DNA from: Nonlabens arenilitoris
GTDB lineage: Bacteria; Bacteroidota; Bacteroidia; Flavobacteriales; Flavobacteriaceae
Reading direction: 5' to 3'
DNA: 64,000 nt
Assembly: GCF_002954765.1 (NCBI RefSeq)
Contig: NZ_MTPW01000001.1
Location: 1,997,501-2,061,500, forward strand
A program made the position numbers and the translations under genes. Every line of letters begins with the position of its first letter. Position 1 is the first letter of the stretch. The notes below the pieces were generated by a model that was given only the letters and a program-made list of their open reading frames with translations, did no database searches and was not told where the DNA came from. Of the stretch, positions 1 through 64,000 are shown in pieces.

Positions 1-948
1 TGGACCAAAAATTAAACCTATGAATCCAAATAAAGGTACACCTACAATGACACCTATCAATGTAACCAGTGGATGAACATCAGCTAATCGTTTTTGAACA
101 ACTAGCCTGAACAGGTTGTCAGTAGATCCTACCACAATCACACCGTATATTAATATACCGATTGCCGCTGCAGTTTCTCCTTGAGAAAATAATAATATGG
201 TCACAGGTAATATACCCAATGCTGTTCCTACAAAAGGTATCATACTACCTATAACTGTAATTACAAACCAGAAAAACGGATTTTCAACTCCAAAAATGAA
301 ATAACCAATCAGTGCAACTATACCTTGCAATAAGGCTACTAAAGGGATGCCGATGGCATTAGATTTTACTAGATCAATACTTTCTTTTCCTATTATTTTT
401 AAATTCTTTTCTTTTAATGGCATATAAATTAATGCTGCTTCAAGCCATTTTTTACGATCTACCAGCATAAAGTATAATAAGAAAAACATGATACCAATAG
501 AAATGGAAACGGTAAGACTTGAGTTGGCTAGATTTTGCACGTTGCTCGATACCCAACTGCTCACTTCTTCTGTGTTAATGTTTTCGGATACATTAACTCC
601 TATAAGATTTTCTGTTTCGGCAACTTTTGATTTTATAGTTTCTGTGATTTGTGTACTATTTTCAATTGCCGTTTTTACTTTTGAACTCATCATCAATCCT
701 ATTCCAACTATAGGTAATAGTATAATAACAAAAGAAAATGCGATAAGAAACGAAGAGGCTACAGACGGTTTCCATTTTTTTGCTTCTAACCATTTTTGCA
801 TTGGTTCTAATAGCACGTATAAAGTAATCGCACCTAGCAAACCACCTAAGTATGGTGCTAGCTCTTTACCAATAAGGTAAAGGATATACATTATCACAAT
901 CAGAATAAATATCTGACGTATTTTAATAGTTGGGATTTGATGGGACAT
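1..948 (-). CDS. AI-2E/PerM family permease, 3' end cut by window edge
   Basis: This is a polytopic inner-membrane protein of the AI-2E transporter (PerM/YdiK) family, whose members export small molecules or ions; the substrate here is unknown. The frame stays open from an ATG at 948 down to base 1, giving 316 residues. Hydrophobic segments lie at about residues 11-28, 33-48, 64-88, 144-163, 197-220, 224-256, 261-275 and 293-314, with a long soluble loop at 90-140 as is usual for the family. Family-like motifs are TDNLFRLVV near 276 and HPLVTLIGVIVG near 292. The stop codon of the upstream gene lies 3 bases before its start, so the two are probably cotranscribed. The family assignment is by motif and topology. 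Confidence 0.88.
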   Translation of the reverse strand, partial: MSHQIPTIKIRQIFILIVIMYILYLIGKELAPYLGGLLGAITLYVLLEPMQKWLEAKKWKPSVASSFLIAFSFVIILLPIVGIGLMMSSKVKTAIENSTQITETIKSKVAETENLIGVNVSENINTEEVSSWVSSNVQNLANSSLTVSISIGIMFFLLYFMLVDRKKWLEAALIYMPLKEKNLKIIGKESIDLVKSNAIGIPLVALLQGIVALIGYFIFGVENPFFWFVITVIGSMIPFVGTALGILPVTILLFSQGETAAAIGILIYGVIVVGSTDNLFRLVVQKRLADVHPLVTLIGVIVGVPLFGFIGLIFGP

Positions 949-951
949 AGG

Positions 952-1185
952 TTAGTTATTACGCAAGGCGTTTATAAGTTCTTGTTTATTCATATTTGAC
1001 CTACCATCTATCCCTATTTCTTTAGCTTTTTGGTAGAGTTCATCTTTTGTTCTAGACTCATAGTTACTAGCTTTTCCACCCTTTTTGCCAGCGTTTTTAG
1101 TATTAGCTATGCGAGCGGCTTTTTCTTTAGAATATCCTTGATCGCGCAAAGCCTCATATTGATCTCTATTTTTAATTGAATCCAT
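952..1185 (-). CDS. Small Rho_N/SAP-like protein (DUF7218-like)
   Basis: This is a basic 77-residue protein. The N-terminal half carries YEALRDQGYSKEKAARIAN, a motif I recognise from small DUF7218-type proteins. A Gly/Lys-rich hinge (AGKKGGKAS) follows. The C-terminal 35 residues (TKDELYQKAKEIGIDGRS...ELINALRNN) resemble the Rho N-terminal/SAP helix-extended-loop-helix fold that binds nucleic acid. A nucleic-acid-binding role is inference from that fold. It sits 3 bases upstream of the permease gene and in the same direction, and the link between the two functions is not obvious. Confidence 0.75.
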   Translation of the reverse strand: MDSIKNRDQYEALRDQGYSKEKAARIANTKNAGKKGGKASNYESRTKDELYQKAKEIGIDGRSNMNKQELINALRNN

Positions 1186-1239
1186 TTTTATTTTTAAGAT
1201 AATTCAATCTCAATAATAAATCTGTTAAAATGACTCTAA

Positions 1240-2082
1240 TTAAGCTTTTGATAAGAAATCGAGAATGTGCTTAGTGTTTTCTTCGGTATGCAAACTATGA
1301 CCACCTGTTTGTGTCTCAATATAGATAGCATTTTTCATGCGTCCTGCAATAGCTTTACTCGCTGAGCATGGTACTATTGCGTCTTGTTGAGCATGTAATA
1401 ACAAAGTGTTAGCCTCTATATTTACAGCAAAATCTGCCGCGTTAAATTTCTCTATTTCATAACCAAATTTCTCTTTTAGCGTTGCGTTTAACCCATTATA
1501 AACACGGTTATTGAAACTGAGTAACCTTTGATAGTCTTGCATGATCGTCTCTAGAGAATTAGGACCACCTAATAGAATTAATTTTTTGAGGCTAGGAGAA
1601 GGATGGTGATATTCATTATAAATGGTAGCCATCGCGCCTACACTATGAGAAATGATTATTTCTGGTTCATACAATTCAATGGTTGATTTGATAACCTTTG
1701 AGTACTTAATAGCGGTAAATAATTTGCCGCTAGAATTACCATGAGCAGGTCCATCTACAGCAATAATGTTTAAATCTAATCTCTTTAAATCATCAAATAG
1801 ATATTTCCATCTAAAAGCGTTTGATTCCCATCCATGGTTTAATAAGACAGTAGGACCATTACCTTTCCAATGATAAAGCATATAGAGACAATCTTCAGAC
1901 GTGATGCGCTGTTGACGTGCCGTGTTTAAAAATGGAGCTTGATGTTCTAGAATACGACCTCTACGTGGAGTACTGAAAACTTCTAGAGCTAGTTGTGCTG
2001 CCTTTTTCTTTGAGAATAGGCTTATGACGTTAAAATAAAAGCCATACAGTTTAGGTATGGCTTTTTGTAAAAATTGTTTCAT
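1240..2082 (-). CDS. Alpha/beta hydrolase
   Basis: This 280-residue protein has the alpha/beta-hydrolase fold. The oxyanion-side motif is LLNHGWES (residues 80-87), the nucleophile elbow is SHSVG with Ser147, the acid is probably Asp234 (QQDAIVP) and the catalytic His262 lies in GGHSL. A hydrophobic stretch near residues 13-23 could anchor it or be part of a cap helix, and no clear cleavage site is visible. The substrate cannot be told from sequence. The next gene on the same strand upstream ends 9 bases before this start, so they may share a transcript. Confidence 0.85.
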   Translation of the reverse strand: MKQFLQKAIPKLYGFYFNVISLFSKKKAAQLALEVFSTPRRGRILEHQAPFLNTARQQRITSEDCLYMLYHWKGNGPTVLLNHGWESNAFRWKYLFDDLKRLDLNIIAVDGPAHGNSSGKLFTAIKYSKVIKSTIELYEPEIIISHSVGAMATIYNEYHHPSPSLKKLILLGGPNSLETIMQDYQRLLSFNNRVYNGLNATLKEKFGYEIEKFNAADFAVNIEANTLLLHAQQDAIVPCSASKAIAGRMKNAIYIETQTGGHSLHTEENTKHILDFLSKA

Positions 2083-2091
2083 GAAATAATT

Positions 2092-2637
2092 TTACCAGCT
2101 TACAAAAACAAATTTAGGTGTCGCTGTGTCCGGGATCATAGTTTTTTCAATAGGTGCTGCCATATCAAATCTGATTTCTGGTGGCAACAAGTCTTTACTG
2201 ATGGTAAAGTAAAAATTTTGATCGTCTATTCTTACGACAGCATCTTTAATCATATTGTCAATACTAGATACTTTGTATGCTGTACTTATAGTCTTATAAT
2301 CACTTTCAATCGTAATGCCTTTTTCAGTTGTAAAACGATTGTCTCTTATACGCACGTACTCGATTGTAGAAGTACTGTCTTCTTCTACAGGCGTAAGTGT
2401 TAATAAATGTTTGCCACCTTTTTCATAAATTTCAATAGCACTTGGGCCATTACTAAATTCATCACCTTTAATGTTTTTTACAATACTATCATTTGCATAC
2501 AGACTATCTAATTGATAAACCATCATATCTTTAGTAAGGTGTCCTACACGATCCTTATTCCATTCAAATGGATTTTGTTTTTTAGTACAAGACGTTATAA
2601 TGATAACCAGGATAAGTAATAAGAAAGTATTTTTCAT
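2092..2637 (-). CDS. Hypothetical lipoprotein
   Basis: I chose the ATG at 2637 because it gives a compact lipoprotein signal: MKNTFLLLILVIIITSC, with the lipobox cysteine at residue 17. An earlier ATG at 2661 would add eight residues ahead of it. The mature part is about 165 residues with alternating polar and beta-like segments and no motif I recognise. A location anchored in the outer or inner membrane facing the periplasm is inferred from the lipobox. Function unknown. Confidence 0.75.
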   Translation of the reverse strand: MKNTFLLLILVIIITSCTKKQNPFEWNKDRVGHLTKDMMVYQLDSLYANDSIVKNIKGDEFSNGPSAIEIYEKGGKHLLTLTPVEEDSTSTIEYVRIRDNRFTTEKGITIESDYKTISTAYKVSSIDNMIKDAVVRIDDQNFYFTISKDLLPPEIRFDMAAPIEKTMIPDTATPKFVFVSW

Positions 2638-2707
2638 ATAGTGTGTTTTATGAGGTTGCAAAACTACTTTTAGTTATGATAACAAACGATTAAAATGATG
2701 ATAAATT

Positions 2708-4225
2708 TTACTTGAGAGCTTTTCCTAGAATCCCCATGACTCCTCTTATAAAACTAGCGCTGGTAAGAACTTTAATTATAGGATTTTGTCTAGTGCTGGA
2801 GCGTCTGGATGTGCTTTTATTAGCTTTAGCTTTTTCTGCTTTGGCTTTCTCTTTTATTTCGTCTTCGTTTGCTTTTTCTATTTTCTCTTGAAGAATTTCC
2901 TCTGCGCTTTCACGATTGATTTCTTCATTGTACTTGTCAGTCAGTTCAGAGTCTGCGATGAGGTCGCTTAACTCTCTGTCGGTTAATACATCCATTCTAC
3001 TCGCTGGTGCTCTTAAAAGAGCTGCCGCAAGTGGACTAGGTCTTCCTTTTTCATCTAGAGCAGATATTAAAGCTTCTCCAATTCCTAAAGAAGTTAATAC
3101 TTCGGCAGTATCATAAAATTCTGTTTCAGGATAGTTTTGAGCAGTCAGTTTGATAGCTTTACGGTCCTTGGCTGTAAATGCACGTAATGCATGTTGAATT
3201 TTAAGACCTAACTGACTCAAAACACCTTCAGGTATATCTGTAGGATTTTGAGTTACAAAATATAGTCCTATACCTTTTGATCGTATTAACTTTACAATAC
3301 TTTCTATTTGATCTAATAATGCACCGCTCGCTTGATCAAAAATCAAATGCGCTTCATCAATAAACATAATCAGTTCTGGTTGATCTGCATCGCCTTGCTC
3401 AGGGAATGTGCTGTAAATCTCGGCCAGTAAGCTCAACATAAACGTAGAAAATAATTTAGGTCTATCTTGTATATCTGTAAGACGTATTACATTTACATAA
3501 CCACGACCTTCTCTGTCTCTACGTACTAGATCTTTTACTTCAAAACTGCGTTCTCCAAAGAATTGATCTGCGCCTTGTTGTTCTAGTTCAATAATTTTTC
3601 TTAAAATCGCTCCAGTTGAAGAGGTCGATATACGTCCATATTCTGCTTGAAATTCTTCTTTTCCTGCTCCTGTAGCATACTGTAATACCTTTTTTAAATC
3701 ATCTAAATCTAGAAGTGGTAATTTATTGTCATCACAATATTTAAAAACCACAGATATTATTCCTGCTTGGGTTTCAGTTACATCTAATATTCGCGAAAGC
3801 AAAACTGGCCCGAACTCACTAACGGTTGCTCTCATTCTTATACCAGCTTGCTCAGAAATAGTCATGATTTCAACCGGTGAATTATGTGCAGTATATTCTA
3901 GGCCTATCTTTTCATGACGTTCATCAATCTTGGGATGTCCATCACTAGTGGCTGCTATTCCAGATAAATCACCTTTAATATCCATTAATAATGATGGAAT
4001 TCCTTTTTGAGAAAGCTGTTCAGCTATGATTTGCAGTGTTTTAGTTTTTCCTGTTCCAGTAGCACCAGCAATAAGACCATGTCTATTCATGGTTTTAAGT
4101 GGGATTTTTACATGTGCACCAGTTAAGGTTTCCCCATTAAGCATTGCAGCGCCCATAATGATAGAGTCGCCTTTAGGGTTATAACCTTCAGTAATTATTT
4201 TATGTAAAGAATCTTTATCTGACAT
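2708..4225 (-). CDS. HerA-like ATPase, DUF853 family (YjgR-like)
   Basis: This 505-residue P-loop ATPase belongs to the HerA/FtsK-like group, DUF853 (E. coli YjgR type). The Walker A motif GATGTGKT spans residues 54-61 and the Walker B FIDEAH is at Asp290-Glu291. A sensor-like VTQNP follows. The C-terminal 60 residues are a charged Lys/Glu/Ala helix and a basic tail. I chose the ATG at 4225 (MSDKDSLHK) over the one at 4246 because the extra seven residues look unconserved. Such proteins are predicted DNA-translocating or DNA-remodelling enzymes; no role has been fixed for this subfamily. Confidence 0.9.
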   Translation of the reverse strand: MSDKDSLHKIITEGYNPKGDSIIMGAAMLNGETLTGAHVKIPLKTMNRHGLIAGATGTGKTKTLQIIAEQLSQKGIPSLLMDIKGDLSGIAATSDGHPKIDERHEKIGLEYTAHNSPVEIMTISEQAGIRMRATVSEFGPVLLSRILDVTETQAGIISVVFKYCDDNKLPLLDLDDLKKVLQYATGAGKEEFQAEYGRISTSSTGAILRKIIELEQQGADQFFGERSFEVKDLVRRDREGRGYVNVIRLTDIQDRPKLFSTFMLSLLAEIYSTFPEQGDADQPELIMFIDEAHLIFDQASGALLDQIESIVKLIRSKGIGLYFVTQNPTDIPEGVLSQLGLKIQHALRAFTAKDRKAIKLTAQNYPETEFYDTAEVLTSLGIGEALISALDEKGRPSPLAAALLRAPASRMDVLTDRELSDLIADSELTDKYNEEINRESAEEILQEKIEKANEDEIKEKAKAEKAKANKSTSRRSSTRQNPIIKVLTSASFIRGVMGILGKALK

Positions 4226-4322
4226 TATTAGTTGATTTAAAATCAAAAATAATCAAATTAAGACGTAACAAAGTTAGCCCGTACGGGAATTTGTAAATTT
4301 ATAAGGTAGTGTCCTAGTTGAT

Positions 4323-5015
4323 TTAATTCAGTTTTACGATACTGATATTACAAAAGTCTAGGGTTTCTGTACTGCCGCTATTTAACCAAAATTCTACTGT
4401 GATGGTTTGATTAGCATTAAGTTTAAGCGTTACTGTACCTGATGTGCCCCAGTAATCTGAACTAGGTAATGTGGTGTAACCTCTACTTAAATAACCTGAT
4501 CGAGTTCCATTAATAAATGCTGCCAAAATATACTTATGAGTTCCCGCACTCATGTTGCGTATAGAGATACCGCCAGATATTTGATAAACGCCACTTTTTA
4601 AAACTGTAATGCTACCATCACCATTTACGGTAAAATCGGCAGTGTCTGTTTCAACAATTTCTGATGTAGATGCTCCTATAGGTAAAGAGTTGAAGGTGCT
4701 ATTTGATGGAATCGTTTCAGAGCCAGCAAAACTCCTATTAAGTACAACACTAGAATTATTTTTATTTGATTCCCAACTTCCATTTTTAAAAATAAAAAGT
4801 ACAGATTCTGTCGTGTTGAAAACAATACTGCCCTCGAGTGGTGTAGGTATAGAAAGCATTTGAGAGGTGTTCATTCTGGGAGGTACTAGACCGCCAGTGG
4901 TACTATCTATTTGTAAGGCACTACCATCATCAGGTGTGTCTGTATTAATTCCAACCTGCGCGGCACTCAAAAAACTCAATAATAATAAAATGTGTAACAG
5001 TAAATTTCTTTTCAT
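4323..5015 (-). CDS. Secreted protein with C-terminal jelly-roll-like domain
   Basis: A signal peptide is visible (MKRNLLLHILLLLSFLSAAQ), followed by QVGINTDTPDDGSALQIDS, an N-terminal signature common in exported Bacteroidota proteins. The central part (about residues 40-80) reads like a short tail-fibre-type segment (GSIVFNTTESVLFIFKNGSW). The last 130 residues alternate hydrophobic and polar residues, in the style of C1q/TNF-like beta sandwiches (SGVYQISGGISI, TITVEFWLNSGS). Function unknown; the fold is inference. It stands alone, divergent from queE. Confidence 0.7.
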   Translation of the reverse strand: MKRNLLLHILLLLSFLSAAQVGINTDTPDDGSALQIDSTTGGLVPPRMNTSQMLSIPTPLEGSIVFNTTESVLFIFKNGSWESNKNNSSVVLNRSFAGSETIPSNSTFNSLPIGASTSEIVETDTADFTVNGDGSITVLKSGVYQISGGISIRNMSAGTHKYILAAFINGTRSGYLSRGYTTLPSSDYWGTSGTVTLKLNANQTITVEFWLNSGSTETLDFCNISIVKLN

Positions 5016-5104
5016 TTTGCAAAGAAAAGATAAAAAAATGTATTTAAAAAAGCAGAACTAAAATTTAACTAGAATATAAATGGTCGCCGATTATATATAA
5101 GTCT

Positions 5105-5112
5105 TATTTTTG
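5105..5112 (+). promoter_or_regulatory. Putative -7 box of queE
   Basis: TATTTTTG matches the Bacteroidota TAnnTTTG -7 element. It ends only four bases before the queE ATG at 5117, so the transcript would be leaderless or nearly so. No clear -33 TTTG is seen. Confidence 0.5.
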
Positions 5113-5116
5113 CAGC

Positions 5117-5749
5117 ATGTTAGAAAAATCAATTTCTCAGGCGGTTGAAAAAGGTGAAATGCTTCCATTAATGGAAGAATTTTATACAATTCAAGGTGAA
5201 GGTAGTCATACAGGAAAAGCAGCTTATTTTATAAGGGTAGGAGGTTGTGATGTAGGTTGTCACTGGTGTGATGTGAAGGAAAGCTGGGATCCAGAAAAAC
5301 ATCCGCCTACGGCGGTTGATGCGATAGTTGCAAATGCTGCAAAGTATAGTAAAACCATTGTTGTTACAGGTGGAGAACCTTTAACATGGGATATGGGTCC
5401 TTTAACTACAGGGCTTAAAAATGAGGGAATGCAGGTTCATATTGAAACTAGCGGTGCATATCCACTTTCTGGTACATGGGACTGGATTTGTCTATCTCCT
5501 AAAAAAATGAAAATGCCACTGCCGGAAGTCTATGAGGCTGCGCACGAGCTTAAGGTAATTGTATTTAATAGACATGATTTCGCTTTCGCGAAAGCGGAAG
5601 CCGAAAAAGTTTCATCAAACTGTAAATTGTATTTACAACCAGAATGGTCTGTACGTGAAAAAATGATTCCTATGATTACAGAGTTTGTAATGGATAATCC
5701 AGAATGGCACGTTTCACTTCAGACGCATAAGTATTTAAATATACCTTAA
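5117..5749 (+). CDS. queE: 7-carboxy-7-deazaguanine synthase QueE
   Basis: This is a radical-SAM enzyme that turns 6-carboxy-tetrahydropterin into 7-carboxy-7-deazaguanine for queuosine biosynthesis. The cluster-binding motif is C44-x3-C48-x2-C51 (GGCDVGCHWC). The substrate-side EFYTIQGEGSHTG (residues 21-33) and the SAM-side VTGGEPL are also present. Length (210 residues) is normal. The CGCTTTCGCGAAAGCG palindrome lies inside the gene and codes for AFAKA in a variable helix. The gene converges on the DUF2911 gene with a 4-base overlap of the two stop regions. Confidence 0.95.
   Translation: MLEKSISQAVEKGEMLPLMEEFYTIQGEGSHTGKAAYFIRVGGCDVGCHWCDVKESWDPEKHPPTAVDAIVANAAKYSKTIVVTGGEPLTWDMGPLTTGLKNEGMQVHIETSGAYPLSGTWDWICLSPKKMKMPLPEVYEAAHELKVIVFNRHDFAFAKAEAEKVSSNCKLYLQPEWSVREKMIPMITEFVMDNPEWHVSLQTHKYLNIP
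5581..5596. repeat. CGCTTTCGCGAAAGCG palindrome, copy 1 (inside queE)
   Basis: Perfect 16-bp palindrome lying in the queE reading frame, where it is read as AFAKA. The perfect dyad does not extend into the flanks. Confidence 0.95.
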
Positions 5750-6285
5750 AGTTGGGCTACCTGAATAGGTAAGTTTACAAGTGTGTTGTCCCATCCCATA
5801 AATAAAATTAATCCGTCTGGATCTTCAACAAAACTAATAGAGAATTCTTCAATAGTTTGTGGAGATGGCATGCTATCCATCGTTACTTTAAGAATATCTT
5901 TAGAAGGGTCGTGTTTTGTTCCCCATTGATTAGTTTGTGAATTAAGAATAAAGGTCCATTCTTCTTCTCCAGGTATGGTGTAGATTGAATATGCGCCAGC
6001 TTTCACTAAATTTCCATTAATAGTAACGTCGTAAAAAAAGTCTATTTCTGTAGCTTCATTTGCGCCAGTACGCCATACTTCCCCATATTTAACTAATTCG
6101 CCAAAAATCTTGCGATCTCTTTTAGCAGGTCTGCTATAAATTACACGAGCGATTGCTTGATTATTGTTATCTCTATGAATGACTACGTCTAGTGGGCTTT
6201 TATCTATTTTAGAGAAAGCTATTTCTTGAGCTTGAACAGCGCTAGTTGCTATAAATAAGGAAAATATAAAAATGAAGTATTTCAT
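5746..6285 (-). CDS. DUF2911 family secreted protein
   Basis: A 179-residue exported protein. A signal peptide (about residues 1-19, ending AVQAQ) precedes a DUF2911 domain with the typical VIYSRPAKRDRKIFG, VWRTGANEATEI and AGAYSIYTIPG strings. The family is widespread in Bacteroidota and its function is unknown; a periplasmic location follows from the signal peptide. It converges on queE with a 4-base overlap, and no terminator hairpin is visible between the two genes. Confidence 0.9.
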   Translation of the reverse strand: MKYFIFIFSLFIATSAVQAQEIAFSKIDKSPLDVVIHRDNNNQAIARVIYSRPAKRDRKIFGELVKYGEVWRTGANEATEIDFFYDVTINGNLVKAGAYSIYTIPGEEEWTFILNSQTNQWGTKHDPSKDILKVTMDSMPSPQTIEEFSISFVEDPDGLILFMGWDNTLVNLPIQVAQL

Positions 6286-6396
6286 GTGATGTTGTTTAAA
6301 TGACTGTAAGTTATAAAAGTCTGCAATTAAAAAGAGATTTGATATTAATAATTTGTTAATAACTTAGAGTCATAAACAAGGCTCAAAAGCCTATAA

Positions 6397-8397
<2,001 letters not shown>

Positions 8398-8420
8398 TAG
8401 CTTCTAACTTATATTTTGAT

Positions 8421-8452
8421 AAAAGGCCCTTTATATTTAAAGGGCCTTTTTT
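8421..8452 (+). terminator. Rho-independent terminator after gyrB
   Basis: Inverted repeat AAAGGCCCTTTA / TAAAGGGCCTTT followed by a T tract, starting 24 bases after the gyrB stop. Confidence 0.9.
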
Positions 8453-8508
8453 ATTAAATAAACGATTAACTCATTACTTTCGTAGATATTAAACAAATTT
8501 TGATTCTT

Positions 8509-9593
8509 ATGAAAAATCTTTATTACTATATGGTTTTTTAGTGGGTTCCTTAACGGTGACCGCTCAAGATGGATTTTCAGATATATTAGCTGCTGGAGTA
8601 GAGGCAGGTGAGCGTTATTCAAATTCGTACATGGCGCCCGCAGGTGAAGCGTTAAGTTTTAACTTAAGTTCTGGTTGGTATGATGATGCAAGGGTATTAA
8701 AGCCAGGTAAATTTAAAATTCAAATTAAAGCTCAAGGTACTTTTGCGCCAGATGATAAAAAAAGTTTTATGCTTGATCCCGAAGAGTATGAAGCGATTAT
8801 TCAAGAGAGCTATGATAACACTAATAATCCGCCAGCAAATATAGAGGTGAGTTTTGGAGATGGGTCTACAGCACCGCGATCAATTGCAACTGCTTTAGGA
8901 GAAAATGTGATGGATCAACAGTTGGTTATAAGCAGTAGAGAGGCTACCAGTGGGATTTTATTACAAGAAGATATCATTAATTTGCCTAATGGTTTAGGTA
9001 ATGAAGGTTTAGATTTAGTTCCTACGGCTTTTTTACAAGCTGGTGTTGGGATAGGTGCAGGACTAGAATTAAAAGGAAGGTTAGTGCCTAAAATAACCTT
9101 TGATGAGGCAGAAACTAGTTTGTATGGATTAGGCTTGCAATGGGAATTTACTCAGTTATTACAGTCAGACGATAAAAAATTGCCTGTAGCAGCTTCATTT
9201 CTAGCAGGCTATACACGTCTTGATGCTTCATATGACTTTGAGGATGGTGTAGTGGTAGATGGAGCAAATCAATCTATAGAAACTCAAATAAGCAGTTTAA
9301 ATCTATCTGCAATAGTTAGCACTAATTTTAAAACGCTCAACTTTTATGGTGGTTTGAATTATAATAGAGGAACTACTCAAACAGATCTATTGGGGACCTA
9401 TACTTTTGCCTCTAATACAGTAATATTTCCTCTTGCTGCGACAGTAGAGGATCCTATATCTGTAGAAACAGACGTTAATGGTTTTTTAGGTACGGCAGGT
9501 TTAAAGCTATCGCTAGGAGCATTTAATATTAATGCAGACTATACTTTTGGAGAATATAGTACCGCAACAGCCAGTATCTTTTTCAGAATTTAA
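8509..9593 (+). CDS. DUF6588-like outer-membrane protein, frameshift in signal peptide
   Basis: The long open frame begins at a GTG at 8541 (GSLTVTAQDGFSD), which is half a signal peptide. An ATG at 8509 in another frame opens with KNLYYYMVF and hits TAG right after a run of six T (8534-8539). One more T would join the two into a perfect signal peptide, MKNLYYYMVFLVGSLTVTAQ. The mature part (about 345 residues) ends in beta-barrel-like strands with a C-terminal aromatic-rich SIFFRI and resembles the DUF6588 family. Function unknown. The break may be a sequencing error, a phase-variable tract or an early decay step; the rest of the frame is intact. Confidence 0.65.
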
Positions 9594-9720
9594 TCATGTT
9601 AATATATTCTTTATTTCATAAGTTCTAATCTTAAAATGTGGTCCTCATTTTGTATTTTTACAATCTGCTGGAAGTCCAACAGATAGACCTTTTAATTCAA
9701 TAAATTTAAAATATAATATA

Positions 9721-10641
9721 ATGAAAGTAACCGTAGTAGGGGCAGGCGCAGTAGGCGCAAGTTGTGCAGAGTATATCGCGATTAAAGACTTTGCAAGTGA
9801 AGTAGTCATCTTAGATATTAAAGAGGGATTTGCAGAAGGTAAAGCCATGGATTTAATGCAAACGGCTTCTTTAAACGGTTTTGATACTAAAATTACTGGT
9901 TCTACTAGTGATTATTCTAAAACAGCTGGTAGCGATATCGCAGTAATCACTTCAGGTATACCGCGCAAGCCTGGAATGACTCGTGAAGAATTAATAGGTA
10001 TTAACGCTGGTATTGTTAAGTCTGTAGCGGCTAGCTTAGTAGAGCATTCTCCTAACGTCATTCTAATCGTGGTTTCTAATCCTATGGATACCATGACATA
10101 TCTAGCTCACAAGGTAACTGGTTTACCTAAAAATAGAATTATAGGTATGGGTGGTGCTTTAGATAGTGCACGTTTTAAATATCGTCTAGCAGAAGCTCTT
10201 GAGGCTCCTATATCAGATGTTGACGGTATGGTAATCGGTGGTCATAGCGATAAAGGAATGGTGCCATTAACACGTCTTGCTACACGTAACTCAGTGCCTG
10301 CGAGTGAATTTTTAAGTGAAGAGCGTCTTAATCAAGTGTTAGAAGATACTAAAGTAGGTGGTGCGACATTAACAAAATTATTAGGAACTAGTGCATGGTA
10401 TGCGCCAGGTGCTGCCGTGTCTGGATTAGTTCAAGCAATCGCTTGTGATCAGAAAAAAATCTTCCCGTGTAGTGTAATGCTAGATGGAGAATATGGTCTT
10501 TCTGACCTTTGTATAGGTGTGCCAGTCGTTTTAGGTCGCAACGGTATTGAAAAAATTGTCGAAATCAATTTAAGTGACGCAGAAAAAGCAAAGCTTCAAG
10601 AAAGCGCAGAAGGTGTAAAGGCAACTAACGGTCTTATCTAG
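9721..10641 (+). CDS. mdh: Malate dehydrogenase
   Basis: This enzyme oxidises malate to oxaloacetate with NAD in the TCA cycle. The 306-residue protein is of the LDH-like bacterial type. The Rossmann motif GAGAVG covers residues 7-12 and Asp32 at the end of strand 2 favours NAD. TSGIPRKPGMTREEL is the substrate-loop region, with VVSNPMDTMTY following. The catalytic His lies in GGHSDKGMVPL (about residue 174). A terminator follows, so it appears to be a single-gene unit. Confidence 0.96.
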   Translation: MKVTVVGAGAVGASCAEYIAIKDFASEVVILDIKEGFAEGKAMDLMQTASLNGFDTKITGSTSDYSKTAGSDIAVITSGIPRKPGMTREELIGINAGIVKSVAASLVEHSPNVILIVVSNPMDTMTYLAHKVTGLPKNRIIGMGGALDSARFKYRLAEALEAPISDVDGMVIGGHSDKGMVPLTRLATRNSVPASEFLSEERLNQVLEDTKVGGATLTKLLGTSAWYAPGAAVSGLVQAIACDQKKIFPCSVMLDGEYGLSDLCIGVPVVLGRNGIEKIVEINLSDAEKAKLQESAEGVKATNGLI

Positions 10642-10665
10642 TATATCCCTTACATATAAATTAAA

Positions 10666-10694
10666 AACCGCTCTAATTATAGAGCGGTTTTTTT
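10666..10694 (+). terminator. Terminator after mdh
   Basis: AACCGCTCT / AGAGCGGTT stem with an AATTAT loop and a T tract. Confidence 0.9.
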
Positions 10695-10722
10695 ATTTAA
10701 AACTTTTACTGTTTATATGGTC

Positions 10723-10740
10723 ACGCTTTCGCGAAAGCGT
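10723..10740. repeat. ACGCTTTCGCGAAAGCGT palindrome, copy 2
   Basis: Perfect 18-bp palindrome in the intergenic space downstream of the mdh terminator. Confidence 0.95.
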
Positions 10741-10823
10741 AGGTTAAAAAACGTCTCTAATTACCACAACGTTGATATGAAAAAGAGCTTTGAGCGCAAT
10801 ATTCTTGGAATGTTCTATTTTGT

Positions 10824-10831
10824 TATATTTG
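10824..10831 (+). promoter_or_regulatory. Putative -7 box before the 10836 gene
   Basis: TATATTTG ends four bases before the ATG at 10836 and would yield a leaderless transcript. Confidence 0.45.
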
Positions 10832-10835
10832 CCGC

Positions 10836-11444
10836 ATGAGTGTGAAGTGGTACATAAGTATATTCATAGGTCTTATTTCAATTTTTGTTGTTCAGCAACA
10901 GGAATCTGTCGTACCTAATCAAGAAATTGTTTTACATTTTAACAGTAATGCCATTTCTATAGAAGACGTTCAGTGCTCTCTTAGTTTATTAAATAAACAA
11001 TTATCAGACGCTGGAGTATTATCTGTTAAAACAGAGCTACAATCTAGTGGCGTTTATAAAATTAGCTACCACAGTGATCTTAGCGTTAATAGTATTAAAA
11101 AGCATATTAATGTTAAAGCCTTTACTGGTTTTATAAATAATCAATCACCTCTTTCTAACGTACCTGTCTCTGACGATGAAGTGGTCTTAAAGATGGATGT
11201 TTATGACATTCAACAAGATAAAAGTGGGTTTGCAGACACAAATAATGCACTTCTACTTGAAATTAAACAAGATTATCATCGCGGTTCTCAGGTAAGTTAT
11301 CCATTTCTACCTAAAGAAGTGTGCTCTAAACTAGATGCTGTTTTTATAGATTCTATAAGGTGTTCTAAAACAGTTTTAGGCCTTACGATTGCTAGTCGTT
11401 CATATGCAGTTCCAGCTGTACGAGCTGGTCCGGTTTTATCTTAG
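10836..11444 (+). CDS. Unknown membrane-anchored protein upstream of secDF
   Basis: A 202-residue protein of unknown function. One N-terminal hydrophobic segment (residues 5-20, WYISIFIGLISIFVVQ) acts as an anchor or uncleaved signal. The following part (about 28-95) has a beta-alpha-beta pattern (IEDVQCSLSLLNKQLSDAG then VYKISYHSD) that faintly recalls the small ferredoxin-like P1 motifs of SecD; this is only a hint. Three cysteines occur in the mature part. It lies between mdh and secDF, on the same strand as both, and I cannot say if this order is conserved. Confidence 0.7.
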   Translation: MSVKWYISIFIGLISIFVVQQQESVVPNQEIVLHFNSNAISIEDVQCSLSLLNKQLSDAGVLSVKTELQSSGVYKISYHSDLSVNSIKKHINVKAFTGFINNQSPLSNVPVSDDEVVLKMDVYDIQQDKSGFADTNNALLLEIKQDYHRGSQVSYPFLPKEVCSKLDAVFIDSIRCSKTVLGLTIASRSYAVPAVRAGPVLS

Positions 11445-11568
11445 AAAAGGACAACTTCCTTATATGTTAAGATCTTTCATTAGGGTCTATTTTCTTTAAC
11501 TATTTCTAACTGTTAAAGAATACTTCTATTTATATCAAAAAAAACACATACAATCCTATGGCTCACTA

Positions 11569-11576
11569 TATATTTG
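11569..11576 (+). promoter_or_regulatory. Putative -7 box of secDF
   Basis: TATATTTG lies 34 bases before the secDF ATG. A -33 element is not clear. Confidence 0.4.
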
Positions 11577-11610
11577 CCGGATTGAAAAATTTTATTAAAA
11601 ACTAATAATT

Positions 11611-14600
11611 ATGCAAAATAAAGGACTGATCAGAGTTTTTGCGATCGTTTTTGCACTGGTAAGTATTTACCAATTAACCTATACTTTTATTACAAATAAA
11701 GTAGAAGGAGATGCAGATGCTTATGCAAATTCAATTGTAAATTCAGAAGATCAAAATGCGGCCGCATTAAGAGATGAGGCAACAAAATCGTACTTAGATT
11801 CTATCGCATCTAAAGACGTGTGGGGTGGATATACTACTTATGCAGATGCAAAAGAACAAGAACTTCAAAAAGGACTAGATCTTAAAGGAGGAATCAATGT
11901 AATCCTTCAAATTTCTGTAAAGGATTTATTAATAGGTATGGCAGATGGATCAAAAGATCCTGATTTCCGTACGGCCTTAGAACGTGCAGATGAGCGTGTT
12001 AAAGATGGTCAGGCAGACTATTTTGATTATTTTATAGAAGAGTTTAATGCTATAGATGGTGCAAAATTAGGTTCTCCAGATATATTTTCTAATCAAGAAA
12101 TGGACGGAGTAATAGATTTTAATATGTCTAATTCTGAAATTGAGCCTAAATTAAGAGTTAAGCTTAAGGAATATATGGTTAGTGCTTTTGAAGTACTAAG
12201 AAAACGTATTGATAAATTTGGTGTTACTCAACCTAATATCCAACGTTTAGGTGATTCTGGACGTATTTTAATTGAATTGCCAGGTGCAAAAGATATTAAG
12301 CGTGTAGAAGATATTTTAACCAGTACGGCTCAATTAGAATTCTGGCACGTCTATAAAGCTTCAGAGGTTTCACAATTTGTGATTGAAGCAGATACTTACT
12401 GGGCAGAAAAACTTGCTGCTAAAAATCAAGAATCTCAACCAGCTGATTCTAAGGAAGCTGACGCTGTTGCAGACGCTGCTCAAGATGCTGCAGATGAGGC
12501 TGTAGACGCAGTAGGTGATATATTAGGAAATGACGCAACGACAGATGTTGAAGGTGAAGATGCAGAGTTTAATTATGACCAAAATCCAATCTTATCTAGA
12601 ATGCTTGCGCCAGGTAATGGTACAGGTCCAGTTATCGCAACTTTTAAAGCATCTGATAAGGATTTAATAGTAAGTTATTTAAATGATGCTCAAGTACGTT
12701 CTAAATTACCTGCAGAGTTGCGCAATGTTAAATTTGCATGGGGCTTACCAGTATTGAATGATGAGTTAGGATATGAAATCACTGATTTATATGCTATACG
12801 TTCTAATCGTGAAGGTGAAGCACCTTTAGGTGGAGCAGTGATTACTGATGCACGTCAAGATTTTGAATTAAGTGGTCAGGTAGTGGTAAGTATGTCAATG
12901 AATTCTGAAGGAGCAAAGATCTGGGAGGATATGACTACTGAGGCTTATCAAAATGGATCTCAAATAGCAGTAGTGTTAGATGATACGGTTTACAGTGCAC
13001 CAGGAATTACTAATGGACCTATTACAGGTGGAAGCAGTCAGATTTCCGGAAACTTTACAGTTGCTGAAGCTGAGGATCTTGCAAACGTATTACGTGCTGG
13101 TAAATTACCTGCAGGAGCTGAGATTATTCAAAAAGCGGTAGTTGGACCATCATTAGGTAAAGAAGCAATAAACAGTGGTCTTTGGTCATTCGGTATTGCA
13201 TTATTACTTGTATTAGTATGGATGGTGTTTTATTATGGTAGAGCTGGTCTATACGCAGACATTGCCTTAGTGGTAAACATTTTATTCATATTTGGTGCTT
13301 TAGCATCATTAAAAGCAGTATTAACATTACCTGGTATTGCAGGTATTGTATTAACAATAGGTATTTCGGTAGATGCAAACGTTCTTATTTTTGAACGTAT
13401 TAGGGAAGAATTAGCAAAAGGTAAGTCTCAAGCAGACAGTATTAAAGATGGATTTAATAATGCATTAAGCTCTATTCTTGATGCAAACATTACAACCTTC
13501 CTTACGGCATTGATTCTTTTCATTTTTGGTACAGGTCCAATTCAAGGATTTGCAACAACTTTAATGATCGGTATCCTTACTTCATTATTTACGGCAATTT
13601 TCATCACTAGATTATTTATTGATGGTTATGGTAAAAATGGTAAGTCTCTTGCGTTCTCAACACCACTTACTAAAAACTGGTTCAGAAATGTGAACATTGA
13701 TTTCTTAAAGAAGAGAAAAGTGGCATACATGATATCTCTTGCTTTTGTTTTGATTAGTGCTATTTCATTATTTACAAAGAGTTTGAACTTTGGTATTGAC
13801 TTCTCTGGTGGTCGTACGTATACAATACGTTTTGAGCAACCAGTTAACGCTACTGAGGTGACTAAAATGTTGTCTGCCGAAGATGTTTTCGGAAGTGCAG
13901 AGGCTAAAACTTATGGTTCTGATAATCAATTGAAAATTAGTACTAAGTATGGTATTGATGGTGTCGATGCTGAGGTAACTAAAGAGATCGAAGACAAATT
14001 ATTTACAAATCTTAAGCAATACATGCCAGCCGATATGGATATGGCTACGTTTGTAGATGTAAGTAAAGATGACAAGCAATATGGTATTATGTCTAACTTC
14101 CAGGTTGGGCCTACTATTGCAGATGATATCTTAACAGGATCACTATATGCTATTTTTGGATCTCTAATTGTAGTATTCCTTTATATCTTAATTCGTTTCC
14201 GTAAATGGCAATTCTCTTTAGGAGCGGTTATAGCGGTATTCCATGATGTATTAATAGTATTAGGTATATTCTCTTTAACTTATGATTTATTACCATTTAA
14301 TATGGAGATTGATCAAGCCTTTATTGCGGCTATACTAACGGTAATTGGTTACTCACTGAATGATACTGTAGTTGTATTTGATAGAATTCGCGAATTTATT
14401 AACGAGAGAACAAACTGGGAATTTGCACGTACGGTAAATGCAGCAATAAGCAGTACTATCTCTAGAACATTGAATACATCGTTAACAACATTAATTGTAC
14501 TTCTTGCAATTTTCACATTTGGTGGTGAATCTATACAAGGATTTATGTTAGCATTAATTATAGGTGTTTTAGTAGGTACCTATTCCTCTGTATTTATTGC

Positions 14601-14685
14601 AACTCCTATCATGTTTGATACAATGGAGAAATCAAATGGTAAATTACTTCCTAAAGAGCCTAAACCGGCTAAGGAAGAATTATAA
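11611..14685 (+). CDS. secDF: Protein translocase SecDF fusion
   Basis: This is the fused SecD-SecF proton-driven factor (1024 residues) that helps pull proteins out of SecYEG. The SecD half has the LDLKGGINVILQI motif (about residue 90), the P1 ferredoxin-like domain with RKRIDKFGVTQPNIQRLG, a large P1-head region and six membrane segments (about 525-690). The SecF half begins near residue 710 (INFGIDFSGG-like NFGIDFSGGRTYTI) and has six more segments ending near 1005. An acidic Ala/Asp/Glu-rich insertion lies at about 271-318, a low-complexity linker within the periplasmic part. Fusion is usual in Bacteroidota. Confidence 0.96.
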   Translation: MQNKGLIRVFAIVFALVSIYQLTYTFITNKVEGDADAYANSIVNSEDQNAAALRDEATKSYLDSIASKDVWGGYTTYADAKEQELQKGLDLKGGINVILQISVKDLLIGMADGSKDPDFRTALERADERVKDGQADYFDYFIEEFNAIDGAKLGSPDIFSNQEMDGVIDFNMSNSEIEPKLRVKLKEYMVSAFEVLRKRIDKFGVTQPNIQRLGDSGRILIELPGAKDIKRVEDILTSTAQLEFWHVYKASEVSQFVIEADTYWAEKLAAKNQESQPADSKEADAVADAAQDAADEAVDAVGDILGNDATTDVEGEDAEFNYDQNPILSRMLAPGNGTGPVIATFKASDKDLIVSYLNDAQVRSKLPAELRNVKFAWGLPVLNDELGYEITDLYAIRSNREGEAPLGGAVITDARQDFELSGQVVVSMSMNSEGAKIWEDMTTEAYQNGSQIAVVLDDTVYSAPGITNGPITGGSSQISGNFTVAEAEDLANVLRAGKLPAGAEIIQKAVVGPSLGKEAINSGLWSFGIALLLVLVWMVFYYGRAGLYADIALVVNILFIFGALASLKAVLTLPGIAGIVLTIGISVDANVLIFERIREELAKGKSQADSIKDGFNNALSSILDANITTFLTALILFIFGTGPIQGFATTLMIGILTSLFTAIFITRLFIDGYGKNGKSLAFSTPLTKNWFRNVNIDFLKKRKVAYMISLAFVLISAISLFTKSLNFGIDFSGGRTYTIRFEQPVNATEVTKMLSAEDVFGSAEAKTYGSDNQLKISTKYGIDGVDAEVTKEIEDKLFTNLKQYMPADMDMATFVDVSKDDKQYGIMSNFQVGPTIADDILTGSLYAIFGSLIVVFLYILIRFRKWQFSLGAVIAVFHDVLIVLGIFSLTYDLLPFNMEIDQAFIAAILTVIGYSLNDTVVVFDRIREFINERTNWEFARTVNAAISSTISRTLNTSLTTLIVLLAIFTFGGESIQGFMLALIIGVLVGTYSSVFIATPIMFDTMEKSNGKLLPKEPKPAKEEL

Positions 14686-14706
14686 TACCGTTTCTCTTTA
14701 AATTTA

Positions 14707-14739
14707 AAACCGCTGTGATTTTTCACAGCGGTTTTTTTA
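14707..14739 (+). terminator. Terminator after secDF
   Basis: AAACCGCTGTGA / TCACAGCGGTTT stem with a TTTT loop and a T tract. Confidence 0.92.
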
Positions 14740-14911
14740 TACCCATTAATAGAGTTTAATTACTTTATATCCAAAACAAATAAGATTTCTTAATAATAGG
14801 TTAATAGAATTATGCATGTTATAGCGTGATGTAATACTATTTTATTATTTTGCATGGTGTTTTAGCAAGAGCAAGAACACTCTATTACTAACTGAGATTA
14901 AACTCTAACCC

Positions 14912-17578
14912 ATGAAAAAACTATTATTATTAACCTTAAGCTTGTTGTTTACAGCCACGATAGCAGCAGCGCAAGAGTATGCTATGACTGATGGTAGCTT
15001 TGTAACCTGTAGTGGAGATTTTACTGATTCAGGTGGTCTTGCAGGTGATTATGCAAATGGAGAAGATTTTACGATTACATTTTGCTCACCTTTCCCTACA
15101 GATGACGTTCAGGCTACATTTACTCTTTGGAATGTAGGAAGTGGAGATATTCTTTTAGCTTATGATGGAGATACAGCTACCGGTTCACCAATCGGTGTAT
15201 TTAATTCTGCAATAACACCGACGGTTATTACGGCATCAGCAGCTAACACTTCAGGTTGTCTAACATTTAGATTTATCTCAAATACAACGAGTACAGGACC
15301 AGGATGGCAAGCAACTATGGCTTGTATTGATAGTTGTCAAACTATTTCTAATGTAGTGACTACAGTTCCTGCTCCAGATGGTGATGGTATCTTGAGAGTT
15401 TGTCAAGGAGACACTGTTTCATTTAGTGCTACTTCAACTTACAGTGTTGACGGTACAGGTGCAACACATGAGTATAGATTAGCAGATGGTACAGTTGTTT
15501 CTGGAACGACTGCTTCAGAAACTTTCTCGGGTCCTGGTATATATGAAATTGATTATGTGACTTTTGACTCTACAGGATGTAGAGATAGGTTGTTAGTTGA
15601 TGTTACTGTTTTAGTGTCTACTACTCCAGATTTTACAGGAACACTTGCTGCAGATACGTCCTTGTGCTTTGGAGAATCTACCACAATATCAGGTCAGGTA
15701 GTTACGACTCAATTTATTGCTGATGTTGCTCCACCGGTGACAGGTCAGACATTCTTACCAGACGGTAGTGGTGTAGCTTATCAAACTTGTATTGATGTTA
15801 CTGGTTTTAATCCAGGGACGACTTTTCAAAGTGCTTCAGACTTAGTTGATATTTTCATCAATATGGAGCATTCCTATATGGGTGATTTAGATATAACTCT
15901 TACAGCACCCAATGGCGCTCAGGTTGAACTATTAAACTTCCCTAACAGTGGTGGAGGAATATTTTTAGGTAATGCTTTAGATGATGGTACAACAACTCCT
16001 GGTATTGGATTCGACTATGTGTTTACAGAATCTGCAGGGGCAACATTAGATGCTTCTACTCCTGGAGTAGGTGGCGGAACCTCTATGCCAGCAGGTAACT
16101 ACGCACCAGAGACTCCTTTTTCTGCTTTGGTAGGTACTACTTTAAATGGTTTATGGTGTTTAGATATTGTAGATAATCTTCAAATTGATAATGGATATAT
16201 ATTTTATTGGGGTCTTAACTTTAATCCTGCAATCATACCTACAGCAGGTTCTTATCAGCCAGGTGAAGTAACAGAACTATGGTTGACTAATCCTGATATA
16301 ACAAATACTAATGGTTCAGACATTACAGTAACACCGACTACAGCAGGACAAAATTGTTATGATTTTGAATTAACAGACAGTTTCGGTTGTACATACATAG
16401 AGACAGTTTGTATCGATGTGGCACCAGAAATTACAAGTGTTCAACCAGCAGATATTATTGTTTGTCAAAATACGGGAACCGTTACAGTAGACTTAACAAC
16501 CAAAGATGATGAAATCAGAAATGGCCTAGTTGCTACAGATTATGATGTAACCTATTTCAATAGTGATGCAGATGCACAAGCAGACATGAATCCTATTGTA
16601 ACGCCAGATGCTTTTGCGGTTACAGCTAGTACTACGGTTTGGGCAAGAGTATTTGATAATGTAAATTCTTGCTTTAAAACAGAACAAGTAAATGTTACTT
16701 TCCAAGAAGTGAATTATAATACTGTTGCAGATCTTGAACTTTGTGATGATTTATCTGCAGATCAAGTAGAGACATTTGACTTAACATCTCAAATTGCAGG
16801 CATATTAGGTTCACAGTCATCTGCAGACTTTAATATTGCCTTTTTCAATAGTCAGGCAGATGCAGATGCTAATACAGGAGCGATTACAACTCCTGCAGCA
16901 TATGATAATGTTTCTAATCCAGAAACCATATACGTTCGTATTTCAAACGCTCAAGATCAAGATTGTTACCAGACAGGACAATTTAATATAGAAGTATTAA
17001 GCGCTCCGGCGATAGGAGCCGTGTCTGACGTGTCTGATTGTGCTACTAATCCTATCACAAATCAATTAGATCTAGTACTTGCAGACTATGACGCAGCAGT
17101 ATTAAATGGACTGAGCGCAGCAGCCTACACTATTACTTACTACAACAGTGAGGCAAATGCACAAAGTGGAGCAAGTGCATTAAGCTCGCCTTATGCATCA
17201 ACAGATCAAGAAACGATCTATGCACGTATAACAGATAACGCTACAGGATGTTTTGACTACACCTCTTTCAACATTACTGTTGAAGTATGTGAAGTAGTGA
17301 TACCAGAAGGATTCTCACCTAATAATGATGGAATCAACGACACGTTCTCTATTCCTAATTTACAGCAATATCCTAATTTTGAATTAACTGTATTCAATAG
17401 AAACGGTAGTACTGTTTATGAAACTAAAGCTTCTAATTATGAAGAGTTTGCTGGAGTGCCTAATAAAGGAGCATTAGCAGGTGACGGACTTCTTCCTGTA
17501 GGAACCTATTTCTATGTAATTAAGTACAACGATGCAGAAACAGAAGATGTAGCTAGTTGGGTTTATATCAACTATTAA
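14912..17578 (+). CDS. T9SS type-B-sorted surface protein with CUB-like and P domains
   Basis: This is an 888-residue cell-surface or secreted protein. Signal peptide residues 1-20 (ending AAAQ) lead into a CUB-like domain (about 28-145), a PKD-like segment (about 150-235) and a proprotein-convertase P-type domain (about 270-430; HSYMGDLDITLTAPNG, LNGLWCLDI). Three copies of an 80-95-residue repeat beginning VCQN, LCDD and DCAT follow. The last 90 residues (PEGFSPNNDGINDTFSI onward) are the gliding-motility-associated C-terminal domain used as a type B T9SS sorting signal. It shares its whole architecture with the larger protein at 22860. An adhesin role is inference. Confidence 0.9.
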   Translation: MKKLLLLTLSLLFTATIAAAQEYAMTDGSFVTCSGDFTDSGGLAGDYANGEDFTITFCSPFPTDDVQATFTLWNVGSGDILLAYDGDTATGSPIGVFNSAITPTVITASAANTSGCLTFRFISNTTSTGPGWQATMACIDSCQTISNVVTTVPAPDGDGILRVCQGDTVSFSATSTYSVDGTGATHEYRLADGTVVSGTTASETFSGPGIYEIDYVTFDSTGCRDRLLVDVTVLVSTTPDFTGTLAADTSLCFGESTTISGQVVTTQFIADVAPPVTGQTFLPDGSGVAYQTCIDVTGFNPGTTFQSASDLVDIFINMEHSYMGDLDITLTAPNGAQVELLNFPNSGGGIFLGNALDDGTTTPGIGFDYVFTESAGATLDASTPGVGGGTSMPAGNYAPETPFSALVGTTLNGLWCLDIVDNLQIDNGYIFYWGLNFNPAIIPTAGSYQPGEVTELWLTNPDITNTNGSDITVTPTTAGQNCYDFELTDSFGCTYIETVCIDVAPEITSVQPADIIVCQNTGTVTVDLTTKDDEIRNGLVATDYDVTYFNSDADAQADMNPIVTPDAFAVTASTTVWARVFDNVNSCFKTEQVNVTFQEVNYNTVADLELCDDLSADQVETFDLTSQIAGILGSQSSADFNIAFFNSQADADANTGAITTPAAYDNVSNPETIYVRISNAQDQDCYQTGQFNIEVLSAPAIGAVSDVSDCATNPITNQLDLVLADYDAAVLNGLSAAAYTITYYNSEANAQSGASALSSPYASTDQETIYARITDNATGCFDYTSFNITVEVCEVVIPEGFSPNNDGINDTFSIPNLQQYPNFELTVFNRNGSTVYETKASNYEEFAGVPNKGALAGDGLLPVGTYFYVIKYNDAETEDVASWVYINY

Positions 17579-17585
17579 TAATGTA

Positions 17586-17613
17586 GTAATACGCTTTCGC
17601 GAAAGCGTATTAC
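17586..17613. repeat. 28-bp palindrome containing CGCTTTCGCGAAAGCG, copy 3
   Basis: The 16-bp core at 17592-17607 is extended by complementary flanks (GTAATA / TATTAC) to a 28-bp perfect dyad, starting 8 bases after the stop of the surface-protein gene. A separate terminator follows 17 bases later, so this dyad is unlikely to be the terminator itself. Confidence 0.95.
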
Positions 17614-17630
17614 AGACATCTGAATTTTTA

Positions 17631-17663
17631 AAAAGAGCCTTTCATTTGAGAGGCTCTTTTTTT
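17631..17663 (+). terminator. Terminator after the surface-protein gene
   Basis: AAAAGAGCCT / AGGCTCTTTT stem followed by a T tract. Confidence 0.88.
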
Positions 17664-17668
17664 ATACT

Positions 17669-17780
17669 GTCATTCTGAACTCGTTTCAGAATCTACTAAT
17701 GATGGAAAACAAAGAAATATTTTAAACGATTATCAAGCGTCGCTGTAATATGAGATGCTGAAATAAATTCAGCATGACAG
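17669..17780. repeat. REP-like element, copy A
   Basis: A 112-bp element with imperfect terminal inverted repeats (TGTCATTCTGAA at the left; the right end TTCAGCATGACA is its complement with one mismatch). Each end is itself a hairpin: ATTCTGAA-CTCGT-TTCAGAAT (17672-17692) and ATGCTGAA-ATAAA-TTCAGCAT (17755-17775). The interior is AT-rich and partly conserved in copies B and C. The right end lies 32 bases before the GIY-YIG start. Confidence 0.9.
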
Positions 17781-17812
17781 GTGTTATGTCTTTTTTAGTA
17801 AATTTAAAGTTT

Positions 17813-18118
17813 ATGCCAAAAAGAGCTCACCATAATTATACTGTTTATATCTTAACCAATAAAAAATTAGGAGTACTATATACAGGCATGACTGGAGGAT
17901 TAGATGATAGATTATTGAGGCATCGTTTAGGGGAAGGATCAAAATTTACTAAAAAATACAACGCTAGTAAGTTGGTCTATTTTGAAGAATTTCAATATGT
18001 TAATGATGCTATTACCCGTGAAAAACAAATTAAAAACTGGCATCGACAGTGGAAAATAAATCTTATTGAAAAGGATAATCCTAATTGGGATGATTTTTCT
18101 GAAAATTGGGTATTATAA
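17813..18118 (+). CDS. GIY-YIG nuclease family protein (URI/UPF0213 type)
   Basis: This small (101-residue) protein carries a single GIY-YIG domain. The two signature tyrosines are in YTVYILTN (residues 9-16) and LYTGMT (22-27); Arg and His residues lie in LLRHRLGEGSKF and the metal-binding Glu is probably in REKQIKNWHRQWK. I start at MPKRAHHNYTVY. A start at 17774 would add 13 residues encoded inside the right hairpin of REP-like copy A, which looks spurious. It lies between two REP-like elements in the same orientation. Homologues are uncharacterised; nuclease activity is inferred from the fold. Confidence 0.9.
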   Translation: MPKRAHHNYTVYILTNKKLGVLYTGMTGGLDDRLLRHRLGEGSKFTKKYNASKLVYFEEFQYVNDAITREKQIKNWHRQWKINLIEKDNPNWDDFSENWVL

Positions 18119-18132
18119 TATTAAAATTAGAT

Positions 18133-18245
18133 CTGTCATTCTGAACTCGTTTCAGAATTTGTTGGTTACAGAAATCAAATAAATCTTTTAAACGACGATC
18201 AGAGGACGTTGTAAAATGAGATGCTGAATCAAGTTCAGCATGACA
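18133..18245. repeat. REP-like element, copy B
   Basis: Same structure and orientation as copy A: left hairpin ATTCTGAA-CTCGT-TTCAGAAT (18138-18158), right hairpin ATGCTGAA-TCAAG-TTCAGCAT (18221-18241), terminal TGTCAT and ATGACA. It begins 14 bases after the GIY-YIG stop. The hairpin stems are identical to copy A while loops and interior have diverged. Confidence 0.9.
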
Positions 18246-18273
18246 TGATTAATTCTTTTCTCCACGTCGCGCA

Positions 18274-18313
18274 CGTTTGCAACGCGTTCGTTATAACGTA
18301 GCATTTGTAATGC
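18274..18313. repeat. Cluster of small palindromes
   Basis: Adjacent short dyads: CGTT-TGC-AACG (18274-18284), AACGCGTT (18281-18288), CGTTATAACG (18289-18298) and GCATT-TGT-AATGC (18301-18313). The cluster sits where the left half of REP-like copy C should be. It looks like a second, different repeat family that landed in or replaced part of copy C. Confidence 0.7.
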
Positions 18314-18330
18314 GCTAAATACTAATCGCA

Positions 18331-18425
18331 ACAGAATTTGCTGGCTATAGAAAACAAAGGAATATTTTATACGATAATCAATCGTCTTTGTAAAAAGAGA
18401 TGCTGAAATAAATTCAGCATGACAG
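18331..18425. repeat. REP-like element, copy C, left end lost
   Basis: Only the right hairpin (ATGCTGAA-ATAAA-TTCAGCAT, 18400-18420) and the interior remain, starting at CAGAATTT (18332), which corresponds to the outer arm of the left hairpin in copies A and B. The right part matches copy A more closely than copy B, including the ATAAA loop. Confidence 0.8.
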
Positions 18426-18453
18426 AATATTTCTTAGAATGACGTGATTATTT

Positions 18454-18930
18454 CTATTCCCAAACAAAAACATCACCTACATCCAGTCCCCATTTTTCTG
18501 CAAGGCCAGCTTTTATTTCTAAGGCATATTGTGCAGGTCCAGCACTAGGTAACAGTGTTTCGTCCATAGGTTTTGCGTTCTCAACAAAGCTTACAATTGT
18601 ACCATCTGCTTTAAGATAGATAATGTCAAGAGCGATTTGCGTATTCTTCATGTAAAAAGAAAGTTCTTGTTCTTCTTTAAAAACAAATAACATCGCTTGA
18701 TCATTATTCATGCTGGTGCGGTACATCAATCCTGTTTGAATATCATAATCCGTATCGGCAATTTCAACCTCTAGAGTTTGTATAGTATCTCGAGTAGCTT
18801 TTTTGATCAAGTAACCTGTAGCTTCTTTGGAGAAAGAGATTTCGTCAGTACTTAAGGAAGTAGATTTTTCATCGCGACAACCTGTAAGTGCTATAGCAGC
18901 AATAAGAATAGTAAAGATGGAATTACGCAT
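18454..18930 (-). CDS. DUF192 family lipoprotein
   Basis: A 158-residue protein with a lipobox at ALTGC (Cys18) and a DUF192 domain from about residue 48 (TLEVEIADTDYDIQTGLMYR, AMLFVFKEEQELSFYMKNT, LDIIYLKADGTI, LEIKAGLAEKWGLDVGD). DUF192 proteins are small periplasmic or extracellular beta-barrels of unknown function. Its first 8 bases overlap the 3' end of lgt, whose product would lipidate it, and the two are likely cotranscribed. Confidence 0.92.
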   Translation of the reverse strand: MRNSIFTILIAAIALTGCRDEKSTSLSTDEISFSKEATGYLIKKATRDTIQTLEVEIADTDYDIQTGLMYRTSMNNDQAMLFVFKEEQELSFYMKNTQIALDIIYLKADGTIVSFVENAKPMDETLLPSAGPAQYALEIKAGLAEKWGLDVGDVFVWE

Positions 18931-19882
18931 GGGCTTTAGGTTCTGGGTTTTTGAATAGCCCTTTAGGACTAAACATTAAAAAGAGTCCGATCAGTATAAA
19001 CGGAATACTCAATAATTGTCCTGTATTGAAATGCATGCCTATTAAGGTAAAGCTATCAGTCTCGGTCTGAGGTTCTTTGATAAACTCAATAAAGAAACGC
19101 ACCGTAAATAGTAAGACAAAAAATAATCCTAATAAGTAACCTAATTTATGACGTTTCTCAGTTTTCCAATAAACCAGAAATAAAATCACAAATACACCGA
19201 CATAACATATGGCTTCATACAACTGTGCAGGATGTTTAAAAGGTATAGACTCTAGAACTTCCGTAAATTGCGGATTATTTACAACTGTATCAATTGCTTT
19301 ATCCGTATCGGTATAGCCCGTTTTTTGTAAAGCGGCAGCCACATGTGGATCTGATGTATCTCTTACAAATTTAAATCCAGCCCAGAAATCTCCACTTTCC
19401 TTTCCGTTAATCTCACTATTGAATAGGTTTCCTAATCGTACAAAAGTTCCTCCTATTGCGGTAGGGATTACAATACGGTCCAATACCCAAAACATATGTT
19501 TTTTTAAATGTTTTCTACTGTAAAAAAACATGGCTATGATGATTCCTAATGCTGCACCATGGCTAGCCATACCAGCAAATCCAGTCCATTCAAATGGATC
19601 TAAAGAAAAAGGTAGTAAAACGTGTAATGGGTCATTAAAAAGTACTTTTGTCTCATAAAAAAGATAATGCCCGATACGCGCACCAGCAAGGCAACCTATA
19701 ACGGTATACATAAACAATGGATCTAACTTATCCATTCCTACACCATCACGTTTAAAAATTGGTTTAATGATATACCAGCCCAGTACAAAGGCAATGACAT
19801 AAGATAAACTGTAAAAATGAATGGTAAAAAATCCTAGATCAATCCCTTCTAATGGGTTCCAGATAACTTTTAATGAATACAT
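18923..19882 (-). CDS. lgt: Prolipoprotein diacylglyceryl transferase
   Basis: Lgt moves diacylglycerol from phosphatidylglycerol onto the lipobox cysteine of prelipoproteins at the inner membrane. The 319-residue protein has about seven membrane segments. The conserved HGAALGI motif and the signature RLGNLFNSEINGKESG are present, and the essential Arg/Glu of that signature are kept. An extra loop of about 35 residues (SDPHVAAALQKTGY...TEVLESIPF) precedes FKHPAQLYEA. The window itself encodes many lipoproteins that would be its substrates. Confidence 0.95.
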   Translation of the reverse strand: MYSLKVIWNPLEGIDLGFFTIHFYSLSYVIAFVLGWYIIKPIFKRDGVGMDKLDPLFMYTVIGCLAGARIGHYLFYETKVLFNDPLHVLLPFSLDPFEWTGFAGMASHGAALGIIIAMFFYSRKHLKKHMFWVLDRIVIPTAIGGTFVRLGNLFNSEINGKESGDFWAGFKFVRDTSDPHVAAALQKTGYTDTDKAIDTVVNNPQFTEVLESIPFKHPAQLYEAICYVGVFVILFLVYWKTEKRHKLGYLLGLFFVLLFTVRFFIEFIKEPQTETDSFTLIGMHFNTGQLLSIPFILIGLFLMFSPKGLFKNPEPKAHA

Positions 19883-20126
19883 ATGCTTTTATTGAGTGGC
19901 TAAATTAAGGATTTTAGTCGTGAGGTTTTAGTTTTTGAGTAGTGAGTTTGTCTAGCAGTAAGAATGAAAATGTGAGCTAAGATATTTTCGGATTTTAAAA
20001 TTGTTATATAATATGATAATTATAAAAGTAAAATCCATGTCAGGTTTAGCGACATTCGAGACCTAGATATATTTCTATTTTATGGTATAATAACTTGTTG
20101 GTGAGTAAAAAGAAAATCTGTAGCTT

Positions 20127-20156
20127 TTAAACTTAAACTTAAACTTAATCTTAAAT
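20127..20156. repeat. Short TTAAAC hexamer repeat
   Basis: Three exact TTAAAC units followed by two degenerate ones (TTAATC, TTAAAT), abutting the stop codon of yidD. Possibly a slippage product. Confidence 0.6.
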
Positions 20157-20380
20157 CAGGGAACCGGATCATAACCACTGCCGCCCCATGGATGACAGCT
20201 CAGTATTCTTTTAAGGGCTAGCCAGCCACCTTTAAAAGCACCATGTTTTTTTAAGGCACCGACAGCATAATGAGAGCAAGTAGGCGAGTACCGGCAACTC
20301 GCTGGTGTGAAAGGAGATATCGCAACTTGATAAAACCTTACAATCCACAATAACGGATATGCCAGTATCGAATACTTCAT
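20156..20380 (-). CDS. yidD: Membrane protein insertion efficiency factor YidD
   Basis: A 74-residue peripheral membrane protein thought to help YidC-dependent insertion. The conserved core [10 protein letters not shown]...[11 protein letters not shown] and the [13 protein letters not shown] tail are complete, with all three typical cysteines. It starts 2 bases after the cysS stop on the same strand and is probably cotranscribed with cysS. Confidence 0.94.
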
Positions 20381-20382
20381 TT

Positions 20383-21867
20383 TTATTTTACAGTATAAGT
20401 AGTGCCATCTGCACCATCTTTTAATTGAATACCTGCAGCAACTAATTGGTCTCTAATCTGGTCACTAGTGGCCCAATCTTTATTAGCCCTTGCTTGTGTT
20501 CTTAAATCTATAATTAATTGCATCGCTCCATCCAGGTGTTTAGAGTCTGTAGAGCCCGTTTTTGAACTGGTTTCTAGACCCAACACATCATAGAAAAAGG
20601 CATTAAATGTTTCCTTAATCAATTCTATGTCAGCAGCTGTAGCCGTTTGTTTACCTTCTTTAACCGCATGAATCATTTTGGCACCTTCAAAAAGCTCGGC
20701 AATAAGAATAGGCGAATTAAAATCATCATTCATGGCTGCATAACAACGCTCTACCCATGCAGGCACGTCTATGCTACCTTCTTTACTTGACGTTAGGTCA
20801 GCGATGGTTTTAATGGCTTCACTTAGTCTATTGAAACCTTTTTCTGCAGCTAGGATCGCATCGTTACTAAAGTCTAATACACTTCTATAATGCGCTTGCA
20901 TCATAAAGAAACGTACGACACTAGGTGAAAATGCCTTTTCCATAAAGTCATTATCACCAGTAAAGAGCTCTTCTGGTAAAATAGAATTACCAGTAGATTT
21001 AGACATCTTTTTACCGTTAAGTGTTAACATATTAGCATGCAGCCAGTAGTTAACTGGACTGTGACCATGCGCTGCCTCACCTTGTGCAATCTCACACTCG
21101 TGATGTGGGAATTTTAAATCCATTCCGCCACCATGTATGTCAAAAGTCTCTCCTAGATATTTTGAACTCATTACAGTACACTCTAGATGCCATCCTGGAA
21201 AACCGTCGCCCCATGGACTAGGCCATCGCATGATGTGTGCTGGACTTGCTTTTTTCCACAATGCAAAATCCTGTGGATTATCTTTTTCACTCTGCGCATC
21301 TAGCGCTCGAGTATTAGCAATCATATCTTCTAACTTACGGCCACTTAATTTACCATATTCATGGTCTTCATTAAATTTAAGAACATTGAAATAGATGGAT
21401 CCATTACGTTCATAAGCATATCCGTTATCAATAATTGTTTTGATAATTTCTATTTGTTCAACGATATGACCAGTTGCTGTAGGTTCAATATTAGGCGGTA
21501 GATTGTTGAATTTATTTAAAACGTTATGAAAATCTAGCGTGTATTGCTGTACGATTTCCATAGGTTCTAGTTTTTCTACACGAGCCTTTTTTGATATTTT
21601 ATCTTCACCTTCATCAGCATCATCAGTTAGGTGACCAGCATCAGTAATATTACGTACATAACGTACTTTATAACCTAGATGCTGTAAATAACGATAAATC
21701 ATGTCAAAAGAAATGAACGTACGACAGTTTCCTAAATGTACATTGCTATATACTGTAGGACCGCAGACATACATACCTACTAGACCTTCGTTTATAGATT
21801 TAAAAATTTCTTTTTCTCCCGTAAGAGAGTTGTACAATTGGAGCTTTTGATCTTGATATCGCACCAT
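20383..21867 (-). CDS. cysS: Cysteinyl-tRNA synthetase
   Basis: A class I aminoacyl-tRNA synthetase (494 residues) that charges tRNA-Cys. The HIGH-type motif is VHLGNCRTF with the nearby zinc-ligand Cys in [20 protein letters not shown] and [17 protein letters not shown] hold further zinc ligands, and KMSKS appears as [10 protein letters not shown]. The C-terminal DALR-type helical domain ends in [10 protein letters not shown]. Length is normal. The gene is followed closely by yidD. Confidence 0.96.
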
Positions 21868-21917
21868 GATTTATATATTATTTGAAGTAGTTGTAGGTAG
21901 TTTGGTCTTTAAAAATA

Positions 21918-21933
21918 CGCTTTCGCGAAAGCA
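21918..21933. repeat. CGCTTTCGCGAAAGCA, copy 4
   Basis: One-mismatch copy of the palindrome in the space between folE and cysS, about 50 bases upstream of the cysS start. Confidence 0.88.
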
Positions 21934-22005
21934 CATAAAGAAAAGATGAATGCCTAATTCATCATATTAGGTAAAACTATCTACAGACTTGTGATTCTAT
22001 ACTAA

Positions 22006-22677
22006 TTAAAATTTTGTTTCCATTTTAATGTAATCGAGAAATTCTCGACGTACAATAGGATCTTTAAACGCACCGCCAAATTCACCGGTCACCGTACTGC
22101 TTTCTATATCGCGTATACCACGACTATTAACACATAGGTGTTTTGCATCGATAACGCAGGCTACATCTTCTGTATTCATGACTTGTTGCAGTTCACGTAC
22201 AATCTGTATGTTTAATCGTTCTTGAACCTGTGGACGTTTTGCATAATAATCTACTATACGGTTCATTTTAGAAAGTCCAACGACAGATCCGTTTGAGATA
22301 TAAGCGACGTGTGCTCTACCTACAATAGGAAGTAAGTGGTGCTCACATGTTGAGTAAAGAACAATGTTCTTTTCTACCAGCATCTCGCCGTATTTATACT
22401 TGTTGTCAAAGGTTGATGCACTAGGTTTTGCATCTGGACGTAAACCGCCAAAAATTTCTTTTACAAACATTTTTGCAACACGATTGGGTGTGCCCTTTAA
22501 ACTATCATCTGTCATGTCCATTCCTAGCGTTTCAAGGATGTTGTGGACATCTTTTTTGATGAGTTCTATTTTTTCTGCATCGCTTTTTTCAAAAGCGTCA
22601 GGTCGTAAAGGTGTTTGTTCATTTGATGATAAATGATCGTGATCATCTACATTATTAATTAAGTCTTCTATTTTCAT
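22006..22677 (-). CDS. folE: GTP cyclohydrolase I
   Basis: FolE converts GTP to 7,8-dihydroneopterin triphosphate, the first step towards folate and also the source of the QueE substrate line. Zinc ligands are seen in YSTCEHHLLP and in HLCVNSRGIRD. GLSKMNRIVDYYAKRPQVQE is the conserved central helix. I start at MKIEDLINNV (22677), 41 bases downstream of a -7 box at 22718-22725; an ATG at 22704 would add nine unconserved residues. The first 40 residues form a variable acidic leader. Confidence 0.94.
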   Translation of the reverse strand: MKIEDLINNVDDHDHLSSNEQTPLRPDAFEKSDAEKIELIKKDVHNILETLGMDMTDDSLKGTPNRVAKMFVKEIFGGLRPDAKPSASTFDNKYKYGEMLVEKNIVLYSTCEHHLLPIVGRAHVAYISNGSVVGLSKMNRIVDYYAKRPQVQERLNIQIVRELQQVMNTEDVACVIDAKHLCVNSRGIRDIESSTVTGEFGGAFKDPIVRREFLDYIKMETKF

Positions 22678-22717
22678 GTGCACATTTGCTCTAAAAGGAG
22701 CCATAAATATTAAAAAG

Positions 22718-22725
22718 CAAAGGTA
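22718..22725 (-). promoter_or_regulatory. Putative -7 box of folE
   Basis: TACCTTTG on the minus strand, a TAnnTTTG match. It supports the start at 22677 over that at 22704. Confidence 0.5.
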
Positions 22726-22859
22726 TGGAATACGGATGTAATACGAGTGTTTTAAGGGATTTAGACTAAAGAAAAGTGATGTAGCGTTAAGATGATGTTA
22801 AGGATTTTCTGCATATTTGTAGAAGCAGATGAAAAAGTGAAAAAAGCAAATTTAAAACG

Positions 22860-25800
22860 ATGAAACATTTATTAACAATTGCGATAATCTTTATAGGGTT
22901 ATTTGCCACTGGTCAAGGAATTATTAATATGCCCGATAATAACGGCGTTCCTACTAGGTTTGTAACCTGTAGTGGTTCCTTTAATGATGATGGTCAAAAT
23001 GGAGATTATAGTAATAACATGAATGGTTATGCCGTTTTTTGTCCAGGTATACAGACCGATAGGATGCAGCTTAACTTTATCCAAATGATTATCCAAACCG
23101 GAGATGTGTTAACTATCTATGATGGTGATTCTACCGCGGCGCCGCAGTTAGGGACTTTTACTAATACGACCACAGCGCCAGGAATGTTTCAGGCTAGTGC
23201 AGGAAACCCAACGGGTTGTTTAACCGTGACCTTTACTTCTAATGGTAGTGGAACTGGTGCAGGATGGAGAGCTGGGATAAGCTGTTTTGATCCTTGTCAA
23301 GCTATAAGTACCACAATCTTAACAACACCGGTACCGGATGCAGATGGTATTGTACGTATTTGTCAAGGTGATACTGTAAACTTTGATGGATCTGCAACCT
23401 TTAGTGTCGACGGAACTGGTGCTACCTATGAATGGGATCTAGGAAATGGTGGAGGATTAAATCCTGGAGCTATTCAAAGTGAAACTTATACCACTTCTGG
23501 TATTTATTTAATAGATTTTGTTGTTACTGACGCAACGGGTTGTTCTGATCGAGAATCTAGAGATGTTGTCGTTCACGTATCTACAGATCCGGATTTTACA
23601 GGAACTGCAGCGGTAGATAATACTATCTGTTATGGAGAATCCACTGATATTAATGGTAATGTAACGCCTATAGAATTTGCAATAACGCCATCACCACCCA
23701 TTACTGGTAGAACATTTTTACCAGATGATAATGGGACGACTAGTTATCAAACTTGTGTTAGTGTTGATTTGTTCCCGCCAGGAGCGACGATGACTAACGC
23801 ATCTGATCTAGTAGATATCTTCTTAAATATGGAGCACTCCTATCTTGGTGATTTAGATATATCAGTTACAGCACCTAACGGAGCAACTGTTTCTTTACAT
23901 ACCTATGGAAGTGGTGGTGGAAATACTTTCTTAGGAGTACCTATCGATGTTGATACTGATTTAAATCCAGGTACCGGATTTGATTATGTTTTTACAGAAA
24001 GTGCAACGCAAACTTGGGCGCAAGCTCAGGCTGGTGTAACTACTTTGCCAGCAGGTGATTATTTGCCAGTTGATCCTTATAGTACTTTTGTAGGTACGCC
24101 GCTTAATGGACAATGGTGTATTAATATTACAGATAATTTGTCGTCTGATAATGGTTATATATTTTATTGGGGACTTAATTTTAATCCGGCAATTATCCCA
24201 GCAGATTTATCATTTACACCTAACGCGACTAGTGAGCAATGGTTACCTGATCCGTCTATTACAAATACGGTAGGTAATACGATAACAGTAACTCCTACCG
24301 CCGAAGGTGTGAATTGTTATACCTATGAGTTTATAGATAACTTCGGTTGTACTTATACAGAGGTTGTTTGTATAACAGTACTTCCAGAAATAACTAATGG
24401 TGTTCCATCTGGATTTGTAATTTGTGATCCTACAGGAACAGCCGCTACGGTAGATTTAACGACTCGTGATGTAGAGATATTAAACGGTCTCGCAGCAACG
24501 GATTTTCCTATTACTTATCATTTGACACAATCAGATGCAGAAAATGGAGTAGGAGCGATAACAACACCTACAGCATTTACAAACTCTTCAAATCCACAAA
24601 CGATTTATGCAGCAATAACAGATAGCACAACTATGTGTGTAGTTGTTGAATCATTTGATATCTCTGTAGGCAGTGCTACTTATAATACAGTTCCAGATAT
24701 TGACTTATGTGATGATCCTAGTAGTAATGGGTTTGAGGCATTTGATTTAACATCACAAGAGGCTGGTATCTTGGGTAGTCAATCTGCTATGGATTTTACA
24801 GTTACCTATCATACTAGTCAGTTAGATGCTGATGCTGGTATGAATGCTATTCCTAATCCTGCTAATTATATAAACGTACAGACACCAGCAGAAACGATTT
24901 ATGTACGTGTCGAAAGTGCCACGGACGCCACATGTAATGATACAGGAAGCTTTGATATCACAGTTTCACCTACACCAGTCGCAAATGTTCCTATGGATAT
25001 GATTGCTTGTGATGATGTGTCTAATGATGGGATAGCAACCTTTATTCTTTCATCTAGAAGTAGTATGGTATTGGGAGCGCAAAACCCAGCAGATTTTAAT
25101 ATTTCATATCACAGTACTCAAGCTGATGCAGATTCAAATACAGCAGCTTTGACTAGTAGTGGATATATGAATGCTGGTACGGGACCTGAAACGATTTATG
25201 TGCGTATAGAGAGCATACTTAACGATGCATGCTATAACACAACTTCATTTTTAATTAGAGTAGATCCTCAAGCTGTATTTAATACAGCTCAAACTATCAC
25301 TTTGTGCGATGATGTTTCTAATGATGGGTTTGAAATCTTTGATATTACCAGTAATGAAGCAGATATTTTAGGAACTCAAAATCCAGCAGATTTCACAATT
25401 TCCTATCATAATACTCAGATGGATGCAGATATGAATACGGCGTCCATTCCTAATCCAGGAAGTTATACTAATATTTCAACACCTGTTGAAACGATTTATG
25501 TTAGAATTTCTCCTAATGGAAACGTGAATTGTTATGCAACGGGTACCTTTGACATTGAAGTGAGTCCTACGGCTGTTGCAAATCCTCTTACTGATATGAC
25601 ATTGTGTGATGATTCTTCAAATGATGGTACTGAAGTATTCGACTTATCTACACAAACAGCAACGGTATTAGGAACACAATTACCTGCTGATGTTGAGGTG
25701 ACTTATCATGCATCACAAGCAGATGCTGATGCGGACACAGGTTCTTTAGCCTTAAGCTATGGAAATACTTCAAGTCCACAAACGATTTATGTTCGAGCAG

Positions 25801-27440
25801 AAAATGTTAATAATACTGATTGTTATACAACGACAAGTTTTGATTTAATTTTGAATCCTGCGCCTATAATTGCAGTTGCTGCAGATTTACAATTATGTGA
25901 TGATCCTAGTGGTGATGGTGTAGAGAATTTTGATTTAACGGTTAATGAAACTGCAATTCTTAATGGTCTAGCGCCAGCAGATTTTATCTTTACCTATCAT
26001 ACTAGTCAAGCAAATGCTGATGCTGATGCACCATCAATTGCTACTGCTTATGATAATACAGTCTCACCAGAAACTATTTATGTACGAGTAGAAAACATTA
26101 ATACAGGATGTTATAACACAACTAACTTTAATTTAATAGTAGAAGCTATTCCTTCTATAGCGACAGTTTCTAATTTAGAAGAGTGTGATGAAGATGGAGA
26201 TACGGTAGCGATATTTTCTTTAAGAGATCGTGAGTCTGAAATTATAAATGGCCAGACAGGTGTCACGGTGTTGTATTATGCTTCTAATGCAGATGCTTTA
26301 AATAATAACAATGCTTTAGATGAGAATTCTTACTCTAATACAGCAAACCCTCAAACCATAAGTTATAGACTTACTAATGCCTCTGGCTGTTATGCGATAG
26401 GTGATTTTATCATAGACGCTGTTGCTGCGCCAGTGGTTGTAATGCCAATGGATGTTAATAATTGTGATGATGGTACTGGAAATGCTATCGCAGATTTAGC
26501 GCCAGTTACTATCCAAGTTATAGGTGCTCAAACAGGAGTTACTGTGAGTTATCATGAGTCACAAGCCGATGCTGACACTGATTTAAATGCAGTAGCTTCC
26601 ACTTATGCTTACAGTTCAGATACCACTTTATTCATAAGAGTAGAAGACGATAATACGGATTGTGTAAGTTTTACCACTGTAAATTTAATTATCGATCCTT
26701 TACCACAGCCTAACTTGTTATCTCAATACGTTTTGTGTATTGATAATAATGGAGTTTTATTAAATGGTCCAGAGGTTCTAGATACGGGATTGAATAATAC
26801 AGACTACACCTATGAATGGTATTTAGACGGAACGATTATAACAGGTTCTAGTAGTGCATCACACGATGCAATTGAACCTGGTGATTATGAAGTAGTCGTT
26901 ACTAACATTGCAACTGGTTGTGATAATTCAACAACGACTAATGTGAGGCAATCAGGTATTCCTATAGCGTATAGTGTCGACATATCAACAGATACCTATG
27001 CAGTAGATCATCAGATAATCGCTACAGCTACAGGACCAGATGAATACTGGTTTAGACTTGATGATGGGCCATATGTAAACAATGGAGTGTTTAATAACGT
27101 ATCACCAGGATTACACAATGTAACGATAGCTGAACGTTCTGGTTGTGGTGAATTAATCGTTGAGGTGTTTGTATTTGGTTATCCAGACTACTTTACGCCT
27201 AATAATGATGGTTATCATGATACTTGGAATATCATCGGTGCAGATCGACTACCCGTCACAACGCTATATATCTTTGATAGATATGGTAAATTGTTAAAAC
27301 AACTAGATACCTTAGGGCCTGGATGGGACGGGAATTATAACGGGCAGCCATTACCTAGCTCAGATTATTGGTTTAAGATAGAGTATGTGCAAGATGGAAG
27401 AAAAGGTGAGGCAAATGGTCACTTTGCATTGAAGCGATAA
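22860..27440 (+). CDS. Giant T9SS type-B-sorted surface protein with eight repeats
   Basis: This 1526-residue exported protein has a signal peptide (about 1-19), a CUB-like domain (about 30-145), a PKD-like domain (about 150-240), a P-type domain (about 275-440; HSYLGDLDISVTAPNG) and eight tandem repeats of about 80-95 residues (520-1280). A further PKD-like segment (about 1285-1365) and the gliding-associated C-terminal domain (PDYFTPNNDGYHDTWNI onward) follow. The repeats typically begin LCDDxSNDG and contain PADFxISYHxTQADAD and ETIYVR. It is a larger paralogue of the protein at 14912. Surface adhesion or gliding-related function is inferred from the sorting domain. Confidence 0.9.
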   Translation: MKHLLTIAIIFIGLFATGQGIINMPDNNGVPTRFVTCSGSFNDDGQNGDYSNNMNGYAVFCPGIQTDRMQLNFIQMIIQTGDVLTIYDGDSTAAPQLGTFTNTTTAPGMFQASAGNPTGCLTVTFTSNGSGTGAGWRAGISCFDPCQAISTTILTTPVPDADGIVRICQGDTVNFDGSATFSVDGTGATYEWDLGNGGGLNPGAIQSETYTTSGIYLIDFVVTDATGCSDRESRDVVVHVSTDPDFTGTAAVDNTICYGESTDINGNVTPIEFAITPSPPITGRTFLPDDNGTTSYQTCVSVDLFPPGATMTNASDLVDIFLNMEHSYLGDLDISVTAPNGATVSLHTYGSGGGNTFLGVPIDVDTDLNPGTGFDYVFTESATQTWAQAQAGVTTLPAGDYLPVDPYSTFVGTPLNGQWCINITDNLSSDNGYIFYWGLNFNPAIIPADLSFTPNATSEQWLPDPSITNTVGNTITVTPTAEGVNCYTYEFIDNFGCTYTEVVCITVLPEITNGVPSGFVICDPTGTAATVDLTTRDVEILNGLAATDFPITYHLTQSDAENGVGAITTPTAFTNSSNPQTIYAAITDSTTMCVVVESFDISVGSATYNTVPDIDLCDDPSSNGFEAFDLTSQEAGILGSQSAMDFTVTYHTSQLDADAGMNAIPNPANYINVQTPAETIYVRVESATDATCNDTGSFDITVSPTPVANVPMDMIACDDVSNDGIATFILSSRSSMVLGAQNPADFNISYHSTQADADSNTAALTSSGYMNAGTGPETIYVRIESILNDACYNTTSFLIRVDPQAVFNTAQTITLCDDVSNDGFEIFDITSNEADILGTQNPADFTISYHNTQMDADMNTASIPNPGSYTNISTPVETIYVRISPNGNVNCYATGTFDIEVSPTAVANPLTDMTLCDDSSNDGTEVFDLSTQTATVLGTQLPADVEVTYHASQADADADTGSLALSYGNTSSPQTIYVRAENVNNTDCYTTTSFDLILNPAPIIAVAADLQLCDDPSGDGVENFDLTVNETAILNGLAPADFIFTYHTSQANADADAPSIATAYDNTVSPETIYVRVENINTGCYNTTNFNLIVEAIPSIATVSNLEECDEDGDTVAIFSLRDRESEIINGQTGVTVLYYASNADALNNNNALDENSYSNTANPQTISYRLTNASGCYAIGDFIIDAVAAPVVVMPMDVNNCDDGTGNAIADLAPVTIQVIGAQTGVTVSYHESQADADTDLNAVASTYAYSSDTTLFIRVEDDNTDCVSFTTVNLIIDPLPQPNLLSQYVLCIDNNGVLLNGPEVLDTGLNNTDYTYEWYLDGTIITGSSSASHDAIEPGDYEVVVTNIATGCDNSTTTNVRQSGIPIAYSVDISTDTYAVDHQIIATATGPDEYWFRLDDGPYVNNGVFNNVSPGLHNVTIAERSGCGELIVEVFVFGYPDYFTPNNDGYHDTWNIIGADRLPVTTLYIFDRYGKLLKQLDTLGPGWDGNYNGQPLPSSDYWFKIEYVQDGRKGEANGHFALKR
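24417..26705 (+). repeat. Eight tandem coding repeats
   Basis: Direct repeats of about 250-290 bp, each coding for one Cys-Asp-Asp repeat unit. Units two to six are most alike (LCDDxSNDGxExFDL, ILGxQxPADF, SQADAD, TIYVRxEN) and the first, seventh and eighth are diverged. The DNA similarity between neighbouring units makes copy-number change by recombination plausible. Confidence 0.85.
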
Positions 27441-27451
27441 GGAAAATAGTA

Positions 27452-27473
27452 TTACGCTTTCGCGAAAGCGTAA
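27452..27473. repeat. 22-bp palindrome containing CGCTTTCGCGAAAGCG, copy 5
   Basis: Core at 27455-27470 extended by TTA/TAA to a 22-bp dyad, 11 bases after the stop of the giant surface-protein gene. A separate terminator lies downstream. Confidence 0.95.
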
Positions 27474-27510
27474 CTCGCATAGCAACGGAATGCTTTACAT
27501 TTTATATTAA

Positions 27511-27544
27511 AAAAAGCCTTTGAGGATATCCTCAAAGGCTTTTT
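27511..27544. terminator. Bidirectional terminator between convergent genes
   Basis: A 34-bp perfect palindrome (AAAAAGCCTTTGAGGA and its complement) with A and T tracts at both ends, placed between the convergent surface-protein gene and the FadL-like gene. Confidence 0.93.
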
Positions 27545-27564
27545 AATTTATTAATAAGAATCGC

Positions 27565-29085
27565 TTAAAAATTGAATCCAATCGTGGCGATGATGTTGTT
27601 TTGAACATTGTTAATTGCTGCGCTAGAAGTTAAGCCAGATTCAAATAATTGCTGGCTATAGTCTCTTTCAGCACGATCGTAAGAGATGTCTAGCGTAGTT
27701 TGTCCCCATGTGTATCCTAAACCCAAGCTATATCCGGTAAGATCATCCATGATATCTTTGTTTTTATAAGGAGACTGTTCATTGCGATAACCTGCTCTTA
27801 ATGACCAATTGCTAACTCGGTATTCTCCACCTATACGCAATGTTCCAGCGTTAGTTAATTCTTCAGTAATTTGTTGATTGTTTTCTGCAAAAAGAGGATC
27901 ACTAGAAGGCTTAAATTTTAAATTAGAATAATTTTTAGAGCTGTAGTCTAAACTTATTAATCCTTTTTTACCAAAAATGTAAGCAAAACTTCCACTTATA
28001 CTTCCTGGTGTTCTTAAATCATAAGGGGCAAAAACATTTACCACATTAGGGTCGATGATTTCTGTTATAGTACCACCACTACCATCAGCACGTCTTGCAG
28101 ATACAGATTGTGTGATTGACTCTTCAACATCGTACCAAGTAGGTGATTCATAAGCTGCTCCTACTCTTATAGCGTCTGTTAACTTTGCTATAGCTCCTAC
28201 TTGAAGAGAAATACCAGAGGCCTGAACATCTAGATAATTATTGAATCTTACAGCATCTACTAATGCTCCATTATTATTCTGTTCTGAAAATGATGTAGAA
28301 CGCTGATAATCTATGTAGTGAGTATTAATGTTAAGACCTAAACTTAATTTATTTTTTATCACTAACGCTCCATTAAAAGATAGTTTACTCTGATATCCCG
28401 AGGAATTTTGTGATAATTGTTGTTCAAACGTACCACTACCAGTATTAGAGATATAAGCAGTATTGAATTCATCGTTATTATCAACGGCATCAATAACAAA
28501 TGATTGATATCCCAAAAAGCCCTGTTGAGTGCCAAATCCTTGGTCTTCACCTAAAAATCGATAAAGACCAGACACGGTTTCGTCGGGTCTCAATTGAAAG
28601 TTGTCTAGCTCAACACCATTCGCAAAACTCAAGAAATATTCCGATATAGAAATATTATTTGATCCTGCTATAAATAAGTTATTGTCATAATTGCGAGTGT
28701 CATCATAATTAAGTCCAAAAGAGAATTTAGTAACAGCTGCGTTCTCGTTTTGATTTTTATAAACTAGAACTGCGCCGGCTTGATTTAAAGTAAAGTCGTT
28801 GTCATTATCTTCTGCAAAAGTACTATTGAAACTGCTCTCTGTCTGGTTGCCCGTGTATCCTAAAGAAACGCTTGCGTAATGATTAGTAAATATGACAGAT
28901 CCTGCTGGATTGCTCCCTATAGCTGTAAGGTCTCCTCCTAGAGCGCCAAAGGCTCCGCTCATGCTACGGTATCGAGCAGTTCCATATGAGCCTTGTTGAC
29001 CATATAATAATCCATCTGCTATAGTTTGTCCATAACTGCTTACTGCGCCTAAAAGGCAAGCGCATAATATTATTGATTTTTTCAT
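27565..29085 (-). CDS. OmpP1/FadL/TodX-family outer-membrane protein
   Basis: A 506-residue outer-membrane beta-barrel of the FadL type, likely a channel for hydrophobic compounds. The signal peptide (MKKSIILCACLLGAVSSYGQ) is followed by the characteristic N-terminal hatch region (RYRSMSGAFGALGGDLTAIGSNPAG). The C-terminal strands (GYSLGLGYTWGQTTLDISYDRA, NNIIATIGFNF) end in Phe, as expected for BAM-inserted barrels. It follows the Gly/Trp-repeat lipoprotein gene by 21 bases and is probably cotranscribed with it. The substrate is not known. Confidence 0.9.
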   Translation of the reverse strand: MKKSIILCACLLGAVSSYGQTIADGLLYGQQGSYGTARYRSMSGAFGALGGDLTAIGSNPAGSVIFTNHYASVSLGYTGNQTESSFNSTFAEDNDNDFTLNQAGAVLVYKNQNENAAVTKFSFGLNYDDTRNYDNNLFIAGSNNISISEYFLSFANGVELDNFQLRPDETVSGLYRFLGEDQGFGTQQGFLGYQSFVIDAVDNNDEFNTAYISNTGSGTFEQQLSQNSSGYQSKLSFNGALVIKNKLSLGLNINTHYIDYQRSTSFSEQNNNGALVDAVRFNNYLDVQASGISLQVGAIAKLTDAIRVGAAYESPTWYDVEESITQSVSARRADGSGGTITEIIDPNVVNVFAPYDLRTPGSISGSFAYIFGKKGLISLDYSSKNYSNLKFKPSSDPLFAENNQQITEELTNAGTLRIGGEYRVSNWSLRAGYRNEQSPYKNKDIMDDLTGYSLGLGYTWGQTTLDISYDRAERDYSQQLFESGLTSSAAINNVQNNIIATIGFNF

Positions 29086-29106
29086 AATAAAATAATGAGT
29101 TTAAAA

Positions 29107-30126
29107 CTATCCTCTACGGCCGCTAGATCTTGTTCCGCTTGAAGATCTTCCGGAAGAACTGCTAGATGATCGTGTAGAGCTTGAGGAGCTTCTAGAGCTA
29201 GAACTAGAACGACCCATTGTAGTTGTTCTAGAAGAACGACTAGAGGAGTTGTTTCTTGCGGTTGTATTTCTTGATCTAGTTGAACTGCGTCTAGAGACAC
29301 CTGTACTATTTCTACTAGTGCTACGAGAGTTAGTTGCCGTAGTTGATCGTCCTCGACTAACGCCGTTAGTGCCTCTACCTACATTGCGTCTCGTTGTATT
29401 TCTATTGTTTACAGAAGTAGTTCCTCTTGAATATCTAGATGAATTTCCAACCGCATTTCTACTGTAGTAATTTCTATTTCCATTTACAAATGCGTAATTG
29501 TTTCTATTGTAGTAATTTCCCCAGCGATTTCCCCAAGCGAAACCATTATTGTAACCCCAATAATTCCATCCGAATCCGCCGCCCCATCCAAAGCCTTGAT
29601 TCCAGCCCCAGTTGTTCCAACCATATCCACCATACCATGGGTTTCCCCATCCAAAGCCTTGATTCCAGCCCCAATTGTTCCAACGGTATCCACCATACCA
29701 TGGGTTTCCCCATCCGAATCCTCTATTCCAACCCCAATTGTTCAAGCCGTTATCGTAATAATTAATTACGACAGAATTTGGGTTTTCTCCAAAACCACTT
29801 TCTCCACCGCCATAATTTGAAGTGTAATCTGGATTAGATTGATTATAACTTTGAGATGAGTAATTGTCAACATCAGTAAATACACTGTCCTGACCAAAAT
29901 TTCCGCCGTATTGTTGCGCTTTTTCAGCAAATAAATTTTTATAGTAAGAGCCACTATTCTCTTCGTAACTTACTTCCTCAACTAATTCTTCTTCATTACT
30001 ATCGCCATAAATCCCATCATTATAAGAGACCGCATCAAATGATCCACATGAGGTTAAGGTAATCATCAATGCTAGTAGTGCATATATGCTTGGTGAATTT
30101 GGAATTTTTAAAGTAGATGTTCTCAT
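29107..30126 (-). CDS. Gly/Trp-repeat lipoprotein with Ser/Arg-rich tail
   Basis: A 339-residue lipoprotein of unknown function with three composition zones. Residues 1-27 are a lipoprotein signal (LTSC, Cys27). Residues 28-125 are acidic and Tyr/Asn-rich. Residues 129-191 are three 21-residue repeats starting NNWGWN and carrying GFGWGNPWYGGY in the first two. The C-terminal 110 residues are almost wholly Ser, Arg, Thr, Asn and Gly and so strongly basic. The layout suggests a disordered, sticky surface or periplasmic protein; this is inference. It lies just upstream of the FadL-like porin. Confidence 0.8.
   Translation of the reverse strand: MRTSTLKIPNSPSIYALLALMITLTSCGSFDAVSYNDGIYGDSNEEELVEEVSYEENSGSYYKNLFAEKAQQYGGNFGQDSVFTDVDNYSSQSYNQSNPDYTSNYGGGESGFGENPNSVVINYYDNGLNNWGWNRGFGWGNPWYGGYRWNNWGWNQGFGWGNPWYGGYGWNNWGWNQGFGWGGGFGWNYWGYNNGFAWGNRWGNYYNRNNYAFVNGNRNYYSRNAVGNSSRYSRGTTSVNNRNTTRRNVGRGTNGVSRGRSTTATNSRSTSRNSTGVSRRSSTRSRNTTARNNSSSRSSRTTTMGRSSSSSRSSSSSTRSSSSSSGRSSSGTRSSGRRG
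29554..29742 (-). repeat. Three 63-bp coding repeats (Gly/Trp)
   Basis: Tandem direct repeats coding for 21-residue NNWGWN... units. The first two are nearly identical at the DNA level; the third diverges in its second half. Confidence 0.85.
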
Positions 30127-30235
30127 AGCGTAATAATTTATGATGATAGTATAAAAATAAGTAGTTTTGAGGGCTAAATAAACCTTTTAACAAAACTTAA
30201 TAATATTCATCAAGTTTTGTGCCAAAATAATATAC

Positions 30236-31714
30236 ATGGGAAAGAACTTAACCAGTAGAAGTGAAGACTATTCAAAATGGTATAATGAGCTAGTTGTCAA
30301 AGCCGATCTAGCGGAAAACAGTGCGGTTAGAGGATGTATGGTTATCAAGCCATATGGTTATGCTATATGGGAGAAGATGCAGGCAGAATTAGATCGAATG
30401 TTTAAGGAGACAGGTCATCAAAATGCTTATTTTCCACTTTTCGTTCCTAAAAGTCTTTTTGAGGCTGAAGAGAAAAATGCTGAAGGCTTTGCTAAGGAAT
30501 GCGCCGTTGTTACTCATTATCGATTACAGAATGATCCAGATAATCCTGGAAAGTTAAGGGTAGATCCTGAAGCTAAACTTGAAGAGGAATTAGTTGTTAG
30601 GCCTACTAGTGAGGCAATAATTTGGAATACCTATAAAGGTTGGATTCAGTCCTATAGAGATTTACCATTATTAATTAATCAATGGGCAAATGTCGTTAGA
30701 TGGGAGATGCGTACTAGATTATTCTTGCGTACAGCTGAGTTTTTATGGCAAGAAGGTCATACAGCTCATTCAACTAAAAAAGAGGCAATAGCTGAGGCAG
30801 AACAAATGAATGATATCTATGCCGAATTTGCTCAAAATTTTATGGCTATACCTGTGGTTAAAGGACTAAAGACGGAAAGTGAACGTTTTGCGGGTGCAGA
30901 TGAAACGTATTGTATTGAAGCTTTAATGCAAGATGGGAAAGCGCTACAAGCAGGGACTTCACATTTCTTAGGACAGAATTTTGCTAAGGCTTTTGATGTG
31001 AAATTCACATCAAAAGAAGGAAAACAAGAGTATGTGTGGGCAACGTCATGGGGTGTTTCTACTCGTCTAATGGGTGCTTTAATAATGACTCATAGTGATG
31101 ATAAAGGTTTAGTACTACCACCAAACCTAGCGCCTAATCAGGTGGTGATTGTGCCTATTTTTAAAACAGAGGATCAATTTGATGAAATTACTAACGTGGT
31201 TACTCCATTAATGAAAACTTTACGATCAAAAGGTGTAACTGTTAAATATGACAAAAGAGATACGTTAAGGCCAGGTGCTAAATTTGCTCAACACGAGTTA
31301 CAAGGTGTGCCATTAAGAATTGCTATAGGAGCTAGGGATCTTGAGAATGGTACAGTTGAATTAGCTAGACGAGATACATTAACTAAAGAGATAGCTACCT
31401 TAGAAGGGATAGAAGATAAAGTGGTGGCTTTATTAAAAGAAATACAGTCATCATTATATGATAGAGCATTGGAATATAAAAACACTCATACAACAAAAGT
31501 AGACACGTTTGAGGAGTTCAAAAATGTACTTGAAACAAAAGGTGGATTTGTTTCTGCGCATTGGGATGGTACAATTGAGACAGAAGATAAAATAAAAGAG
31601 ATTACTAAAGCTACAATTAGATGTGTGCCTTTAGATTCTGAAAATGAGGAAGGTAAGTGTGTTTTTACGGGAAATATATCTTTAAAAAGAGTGTTATTTG
31701 CTAAGGCTTATTAA
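30236..31714 (+). CDS. proS: Prolyl-tRNA synthetase (archaeal/eukaryote-like type)
   Basis: A 492-residue class II synthetase that charges tRNA-Pro. It lacks the bacterial editing insertion and has the short ProS type 3 layout: motif 1 around [10 protein letters not shown], motif 2 around [20 protein letters not shown] and motif 3 in [14 protein letters not shown]. An HGTP-type anticodon-binding domain follows, then a C-terminal domain ending RVLFAKAY. This type is normal in Bacteroidota. tRNA-Glu and rpsT follow on the same strand, but tRNA-Glu has its own promoter. Confidence 0.95.
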
Positions 31715-31741
31715 TTTTTTTAAAAAAAGTTGCCTCTGATG

Positions 31742-31772
31742 TTTGTGTGATTGAAAAAAGTGTTTATTTTTG
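31742..31772 (+). promoter_or_regulatory. Promoter of tRNA-Glu
   Basis: The clearest Bacteroidota sigma-A promoter in the window: TTTG at 31742-31745, a 19-base spacer and TATTTTTG at 31765-31772. The mature tRNA starts 28 bases further on. Confidence 0.75.
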
Positions 31773-31799
31773 CATCCGCTAAACGAGCAAAACATTAAT

Positions 31800-31871
31800 G
31801 GCCCGTTCGTCTATCGGCTAGGACGCATGGTTTTCATCCATGTAAGAGGGGTTCGATTCCCCTACGGGCTA
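31800..31871 (+). tRNA. tRNA-Glu (UUC)
   Basis: A full 72-base cloverleaf: acceptor GGCCCGT / ACGGGCT with a G-U end pair, D stem GTCT / GGAC, anticodon stem CATGG / CCATG with loop TTTTCAT (anticodon TTC), and T stem AGGGG / CCCCT with loop TTCGATT. The discriminator is A. CCA is not encoded. It lies between proS and rpsT. Confidence 0.95.
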
Positions 31872-31909
31872 CAACAAATTAGGTTTTAATAAACCACATT
31901 TAAAAGTAT

Positions 31910-32161
31910 ATGGCAAATCATAAAAGTGCTTTAAAGAGAATTAGAAGAAACGAAGTGGCTCGACTTAGAAATAAGTATCAGCACAAAACAACTCGTAATG
32001 CAATTAAAAAATTACGTGAGACTGAGGATAAGTCTGAAGCTCAAAAACTTTATGTAGAAGTTACTTCTATGGTTGATAAACTTGCAAAGCGCAATATCAT
32101 TCATGATAATAAGGCTTCTAATATTAAGTCTAAGCTTGCAAAGTTTGTTAATGCTCTATAG
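31910..32161 (+). CDS. rpsT: Ribosomal protein S20
   Basis: An 83-residue, highly basic 30S protein that binds the 16S rRNA 5' domain. It starts [21 protein letters not shown] and ends with the helical [21 protein letters not shown] core, both typical. It starts 38 bases after tRNA-Glu, so the two may share a transcript. A terminator follows. Confidence 0.96.
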
Positions 32162-32183
32162 TATTTAATTCTTTAAGAAATTT

Positions 32184-32213
32184 AAAGCCTTTCATTCATG
32201 AAAGGCTTTTTTT
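32184..32213 (+). terminator. Terminator after rpsT
   Basis: AAAGCCTTTCAT / ATGAAAGGCTTT type stem followed by a T tract, 22 bases after the stop. Confidence 0.88.
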
Positions 32214-32354
32214 ATGTTTAGTATTTTAAAAGGATAATAGAGTTGTGAATATTTGTCTTTTATAATATGATCTTTGTATTTGAGAGATGAAGAGCATAGT
32301 TGGTTTTGAATTTCTATCACCATATAGTTAAAGATCATTACACTGTTTAAATAA

Positions 32355-32389
32355 AATAAAGGCCTTTCTTGATAGAAAGACCTTTATTA
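32355..32389 (-). terminator. Terminator of the coiled-coil gene (minus strand)
   Basis: AATAAAGG/CCTTTATT outer stem and CTTTCT/AGAAAG inner stem with one mismatch; on the minus strand it is followed by T-rich sequence. It lies downstream of the gene at 32414-32998. Confidence 0.75.
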
Positions 32390-32413
32390 TGAAATAGCTA
32401 AGTTGATTAGTAA

Positions 32414-32998
32414 TTAATTGTTCCCTGAGTTTTTTTTGCGCTCATCCATTAATTGTCTACTTAATTGTTGCTCTTTTTCTAATGATCTGCGTTTATAACT
32501 TTCCAATTCTTCTTCAGCAAGCTTTAAATTCGTCTGAGAGACACTGGTGATTTCATTACTGCTGCGATATTTAAAAATAAAAATTAGCAGCGCTAGTAAT
32601 AGTATTCCAATTATAGACCATAAAATTAAATTGTAAGTGACTTTGTCTAGCATAATACCGAATAGGGAAATAGAATTCTTTTCTTGATCTATTTCTTTTA
32701 AAGCGGTATTTTTCAGAGCAATTTGCTCTTCTAGAGTAACTGTGTTTTTGTCTTTAAGGATAATCTGTTGTTCTAAAATATCTATTGAGTCTTTAAGTCC
32801 ATCAATACGAGCAACAGTTTCTTTTTTCAATTCTTGAAGCTTGCTTTGCTTTATTACCTTAAAATCTTGATAACGATTTGCTTCATCAATTGTTTGTTCA
32901 AATTTGGCTTTGATGGTGCTGTCCTGCACAGGTTGGTTTTCTTGCGAAAAGGCGTTGACACACAGTAGCGAGCTGAGTATAAGTAATTTATGTTTCAA
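32414..32998 (-). CDS. Coiled-coil membrane protein of unknown function
   Basis: A 194-residue protein: signal peptide (MKHKLLILSSLLCVNAFSQ), a long coiled coil (about residues 25-115), one membrane helix (about 124-144, LILWSIIGILLLALLIFIF) and a second charged coiled coil (about 155-194) that ends in a basic KKNSGNN tail. Similar Bacteroidota proteins are sometimes misnamed tRNA methyltransferase; no catalytic motif is present here. It may link periplasm and cytoplasm, which is inference. The gene has its own terminator. Confidence 0.8.
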   Translation of the reverse strand: MKHKLLILSSLLCVNAFSQENQPVQDSTIKAKFEQTIDEANRYQDFKVIKQSKLQELKKETVARIDGLKDSIDILEQQIILKDKNTVTLEEQIALKNTALKEIDQEKNSISLFGIMLDKVTYNLILWSIIGILLLALLIFIFKYRSSNEITSVSQTNLKLAEEELESYKRRSLEKEQQLSRQLMDERKKNSGNN

Positions 32999-33112
32999 AG
33001 TTTGAGTTTTTAGGGTAAAATGCCTTTAAAAATAGTGATAATTTATTTTTAATATCTATTTGTTAACTCAAATTGATGGTGCTTTTTGTGGTCCATTGTA
33101 GTAAGAGCAAAA

Positions 33113-33142
33113 AAAAGAGCTTATAATGAAATAAGCTCTTTT
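33113..33142 (-). terminator. Terminator of rho (minus strand)
   Basis: A 12-bp perfect stem (AAAAGAGCTTAT / ATAAGCTCTTTT) with a 6-base loop. Read on the minus strand it has a T tract on the 3' side and lies 21 bases after the rho stop. Confidence 0.88.
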
Positions 33143-33162
33143 AGAATTAATTAGTTAAATTC

Positions 33163-34866
33163 TTAACTATTCATCGTTGCAATGAATTCTTCGTTATTAC
33201 GAGTTTGTTTCATTCTTTGAGATATAAACTCCATAGCCTCTACTGCATTCATATCTGCTAGATACTTTCTCAATATCCACATGTGTTTAATAGCTTGTTC
33301 GTCTAATAACAGGTCGTCACGCCTTGTAGATGAAGATGTTAAGTCAATCGCTGGGAAGATACGTCTGTTGGAAATATTACGATCTAACTGTAATTCCATA
33401 TTACCAGTTCCTTTAAATTCTTCAAAGATTACCTCATCCATTTTAGATCCAGTTTCAGTAAGTGCGGTAGCAATAATGGTTAAGGATCCACCGCCTTCAA
33501 TATTACGTGCTGCACCAAAGAAACGTTTAGGCTTATGTAACGCATTTGCATCCACACCACCTGATAGTACTTTACCACTAGCTGGTTGTACAGTGTTATA
33601 AGCTCTTGCAAGACGGGTAATAGAATCCAGTAAAATAACTACGTCATGTCCACACTCTACCATGCGCTTTGCTTTTTCCAAGACGATATTGGCCACTTTA
33701 ACATGGTCATGTGCTTCTTTATCAAAAGTCGATGCAATTACTTCACCGTCTACATTACGTTGCATATCGGTTACTTCCTCTGGACGTTCATCAATTAATA
33801 AAACAAGTTGATATACTTCTGGGTTATTTGCAGCAATGGCATTAGCGATGTCTTTTAATAACATCGTTTTTCCTGTTTTAGGTTGTGCTACAATCATTCC
33901 ACGTTGACCTTTACCGATAGGGGCAAAAAGATCCATTATGCGAGTAGAGAGTGAGGATTGACGATCTGCAATATTAAATTTCTCATCTGGAAATAAAGGA
34001 GTCAAATGTTCAAAAGAAACTCTATCTCTAACTACACTAGGATCTAGTCCGTTAATCTTGATGATTTTGATAAGAGGAAAATATTTTTCTCCTTCTTTAG
34101 GTGGTCGCACCATTCCTAGTACCGTATCACCGGTTTTAAGTCCGAAAAGGCGCACCTGTGACTGCGAGACATAAATATCATCTGGTGATGCTAGGTAATT
34201 ATAATCGCTGCTGCGCAAGAACCCATACCCATCTGGCATCATGTCTAGACATCCTTCACTTTCAATGATTCCATCAAACTCAAAGTCGGGATCGCGATAG
34301 CGATTACGGGTGTCTTTATTCCCTTTAGGTACGTTGTTTTGGTTATTGTTGCGCTGATTTTTATTACGGTTATTGCGATCATTTCTATCGTTACGATCAT
34401 TATTTTGATCATTACGTTTATCGTTTTTATCGCTTTGTGCGTTTTTAATCTTTTTGTCATTTGAGCGGTCTGATTTCTCGTTACGATTATCATTCTGCTT
34501 TGTACGTGGTGTTCTAGGCTCTTTTTTAGGGGCTACCTCTTTTTTCTCTGAATCTTCTTTTTTAGAAGTTGTAGCGGTTTCTTTTACTTCTTCTTTCTTA
34601 GCAGCCGCTTTTCTAGGTCTAGGGTTAGGCTTGCGTTGTTGTTTAGGAGCTTCTTTTTTCTCTGATGTAGGTGCTTTGTCTGATGCAGTAGGTGTTGTCA
34701 CTACATCTAGTTTTTTTACTACATCTGGATTTGCGGCTTGCAGATCTAGAATTTTGTATACTAGGTCTAATTTTCTGAGCTGCTTGTATTTAGGTACGTT
34801 AAGTCCTTTAGCTATTTCCTGTAATTCAGGTAGCTTTTTTGATTTTAAATCAGCGATTTGAAACAT
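33163..34866 (-). CDS. rho: Transcription termination factor Rho with disordered insertion
   Basis: Rho is a hexameric RNA helicase that ends transcription. This 567-residue form has the Rho_N helices (residues 1-48), then a long low-complexity insertion (about 55-195) rich in Lys, Glu, Asn, Arg and Asp ([20 protein letters not shown]), then the RNA-binding cold-shock domain ([17 protein letters not shown]) and the ATPase core (Walker A QPKTGKTM, Walker [18 protein letters not shown]-loop [10 protein letters not shown]). Such insertions are typical of Bacteroidota Rho, and in Bacteroides this region is reported to drive condensate formation. A divergent DUF4293 gene lies upstream. Confidence 0.96.
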
Positions 34867-35023
34867 AAATTATAATGTGTGAGATATATCATTCTATAGA
34901 TAAACCGAAAGAATAAGAAATTATTTAGGGGTTAGTTAACCTAGTAAGAGATGGTTAACTGTTCGGTATTACAATAATACATATAAATATTAATATGAGC
35001 TATGCTTTTTTAAGGATATATAT

Positions 35024-35031
35024 TATTTTTG
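35024..35031 (+). promoter_or_regulatory. Putative -7 box of the DUF4293 gene
   Basis: TATTTTTG, 38 bases before the ATG at 35070. Confidence 0.45.
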
Positions 35032-35069
35032 GCATCAGTTAAGTAAAGTGAATAGCCTACTTTAAATTT

Positions 35070-35480
35070 ATGATTCAACGTATTCAAACTATATATTTAT
35101 TAATTGCCGCAGCTATTTCTGGTGGTCTTATATTTATAGTAAGTTTATGGATAGATGGAGAAGGTAATGAAGTAGTGGCAATGGATGAGTCCAGTTATTT
35201 TGGTGCTTTTGTTGCTAGTGCATTATTATCATTAGTAGCTATTTTTATTTATAATAACAGAAAGTTACAAACGGTAATCAACCGTCTTAATATTTTATTG
35301 AACCTTATTTTGCTAGGAGTTTTCGTTTATCGATCGCTAACTATGTCTGGAGAAACGGCGGTTTCTGAGAAAGGCATTGGGATGCTTTTACCTATCATAT
35401 CTATCGTTTTTTTAGTTCTGGCTAACAGAGCTATTCGTAGGGATGAGCAACTCGTAAAATCTGCAGATCGTTTTCGTTAA
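35070..35480 (+). CDS. DUF4293 family membrane protein
   Basis: A 136-residue integral membrane protein with four hydrophobic segments (about 8-28, 44-60, 70-88, 104-120). The start MIQRIQTIYLLIA is the usual opening of DUF4293 proteins. From memory the gene is a frequent divergent neighbour of rho in Flavobacteriia, as here. Its function is unknown. A terminator and a palindrome copy follow. Confidence 0.9.
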   Translation: MIQRIQTIYLLIAAAISGGLIFIVSLWIDGEGNEVVAMDESSYFGAFVASALLSLVAIFIYNNRKLQTVINRLNILLNLILLGVFVYRSLTMSGETAVSEKGIGMLLPIISIVFLVLANRAIRRDEQLVKSADRFR

Positions 35481-35505
35481 ACACTGTATCTTAGTTTATT
35501 TAGTG

Positions 35506-35538
35506 AAAAACCTGCGAGGCGCCACCTTGCAGGTTTTT
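35506..35538 (+). terminator. Terminator after the DUF4293 gene
   Basis: AAAAACCTGC / GCAGGTTTTT stem with a GC-rich loop region; T-rich on the 3' side. Confidence 0.85.
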
Positions 35539-35544
35539 GTTTTT

Positions 35545-35562
35545 ACGCTTTCGCGAAAGCGT
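35545..35562. repeat. ACGCTTTCGCGAAAGCGT palindrome, copy 6
   Basis: Perfect 18-bp dyad located between a terminator and the 3' end of the convergent phosphodiesterase gene. Confidence 0.95.
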
Positions 35563-35589
35563 TATTGTTAAGTCCATTAAGTCTACTTT

Positions 35590-36078
35590 CTAGCGATCCT
35601 TCTCAATTAATTCTAGATTTGAAATCTTGCCTTCATTGATTTCAAACCTTAACATTGTGCGTTTTTTATGAAAACCGTGCATGCCTATGGCGCCTGGATT
35701 CATGTGAAGACAATTGATTTTTTTATCGTTGACTACTTTAAGAATATGTGAGTGACCGCAAATAAAAATATCTGGTGGATTGTTAAATATTTCTGGTTTA
35801 ACTCGTTGATTGTACCTGCCGGGATAACCGCCTATGTGTGTTATCCATATATCCATCCCTTCACATATAAAACGATTGTTTTCTGGAAATTGCATTCTTG
35901 CTTTATCATCGTCAATATTACCCCACACGGCACGTAGTGGCTTGATAGCAGCTATTTGGTCAGTGACCTTTAAATCTCCTATATCGCCAGCATGCCATAC
36001 TTCATCGGCTTGATGAATATACTTAATGATAAAGTTATCGATATGACTATGTGTGTCTGAAAGTAATAGAATTTTCAT
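35590..36078 (-). CDS. YfcE/MJ0936-type metallophosphodiesterase
   Basis: A 162-residue calcineurin-like enzyme. Metal ligands are in LSDTHSH (Asp8, His10), HAGDIGD, GNID, THIGG and CGHSHI, the full set for a two-metal site. The family hydrolyses phosphodiesters in vitro; the natural substrate here is unknown. GNID replaces the more common GNCD. A -7 box lies four bases before the ATG. The divergent truA gene begins 135 bases away. Confidence 0.92.
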   Translation of the reverse strand: MKILLLSDTHSHIDNFIIKYIHQADEVWHAGDIGDLKVTDQIAAIKPLRAVWGNIDDDKARMQFPENNRFICEGMDIWITHIGGYPGRYNQRVKPEIFNNPPDIFICGHSHILKVVNDKKINCLHMNPGAIGMHGFHKKRTMLRFEINEGKISNLELIEKDR

Positions 36079-36082
36079 AGTT

Positions 36083-36090
36083 CAAAGATA
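36083..36090 (-). promoter_or_regulatory. Putative -7 box of the phosphodiesterase gene
   Basis: TATCTTTG on the minus strand, four bases before the ATG, predicting a leaderless transcript. Confidence 0.5.
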
Positions 36091-36200
36091 GTAAGTGATC
36101 GTTGATAGATGGTATTTAAAATGGGTGTTAAGTGTTGTTATTGAAGCATTGATTAATTGTTCTCTTGTTAAATCAGGTTTATAATCCCACTATATCCACT

Positions 36201-36208
36201 TATCTTTG
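36201..36208 (+). promoter_or_regulatory. Putative promoter of truA
   Basis: TATCTTTG at 36201-36208 with a weak TTTA at 36178-36181 (19-base spacer). It ends five bases before the ATG at 36214. Confidence 0.5.
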
Positions 36209-36213
36209 TATTG

Positions 36214-36969
36214 ATGCTAGAGAAGAGACGTTATTTTATAGAGTTGGCCTATGATGGAACAGCTTATCATGGGTGGCAACGACAGCCACAAAGTATATCT
36301 GTGCAAGAAGTTCTAGAAGATGGATTGTGTAAAATGCTAAGGGATAAAATTATTATCCAAGGAGCTGGTAGGACTGATGCTGGTGTGCATGCAGCTTTTA
36401 TGGTAGCTCATTTTGATTATGCAGGAGAAATAGATTTAGAACATTTAGTATATAGATTGAATAGATGGTTGCCCGGCGATATTGCAGTTTATGAGGTAAA
36501 GCCCGTGGTAGAAAATGCGCATGCGCGATTCCATGCTTATAAAAGGTCTTATGAATATCATTTTTTACTGAGACCGGATCCATTTCAAGTCATGCAGGCT
36601 TATGTTCTCTTTAGAAAACCAGACTTTAAATTAATGCAGGAAGCGGCAGCTATATTACCAGAATACAAAGATTTTGAATGTTTTTCAAGATCTAATACTG
36701 ATGTGAAAACATATATATGTGACCTATCTGAGGCTTATTTTGAATTTAAGGAGCATAAAGTAATATTTCATATCACTGCTAATCGATTTTTGCGTAATAT
36801 GGTTAGGGCAGTAGTAGGAACATTACTAGATATAGGTTATGGTAAAAAAACCATAGATGACTTGCGAGATATCATTGCTTCAAAAAAACGTAGCAATGCG
36901 GGAGCAAGTGCTCCTGCAGGAGGATTATTTCTTACTAAAATTCATTATCCAGAGGAGTTATTTTTATGA
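36214..36969 (+). CDS. truA: tRNA pseudouridine(38-40) synthase TruA
   Basis: TruA makes pseudouridine in the anticodon arm of tRNAs. The 251-residue protein keeps the catalytic Asp55 in GAGRTDAGVHA, LAYDGTAYHGWQRQ near the N-terminus and FLRNMVRAVVGTL near the C-terminus. I start at the ATG at 36214 rather than the TTG directly before it. Its last 4 bases overlap the next gene (ATGA type), and an ABC exporter follows, forming a three-gene run. Confidence 0.95.
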   Translation: MLEKRRYFIELAYDGTAYHGWQRQPQSISVQEVLEDGLCKMLRDKIIIQGAGRTDAGVHAAFMVAHFDYAGEIDLEHLVYRLNRWLPGDIAVYEVKPVVENAHARFHAYKRSYEYHFLLRPDPFQVMQAYVLFRKPDFKLMQEAAAILPEYKDFECFSRSNTDVKTYICDLSEAYFEFKEHKVIFHITANRFLRNMVRAVVGTLLDIGYGKKTIDDLRDIIASKKRSNAGASAPAGGLFLTKIHYPEELFL

Positions 36970-37430
36970 AAAATGAAATTATCTTTCAAGAAAAACAACG
37001 ATTTAATCAATGGTGGTTGTGGCTTGTGATTACTGGTTTAGTGATTGTGATGATTTCTCAGTTTAATTGGGATCAAGACTTAATAAGTCAATTCACTATT
37101 GATAAAGTTATGCCAAGTGTTATCATAGGTCTTATTTTGGTTTTATTTTTAAGCCTTCAAATGATTACCATAATAACTGATGAAATCATATCTATACGAT
37201 ACTTTCCATTTATAAAGAAAGTGTTTAAATGGTCTGAATTATCAAATGCACAAGTGATAGATTATGGTTTTGTAGGTGGATGGGGAATACGGTTATGGAC
37301 TGTTTATGGTACTGTTTATAACGTTAAAGGTTCAAAAGGTCTACATGTTAAAATAGCTGGTAAGCAGTATGTTATCGGTACGCAAAAAGAAAAAGAATTG
37401 CAGTCTAAAATTGCACATTTATTAAAATAA
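36966..37430 (+). CDS. Membrane protein with PH-like domain
   Basis: A 154-residue protein with two membrane helices (about 17-33 and 48-68) followed by a soluble part (about 70-154) with a strand pattern (IISIRYFPFIKKVFKWSELS, HVKIAGKQYVIGTQKEKEL) like bacterial PH domains. Function unknown. It overlaps truA by 4 bases and ends 2 bases before the ABC transporter gene. Confidence 0.75.
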   Translation: MKNEIIFQEKQRFNQWWLWLVITGLVIVMISQFNWDQDLISQFTIDKVMPSVIIGLILVLFLSLQMITIITDEIISIRYFPFIKKVFKWSELSNAQVIDYGFVGGWGIRLWTVYGTVYNVKGSKGLHVKIAGKQYVIGTQKEKELQSKIAHLLK

Positions 37431-37432
37431 TT

Positions 37433-39214
37433 ATGGCATCTACTACAGGTAATGCATTTAACTTCAAATTGTTTAAGAGATTGATCTCTTACACAAAACC
37501 CTACAGAGCTACTTATTACTTTGTTGCAATTTCTGCAATATTGCTGTCTGGTCTTGCTATTGCAATGCCGTATTTAATCAAAGTATTAATTGATGACTAT
37601 ATCATCCCTCAAGAATTAAGTGGTATTTACATAGTAATTTGTGTAATGGTCGCTGCATTGTTGTTAGAGGTGCTGTTACAATTCTCTTTCATATTTTATG
37701 CAAACTGGCTGGGGCAACAAGTTATTAGAGATTTAAGATTAAAGCTATTCAGTCATATGCTTAGTTTTAAGATGAAGTATTTTGATAAAAGTGCTGTAGG
37801 TAAATTAGTAACTAGAGCAGTTAGTGACATAGAGACTATAGCAAGTATTTTTTCACAAGGTTTATTTGTAATCATTTCAGACCTATTAAAAATGCTAGTA
37901 GTACTTGGTTTTATGGCTATTTCTAGTTGGCAGTTGACTTTAGTCTCTTTAATAGTAATGCCATTTATTTTATATGCCACTCGTGTTTTTCAAAAAGCTA
38001 TGAAAAAAGCCTTTGAAGATGTGCGCAACCAAGTAAGTAACTTAAACTCTTTTGTGCAAGAACGGGTGACAGGAATGAAGATTGTTCAAATCTTTAATCG
38101 TGAAAAAGTAGAGTATCAACAATTTAAGGAAATCAATAATCGACACCGTAATGCATGGGTAAAGACAGTATGGTATAACTCTATATTTTTTCCGATTGCT
38201 GAAATGGCCTCTAGCATTACCATTGCTTTAATAGTTTTTCTAGGTTTTAAGTTAATGGTTTCTAGTGATACATTAGAAGAAGCTAGTTTACAGATAGGTA
38301 CTATTGTGATGTTTATACAACTCGCTCAAATGCTCTTCAGACCATTGCGTCAGATCGCAGATAAATTTAATACCTTACAAATGGGTATGGTAGCCGCAAA
38401 TAGAGTATTTGGTATATTAGATACTGATTCTACTATTGAAAATACAGGAAATGTAAAGGCGTCACATCTTAAAGGTGAGATTGTTTTTGATGACGTTAAA
38501 TTTAGTTATGTTGATGATGAGTTAGTCCTAAAAGGAATCAGCTTTAAGGTTGATCCTGGTAATACGGTAGCTATTGTAGGTGCCACTGGTGCTGGTAAAT
38601 CAACTATCATTAATCTACTGTCTAGATTTTATGAAATTAATGATGGAGATATTTTAATAGATGGTGTTAATACAAAGGACTATGATTTGTATAGCTTGCG
38701 ATCAGAAATAGCAGTGGTTCTTCAAGATGTTTTCTTATTTGCAGATACTATACTTAATAATATAACGCTCAACGAAGCTAGTATAACTGAGGATGACGTC
38801 ATAAATGCAGCCAAGGAAATAGGTGTCCATAAATTTATTTCATCATTGCCAGGTGGTTACCACTACAATGTTAAAGAACGCGGTGTGATGTTGAGTTCTG
38901 GTCAACGACAATTAATTGCTTTTTTAAGAGCATATGTTTCTAATCCTAGTATTCTTGTACTTGATGAGGCAACTAGCTCTGTAGATGGTTATAGTGAGCA
39001 GTTGATACAAGAAGCTACAGAAAAGATAACAAAAAACCGCACCTCTATCGTGATTGCACACAGACTCGCTACCATTAAAAAAGCTGATAAAATTATTGTA
39101 ATGGATGCAGGTCAAATTGTTGAAATTGGTTCGCATTTTGAGCTTCTTCAAAAAACAGATGGGTATTATAAGAATCTTTACGAGGTGCAGTTTGCACAAG
39201 AAGAGGTCGCATAA
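37433..39214 (+). CDS. MsbA-like ABC exporter (fused membrane and ATPase domains)
   Basis: A 593-residue half-transporter that should work as a homodimer. Six membrane helices (about 20-320) are followed by an ATPase domain: Walker A GATGAGKST (about residue 384), Q-loop VVLQDVFLF, signature LSSGQ, Walker B ILVLDEATSSVD and the H-loop AHRLATI. The substrate could be lipid or peptide and is not determined by sequence. It is the last gene of the truA run. Confidence 0.93.
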   Translation: MASTTGNAFNFKLFKRLISYTKPYRATYYFVAISAILLSGLAIAMPYLIKVLIDDYIIPQELSGIYIVICVMVAALLLEVLLQFSFIFYANWLGQQVIRDLRLKLFSHMLSFKMKYFDKSAVGKLVTRAVSDIETIASIFSQGLFVIISDLLKMLVVLGFMAISSWQLTLVSLIVMPFILYATRVFQKAMKKAFEDVRNQVSNLNSFVQERVTGMKIVQIFNREKVEYQQFKEINNRHRNAWVKTVWYNSIFFPIAEMASSITIALIVFLGFKLMVSSDTLEEASLQIGTIVMFIQLAQMLFRPLRQIADKFNTLQMGMVAANRVFGILDTDSTIENTGNVKASHLKGEIVFDDVKFSYVDDELVLKGISFKVDPGNTVAIVGATGAGKSTIINLLSRFYEINDGDILIDGVNTKDYDLYSLRSEIAVVLQDVFLFADTILNNITLNEASITEDDVINAAKEIGVHKFISSLPGGYHYNVKERGVMLSSGQRQLIAFLRAYVSNPSILVLDEATSSVDGYSEQLIQEATEKITKNRTSIVIAHRLATIKKADKIIVMDAGQIVEIGSHFELLQKTDGYYKNLYEVQFAQEEVA

Positions 39215-39232
39215 TTTTAAATAGCTTGTTGT

Positions 39233-39258
39233 TAGTTCGCTTTCGCGAAAGCGAACTA
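39233..39258. repeat. 26-bp palindrome containing CGCTTTCGCGAAAGCG, copy 7
   Basis: Core at 39238-39253 extended by TAGTT / AACTA to a 26-bp perfect dyad between the convergent ABC exporter and DUF3667 genes. No other terminator is visible here, so this copy could double as a bidirectional one, though it lacks T tracts. Confidence 0.95.
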
Positions 39259-39266
39259 TTAAACAG

Positions 39267-40091
39267 CTATACCGGATTTATATATTTTTTATAAATAATA
39301 ACACCTATAATGGTAAAAATCATGCCAGCCATAAAGGTGATTATAGCAAGAACTACTGAAACGATGATTGCGATAAGTGCTTTGAGAATAGCTTCTTGCC
39401 AGTTCAAATACATACATTTTTTATAGCAATACGTATTGTAAGCAAATAGCATAGGATAGGCCAGCATAGACCAGATCATCAATATATCAACGTCAATAAA
39501 ACTTAATAATATAGAGATAGGTGTCGTAAAAATCACAAAATGGCTATAGGTGTACATATGAAAGACCAGATGCTCTGTAAAATTATATTGCCTATTGCGC
39601 CAGAAGGTAATGCGACCTATTAAGGCCAGAATAGGTAAAGTCATAAATACGATCAGACCTTGATACTTTGTAATAAAATCAAAGACATGTCCATTTATTT
39701 TATTAGTCTCGGCAATTTTTTCTTCTGTATAGCCTAAGGATCTATAGAATTCATCATTGTTAGCTAATCCAGCGGTAATATCTATATCAAATGTTTTAAC
39801 AACATACATGTAGATACCACTCATAAAAATAGCTATAAATACATAGCGTATTGCATCCACATAATTCATACGAGCGCCTTTTATGTAGCCATTAATAACC
39901 TGATGTGGTTTAGTAAAAAGGTCTATAAAATTACGACCAAATTTAGTGTCTATTCCCAGATACATGTCTGCAAAATCTACACCTACATTGCGCATTGTTA
40001 TACGTTTTTCAATCCATTTTGCACCGCAATCTGCGCAATATGATTTACCAGCATATACAAGACTGCCACAGTTTTTACAGTTGCGTTCCAT
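39267..40091 (-). CDS. DUF3667 family membrane protein with zinc ribbon (second of pair)
   Basis: A 274-residue protein starting with a zinc-ribbon of two CxxC knuckles (CKNCG and CADCG, residues 5-23), then a conserved amphipathic segment (KPHQVINGYIKGARMNYVDAIRYVFI) and four to five membrane helices. DUF3667 proteins have no known function. Its start overlaps the preceding paralogue by 17 bases, indicating an operon and an old tandem duplication. Confidence 0.88.
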   Translation of the reverse strand: MERNCKNCGSLVYAGKSYCADCGAKWIEKRITMRNVGVDFADMYLGIDTKFGRNFIDLFTKPHQVINGYIKGARMNYVDAIRYVFIAIFMSGIYMYVVKTFDIDITAGLANNDEFYRSLGYTEEKIAETNKINGHVFDFITKYQGLIVFMTLPILALIGRITFWRNRQYNFTEHLVFHMYTYSHFVIFTTPISILLSFIDVDILMIWSMLAYPMLFAYNTYCYKKCMYLNWQEAILKALIAIIVSVVLAIITFMAGMIFTIIGVIIYKKYINPV

Positions 40092-40875
40092 TTAAGTTGA
40101 TATTAATTCCTTCTAATAAATCAGGATAAAAAATCACTATTCCTGCGATAACTATTATCCCAATAATTAAGGTGATCACCGATTGTACAATAAAATATAA
40201 AAAGGTCATTAAAATAGTTTTCCAAACCGTTTTCCAAAATGATAATTTAAATATCCTTTTATAGTACCATCCTATCAATATAAAAGAGAAAACGGATAGA
40301 ATTGAAGACATTTGAAAATAATTCATAGATGTCATAATTATAACGGGTGTCAATAAGACCGTTACTAGATTTATTAACCCAAATACATAACCAAATAATA
40401 CAAGGTGTTCAACAAAATTATAAGATCTTTTATAAAAGGTTACCCAGCCGGTTAGTGCATAAAAAGGTATAAATATAGAGGTTAAGAGTCCCATATAATC
40501 ATAGAGGTAGGACAGGTATTCTTGTGCATTTTTCTCATTTGAAGATATGTTGTCAAAGCCTAATAATTCTGGGTAGAAATTTTTAAGTACAAATATGTGT
40601 ATTCCAAATAGTGTTAGACTAATAAAGAAGAAGTTAATCACATTTACGTACTTTTTACGTTGTCCTGTGATATAACCGTTAATAACATCTTCAGGATATT
40701 TAAATAGAGTTATGCAGGTTTTAATGAATACATTCTCTGTACCTAAATAACGCTCAGTAAACTCAGTAGTTATTTTACGAGGTGTAAGTCTGTAGTCCAA
40801 CCATTGCGCACCACAATGTGGACAAAAGTTGAATTTATTTGAGTATCTAGTTGTGCAGTTTTTACATGTTTTCAC
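40075..40875 (-). CDS. DUF3667 family membrane protein with zinc ribbon (first of pair)
   Basis: A 266-residue paralogue of the next gene. The zinc-ribbon is CKNCTTRYSNKFNFCPHCG; KYPEDVINGYITGQRKKYVNVINFF matches the same amphipathic element of the paralogue. Several membrane helices follow. It overlaps cdaA by 4 bases, so it is translated as part of the cdaA transcript. Any link to c-di-AMP is only positional. Confidence 0.88.
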   Translation of the reverse strand: MKTCKNCTTRYSNKFNFCPHCGAQWLDYRLTPRKITTEFTERYLGTENVFIKTCITLFKYPEDVINGYITGQRKKYVNVINFFFISLTLFGIHIFVLKNFYPELLGFDNISSNEKNAQEYLSYLYDYMGLLTSIFIPFYALTGWVTFYKRSYNFVEHLVLFGYVFGLINLVTVLLTPVIIMTSMNYFQMSSILSVFSFILIGWYYKRIFKLSFWKTVWKTILMTFLYFIVQSVITLIIGIIVIAGIVIFYPDLLEGININLNGTQL

Positions 40876-41648
40876 TCAAGATGCTTTTTAATTCTTACAG
40901 ATAGGTCTTCTAAATTTTCAAATGTTTCAAATTCTGCATTATTAATTAAAGAAATTTGACCGGTTTCTTCACTTACTGCAATAGCGATAGCGTTACTTCT
41001 TTCAGTAACACCTACCGCAGCTCTATGGCGCAAGCCAAAACGTTGCGGAATACTCCTATTATCTGATACTGGTAAGATAACTCGAGTGGCGGTAATGCGA
41101 TTTCCTTCAATAATCATAGCACCATCGTGCAATGGTGAGTTTTTAAAGAAAATACTTTTAATAATAGATTTATTAACGATTATATCTTGTTCATCACCAG
41201 TGTTTTTTACAAAATCTAATGATCCATCTCTTTTAATTACTATTAATGCGCCTGTAAAAGTTTTAGACATTTCGTCACAAGCTTTAACTATTTGATCTAC
41301 TGCAGTATGGTCTGTGTCTGCGTCATCTTTAAAAAAATGTAGCTGTTTTAAAAAACCCTTACGAGATGTGAAATTTGTTGAGCCCAGCATCAATAAGAAT
41401 TTTCTAATTTCTTGTTGAAAAACAACAATTAATGCAAAAACGCCAGCGCCAGTAAAAGCTCCTAAAGCACGACTAAGTAACTCCATTTTAAGGGTCTCTG
41501 TAATACTATAAATAATGTAGATGATTACAATACCTATAAAAATATTTATCGCAGGTGTACCTTTCACCAGTCTATATAAATAAAAAGTCAGCGCTGCCAC
41601 TAACAAAATATCTATAACGTCGAGAATTCTTAAATCTGGTAATTCCAA
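40872..41648 (-). CDS. cdaA: Diadenylate cyclase CdaA
   Basis: CdaA makes c-di-AMP from two ATP. The 258-residue protein has three N-terminal membrane helices (about 10-75) and a DAC domain with the catalytic SPLHDGAMII and LRHRAAVGVTE motifs, all intact. Flavobacteria usually have a single such enzyme. The folP gene lies 27 bases upstream on the same strand and two DUF3667 genes follow with overlaps. Confidence 0.95.
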   Translation of the reverse strand: MELPDLRILDVIDILLVAALTFYLYRLVKGTPAINIFIGIVIIYIIYSITETLKMELLSRALGAFTGAGVFALIVVFQQEIRKFLLMLGSTNFTSRKGFLKQLHFFKDDADTDHTAVDQIVKACDEMSKTFTGALIVIKRDGSLDFVKNTGDEQDIIVNKSIIKSIFFKNSPLHDGAMIIEGNRITATRVILPVSDNRSIPQRFGLRHRAAVGVTERSNAIAIAVSEETGQISLINNAEFETFENLEDLSVRIKKHLE

Positions 41649-41675
41649 TGGGATCGGTTTTTGTAAAAATAGAAT

Positions 41676-42506
41676 TTAATTTGCTTCTATCATATGATAA
41701 AGCTTTATCACTTCCATAGCTTCATTTACGTCATGTACCCTTAGAATAGAAGCGCCTTGCTGTAGACATATCATATGTAGGGCACTGGTGCCATTTAATG
41801 CTTGTGTTGCCTTAATGTCTAGTGTTTTGTAAATCATCGATTTACGAGAAATTCCTGATAGAATAGGGACATTATGAAGCTTTACTAGACCTTGGTTTTG
41901 AAGTAAGTGATAATTTTGATTCACTGTTTTAGCAAATCCATATCCTGGATCAATTATAATATCATCAATTCCAGCTGCTCTTGCTGTAGCAATACGTTCG
42001 GAAAAATAAAAATTAATATCTTTTATAAGATTGTTATATTTATTTAATGATCTCATTGTTTGTGGTGTACCACGCATGTGCATCATTATATATGGTACTC
42101 GATGTTGAGCTACCGTTTCAATCATCTTTTCATCAATCATTCCAGCACTTATATCATTTACTATATTGACACCATGCTGTATTGCTTGATCTACCACTCG
42201 TGAGCGGAAGCTGTCTATACTAAGATTAAGATCTTTAAATTCCTTGATTAATATATCAATCATAGGAATTACGCGATTCAATTCTTCATCAACAGTGATA
42301 TCCATTCCGTCTGGTCTGGAACTATAACCACCTATATCTATAAATGTAGCACCATCAGCTAACATTTTATTGACCTGTTGTAATAAATCAATATCAGATT
42401 TTAATTTTCCGCCATCATAGAAAGAATCAGGTGTGACATTAACTATACCCATCACATGTGGAGTGGATAGGTCTATTAAATGACCGTTACAATTGATGGT
42501 ATGCAT
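41676..42506 (-). CDS. folP: Dihydropteroate synthase
   Basis: FolP condenses pterin pyrophosphate with p-aminobenzoate in folate synthesis and is the sulfonamide target. The 276-residue TIM barrel shows MGIVNVTPDSFYDGGK, DGATFIDIGGYSSRPDG, NDISAG, MMHMRG, DPGYGFAKTVNQNY and GISRKSM. It is followed by cdaA in the same direction, an arrangement I recall as common in Bacteroidota. The divergent DUF1599 gene starts 56 bases away. Confidence 0.95.
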   Translation of the reverse strand: MHTINCNGHLIDLSTPHVMGIVNVTPDSFYDGGKLKSDIDLLQQVNKMLADGATFIDIGGYSSRPDGMDITVDEELNRVIPMIDILIKEFKDLNLSIDSFRSRVVDQAIQHGVNIVNDISAGMIDEKMIETVAQHRVPYIMMHMRGTPQTMRSLNKYNNLIKDINFYFSERIATARAAGIDDIIIDPGYGFAKTVNQNYHLLQNQGLVKLHNVPILSGISRKSMIYKTLDIKATQALNGTSALHMICLQQGASILRVHDVNEAMEVIKLYHMIEAN

Positions 42507-42562
42507 TAAATTATGGTTATTTGAAATTTAAAGCCGAAATTTACACAAAATTTTATCCGTTT

Positions 42563-43102
42563 ATGTCCCAGACCAGCCAGCAATACGATGCCGTAATCAC
42601 AACTTGCAGAGATCTATTCTCAAAGAAAATGAAAGATTATGGAAGTGCCTGGCGCATTTTAAGGTTACCATCACTAACAGATCAGATATTTATTAAAGCA
42701 CAACGCATTAGAGGATTACAAACACTTGCAGAGTCTAAGGTAGATGAAGGTCAGGAAAGTGAATTTATAGGTATCATTAATTACTCTATTATGGCGCTAG
42801 TTCAACTAGAAAAAGGTGTCGTTGAACAACCGGACTTAACACTAGAGCAATCGCTAGAATTATACGATTATCATGTAGGAATAACTAAGCAGTTGATGAT
42901 GGATAAAAATCACGATTATGGTGAAGCATGGCGTGATATGAGAGTGAGCTCGCTTACTGATTTAATTCTTCAAAAACTCTTGAGAGTAAAGCAAATTGAG
43001 GATAATGAAGGTAAAACTATCGTGTCTGAAGGTCTAGATGCAAATTACCAAGACATGATTAATTATGCCGTATTTGCTATGATTCACTTAGGAGCAAAAT
43101 AA
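42563..43102 (+). CDS. DUF1599 domain protein with internal duplication
   Basis: A 179-residue protein built from two similar halves: KMKDYGSAWRILRLPSLTDQ (about 25-44) and KNHDYGEAWRDMRVSSLTDL (about 115-134), each followed by a helix ending in an R[IV]xxL/I motif. I start at MSQTSQQYDA (42563) since the 14 residues ahead look unrelated to the family. Function unknown; it faces folP. Confidence 0.85.
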   Translation: MSQTSQQYDAVITTCRDLFSKKMKDYGSAWRILRLPSLTDQIFIKAQRIRGLQTLAESKVDEGQESEFIGIINYSIMALVQLEKGVVEQPDLTLEQSLELYDYHVGITKQLMMDKNHDYGEAWRDMRVSSLTDLILQKLLRVKQIEDNEGKTIVSEGLDANYQDMINYAVFAMIHLGAK

Positions 43103-43180
43103 TCTCAAGACTTAATTATAAACCCTTCATCAATAGATAAGTACTAGCGGTAAATTAAAATCTTGCTAGTGTATTTTAAA

Positions 43181-43735
43181 TTATTTCCATTTAATACCGC
43201 AGCCCATACTAGGCTTTTGGATCATAGGAACTTTTTTATTGCCCATTATAGCATCCATTGCCTCACGTAAAGAGCGTCCTGTTAAAGGTATACCATTGCC
43301 TGGTCTAGAATCGTCTAATTGACCACGGTAGACCAGATAATCTTCACTATCAAATAGGTAAAAATCTGGTGTGCACGCCGCAGCATAAGCTTTGGCAATC
43401 TCTTGACTTTCATCAAATAAATATGGAAATGTGTAGTCGTTATCCATGGCTGTCTTATACATTAAGTCAGGTGAGTCTTGTGGATACTTTACAATATCAT
43501 TGCTAGAAATGGCTACAAAGCCAAATCCCAATATTCTATAGTCATTTGCCATTCTCACAATTTCTTCATTTACATGAATAACAAATGGGCAGTGATTGCA
43601 TATAAACATTACCACAGTGCCTTTTTTACCTTTCACGTCATTAAATGACAGCGTATCACCACTAATGGTGTCTAATAAGTGAAACTGTGGCGCTTTAGTA
43701 TTTAAGGGCAGCATTGTAGAAGGTGTGAGTGCCAT
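43181..43735 (-). CDS. Thioredoxin-like redox protein
   Basis: A 184-residue peroxiredoxin/thioredoxin-fold protein with the active site CNHCPFV at about residues 46-52 and a second conserved block AAACTPDFYLFD (about 116-127). The C-terminal MIQKPSMGCGIKWK is typical for this subgroup. It has no signal peptide, so it should be cytoplasmic. Its exact substrate is unknown. It stands alone. Confidence 0.9.
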   Translation of the reverse strand: MALTPSTMLPLNTKAPQFHLLDTISGDTLSFNDVKGKKGTVVMFICNHCPFVIHVNEEIVRMANDYRILGFGFVAISSNDIVKYPQDSPDLMYKTAMDNDYTFPYLFDESQEIAKAYAAACTPDFYLFDSEDYLVYRGQLDDSRPGNGIPLTGRSLREAMDAIMGNKKVPMIQKPSMGCGIKWK

Positions 43736-43776
43736 TTAATTTTTTATAATTAGTAGTAAAAAGTTCAATTTCGTTA

Positions 43777-43792
43777 CGCTTTCGCGGGAGCG
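43777..43792. repeat. CGCTTTCGCGGGAGCG, degenerate copy 8
   Basis: Two-mismatch variant of the palindrome in the divergent intergenic space between 43735 and 43882. Confidence 0.75.
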
Positions 43793-43881
43793 ATTCTCAA
43801 CTTCATATGTAAAATTCAATACTTAAAGTTTTTTAAACCTGTAAGGAATGGTCTAATTTTTTTTAAATTTAAAATAAAAAG

Positions 43882-44181
43882 ATGAAAAAAGGATATGACA
43901 CAGTAACGGAAGCCATTGAAGATTTACAATCTAAGGGATACACCATCGATTTTGATCTAGTAGAGGATGGAGTCCATTCCAAGCATTTGAAGAAAGAATG
44001 GAAAGCAGGAGAAATAGAGGTGAAAGAATTCTACAGATTTGAAGGAATGACTAATCCTGGTGATAACATGATCTTATATGCACTTGAGTGTGCAGATGGT
44101 GAAAAAGGTATATTGCTAGACGCTTATGGAGCAGATGTAGCTATATCTCGTGAAATGATTGAAAAGCTAAGAATGCATTAA
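43882..44181 (+). CDS. Small protein of unknown function
   Basis: A 99-residue acidic protein (MKKGYDTVTEAIEDLQSKGY... EKGILLDAYGADVAIS). In Bacteroidota such proteins are often carried under the name phosphoribosylpyrophosphate synthetase, but it is far too short and lacks the PRPP motif, so I do not accept that name. Its last base overlaps the first base of the csaA-like gene, so they should be cotranslated. Confidence 0.8.
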   Translation: MKKGYDTVTEAIEDLQSKGYTIDFDLVEDGVHSKHLKKEWKAGEIEVKEFYRFEGMTNPGDNMILYALECADGEKGILLDAYGADVAISREMIEKLRMH

Positions 44182-44513
44182 TGGAGATCTCTTGGAGTGA
44201 TTTTGAAAAGATAGATATGCGAGTAGGTACCGTGCTTACCGCCAGTGATTTTCCAGAGGCAAAAAATGCTGCATATCAATTACAGATCGACTTTGGTCCT
44301 ATGGGAACTAGAAAAACTAGTGCGCAAATAACTAAGCGTTATGATAAAAAAGAATTGATAGGAAAACAGGTTATTGCCATTATCAATTTTCCAAAAAAAC
44401 AAATAGCAAATTTCATGAGTGAATGCCTTGTGTTAGGAGTAGTAGGAGATAATAAAGACGTGATACTTTTACAGCCTAGTGATACTGCTTGCAATGGTGA
44501 TAGAGTAGGTTAG
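44181..44513 (+). CDS. csaA: CsaA/YgjH-type tRNA-binding protein
   Basis: A 110-residue stand-alone tRNA-binding OB-fold protein. Family strings are FEKIDMRVGTVL, GTRKTSAQITKRYDKKELIG and QVIAIINFPKKQIANFMSECLVLG. Family members bind tRNA and may have chaperone-like roles. It overlaps the small upstream gene by one base and is followed by a strong terminator. Confidence 0.93.
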   Translation: MEISWSDFEKIDMRVGTVLTASDFPEAKNAAYQLQIDFGPMGTRKTSAQITKRYDKKELIGKQVIAIINFPKKQIANFMSECLVLGVVGDNKDVILLQPSDTACNGDRVG

Positions 44514-44549
44514 CTAGCCCTACCAGATGGAAAGGAATAGTTCAAAATA

Positions 44550-44580
44550 AAAGCAGCTCTTAATTAAGAGCTGCTTTTTT
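44550..44580. terminator. Bidirectional terminator between csaA and HtrA gene
   Basis: Perfect 28-bp palindrome (AAAGCAGCTCTTAA and its complement) with a T tract on the plus strand, between convergent genes. Confidence 0.92.
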
Positions 44581-44591
44581 ATTTTAAGAGA

Positions 44592-46001
44592 TTAATTCAC
44601 CGTATAACGGAAACGTTCAATTTCACCTCTAGAGTTTTTCATTTGTATTAATAAGGTCTCGTTAGGCACTACATCTCGTAAGACAGCTTGTATATCATCG
44701 ATATCAGCGACATCTGTATCATTTACTTTTGTAACAATATAGTCGCTAAGGTTATAACGAGATAATTTCCCTATTGTTTTTGTGATTTTCACACCTTCTT
44801 TAACGTTAAAAACTTTCTTTTCCTCACTTGTAAGATTACGTAATTCCATTTCTATTTGAGGAATCGTGACCGTATTATTTCTTGAAATTGTTATAGGTAT
44901 ATTGATGAGGTTATTTTTTCTAATGACTTCAGCATTCACAATATCGCCTGGGTTTTTAGTTTTGATATACCCAGATAATTCAGAGAATTTACTGATTTTA
45001 ACTCCATCTAACGATGTTATAACATCACCTTTTCTAAGATCGCTTTTAGCAGCACCACTATCTTCTACGATTTCTGCTACATAGATTCCTTCAGTGGAGT
45101 TAAGGCCAAATTCCTTAGAGTTTGTCCCATTTAAATCAGTTCCTCTTATGCCCAACATACCTTTCTGTACAAAACCAAACTCCATAAAATCCTCTATGAT
45201 TTTACGAGCATTATTAGACGGCACTGCAAATGAGTAACCTATATAAGAACCTGTTTGAGATTTAATTGCTGTGTTGATACCTATTAATTCACCGCGCGTG
45301 TTTACTAACGCACCACCAGAATTACCTGGGTTTACAGCAGCATCAGTTTGTATAAAGGATTGAATGTTCTGATCTCTTGATTCGAGATCACGACCTTTAG
45401 CACTTATTATCCCAGCAGTTACTGTGCTAGTTAAATTAAATGGGTTACCTACAGCTAGGACCCATTCACCGATTTTTGCATTGTTTGAATCGCCAAAAGG
45501 AACAAACGGTAAATCTTCATCTGTTTCAATCTTTATCAATGCAATATCACTTTCTTCATCGGCACCTATAAGCTCAGCTTTATAGGATTGATTATTATTT
45601 AAAGTCACCTGTAAGTGATTAGAATTTTTAATCACATGATTATTAGTGATAATATAACCATCTGGTGTAATGATTACACCGCTACCAGTACCTATAGCTT
45701 CACGATATGGAGTGCGTCCTGCCCATACATCAGCCATGGACATAGGTGCTCTCGCTACAGTTTTGTTAATAACGTGAACTACTGAATGTACTGTTTTTTC
45801 TGCTGCTTCAGTAAAATCTACACCAGCAATAGAAGTGTTGCCAGTATAAGAAACAGGAGTTACTGGTAATGGACTTTCCACCACAGCCGGTTGGGTGATG
45901 ATATGGTTGCTAGAGTCTTCATTCTGTACCAGCTGGTAACCGCCTAATGCGACTATTCCACCTAGAATAGCCATTCCTAGAGATTTGATAATTGTTTTCA
46001 T
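44592..46001 (-). CDS. HtrA/DegP-like serine protease
   Basis: A 469-residue periplasmic S1C protease. An N-terminal anchor or signal (about 6-24) leads to a trypsin-like domain with the triad His122 (ITNNHVI), Asp152 (ESDIALI) and Ser228 (NPGNSGGAL). A PDZ domain follows (about 270-365), then a second, weaker PDZ-like segment (about 380-469). It degrades or refolds damaged envelope proteins. The gene is single and converges on csaA. Confidence 0.94.
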   Translation of the reverse strand: MKTIIKSLGMAILGGIVALGGYQLVQNEDSSNHIITQPAVVESPLPVTPVSYTGNTSIAGVDFTEAAEKTVHSVVHVINKTVARAPMSMADVWAGRTPYREAIGTGSGVIITPDGYIITNNHVIKNSNHLQVTLNNNQSYKAELIGADEESDIALIKIETDEDLPFVPFGDSNNAKIGEWVLAVGNPFNLTSTVTAGIISAKGRDLESRDQNIQSFIQTDAAVNPGNSGGALVNTRGELIGINTAIKSQTGSYIGYSFAVPSNNARKIIEDFMEFGFVQKGMLGIRGTDLNGTNSKEFGLNSTEGIYVAEIVEDSGAAKSDLRKGDVITSLDGVKISKFSELSGYIKTKNPGDIVNAEVIRKNNLINIPITISRNNTVTIPQIEMELRNLTSEEKKVFNVKEGVKITKTIGKLSRYNLSDYIVTKVNDTDVADIDDIQAVLRDVVPNETLLIQMKNSRGEIERFRYTVN

Positions 46002-46193
46002 TTGCTTTCTTTTTCTATTATGACTTAATAACTTAAAATTAGTTTAGTGATTGTACAATACATATTAGTTTAACCTTATTTAACAGTTGTGAATAAGCTT
46101 TTTAACAAATCGTTTTTTTAAATAAATCATATACTTAGATACCTATATAATTAAGAAATTGCAGTCATAAGAGCTAGAAAAAAGTTTTCGCTT

Positions 46194-46201
46194 TACCTTT
46201 G
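46194..46201 (+). promoter_or_regulatory. Putative -7 box of dapF
   Basis: TACCTTTG ends five bases before the dapF ATG, predicting a leaderless transcript. Confidence 0.5.
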
Positions 46202-46206
46202 CAGTT

Positions 46207-46989
46207 ATGAGCCACATACACTTCTATAAATATCAAGGAACCGGTAACGACTTTGTCATGATTGATAATCGTGATCAATTATTTTCCAAAAACGATACCA
46301 AACTCATAGAGTTATTATGTGACCGTAAATTTGGCATAGGTGCAGATGGACTAATCTTATTAGAAAATCATCCTACGGCACATTTTAAAATGGTCTATTA
46401 TAACGCAGATGGGCAAGAAAGTACCATGTGTGGTAATGGAGGAAGATGCCTTGTGCGATTTGCACAATTTCTAGAAATTATCAAAGACACAGCAACCTTT
46501 GAAGCAATAGATGGTATGCATCACGCTCGAGTTGTAGATGATATATCTATCAGTTTGCAAATGAGTGATGTCACAGAAATGAGGATAGAAAACACCTATG
46601 TGTATACAGATACAGGATCGCCACATCATGTTCAGCTTACTGAAAATTTGACAGAAATAGATGTTTATAAAGAAGGAAAGTACTTGCGAGATAATGTATA
46701 TGGAAAAGCTGGTGCAAATATTAATTTTGTTCAGCTTCAAGATAGCAACACTTTTAAAGTACGTACTTATGAACGTGGAGTAGAGGATGAAACACTAAGT
46801 TGCGGTACTGGCGTCACAGCTGTTGCTATTGCTATGCACAAGACTAACCACACTGCGTCTAATGAGGTGACTTTAGAAACACCTGGTGGTGTTTTAAAAG
46901 TATCTTTTGAAGCTTGTGATACTGGATATGAAAATATATGGCTGACAGGTCCTGCACTGCAAGTATTTAAAGGAACCTTTACCGCATGA
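46207..46989 (+). CDS. dapF: Diaminopimelate epimerase
   Basis: DapF converts LL- to meso-diaminopimelate for lysine and peptidoglycan. The 260-residue protein keeps both catalytic cysteines: Cys75 in STMCGNGGRC and Cys199 in LSCGTGVTA. YQGTGNDFVMID opens the protein. It is the first gene of a run with a GNAT gene (4-base overlap) and mltG (8-base overlap). Confidence 0.96.
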   Translation: MSHIHFYKYQGTGNDFVMIDNRDQLFSKNDTKLIELLCDRKFGIGADGLILLENHPTAHFKMVYYNADGQESTMCGNGGRCLVRFAQFLEIIKDTATFEAIDGMHHARVVDDISISLQMSDVTEMRIENTYVYTDTGSPHHVQLTENLTEIDVYKEGKYLRDNVYGKAGANINFVQLQDSNTFKVRTYERGVEDETLSCGTGVTAVAIAMHKTNHTASNEVTLETPGGVLKVSFEACDTGYENIWLTGPALQVFKGTFTA

Positions 46990-47507
46990 TGTTGCAGTCC
47001 CAACATTGCTTCTTGAGAGCTGTAGATCCCGAGGATATGGAATTTATCTATAAATTAGAAAATAATTCTGAGTTATGGGAAGTGGGAAATACATGGACAC
47101 CATTTTCAAAATATACCATAAGAGAATATCTAGAAAATGCACATCGTGATATCTATGAGGTTAAGCAATTGCGACTTGCCATTTGTAATTTAAAAGAAGA
47201 AATAATAGGTGTTGTGGATCTTTACGATTTTGATCCTTATCATAAACGTGCTGGTGTAGGAATCGTGATATCTCAACATGCTGATAGGCAAAAAGGTTAT
47301 GCCTCTCAAGGATTACAGTTAATGATCGATTATGCTTTTAAACATTTAAGATTACACCAGTTATATGCCGGTGTTACTGAAGATAATGTGGCTAGTAGAA
47401 GATTGTTTGAGAAATTACGCTTTCGCGAAAGCGGAATAAAAAAAGACTGGATTGCCACAGAAACATCATATAAAAACGAAATCACCTACCAGCTTATCAA
47501 TGAATAA
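46986..47507 (+). CDS. GNAT-family N-acetyltransferase (RimJ/RimL-like)
   Basis: A 173-residue acetyltransferase. The acetyl-CoA-binding region is GIVISQHADRQKGYASQGLQ (about 92-111) and the later YAGVTEDNVASRRLFEKL is a typical RimJ/L helix. The substrate is unknown. It overlaps dapF by 4 bases; two ATGs are adjacent (46986, 46989). The palindrome lies within the gene and is read as RFRES near the C-terminus. Confidence 0.9.
   Translation: MMLQSQHCFLRAVDPEDMEFIYKLENNSELWEVGNTWTPFSKYTIREYLENAHRDIYEVKQLRLAICNLKEEIIGVVDLYDFDPYHKRAGVGIVISQHADRQKGYASQGLQLMIDYAFKHLRLHQLYAGVTEDNVASRRLFEKLRFRESGIKKDWIATETSYKNEITYQLINE
47418..47433. repeat. CGCTTTCGCGAAAGCG palindrome, copy 9 (inside GNAT gene)
   Basis: Perfect 16-bp core, read in frame as RFRES. 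Confidence 0.95.
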
Positions 47508-48546
47508 ATATAAAAACGTAATTGTAGGAGTAGCCCTAGTAGGACTGATAGCAATGTCAGTGTTTGCTTATAAAGTATACAGTACATTTTTTAGTGCAAA
47601 CACTAATTTTGATACACAAACCTATGAAGTCTTTATTCCTTCTACTGCAGATTATAATGCTGCTTTTATGCTTGTAGCAGACGCTGTTGATGACAGAGAC
47701 GCATTTCATGAAACAGCTGTCCGTAAAGGTTATAATTCAAACATAAAACCTGGTCGTTACATTCTAAAGAAAGGAATGAGTAATAATGATATTATCAATA
47801 CGATACGCAGTCAAAACCAACCTGTTAAGGTGCGATTTAATAATCAAGAACGATTAGAAGATCTAGCCGGACGGCTAGCACAGCAGGTGGAACCAGATAG
47901 CCTCACTCTATTAAAAGTGATGAAAGATCCAGCATTTTTAAAAGAACATGGGTTTACAGAAGAAACTGCACTGACTATGTATATGCCTAATTCTTATGAT
48001 TGCTACTGGAATACTAGTGCTGTAAAGCTGAGAGATAAAATGTTAAGTGCTTATGAGAATTTCTGGAACGAAGACAGACTTGCTAAAGCAAAAAAGATCG
48101 ATCTCACACCTCAAGAAGTATATACACTTGCCAGTATAGTCCAGAAAGAAACAGCTAAAGCAGATGAACGTCCTAGAGTAGCTGGTGTTTACATGAATAG
48201 ATTAAATAGAGGTATAAAGCTAGATGCAGACCCAACCGTTATTTATGCTAAAAAATTAAAGGAAAAAGACTTCAGTCAGACTATTAAACGTGTGTTATAC
48301 GTTGATTTAACTATCGATTCTCCTTATAATACTTACAAATATTCTAGTTTACCACCTGGACCTATAGTAACACCAGACCTGAACGCTATCGACGCAGTTC
48401 TTAATTATGAGAAACATGGCTATTATTATTTTGTTGCTAATGTTGAAAATTTTGGATATCATAAGTTTGCTAAGACTTTAAGTCAACATAATGTAAATGC
48501 AGCTGCTTATCGCAGATGGGTGAGTAGGCAAGGAATAAATAGGTAA
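47500..48546 (+). CDS. mltG: Endolytic peptidoglycan transglycosylase MltG
   Basis: MltG cuts nascent glycan strands and helps set their length. The 348-residue protein has one N-terminal membrane helix (about 6-25), a LysM-like segment and the YceG catalytic core with IVQKETAKADERPRVAGVYM (catalytic Glu), LNRGIKLDADPTVIYA, YNTYKYSSLPPGPI and YYYFVAN. I start at MNKYKNVIVG, which overlaps the GNAT stop by 8 bases; upstream in-frame codons look like GNAT shadow. Confidence 0.95.
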   Translation: MNKYKNVIVGVALVGLIAMSVFAYKVYSTFFSANTNFDTQTYEVFIPSTADYNAAFMLVADAVDDRDAFHETAVRKGYNSNIKPGRYILKKGMSNNDIINTIRSQNQPVKVRFNNQERLEDLAGRLAQQVEPDSLTLLKVMKDPAFLKEHGFTEETALTMYMPNSYDCYWNTSAVKLRDKMLSAYENFWNEDRLAKAKKIDLTPQEVYTLASIVQKETAKADERPRVAGVYMNRLNRGIKLDADPTVIYAKKLKEKDFSQTIKRVLYVDLTIDSPYNTYKYSSLPPGPIVTPDLNAIDAVLNYEKHGYYYFVANVENFGYHKFAKTLSQHNVNAAAYRRWVSRQGINR

Positions 48547-48726
48547 GTTGTTTCTTCAAGAAAAGCCATATTATTAACTGGTTTCTATTCAAAATATATA
48601 AAATTATCTTTAGTTAAGTTTTTGAAAATCTATGTGAAATACTGTGTATGATTTTGGTTTTCAAATATTTATGAGTCTGTTGGGACTAATTTAACATCTT
48701 AAAAATCCACAACCATTAATTAGTCG

Positions 48727-48734
48727 TAAATTTG
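48727..48734 (+). promoter_or_regulatory. Putative -7 box of the 48781 gene
   Basis: TAAATTTG, a TAnnTTTG match, 46 bases before the ATG. Confidence 0.4.
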
Positions 48735-48780
48735 CGCCGCGTTAAAGAAAGGGTGACAGTAACTTTCGAAAACAAAATTT

Positions 48781-49425
48781 ATGAAATCACGTCATGTGTA
48801 TTTGGTTGTTTTACCATTAGTGTTAATCTTCTGGTCTTTTAGTAATAACCACTTGAAATTAGATTCTGGTGTTTTTAAAACCAGTGATAATAATATCAAT
48901 GAAGAGTTCTATGATGCAGATGCTTTTATAGGCCCTGTGACAAGCTCTAATTTATTTGATGTACGCTATTACTCTTTAGCGATTACACCACCAGATTCAT
49001 TTTTAACCTTTAGAGAAGCTTTAGCTTTTAAGGAATCCCAAGGGAAATTTTGGAAAGTCAATAGTCTCGGTTATATGGGGAAATATCAATTTGGTATGAC
49101 CACATTAGAAACTTTAGGCATTAGAGATTCTTTACAATTTTTGAGATCACCTAGACTACAAGAACGTGTTTTTATAAAAAACCTACGTTACAATCACGAG
49201 ATTCTAGAGCCATATATTGAAAAATATGCCGGTAAAAAAGTAGGAGGAATTTACGTGACTGAAAGTGGTATTCTAGCTGCTGCGCACCTATCTGGTCCCG
49301 GTGGTGTAAAACGTTTCTTTAAAACTAAAGGTCGTAAGTCTAATCGTGATGCTTATGGTAGTTCTGTAAAGACGTATATGAAACGTTTTGGAGGTTATGA
49401 CTTAAGTGAAGTTATCGATTATTAA
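48781..49425 (+). CDS. Lysozyme-fold transglycosylase-like protein
   Basis: A 214-residue protein with an N-terminal hydrophobic signal or anchor (about 6-20). The core has ALAFKESQGKFWKVNSLGYM (probable catalytic Glu about residue 83) and GKYQFGMTTLETLGI, which is the usual lytic-transglycosylase fold pattern, plus AAHLSGPGGVKRFF. A periplasmic cell-wall role is inferred. Its 3' end overlaps the convergent DUF2721 gene by 14 bases. Confidence 0.8.
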   Translation: MKSRHVYLVVLPLVLIFWSFSNNHLKLDSGVFKTSDNNINEEFYDADAFIGPVTSSNLFDVRYYSLAITPPDSFLTFREALAFKESQGKFWKVNSLGYMGKYQFGMTTLETLGIRDSLQFLRSPRLQERVFIKNLRYNHEILEPYIEKYAGKKVGGIYVTESGILAAAHLSGPGGVKRFFKTKGRKSNRDAYGSSVKTYMKRFGGYDLSEVIDY

Positions 49426-49825
49426 CGTCCATTCCGTTTTTACTAATGCTTTCCAGTTGGATTGATAGTGCTTTAGTAGACAACTGCACCTCTATAAGTG
49501 ATAGAATAAGTGATATCATTAAAGCCAGTAAACTGATTCCGAAAACTAGATTTGCCCAAAAATCCAATTCTATATAAATTAAGAACATCGTGATTACCGC
49601 AAGTAAGAAACTTAAAATAGCAACGGCTTGCATATTTTTAATGATGGTCAGTCGCTTTCTTAATTTTTGAACTTGAATACGTATTTTATCTGATGGATTT
49701 TCTTCGTACTTAGCATATAGATTTCTTATTAACGCTGCAATCGCTAGATAACGTGCGTTATAAGCCAGCATGGTTAATGATATGGCTGGGAAGAGTAGGG
49801 CTGGTATGCTTAGGGATAATTCCAA
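49412..49825 (-). CDS. DUF2721 family membrane protein
   Basis: A 137-residue membrane protein with three hydrophobic segments (about 5-25, 66-86, 91-115) and a basic loop between the first two. It matches the DUF2721 pattern (SIPALLFPAISLTMLAYNARYLAI). Function unknown. Its stop lies inside the 3' end of the convergent lysozyme-fold gene. Confidence 0.85.
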   Translation of the reverse strand: MELSLSIPALLFPAISLTMLAYNARYLAIAALIRNLYAKYEENPSDKIRIQVQKLRKRLTIIKNMQAVAILSFLLAVITMFLIYIELDFWANLVFGISLLALMISLILSLIEVQLSTKALSIQLESISKNGMDVNNR

Positions 49826-49915
49826 AACTTGATTTTTAGTTAACTAATGATTACGTTATCAGACATTGAAAGTTTTATATCTACAGTGAATGAAGTCTTT
49901 AAATAAACACTGTGG

Positions 49916-50584
49916 TTAAGCTCTACTCCCAAAAATCGCACTACCTATCCTCACCATCGTGCTGCCTTCTTCTATCGCGATTTTATAATCGCCTGTCATT
50001 CCCATAGAAAGTGTTTTCAAATCGTGTGAATCACTAATCAGGTGATTGTCGTTGATATGATCTAGTAATGTTTTGAGACTTTTAAACTCTTTACGTACTT
50101 GTTCTTCATTATCTGTAAAAGTGGCCATGCCCATCAGTCCTGTGATGCGCACGTTTTTATAACCTGCAAAGGCATCACTGCTTAATAACTCGAGCAGTTC
50201 ATTTTGATCAAAACCAAATTTTGTTTCCTCTTCAGCAATATGAATCTGTAAAAGACAATCGATGACTCTTTCGTTTTTTTCTGCTTGTTTGTTGATTTCC
50301 TTGAGTAATCGTGGTGAATCCACACTGTGAATTAAATGAACATAAGGCGCCATATATTTTACCTTATTGCGCTGTGTGTGACCTATCATGTGCCAGTAAA
50401 TGTCCTTAGGTAGCGTTTCCCATTTTTCGGTCATTTCCTGAATTTTATTCTCGCCAAAGTGTCTTTGTCCAGCATCATAAGCTTCTTGCACATCGCTTAT
50501 AGGTTTGGTTTTGCTTACGGCAACTAGAGTGGCTTTGGGTTCTATGCTTTCGCGAAAGCGTAATAAATGATCTTTTATGCTCAT
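49916..50584 (-). CDS. yggS: YggS-family PLP-binding protein
   Basis: A 222-residue fold-type III PLP protein involved in vitamin B6 and amino-acid homeostasis. The PLP lysine is Lys25 in AVSKTKP. HFGENKIQEM, WHMIGHTQRNK, GLMGMATF and LSMGMTGDYKIAIEEGSTMVR are conserved. The palindrome is read as LRFRES at residues 8-13. It overlaps the DUF1015 gene by 4 bases. Confidence 0.94.
   Translation of the reverse strand: MSIKDHLLRFRESIEPKATLVAVSKTKPISDVQEAYDAGQRHFGENKIQEMTEKWETLPKDIYWHMIGHTQRNKVKYMAPYVHLIHSVDSPRLLKEINKQAEKNERVIDCLLQIHIAEEETKFGFDQNELLELLSSDAFAGYKNVRITGLMGMATFTDNEEQVRKEFKSLKTLLDHINDNHLISDSHDLKTLSMGMTGDYKIAIEEGSTMVRIGSAIFGSRA
50545..50560. repeat. TGCTTTCGCGAAAGCG, copy 10 (inside yggS)
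   Basis: One-mismatch copy of the palindrome, read on the minus strand as RFRES near the N-terminus of YggS. Confidence 0.9.
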
Positions 50585-51804
50585 GATTCAAATTCGTAAA
50601 TGGTAAGGCCGCTAGGTAACTTAGGTCTGATGTAAGTGCTTTTAGGTGGCATGATTAGAGACTCGTCTGCGATGGATTTCATTTGCTCTACTGTGGCTGG
50701 GAATAAACCAAAACCAACGGCAAATTCATTTTTATCTACTCGATCTTTAATGCGCAATAAATCTGTTTGTCCATAGCTATAAGCGATACGAGAATCGTTG
50801 CGCAAGTCCTCTATGCCTAATATAGGATTTAAGACCAAATCAAATAACATTTGAGTGTCCAGATCATCGAGTGGTGTTTCAATGTTATAAGTGTCTTTAC
50901 GTAAATACAAACTGTAAAACTCGCCATCTAGATACATAGAGAAATGGTGTTTTTTTGATGGTTTGTACATCTCCAGACCACGATTCTGTATGCGGAATTT
51001 CATATCCAGTTGCATGAGAAAAGCTTCTTTACTCAAACCGTTTAGATCTTTAATGAGTCTATTAAATTCATAGATACGCAACTGACTTTGAGCGATGAGG
51101 TAGCTCATAAAGTGATTATAGCTGTCGTGCTTTTCTCCCATCTCACTAGCGAGTAGGGAAGAACTGGCACTACGATGGTGACCATCTGCAATATAGATGT
51201 GTGGCATGGCTGCAAATTGCTGTTGCAATAACTCTATATGATGGATGTCTTTTATCACCCATAGTTTATGACAACTGCGATCTGTGGTGACAAAATCATA
51301 GACAGGTCTTTGCTTTTTTTCATGGTCAATTACTTCATCAATAACGTGGTCATCTGGATAGGTGAGTAGTACAGGCTCTGCATTAAAGCCTACTGTTTTT
51401 AAGTAGTCTTTAAATAACTTTTCTCGTTGTTCTAAAGTGTCTTCATGCTTTTTAATCTTTCCATTATCATAGTCTGATGTAGCAGTTCCGGCTATGATGC
51501 CTGTGTATGAGTGTACTGCATCTGACCTTTCATAGATGTAAAATACAGGCGACTTATCTTGAACAAGGTATTGTTCTTCCTTAAATTCTAGATACCGATT
51601 GCGCACTAGATTAAATCGCTCTTCTCCTTTAAGGCTATTACTGAATTTATAACCAGGATTGAGAATGTGCAAAAAGCTAAAGGGATTATATTTTAAAATC
51701 GCCTCTAGCTCTGTGTCACTATAATCTTGATAGGTGCGCGATATGACGTGTGACGCCATATGCGGTGCTGCTCTTACTCCTTTAAAAGGTTTTATGATGG
51801 GCAT
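50581..51804 (-). CDS. DUF1015 family protein
   Basis: A 407-residue cytoplasmic protein of the DUF1015 family: PFKGVRAAPHMASHV near the start, IYERSDAVHSYTGIIAG, DGHHRSASSSLLA near the centre and FGLFPATVEQMKSIADESLIMPPKSTY near the end, all family hallmarks. Some members are suspected kinases or phosphatases related to serine metabolism. It overlaps yggS by 4 bases and starts 9 bases downstream of the hydroxyacyl-CoA dehydrogenase stop. Confidence 0.92.
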   Translation of the reverse strand: MPIIKPFKGVRAAPHMASHVISRTYQDYSDTELEAILKYNPFSFLHILNPGYKFSNSLKGEERFNLVRNRYLEFKEEQYLVQDKSPVFYIYERSDAVHSYTGIIAGTATSDYDNGKIKKHEDTLEQREKLFKDYLKTVGFNAEPVLLTYPDDHVIDEVIDHEKKQRPVYDFVTTDRSCHKLWVIKDIHHIELLQQQFAAMPHIYIADGHHRSASSSLLASEMGEKHDSYNHFMSYLIAQSQLRIYEFNRLIKDLNGLSKEAFLMQLDMKFRIQNRGLEMYKPSKKHHFSMYLDGEFYSLYLRKDTYNIETPLDDLDTQMLFDLVLNPILGIEDLRNDSRIAYSYGQTDLLRIKDRVDKNEFAVGFGLFPATVEQMKSIADESLIMPPKSTYIRPKLPSGLTIYEFES

Positions 51805-51813
51805 TTAAAAATC

Positions 51814-52701
51814 CTATTTAAAACTAGCACTCACTTTCTCTGCTTTTCTGGATTCTGAATAGTCATAAAAACCTTCTCCAGATTTCACACCTTTTTTGCC
51901 TGCCATGACCATATTTACTAATAATGGACATGGAGCATATTTAGGGTTTTTGAACCCATCGTGCATTACATTAAGAATAGAAAGACAAACGTCTAGTCCT
52001 ATAAAATCTGCTAGTTGTAATGGTCCCATAGGATGTGCCATACCTAATTTCATTACCGTGTCGATTTCTTGTACACCTGCAACGCCATTATATAAGGTTT
52101 CAATAGCCTCATTAATCATAGGCATTAAAATACGGTTTGCTACAAATCCAGGATAATCATTTACTTCAGTAGGTGTTTTACCTAGTTGTTTTGATAACTC
52201 CATGATGGTTGTAGTCACCTCATCACTAGTAGAATAACCTCTTATGATTTCTACCAGTTTCATAATAGGCACTGGATTCATAAAATGCATTCCTATAACT
52301 TTCTCTGGACGTTTAGTAACAGACGCTATTTGAGTAATAGAAATAGATGAAGTGTTAGTCGATAGAATACAATCTGCCGGAGCAAATTCATCCATCTGTC
52401 CAAATATTTTTAGTTTAAGATCTACATTTTCTGTAGCTGCTTCTACTATTAAGTCTGCTTTTTCAACACCAGATTTTAAATCTGTAAATGTTGAGATATT
52501 ACTTAAAGTTTCGTTTTTATCAGCTTCTGTAATTTTTTCTTTTGCAATCATACGATCTAGGTTCTTTGAGATGGTACCTAAACCACGATCAATATTTTCT
52601 TGAGAAATATCGACTAGCGAAACATTAAATCCAGATTGTGCAAATGTGTGTGCAATACCATTACCCATGGTTCCTGCGCCTATTACGGTTATATTTTTCA
52701 T
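51814..52701 (-). CDS. 3-hydroxybutyryl-CoA dehydrogenase
   Basis: A 295-residue NAD-dependent 3-hydroxyacyl-CoA dehydrogenase. GAGTMGNGIAHTFAQSG is the Rossmann motif, LSTNTSSISIT and VIGMHFMNPVPIMKLVEII hold the catalytic His, and DYPGFVANRILMPMINEAI and KLGMAHPMGPLQLADFIGLD are family blocks. Likely in fatty-acid or butyrate-type metabolism. It belongs to a run of five genes on this strand (Gfo/Idh to yggS). Confidence 0.93.
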   Translation of the reverse strand: MKNITVIGAGTMGNGIAHTFAQSGFNVSLVDISQENIDRGLGTISKNLDRMIAKEKITEADKNETLSNISTFTDLKSGVEKADLIVEAATENVDLKLKIFGQMDEFAPADCILSTNTSSISITQIASVTKRPEKVIGMHFMNPVPIMKLVEIIRGYSTSDEVTTTIMELSKQLGKTPTEVNDYPGFVANRILMPMINEAIETLYNGVAGVQEIDTVMKLGMAHPMGPLQLADFIGLDVCLSILNVMHDGFKNPKYAPCPLLVNMVMAGKKGVKSGEGFYDYSESRKAEKVSASFK

Positions 52702-52703
52702 TG

Positions 52704-53966
52704 TTATAGCTGTTTATTTTTTAATAATTTGTTACCATATTCTTTTAAAATGGAAGCGATAGCAATAAAACTATCATAAGCTTCCTGACTATTAAAATCA
52801 GTATTTAAAAAGGTGATTTGACCTATATTAGTTTTAGGATTAAAATACATTAAGGTAGAAACACCTGGATCACCACCAGAGTGACCTATGCCATCTCTTT
52901 CATAGGTGATAAACATTCCTTTATTAAAACCTTTCTGAAAGGCGGCCATTGATTTTTCTGTTTTAAACATCGATTCATTCAGTTGCTTTTTATAGAACTG
53001 TACATAAGTGGACGTTTTTAATAAAGTTCCCTTACCATTATATCCATTAATAAGTTCAGTAAGAATTATTCCTAAATCGTTAGGTGTGGTATATAAACCA
53101 CCATCTGCAAATGTGATCAATCGATACACAGGATAACGCAGTTCTAGCGTGCTGTATAAAGAGCTACGTTGACGCGAGTCTAGGTCTGCAACATTCCAAG
53201 AGGTATTTTTTAAACCTAAAGGGTCAATAATGTGCTTTTTAGAATAGCTCTTGAAATCTTCACCAACTGCTCTTTCAATAATGTAAGCCGTTAATCCTGC
53301 CGCTATATTTGAGTAAGAATATGCTGTACCTGGTGCATAATCACTATAGATATATGAAGTAAGTGCCGTATCTGTGGTCGTTAAACCATTTTTTAAAAAG
53401 TCTTGTAGAGATAAAGCTTCCTTGTCCGTCTGAAAATATTTTAATTCTTCTTGATCAATTTTAGGATTATCTACAGCGTCATCTTCAAGATTGATATAGC
53501 TTAAGTCATAATAATCACCGTCTAAAATACTACTTGTGTGTGAGGTTAGATGTCTTACTAAAATAGGATCATCTGGATATTGAGGATTACGTACATTAAA
53601 ATCAAGATAATTGTTAATATCATCATCCAGATTGATGTGTCCGTCTTCGACCGCTTTAGCAAGAGTTAATCCCAAGATTACTTTTGAGATTGAAGCGATG
53701 TTTTGAATGGTGTTTTCTGTATAATCTGCTCTTATTTTGCGATCTAGATATCCATATCCTTCTTGAAAAACAGGTCCTTTTTCATTAACTATAGAAACAC
53801 CTATACCATGAAATTGTTTCAGTTGGTGTATGCTATCTAATTTTTTATCCAGTTCTACTTCAACAGCTTTTACAATGATATTTTCATCTGTAGCTGTAGT
53901 ATCAGCGTTTTTGCAGCTGCTCAAACCACATAAAATCATTAAGCTAACTAGAAGTTTGTAATTCAT
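52704..53966 (-). CDS. Beta-lactamase-fold serine hydrolase lipoprotein
   Basis: A 420-residue class C beta-lactamase-like (PBP4/esterase) protein. Lipobox LSSC (Cys18), catalytic SxxK Ser92-Ile-Ser-Lys95, YSN in TAYSYSNIAAG (about residue 213) and GHSGGDPG as the KTG-equivalent. Whether it acts on beta-lactams, peptidoglycan peptides or esters is not shown. Its start overlaps the upstream Gfo/Idh gene by one base. Confidence 0.92.
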   Translation of the reverse strand: MNYKLLVSLMILCGLSSCKNADTTATDENIIVKAVEVELDKKLDSIHQLKQFHGIGVSIVNEKGPVFQEGYGYLDRKIRADYTENTIQNIASISKVILGLTLAKAVEDGHINLDDDINNYLDFNVRNPQYPDDPILVRHLTSHTSSILDGDYYDLSYINLEDDAVDNPKIDQEELKYFQTDKEALSLQDFLKNGLTTTDTALTSYIYSDYAPGTAYSYSNIAAGLTAYIIERAVGEDFKSYSKKHIIDPLGLKNTSWNVADLDSRQRSSLYSTLELRYPVYRLITFADGGLYTTPNDLGIILTELINGYNGKGTLLKTSTYVQFYKKQLNESMFKTEKSMAAFQKGFNKGMFITYERDGIGHSGGDPGVSTLMYFNPKTNIGQITFLNTDFNSQEAYDSFIAIASILKEYGNKLLKNKQL

Positions 53967-54934
53967 TACAGTGATTTAAATTCCTTAATGATTTTTAAGG
54001 CTACATCTAGTGCCGCTGTTCCATCTTCTAGATTTACCACTGGTCTGGTATCATTTTCTATAGCGTCTGCAAATGTCTCTAGTTCATCGAGTATGGCATT
54101 ATTATCTGCCACATCAGGATTGTCAAAATAGATTTGTTTTTTCTCGCCTTCGGCATTTTTAAGAATCATATCAAAATCTCCTGGAACTTCAGGAGCATCT
54201 TTCATGCGCACCACTTCTACAGCCTTAGTTAAAAAATCAACAGATATGTAAGCATCACGCTGGAAAAAACGTGCCTTACGCATTTTCTTAAGACTGATAC
54301 GACTAGCCGTTAGATTTGCAACACAACCATTTTCAAATTCTATACGAGCATTGGCAATGTCCGGAGTTTTAGAAATTACAGAAACACCACTTGCGCTTAC
54401 AGATTTTACAGGGCTTTTTACCACACTTAATATGGCATCAATATCGTGTATCATTAAATCCAGCACCACACTTACATCCGTACCACGTGGATTAAACTCT
54501 GCCAGGCGATGAGTTTCTATAAACATAGGATTATCAAATCGATCCACTACTGATCTAAATGCAGGATTGAAACGTTCTACCTGACCTACTTGACCTTTTA
54601 CATTACGCTTTCGCGAAAGCGCAATTAAATCATTTGCCTCTTCTACAGTAACCGTTATAGGTTTCTCAACAAATAAGTGCTTGCCAGCCTCGAGTACTTT
54701 CATTCCACTCTCGTGGTGGTAAGAAGTAGGAGTGACCACATCTATCATATCACAGGCCGCGATAAGTGCGTCGATGTCTGAAAAATATTTGTAACCAAAC
54801 TCTGCCTCAATGGATGCTGCATACTCGGGATTTGCATCATAAAATCCTATTAATTCATAACGCTCACTTTGTTCTAGAAGTCTTAAGTGAATTTTTCCGA
54901 GGTGTCCAGCACCTAGCACGCCAGCTTTAAGCAT
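53966..54934 (-). CDS. Gfo/Idh/MocA-family oxidoreductase
   Basis: A 322-residue NAD(P)-dependent sugar-type oxidoreductase. The Rossmann motif is GVLGAGHLGKIHLRLL (residues 5-20), and GKHLFVEKPITV carries the conserved Glu-Lys-Pro. The C-terminal beta-sheet domain is complete. Substrate unknown. The palindrome lies within the gene and is read as ALSRKR, a third reading frame of the same repeat. Confidence 0.93.
   Translation of the reverse strand: MLKAGVLGAGHLGKIHLRLLEQSERYELIGFYDANPEYAASIEAEFGYKYFSDIDALIAACDMIDVVTPTSYHHESGMKVLEAGKHLFVEKPITVTVEEANDLIALSRKRNVKGQVGQVERFNPAFRSVVDRFDNPMFIETHRLAEFNPRGTDVSVVLDLMIHDIDAILSVVKSPVKSVSASGVSVISKTPDIANARIEFENGCVANLTASRISLKKMRKARFFQRDAYISVDFLTKAVEVVRMKDAPEVPGDFDMILKNAEGEKKQIYFDNPDVADNNAILDELETFADAIENDTRPVVNLEDGTAALDVALKIIKEFKSL
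54606..54621. repeat. CGCTTTCGCGAAAGCG palindrome, copy 11 (inside Gfo/Idh gene)
   Basis: Perfect core, read on the minus strand as ALSRKR. Confidence 0.95.
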
Positions 54935-54951
54935 AGTTTATGTGTTTTCCA

Positions 54952-54959
54952 CAAAAATA
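54952..54959 (-). promoter_or_regulatory. Putative -7 box of the Gfo/Idh run
   Basis: TATTTTTG on the minus strand, 17 bases upstream of the Gfo/Idh ATG. Confidence 0.45.
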
Positions 54960-55091
54960 AGGATTAGCGAGCAGAAAATTATCTTAAATCTTTTTGATAA
55001 AAGTGCTGTACTTTTTAAGCAGTCATTATAAATTAGCGGTATCAAAGACGACTTCATACATAAAGGTAAAAGACGACAGCTCGTTGAGTTG

Positions 55092-55682
55092 ATGCGTGAG
55101 AAAGGAATCAAGGACCAGCGTGTGCTGGATGCCATGAATAAAGTGCCACGTCATGTTTTTTTGGACAGTTCTTTTCTAGAGCATGCTTATCAAAATAAAG
55201 CTTTTCCTATAGGTGCAGATCAGACCATATCACATCCTTATACAGTGGCTTTTCAAAGTGAACTATTACAAGTAAAACCCAATGATAAGGTATTAGAAAT
55301 AGGAACAGGTAGTGGTTATCAATGTGCTGTACTTCTAGAAATGGGTGCACAGGTTTATACTATTGAACGACAAAATGAATTGTATAAAAAGACCAATTTG
55401 ATCTTCAGAAAATTAAATTACAGGCCTAAAAGATATTTCTTTGGCGATGGATACAAAGGCATGCCAGAAGATGCACCTTTTGATTCTATTATCGTTACAT
55501 GCGGCGCGCCTTATATTCCTCAAACTTTATTAGGTCAACTTAAGATAGGTGGTCGCATGGTCATACCAGTAGGTGATGATCCACAAATCATGACTTTATT
55601 AATTAGAGAATCTGCGACACAATTTTCTAAGGAGACTTTTGGTGAGTTCAGGTTTGTTCCATTTTTAGATGGGAAACAATAA
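55092..55682 (+). CDS. pcm: Protein-L-isoaspartate O-methyltransferase
   Basis: Pcm repairs isoaspartyl residues with SAM. The SAM motif VLEIGTGSGYQ, the substrate motif FPIGADQTISHPYTVA and VTCGAPYIPQTLLGQLKIGG are intact. The first ATG in frame is at 55092, but the frame upstream reads IKDDFIHKGKRRQLVEL back to a stop at 55029, and that stretch looks like the normal N-terminus of the family. There is no ATG, GTG or TTG in it except the TTG at 55089. An ATC at 55041 occupies the place where homologues would start. The true start is uncertain; I give the conservative ATG. Confidence 0.88.
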   Translation: MREKGIKDQRVLDAMNKVPRHVFLDSSFLEHAYQNKAFPIGADQTISHPYTVAFQSELLQVKPNDKVLEIGTGSGYQCAVLLEMGAQVYTIERQNELYKKTNLIFRKLNYRPKRYFFGDGYKGMPEDAPFDSIIVTCGAPYIPQTLLGQLKIGGRMVIPVGDDPQIMTLLIRESATQFSKETFGEFRFVPFLDGKQ

Positions 55683-55722
55683 AAGTTAATCTCGAGTAGT
55701 TTTATAGAAGGAGTTAGCTTTT

Positions 55723-56487
55723 TCAATAAAACATTTTTCTAATTCCTACAAAAATAAATACCATCATAGTATAACTTAAAAAGAAGGGAAGAATCAAGGC
55801 TTTAAATCCTAGGACTAGCATCACTGAGATTATCAATAATTGAAATCCTAACCCAAACGTGGATACACTGGTCATAAACCATTTAGGTAGTGGTTTGCCA
55901 AAACCTGCTCTAGGATCCAATGCATATATCATTTTATCAAAGATGCCATAAAGAAATTTATAGAGCTTAAATAAAATATCAACTTGTCGTTGCGATTCAC
56001 CATGTAATGCGACAGGTGTTTTATTTTCAAATACACGACTAGTCCTATCTCCATTAAACTTATTGCGCAGGATGACATAATAATAATTGTACAAGGTGCC
56101 TTGTAATTGCAGACCTATAAAGGCTAAAATACAAACCCATAAACTTGTGTTTGTAACGTACCATAAGGATAGAAAGATGATAGCGTTTAATAAGATATCT
56201 GCCACAGAATCTAGATAGCGACCAGTATATGATGGTTTTTGTTTTACACGTGCAAGTTCGCCATCTGCGGCATCTAGTATAGATTTAAAAATTAGAAAAA
56301 AGCCTGCAAACCAATAGTAATCGGTTAAAATGCAATAAACACCTATCAGGCCAGATATGATAAAACCTATCGTTACATGGACTGGTGTAGCTGCGGTATG
56401 TTTTAAAGAATGAGCTATGATTTTTGCAATCGGTCGTCCATAATCAGACAAGTCGATAAATTTATGCTCTTGAGGAAGTTTGGACAT
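55723..56487 (-). CDS. CDP-alcohol phosphatidyltransferase family protein
   Basis: A 254-residue membrane enzyme that joins a CDP-activated lipid to an alcohol. The catalytic signature is present as DAADGELAR followed by GRYLDSVAD (about residues 91-116), with all four aspartates. About six membrane helices. The accepting alcohol is not known. The gene converges on pcm with a 40-base gap and ends before it without a visible hairpin. Confidence 0.92.
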   Translation of the reverse strand: MSKLPQEHKFIDLSDYGRPIAKIIAHSLKHTAATPVHVTIGFIISGLIGVYCILTDYYWFAGFFLIFKSILDAADGELARVKQKPSYTGRYLDSVADILLNAIIFLSLWYVTNTSLWVCILAFIGLQLQGTLYNYYYVILRNKFNGDRTSRVFENKTPVALHGESQRQVDILFKLYKFLYGIFDKMIYALDPRAGFGKPLPKWFMTSVSTFGLGFQLLIISVMLVLGFKALILPFFLSYTMMVFIFVGIRKMFY

Positions 56488-56690
56488 GTAATGTCATAGA
56501 AAACAGTAATGTGGAATATACCAATTGTAATGAGCGCGAATATACGACCTAAACAGCGTTGTCTATCACTACTACTATAGCTTTGAGGTTTATAGTCTTT
56601 ATGAAGTATCATAGTAACCTACCCAATGTAATAGAAAGCAATTTATCACTATCTAAATATCCTTACTTTTATACATTCCATTCTTAAGAT

Positions 56691-57545
56691 ATGAGGCATC
56701 TATTTTTCTTTGTACTAAGTTTACTTTTTCTTAGTTCTTGTAAAAGCTTACAGTATCGATTACCTGATGATGCTATATATTCCGCTTTCGCGAAAGCGGA
56801 CTTACCGACCACCATATCGTATGTTAAGATAGATAGTATGGATTTAAAAGTACGTGTGCAAAGTGTCACGCAAACAAAAACCATTTATAATATAGTTTTC
56901 TTACATGGATCGCCTAGTTCCTTAACGGCATGGCAAGCTTATCTTAAAGACAGCTTACTGCATGGTACAGTCAACCTACATGCCGTAGATCGACCAGGAT
57001 ATGGTTATTCAGATTTTGGGAAAGAAATGACCTCTATTGATACACAAACTAAGGTTATAAGTGAGGTTATTGATCAATTAAATTTAGAAAATGTTATTGC
57101 GGTAGGTACTTCTTATGGCGGTCCTGTAGCTGCTAGATTACCTAAAGAAAATGATCAAATTAAAGCTGTTGTTATGGTATCGCCAGCCATAGATCCAGAT
57201 CATGAAAAACGAGTATGGCAATCTGACTTTACACAATGGTGGTTAACACGCTGGCTGGTACCTACTGGTTATCGAGTTGCCGGTGATGAGAAAACGGTAC
57301 ATGCGCAAGAGCTAGCCGCTATAGAAAAAGATTGGTCACAAATTAATGTTCCTGTATTACACATTCATGGAGATAGTGATGAGCTCGTTCCTTATATCAA
57401 TGTGGATTATAGTAAGACTGTTTTTTCAAATGTTGAGGTGATTACTATTCCAAATCTAGGTCACGAGATCGCCTGGAAAAGACCAGATCTAGTTATACCT
57501 TATTTACTAGAAATGGTTGAGCGCTTAAAAAAGCAGAGTAGATGA
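56691..57545 (+). CDS. Alpha/beta hydrolase lipoprotein
   Basis: A 284-residue hydrolase with a lipoprotein signal (LFLSSC, Cys17). Catalytic elements are LHGSPSSLTAW (71-81), RPGYGYSD, the nucleophile elbow GTSYGG (Ser141), an acid in GDSDELVP and His in NLGHEIAW. The palindrome is inserted at residues 31-37 and read as SAFAKAD, just after the lipid anchor and before the catalytic domain, where insertion would be tolerated. Substrate unknown. Confidence 0.9.
   Translation: MRHLFFFVLSLLFLSSCKSLQYRLPDDAIYSAFAKADLPTTISYVKIDSMDLKVRVQSVTQTKTIYNIVFLHGSPSSLTAWQAYLKDSLLHGTVNLHAVDRPGYGYSDFGKEMTSIDTQTKVISEVIDQLNLENVIAVGTSYGGPVAARLPKENDQIKAVVMVSPAIDPDHEKRVWQSDFTQWWLTRWLVPTGYRVAGDEKTVHAQELAAIEKDWSQINVPVLHIHGDSDELVPYINVDYSKTVFSNVEVITIPNLGHEIAWKRPDLVIPYLLEMVERLKKQSR
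56781..56800. repeat. 20-bp palindrome containing CGCTTTCGCGAAAGCG, copy 12 (inside hydrolase gene)
   Basis: Core at 56783-56798 with TC/GA extension, read as SAFAKAD. Confidence 0.95.
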
Positions 57546-57590
57546 TGGTATCATTGGTTTAAAATAATAGACTTATTTAAGGTTGTTTTT

Positions 57591-58391
57591 TTAGGCTAGA
57601 CTATATTTCCATTGAATACCGCTCAAACGGTCGTGGTATTCAATGGCTTCATTGGTGCGTACCTGACCAATTTCTTTTACTAGATGACAACTAGAAGATC
57701 GTTGAGATTTCACTTCATATTCGTTCAGCCAGTTGGTTAGTTCTTGTTGCTGTAAGGCTGTCCTATTTGGAAAAATGACTTTAATCTTTTTTAAATTGAT
57801 GCGATGTGGTTTAGGCGTTAATCTTGCGCGATAACAGTTTTGTTTTCTACACAACCAACGGTATAAATGATCCGCATTAAAATCTCTCATCATGCGCTTT
57901 GATTCATAACTTCTAGGATCAAAATCTTTATTAGTGACTAATACACGATAACCTTTTGCGGTCTCATATATCCTGAATCCTAGTTGATGATATTCCTTTT
58001 TTTGTGCTGTTTTCTCAATCTTGCGCAGCATTAATTCTTTTTGAGAATAAGATTTCCTAAAGATAAGATCGCTTATAGATGATGAATATTGATCAATATC
58101 TATGAACATTAATTTTTTAGAATTTAATACCAGTGCACCATATCTATTTCTTGTAATAATATTGTCTTTGTTGATGATGTCAATAATTTCTTCTATGATG
58201 TCTGCTTCATAATCTCTATTTGTTACTAGCTCGCCGTTAATTCTTTTTTGGGCGTTGTTAAGTTTGAGAATGGCATCTTTAATGGCTTCATCCTTAGAAA
58301 TATTAGAGCCTCCATAGGTAGTAGAGATTTGTTTAAATCCATTTATAGAGAGTTCTTTGGAATATGCAATCCAATATTTGAAAATTCTCAT
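57591..58391 (-). CDS. Unknown protein with hDhD and RARLTPKP motifs
   Basis: A 266-residue soluble protein. Notable blocks are LMFIDIDQY (about residues 94-102, an hDhD pattern), GFRIYETAKGYRVLVTN (about 138-154) and CYRARLTPKPHRI (about 186-198), the last of which I recall from uncharacterised proteins in other phyla. An acidic hDhD strand followed by a basic R.Y.T..G.R strand resembles the layout of archaeo-eukaryotic primase-like folds; this is a hypothesis. It has no signal peptide and ends 46 bases from the convergent hydrolase. Confidence 0.7.
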   Translation of the reverse strand: MRIFKYWIAYSKELSINGFKQISTTYGGSNISKDEAIKDAILKLNNAQKRINGELVTNRDYEADIIEEIIDIINKDNIITRNRYGALVLNSKKLMFIDIDQYSSSISDLIFRKSYSQKELMLRKIEKTAQKKEYHQLGFRIYETAKGYRVLVTNKDFDPRSYESKRMMRDFNADHLYRWLCRKQNCYRARLTPKPHRINLKKIKVIFPNRTALQQQELTNWLNEYEVKSQRSSSCHLVKEIGQVRTNEAIEYHDRLSGIQWKYSLA

Positions 58392-58393
58392 AA

Positions 58394-58891
58394 CTAAAAA
58401 TTCAAGTCACCTAGTACATAGGCGAGTAAAATGGATAATCCTATAATGATAACTAGTCCTATGACCACAGAAGCCCATGATGTGCCACCTTTCTTTATGA
58501 TAAGTTCTTTTAATGCAGTAGGGTCTTGAAATTGCTCATTCAATTTCTGAATTTCTCTTTCGGCATGTTTGAGATAAAAGTAGTTTGACGTAAAACCTAT
58601 GGCTAGGGAATAGAAAATTCTAATCGCTATATCCACCGCGCCATTATCGCCTACCAGATTAAAAGTAACCTCTGACTCAATAAGGATGATGGCAAATAAA
58701 ATACCTGCTTCACGATACATTTTTCTATAAAGTAGCCAAGTGATACCAAATAAAAATGCGTAGAAATTAAAAGATAAAACACTACCGTTTTTTAAGCTTT
58801 CCCATTTCTCTAAATAATAAGCTCGATTCTCACCTACAAAGGCGGCTAATTCCCAGTTGGTTTCTGTGTCTGTATTTAAAGAGTCGTTCAT
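58394..58891 (-). CDS. DUF2628 family membrane protein
   Basis: A 165-residue protein with about four membrane segments (about 40-58, 62-80, 85-103, 138-162). NFYAFLFGITWLLYRKMYREA is the DUF2628 hallmark. Function unknown. Its stop is 2 bases from the start of the downstream gene at 58391, so the two are likely cotranscribed, along with the MORN-2 gene. Confidence 0.85.
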   Translation of the reverse strand: MNDSLNTDTETNWELAAFVGENRAYYLEKWESLKNGSVLSFNFYAFLFGITWLLYRKMYREAGILFAIILIESEVTFNLVGDNGAVDIAIRIFYSLAIGFTSNYFYLKHAEREIQKLNEQFQDPTALKELIIKKGGTSWASVVIGLVIIIGLSILLAYVLGDLNF

Positions 58892-58903
58892 AATTTAAAT
58901 CTA

Positions 58904-59686
58904 TTAATTTTTTGAATCGCGGTATGATTTCGTTTCTATAATACTACCATTCTGGTCATATGTTTTCCAAACGCCTGTTTTTTCAAAGTTTGTTTTAGTA
59001 CCTTCTTTGTATAGGCTACCGTTTTCATAATACTGTTTGTATACGCCTTCTTCAATACCTATTTTAAATTCTTTCTCGCATTGTAGTACGCCAGTATCAT
59101 AGTAATAATTCCATATACCATGGTTTTTACCATTAATCAGTTTTCCAGTACTACTTATTTGACCATTTTTAAAATATTCTGTTTTATTACCATTAGCCTG
59201 ATTGTTGACATAATTTTCAATTAAAGATAATTCGCCGCTGTCGTAATAACTTTCCCATTTACCAGTACTGTTACCATTATTATCGAAATGTTTGAGATAT
59301 TTAAGTTGATGGTTGTCTTTAAAATAGCTTTTCCAAGTACCAATTTTTACACCTTGCTTAAAATCGCCTTCCATGTAAAGTTCTTGCGAGTACAGTGTTT
59401 TTTGAAAACCATCTAAAACATCATCTTTAAAATTTTGAATTGATTTTTCGTCTCCATTTTCAAGATAAGAAATCCATGTACCCATTTTTTTATCGTGCAG
59501 TAATTGCCCTTTTGTTTTAAGGTTTCCTGAAGGATAATAATCTGTAAAGGGTATAGGAGTAATAGTCTCTACTGTTTTTAATTCTTGAGATTCTTTTAAT
59601 GCTGTACTAGAATCTTTGCACTGTATAAGTATAACACATATTAAAACACCTTTTAATATTGATACAAGTCTATTAATAAAGCGCAT
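58904..59686 (-). CDS. MORN-2 (YwqK-like) repeat protein
   Basis: A 260-residue exported protein with a possible lipobox (VILIQC, Cys23) and about eight MORN-2 repeats from residue 50 to 255, each of the form YxSGELxxxxxYxNNxxxG (for example YYDSGELSLIENYVNNQANG). Family members form beta-hairpin ladders; YwqK is the antitoxin of a Bacillus pair, but there is no toxin-like neighbour here. Role unknown. Confidence 0.85.
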   Translation of the reverse strand: MRFINRLVSILKGVLICVILIQCKDSSTALKESQELKTVETITPIPFTDYYPSGNLKTKGQLLHDKKMGTWISYLENGDEKSIQNFKDDVLDGFQKTLYSQELYMEGDFKQGVKIGTWKSYFKDNHQLKYLKHFDNNGNSTGKWESYYDSGELSLIENYVNNQANGNKTEYFKNGQISSTGKLINGKNHGIWNYYYDTGVLQCEKEFKIGIEEGVYKQYYENGSLYKEGTKTNFEKTGVWKTYDQNGSIIETKSYRDSKN

Positions 59687-59822
59687 AGAAGAGTGATTGT
59701 AGTATTGATTTAATGAATAAATGTAAAATTAATTTCTTGCTAATATACTGTCACAGTTAATATTAATATTCTTCTTTTAGAGTAAGGTCTACAAATAATT
59801 CAAGATTCAACAATTAGGAAAA

Positions 59823-60797
59823 TTATCTTGCATCTAGTTTTAATAGGTATTCTGTCAATTTAATTTTAGCATCTGTTTTTGCTTTAAAATCACCATCATT
59901 AGTTCCTCCATAATTGTAAGTATATGTTTTACCGTTAATATTTAATGTTCCTAATCTGTTTTCTGATTTCTGTTCTGGAATATTAGATATTAGATGTCCA
60001 GCATTTTTATATTTTACATTTTGCAATTTAAAGTTAAAATGGTGTTTTTTTAATCGCTCCTCAATTCTATGAGCCATTTTAGCAGATGGCCATACCTGAT
60101 CGTCTAAGCCAGAAAATAGAAGTACGTGTCCATTAATTTGCTCTACTTTAATGGCGGCATTATCTGCTATATCTGATTTTAGTAATCCTTCTTCCCAATA
60201 GTTTAAAAATGTAATTTGATTAGTGTTATTTCCTTTGATCTTTTTCATAGGAATATAAGGAACTTCAATTCCTTGATAGGTCCAACTAGGTTTAATAGTA
60301 TCAGAATTATAAGGTAAAACAGTATTAGACCATGATACAGAACTAGGAGCATAAGCAATTACACCGCTAATAATTTCTGGATATGTAGAGGCAATTAATA
60401 AAGCTAATTCTGCATTTCTAGAAGTGCCCATGACCACAATCTTTTCTGGATTCACAGATTTTTGTTGTGCTAGCCATAGGATTGCATTTTCAAAATACTC
60501 TAATTTAATTTCTTCAGGTAATTGAGGTAAATTCTCTTTACCTGAATATGGTAATGATAGCCCTACTAGATCTTTTTGAGCAAATTCTTGAGCCCAATAA
60601 TCGCCCCAATCACCACCACCAATGAGGATTACAGCCGTTTTGTTCTCTATATTTTCTTTAGTAAAGTAATTGCCTTGAAAACCATTTTCATTTATATATT
60701 TTGATTTGATACCATTGAAAAGCGAATAATCAACTATAAGGTAACCCAGTATTAGTGTGATTAAGATTCCAATTAATATAATAAGCTTTTTCTTCAA
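59823..60797 (-). CDS. BAAT C-terminal-like alpha/beta hydrolase
   Basis: A 324-residue protein with an N-terminal membrane anchor (residues 5-23) and a hydrolase domain of the bile-acid-CoA/acyl-CoA thioesterase C-terminal type. VILIGGGDWGDYW, nucleophile elbow GTSRNAELAL (Ser126), GLDDQVWPS (Asp) and NAGHLI (His) make a full triad. The usual GISKGAE pattern is changed to GTSRNAE. The substrate is unknown. Confidence 0.85.
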   Translation of the reverse strand: MKKKLIILIGILITLILGYLIVDYSLFNGIKSKYINENGFQGNYFTKENIENKTAVILIGGGDWGDYWAQEFAQKDLVGLSLPYSGKENLPQLPEEIKLEYFENAILWLAQQKSVNPEKIVVMGTSRNAELALLIASTYPEIISGVIAYAPSSVSWSNTVLPYNSDTIKPSWTYQGIEVPYIPMKKIKGNNTNQITFLNYWEEGLLKSDIADNAAIKVEQINGHVLLFSGLDDQVWPSAKMAHRIEERLKKHHFNFKLQNVKYKNAGHLISNIPEQKSENRLGTLNINGKTYTYNYGGTNDGDFKAKTDAKIKLTEYLLKLDAR

Positions 60798-60896
60798 AGT
60801 GGTTGTATTGCAGATTTATAGATTCATACCGTGTTAAGTCGATAGTGAATCTTTCTCTATTAAAATTTAGGTGAAGTTATCATAAAATAATTTGTA

Positions 60897-60937
60897 AAAA
60901 AAAAGCTCTAAACTTCTATCACTGGAAGATTAGAGCC
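60897..60937 (-). terminator. Terminator of the 60999 gene (minus strand)
   Basis: GCTCTAA / TTAGAGC stem with further CTTC/GAAG pairing, followed on the minus strand by nine T. Confidence 0.85.
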
Positions 60938-60998
60938 GCAAAATCTTATGGTCTAAAAATGAGTTTTATCTTATTTGAACCCGATTTTTTTAAATGAA

Positions 60999-61499
60999 CT
61001 ATATAGAACTAACTAATAGCTGTTGACGGTAATTTTCTATTCTACTATGAGCAGTACCATCAATTAATAAAATAACTATTAACATAGCAATTGTAGTAAT
61101 ACTAATTGCCCGCCAAGTCGCTGAATTAATAAAAATGATAATTAAAGCGGCAGCTATAATTATAATGGGAATAGCTTTAAACACTATAGTATTATATTCC
61201 TTTAAAGTCTTATCAATTCTTTCTAATTCTGATTTTTTAAATACAATAGCATTTTCATAATAGGCTTTTTTAAATTCAACTATTCTTGATTTATTGGTGT
61301 AAAAGAGGCCTAGTCCTATAATGCTTAACATTATACCTGCTACCAGAGTTGGTAAGATATACGATTTTGCTAAATCCGTTTTTCCCAACTGCCAAAATCC
61401 AATACTTGCACTAATGAATAGTAGTCCGAATATTATAAAGAAACGCGTAGAGAAGACTTCAGATTTAGCCCATTCAGTGGCTAGTTTAAGTATGTCCAT
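60999..61499 (-). CDS. Four-helix membrane protein of unknown function
   Basis: A 166-residue protein with four membrane segments (about 20-36, 46-66, 106-127, 130-147) and a charged coil between the second and third. I do not recognise a family. It begins 2 bases after the stop of the AraC regulator gene and is probably cotranscribed with it. Confidence 0.75.
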   Translation of the reverse strand: MDILKLATEWAKSEVFSTRFFIIFGLLFISASIGFWQLGKTDLAKSYILPTLVAGIMLSIIGLGLFYTNKSRIVEFKKAYYENAIVFKKSELERIDKTLKEYNTIVFKAIPIIIIAAALIIIFINSATWRAISITTIAMLIVILLIDGTAHSRIENYRQQLLVSSI

Positions 61500-61501
61500 A
61501 A

Positions 61502-62413
61502 TTAATTCATTTTATATTTTTCAATGTATTGTGAAGGACTAATTCCTTCTTTCTTTTTAAAGAGTCTGGAGAAGTAGTGCGGATATTCAAACCCTAGCTC
61601 ATAAGCGACTTCAGCAATGGTCTTATGTGGTTGAAGTAATATGTCCTTAGCCTTGTCTATTAAGTTCAATTGTAAATGTTCTGTCGTGGTTTTACCAGTT
61701 TCTTTTTTTAAAGTATCACTTAGATAACGTTGAGAGACGTTCAATTTATTTGCAATTTGCTCTATTGTGGGAATACCATTCTCTGATAGTTTTCCTGATT
61801 CAAAATACATAGCCAATTGAAAATTAAATTTCTCTAGTAAATCATTAGACAGTTCTTTTCTGTTTAAAAATTGTCTTTCATAAAAACGGTTAGCATATTT
61901 AAGTAAAGTGCTTAATTGAGAAATAATGATTTCCTTGCTGAATTCGTCTTGATTATTTTGATACTCGATTTTGATATTATGAACGATTGACTCAATCTGT
62001 TTCTCTTCTTTGGGAGATAGGTGTAGCGATTCATTAACTGAGTAGGAGAAGAAGTTATATTTTTTTATTTGGGTAGCTAATTCTGTACCTTTTAAAAAAT
62101 CTTCATGAAAATTGATAGAAAATCCTTTCTGTTCAAAAATGACACTACTATCCCATTGTAACACTTGTCTAGGAGCTATAAAAATTAATGCACCATTTGT
62201 AAAATCATAGGAGGTTCTTCCATAATTTAAATCACCCTTAACAATTTTCTTTAAGCTAATGGAGTAACAATCATTTGTTATAGGCGGCGAGCTTTCTCTA
62301 GGACATGGAAGAAAGGATTCTTCTTGAGCTACGTATATACTAAACATAGGATGCTCTGGAAGTGGTAGTTCCATATATTGTAGAAATGACGAGAGTGTTT
62401 TAAAATGTTTCAT
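61502..62413 (-). CDS. AraC-family transcriptional regulator
   Basis: A 303-residue regulator: an N-terminal sensor or cupin-like part (1-190) and a C-terminal AraC double helix-turn-helix (about 205-300) with IANKLNVSQRYLSDTLKKET and IAEVAYELGFEYPHYFSRLF. It lies between the SDR gene upstream and a membrane-protein gene downstream, all on one strand with gaps of 2-9 bases, so it probably controls this small operon. Confidence 0.92.
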   Translation of the reverse strand: MKHFKTLSSFLQYMELPLPEHPMFSIYVAQEESFLPCPRESSPPITNDCYSISLKKIVKGDLNYGRTSYDFTNGALIFIAPRQVLQWDSSVIFEQKGFSINFHEDFLKGTELATQIKKYNFFSYSVNESLHLSPKEEKQIESIVHNIKIEYQNNQDEFSKEIIISQLSTLLKYANRFYERQFLNRKELSNDLLEKFNFQLAMYFESGKLSENGIPTIEQIANKLNVSQRYLSDTLKKETGKTTTEHLQLNLIDKAKDILLQPHKTIAEVAYELGFEYPHYFSRLFKKKEGISPSQYIEKYKMN

Positions 62414-62422
62414 AATACTAAG

Positions 62423-63373
62423 TTATAGATTCCATTGAAAATCTGTTGCTTTCTCAGAAATGATCCAAAGTTTTTGCATCACGGCTTTATCTTTTGCATG
62501 TGATTCTAAGTCACACTCACCTACAGGTCCGGTCCAGTAGTTGCGACCAGTAGGGCCATAAAAACCGTTTTGATCTAAATTAGGCTCTGTAGCACACATT
62601 AGTTCTGGATAAGAACCTTTTTCTGCAGATTGTACAAATGGAGATAATTTCATCATTTGCCAAATGAATCGGGTCATTAAACTTCCGCTGGTTTTAATTA
62701 ATGAAGTTCTCGACGCACCTGGATGACATGCATAAACCTTAACATTTGATTTTCCGGCATTCTTAAGTCGATCTTGCAACTCATAAACAGACATAATCTG
62801 TGCTAGTTTACTTTGACTATAAACAGTATTGGGTTCATAGTTATCGTCCCAATTCATGTCATCAAACTTTATGGTTTTTATTCCCATTTTATATCCTTCA
62901 CTACCTACAGTCACGATACGTCCGTTAGATTTATCGATTAAAGGAAAAAGCAATCCTTGTAATAAAAAGTTTCCGTAATGATTAACACCTAACTGACTTT
63001 CAAAACCGTCAACAGTAAGTACTTGTTTTGGGACTTGTGCAATAGCAGCATTACAAATCAATGCATCAATATGAGAAATTGTGGAGAGTACCTGTTCAGC
63101 AGTTTTTCTTACTGATGCTAATTGTGCTAAATCCATTTGAATATTAGATACTTCAATATGATTACCCAACTCATTTTTGAACTTAGCAATCGTGTCTTGA
63201 GCTTTAGTATTGTTACGATTTAGCATTACGACTTTAGCGTCTTTAGCAAGTAAAATCTTTGCGGCTTCAAAACCGGTACCGCTTGTAGTTCCTGTAATGA
63301 TATATGTTTTACCTTTAAGGGAACCTATAATGTCTGGTGTCCAACCATTTTTACCAAATTGATTCTTGCTCAT
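62423..63373 (-). CDS. Short-chain dehydrogenase (protochlorophyllide-reductase-like)
   Basis: A 316-residue NAD(P)-dependent SDR. TGTTSGTG (27-34) is the cofactor motif, NAA at 108-110, catalytic Ser158 and Tyr185-x3-Lys189 (YSQSKLAQ). The long C-terminal part (FYGPTGRNYWTGPVG) fits the group named after light-dependent protochlorophyllide reductase and retinol dehydrogenase; no photosynthetic role is implied. First gene of the SDR/AraC/membrane-protein run. Confidence 0.9.
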   Translation of the reverse strand: MSKNQFGKNGWTPDIIGSLKGKTYIITGTTSGTGFEAAKILLAKDAKVVMLNRNNTKAQDTIAKFKNELGNHIEVSNIQMDLAQLASVRKTAEQVLSTISHIDALICNAAIAQVPKQVLTVDGFESQLGVNHYGNFLLQGLLFPLIDKSNGRIVTVGSEGYKMGIKTIKFDDMNWDDNYEPNTVYSQSKLAQIMSVYELQDRLKNAGKSNVKVYACHPGASRTSLIKTSGSLMTRFIWQMMKLSPFVQSAEKGSYPELMCATEPNLDQNGFYGPTGRNYWTGPVGECDLESHAKDKAVMQKLWIISEKATDFQWNL

Positions 63374-63407
63374 AATAATTTGTTATTATTCAATAAAATT
63401 TACAGTG

Positions 63408-63415
63408 CAAAATTA
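63408..63415 (-). promoter_or_regulatory. Putative -7 box of the SDR/AraC run
   Basis: TAATTTTG on the minus strand, a TAnnTTTG match 34 bases before the SDR start. Confidence 0.4.
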
Positions 63416-63540
63416 GCTTGACAATCATCTTTGTGACTTACACACATTTTCGAAATTGATATACTTTTTGGAGCATGATGAGATTGCAATAGGTGACACA
63501 GGTCATGTAAAAACATTTGCATTTGTTGATTAAAGCCTAT

Positions 63541-63584
63541 AAAAAAGCTCTAAAATCCTGTGATAGAATTTTAGAGCTTTTTAT
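63541..63584 (-). terminator. Terminator of the partial SDR gene
   Basis: AAAAAGCTCTAAAAT / ATTTTAGAGCTTTTT stem with T-rich 3' sides on both strands, 31 bases after the stop at 63615. Confidence 0.88.
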
Positions 63585-63614
63585 GCTAAACGAAGTGTAA
63601 ATAATTAATGATGA

Positions 63615-64000
63615 TTAATCATAAATTCTGATAATTTCTCCATTACCTTTTCCATTAACACTTCTCACGTAACCATTAATTACCTTAGTCATAGGGATCG
63701 GATTGTGGCCTGGGAAATAGTCTTTATATTTATCATAAGCATCTTCCACCACTCCAGAGGAAACCACATTTACTCTGATTCCATTTTCTATTTCTAGAGC
63801 TACTGCTTTTACGAAGCTATGTATACCGCCATTTACCATCGCTGCACTGGTCGTTTTCACTACAGGATCATCTGCTAGAATTCCTGTAGATAAAGTGATA
63901 GAGCCATTGCTATTTAAGTAATCTTGACCTATACGGACCAGATTAACCTGCCCCATGAGTTTGCTTTTAAGACCTATGTAATAATCATCTTCTGTTAGGT
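63615..64000 (-). CDS. Short-chain dehydrogenase, 5' end cut by window edge
   Basis: The frame is open to base 64000; an internal ATG at 63956 is not the start, since the upstream codons (TEDDYYIGLKSKL) continue the typical SDR sequence. SITLSTGILADDP contains the catalytic Ser region, and VNGGIHSFVKAVALEIENGIRVNVVSSG follows. The usual YxxxK is not evident: the corresponding site reads AAMVNGGIHSF. This atypical active site is seen in some SDRs of this short, roughly 200-residue type. Confidence 0.85.
   Translation of the reverse strand, partial: LTEDDYYIGLKSKLMGQVNLVRIGQDYLNSNGSITLSTGILADDPVVKTTSAAMVNGGIHSFVKAVALEIENGIRVNVVSSGVVEDAYDKYKDYFPGHNPIPMTKVINGYVRSVNGKGNGEIIRIYD

Follow-up and report, generated by a model that had tools for sequence, protein, structure and literature searches.

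The closest described relatives of the locus analysed here are the REP systems. In the RAYT/REP and REPIN systems (REPtrons), one small gene is bracketed by REP hairpins, the genes are REP-specific, and many solo or dimeric REPs are found elsewhere. The RAYT is a Y1/HUH tyrosine transposase and its REPs carry the tag GTAG. A second group, the CGTC super-family, has been described in PMC3733652. The available text of that paper gives these REPs a CGTC, TGTC, or CCTC tag, a stem of 8–9 bp starting with A-T, a loop of 4–5 bases, tails that are mostly but not all CCA, and an arrangement mainly as head-to-head dimers. It equates the neisserial dRS3 with CGTC-1 and names A. lipoferum, Neisseria, S. 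chlorophenolicum, and S. meliloti as CGTC-positive. In 2013 the authors stated that the super-family members “apparently lack a dedicated transposase”, and, in the same available text, none of the tyrosine transposase genes of CGTC-positive species is flanked by CGTC REPs. The term “GIY” is absent from the main text of PMC3733652. The link between GIY-YIG proteins and REPs is not made in the available text of PMC12306157, PMC6006769, and PMC9465073 either, and no paper making it was found among those listed by searches of the open-licence PMC literature, judged by titles and the beginnings of abstracts. A search of that literature for UPF0213 and endonuclease returned nothing.

The UPF0213 proteins with solved structures, 1zg2 and 1ywl, are single-domain GIY-YIG proteins listed as hypothetical proteins. 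The GIY-YIG active site consists of a conserved Tyr, a Tyr-x-Gly, an Arg, and a Glu, and GIY-YIG enzymes hydrolyse DNA. Since we know of no strand transfer by a GIY-YIG enzyme, movement of an element by such a protein would need host functions.

The window, which is the whole 64-kb stretch of DNA that was analysed, contains a small GIY-YIG gene bracketed by hairpin-ended elements (Table 1). The locus shares with the RAYT/REP systems the single small bracketed gene, the REP-specific genes, and the many copies elsewhere, and differs from them in having a GIY-YIG gene and a (C/T)GTC tag. Its protein matches Pfam PF01541 (GIY-YIG) with 57.6 bits against a cut-off of 22.6, and this is the only match in the Pfam search, in which no Y1/HUH domain was found. 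Among 16 sequences, the GIY-YIG residues Y12, Y23, G25, and E70 are invariant and R33 is nearly so. The predicted fold is nearest to the GIY-YIG proteins UPF0213, Slx1, and UvrC; for this model, 1zg2 is the best Foldseek match and I-TevI is also among the matches. By sequence, the nearest solved relatives are 1zg2 and 1ywl. An in-frame upstream ATG at 17774, within the end of element 1, would give an alternative product of 114 aa. The records examined give relatives no annotation beyond “hypothetical protein”, “GIY-YIG nuclease family protein”, or “excinuclease ABC subunit C”.

Table 1. Features of the GIY-YIG locus and of a separate palindrome in the window (window positions).
Feature	Position	Strand	Details
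Small stand-alone GIY-YIG nuclease gene, 101 aa	17813-18118	+	PF01541, conserved residues, predicted fold
Element 1, head-to-head dimer	17668-17779	.	TGTC 17668-17671; hairpins 17672-17692 and 17755-17775; GACA 17776-17779
Element 2, same orientation as element 1	18134-18245	.	TGTC 18134-18137; hairpins 18138-18158 and 18221-18241; GACA 18242-18245
Element 3, left hairpin lost	18332-18424	.	right hairpin 18400-18420; GACA 18421-18424
CGCTTTCGCGAAAGCG palindrome copies	5581, 10724, 17592, 21918, 27455, 35546, 39238, 47418, 50545, 54606, 56783		

A full element is built of two hairpins in inverted orientation, each having an 8-bp stem and a loop of 5 bases; TGTC precedes the left hairpin and GACA follows the right one. 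Element 2 is 81% and the left-truncated element 3 is 74% identical to element 1, and the stem sequences are identical in all copies. An earlier note on this DNA had reported a 101-residue GIY-YIG gene between two hairpin-ended elements in the same orientation, a truncated third copy, and identical stems of this length with 5-base loops, all of which have been confirmed. Its layout of the locus also stands, although its coordinates were off by about one base and the spacers between the gene and elements 1 and 2 are 33 and 15 bases, not 32 and 14. The pattern of a tagged half-hairpin, with at most one mismatch, has five matches in the 64-kb window, all at the GIY-YIG locus (mean in shuffles 0.01), and 13 tagged matches to the window hairpin pattern are dispersed over the genome. 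As single-stranded DNA, the elements fold more strongly than their shuffles (z of -3.0, -3.3, and -3.6). A palindrome with the sequence CGCTTTCGCGAAAGCG is a separate over-represented motif, with 11 copies in the window, nine exact and two with one mismatch (mean in shuffles 0.00).

The earlier note spoke of a candidate undescribed REP-nuclease system, but the elements themselves are of a kind that has been described. Judged by their sequence, the window elements fit the TGTC/CGTC-tagged REP super-family as set out in the available text of PMC3733652, the CCA tail excepted. They have the TGTC tag, 8-bp stems beginning with A-T, 5-base loops, and two full head-to-head dimers, features that the available text gives for the CGTC-tagged REPs, including dRS3 and RPE-4/RPE-6. 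They differ from these in the tails, which are CTA, TTG, and CTC in the window, CCA being present at other loci, and in the gene partner proposed here for REPs said there to be without a dedicated transposase.

The association of such hairpins with GIY-YIG genes has been measured in searches that used the protein only, followed by a scan for GTCA-tagged hairpins within 400 bp of each gene. The wide set was composed of the best 80 of 558 confirmed candidates and 29 evenly drawn class loci (the class search found relatives in 170 of 247 genomes); the set is biased towards close relatives, and L252 was dropped from the hairpin-tag count. In the best 80 of 558 plus the class loci, a GTCA-tagged hairpin lies near 77 of 108 genes, from Bacteroidota, Proteobacteria, and other phyla, and on both sides of 44, while 31 have none. 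By comparison, 11 of 357 control genes, all from Nonlabens, have a tagged hairpin and none has one on both sides; 12 of the 228 control hairpins are tagged. The earlier note had named an association beyond chance as a check, and these counts provide it. Reduced to a single gene for each genus or genome label, the share is 55 of 80 (Fisher 4.9e-39 against the 357 controls; again from the best 80 of 558 plus class loci). GTCA is the commonest tetramer at the flank hairpins of this wide set (best 80 of 558 plus class loci), at 189 of 294, with GTAG at 2 of 294. For the best 80 of 558 plus the 29 class loci, only one of 109 shuffled flanks contains a tagged hairpin, and upstream and downstream flanks align with a score of at least 30 at 47 of 109 genes versus none of 645 permuted pairs. 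The class part alone has a tagged hairpin at 14 of 28 genes. For named loci that lie outside Bacteroidota by the usual taxonomy, the share among the best 80 of 558 is 16 of 25, and 13 of 22 in a stricter count without Aliifodinibius, Melioribacteraceae, and one further bacterium. The association between gene and hairpin is, in our judgment, practically certain.

Of 55 genes with tagged hairpins on either side, 38 have both nearest tags facing away from the gene. At such two-sided loci the GIY-YIG gene sits inside a split head-to-head dimer, although the simple form of this arrangement does not fit the window copy, which has a full dimer on each side of the gene, not one split dimer. GIY-YIG genes with REPs on both sides have also been found in Azospirillum lipoferum, N. 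gonorrhoeae (where the REPs are dRS3), Sinorhizobium meliloti (with a CTC tag), and another Sphingobium, the genus to which we take S. chlorophenolicum to belong. In a plasmid collection, 34 records have a match and 11 were examined; eight of the 11 have the same stem on both sides, six of these eight with a GTC tag on both sides, two have hairpins on one side, and one has none. In a Planktothrix plasmid (L284), a GIY-YIG gene for which the scan shows no flanking hairpins has an MmeI-type enzyme on one side and DISARM drmA on the other.

Other gene types of the same class were scanned in the same way. GTCA-tagged hairpins lie at one of 27 HNH genes (3 of 30 loci dropped) and at none of 28 Y1/RAYT-type genes (2 of 30 dropped), five of which have alike flanks (score at least 30) of other kinds, without the GTCA tag. 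None of the three multi-domain GIY genes of the window's own genome has a tagged hairpin. These counts reject the idea that the REPs surround any mobile nuclease, as judged by the HNH genes, and, together with the lack of a Y1 match, the idea that the window gene is a RAYT relative.

Small GIY-YIG genes occur in 22 of 23 Nonlabens genomes, with 89 matches in total; G018 has no match to the query. The analysis covered 68 of the 89, two adjacent G015 rows being merged and 20 weak rows (E 1.1e-9 to 2.6e-4) omitted. The share with a GTCA-tagged hairpin, 23 of 68, is low because several Nonlabens lineages have palindromes without this tag. Hairpins with the same stem lie on both sides in 28 of 68 rows versus one of 357 control genes, and all 28 fall in one group (28 of 53) with none among the UPF0213-like genes (0 of 15), of which nine of 15 have long alike stretches of other repeat families on both sides. 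The window's own genome has six GIY-YIG matches, two of them small genes, and the second small gene is decayed by an in-frame stop and has a different palindrome on both sides. At the counterpart of the window locus in G019, the gene is interrupted by an in-frame stop and is accompanied by two surrounding elements instead of the three of the window. In G007 the GIY-YIG gene is present twice, ~6 kb apart, one copy being shortened.

The protein tree, with few columns and several open forks, splits the GIY-YIG genes into lineages, and the stems have been compared among these (wide-set loci L157, L158, and L169, which are Nonlabens, were left out). Genes of the same clade in different Nonlabens genomes share at least 5 of the 6 loop-proximal stem bases in 0.85 of 157 pairs, same-site pairs included, and genes of different clades in the same genome in none of 43. 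Host relatedness by itself is not enough to account for this contrast within genomes. Clade-A genes at different sites reach a share of 0.82 of 67 pairs, and vertical inheritance of site and repeat together has been rejected on this observation. Protein and stem similarity are correlated, with a rho of 0.34 for 147 of 176 genes with hairpins, where the largest of 300 permutations gave 0.08. At the paa site, 0.22 of different-clade pairs have alike stems, a value probably due to remnants of H- or I-like hairpins next to E cassettes. Each GIY-YIG lineage keeps its own stem sequence.

The states of single sites show what becomes of the cassettes. A Nonlabens site between genes that we take to be paaZ- and paaG-like holds a clade-E cassette in 11 genomes (three of the 11 genes broken or shortened), a clade-H cassette in four, and a clade-I cassette in two, each with the hairpin type of its lineage. 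G011 has a solo E-type hairpin in a 96-bp gap, G021 has a 51-bp gap without an element, and G018 has another gene in between. A search for paaZ within 1.5 kb found none in G017, and no close paaG match is present in G012 and G013. Beside E cassettes, an H-like hairpin is preserved upstream as a whole in G007 and as a half in G003, G006, and G015, and G000 and G014 keep an I-like half; these remnants suggest serial occupancy of the site. Hairpins acting as plain terminators of the neighbours have been rejected as an explanation, since at paaZ|paaG the neighbours are constant and the stem type differs from one GIY-YIG lineage to another.

In Sphingobium, a site between fnrL and a response regulator holds the cassette in TomMM7A and TomTYG46, and seven plasmids match it over the full length. 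TomTYG64 and, imperfectly, TomTYG74 have a solo double-tagged palindrome there; in TomTYG64 it consists of the outer 12 bases of the left end and the outer 17 of the right end of the cassette. Both cassette and solo palindrome are absent from TomTYG72 and TomTYG65, the latter with another hairpin. The gain or loss of cassettes that the earlier note had asked to look for is therefore seen at this site and at paaZ|paaG. At the Azospirillum sufB-sufC site, only A. lipoferum of six aligned genomes has the cassette. The alignments with Azospirillum and Shinella relatives lacking it show no sharp junction, and no target-site duplication was seen in the Sphingobium, Azospirillum, and Shinella alignments. 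At the window locus, G020 has no clean empty site, as the adjacent sequence differs too; at the solo-element site L015, G020 has no resolvable boundary and G019 shows only a gap between two matches. Tandem duplicate cassettes are present in G017 (L031/L044) and G010 (L034/L070, one copy shortened), and probably arose by recombination of the flanking direct repeats. Taken together, association, cognate pairing, and site states show that the GIY-YIG gene travels with its REPs as one unit, which is gained, lost, and exchanged as a whole. The earlier note's suggestion that a GIY-YIG gene here has the role of the RAYT beside GTAG REPs is supported by the association counts and the cassette site states.

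Copy number follows the gene as well. The 12 Nonlabens genomes with a clade-A gene have 13, 27, 11, 1, 20, 25, 15, 23, 26, 1, 4, and 2 clade-A hairpins, and the 11 genomes without it have none in nine cases and one in two (p 2.7e-5 over 23 genomes, the statistic ignoring the species tree and the G012, G013, and G020 assemblies being 77–86% complete). The single match of G003 does not adjoin its clade-A gene. The relation holds for clade E (p 0.0009) and weakly for clade F (p 0.019), again over 23 genomes with the species tree ignored, and G018, without a GIY-YIG match to the query, has no match of the clade A, E, or F hairpin families. Matches at most 650 bp from the midpoint of the cognate gene make up 46 of 135 for clade A (among the matches listed, with 14 of G014 omitted), 28 of 75 for clade E, and 31 of 73 for clade F, where chance would give ~0.05 or less. 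The majority of the counted copies lie away from the cognate gene, as with REPs and RAYTs.

Based on these observations, we propose that the GIY-YIG protein is likely the cognate nuclease of TGTC/CGTC REPs, cutting at its own repeat, which is then copied by recombination. The nuclease would recognise the tag and stem of its own REP and cut there, and repair of the break from another copy would spread solo REPs. With a donor whose REPs enclose the gene, the cassette as a whole would be copied in a homing-like manner via host recombination. The nuclease would then have solo REPs and head-to-head dimers as its targets or as non-autonomous copies, in the way that RAYTs have REPINs. The GIY-YIG homing endonucleases of the I-TevI type share with the cassette the catalytic fold and the presence or absence of the gene at one site among relatives; unlike them, the cassette carries its own hairpin ends, solo copies of which are dispersed. 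That the nuclease acts on the REP seems probable to us, and the spread by cut-and-repair rather than strand transfer is put forward tentatively. Alternatively, the protein could directly excise and insert hairpin-bounded single strands, as RAYTs and IS200/IS605 enzymes do. The tag and hairpin, the outward ends, and the solo palindromes at cassette sites do resemble excision or insertion products, but the predicted fold is nearest to UPF0213, Slx1, and UvrC, there is no Y1/HUH match, GIY-YIG chemistry as we know it is hydrolysis, and no joined intermediate was seen, so that we consider this unlikely.

Two further explanations were considered. In one of them the nuclease processes REP hairpins, as extruded DNA or as matching RNA, in the service of the host, and the REPs spread in some other way; this is very improbable given the patchy presence of the gene, the copies decayed by in-frame stops, the exchange of cassettes at one site, and the joint travel of gene and stem, all of which look selfish. 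In the other, which we regard as the least probable, a free-standing GIY-YIG homing gene with a different target uses the REPs as recombination arms or as safe sites to land in. Flanking direct repeats can by themselves duplicate or delete a gene, and the tandem copies in G017 and G010 fit this. However, the stem type tracks the protein lineage and not the host genome, and GTCA-tagged hairpins do not flank the HNH (1/27) and Y1/RAYT-type (0/28) genes of the same class.

The cognate nuclease remains our preferred reading. A broader claim, which we rate at slightly below an even chance, is that these cassettes are a new class of mobile element in which a single-domain GIY-YIG protein is the sole protein, the hairpin ends are tagged outward, and the cutting of its own palindromes serves to spread both the element and the REPs. 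The CGTC/TGTC REPs, including dRS3, would have in it the partner that they lacked, and it would rank among the most widespread repeat-making systems in bacteria. The available text of PMC3733652 left the CGTC super-family without an enzyme in 2013, and the GIY-YIG protein is the partner proposed here. If this is correct, a cause that can be tested directly is at hand for a large share of the intergenic palindromes of bacteria, including dRS3, REP systems arose with two unrelated enzyme types, and a function is given to a large GIY-YIG family annotated so far, in the records examined, only by generic names.

Some repeats and sites stand apart from this. Clade-E elements between non-GIY genes resemble ordinary solo REPs. 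In G021, clade-F matches form dense arrays, 12 at 514-1695 of L295 and nine at 479-1102 of L296, and no GIY-YIG gene was found inside these. The sites L062 and L035, one of which presumably lies in a phenylacetate-type cluster, are ~4–5 kb apart in most Nonlabens genomes that have both (~10 kb in G010), and each holds GIY-YIG cassettes of varying lineage.
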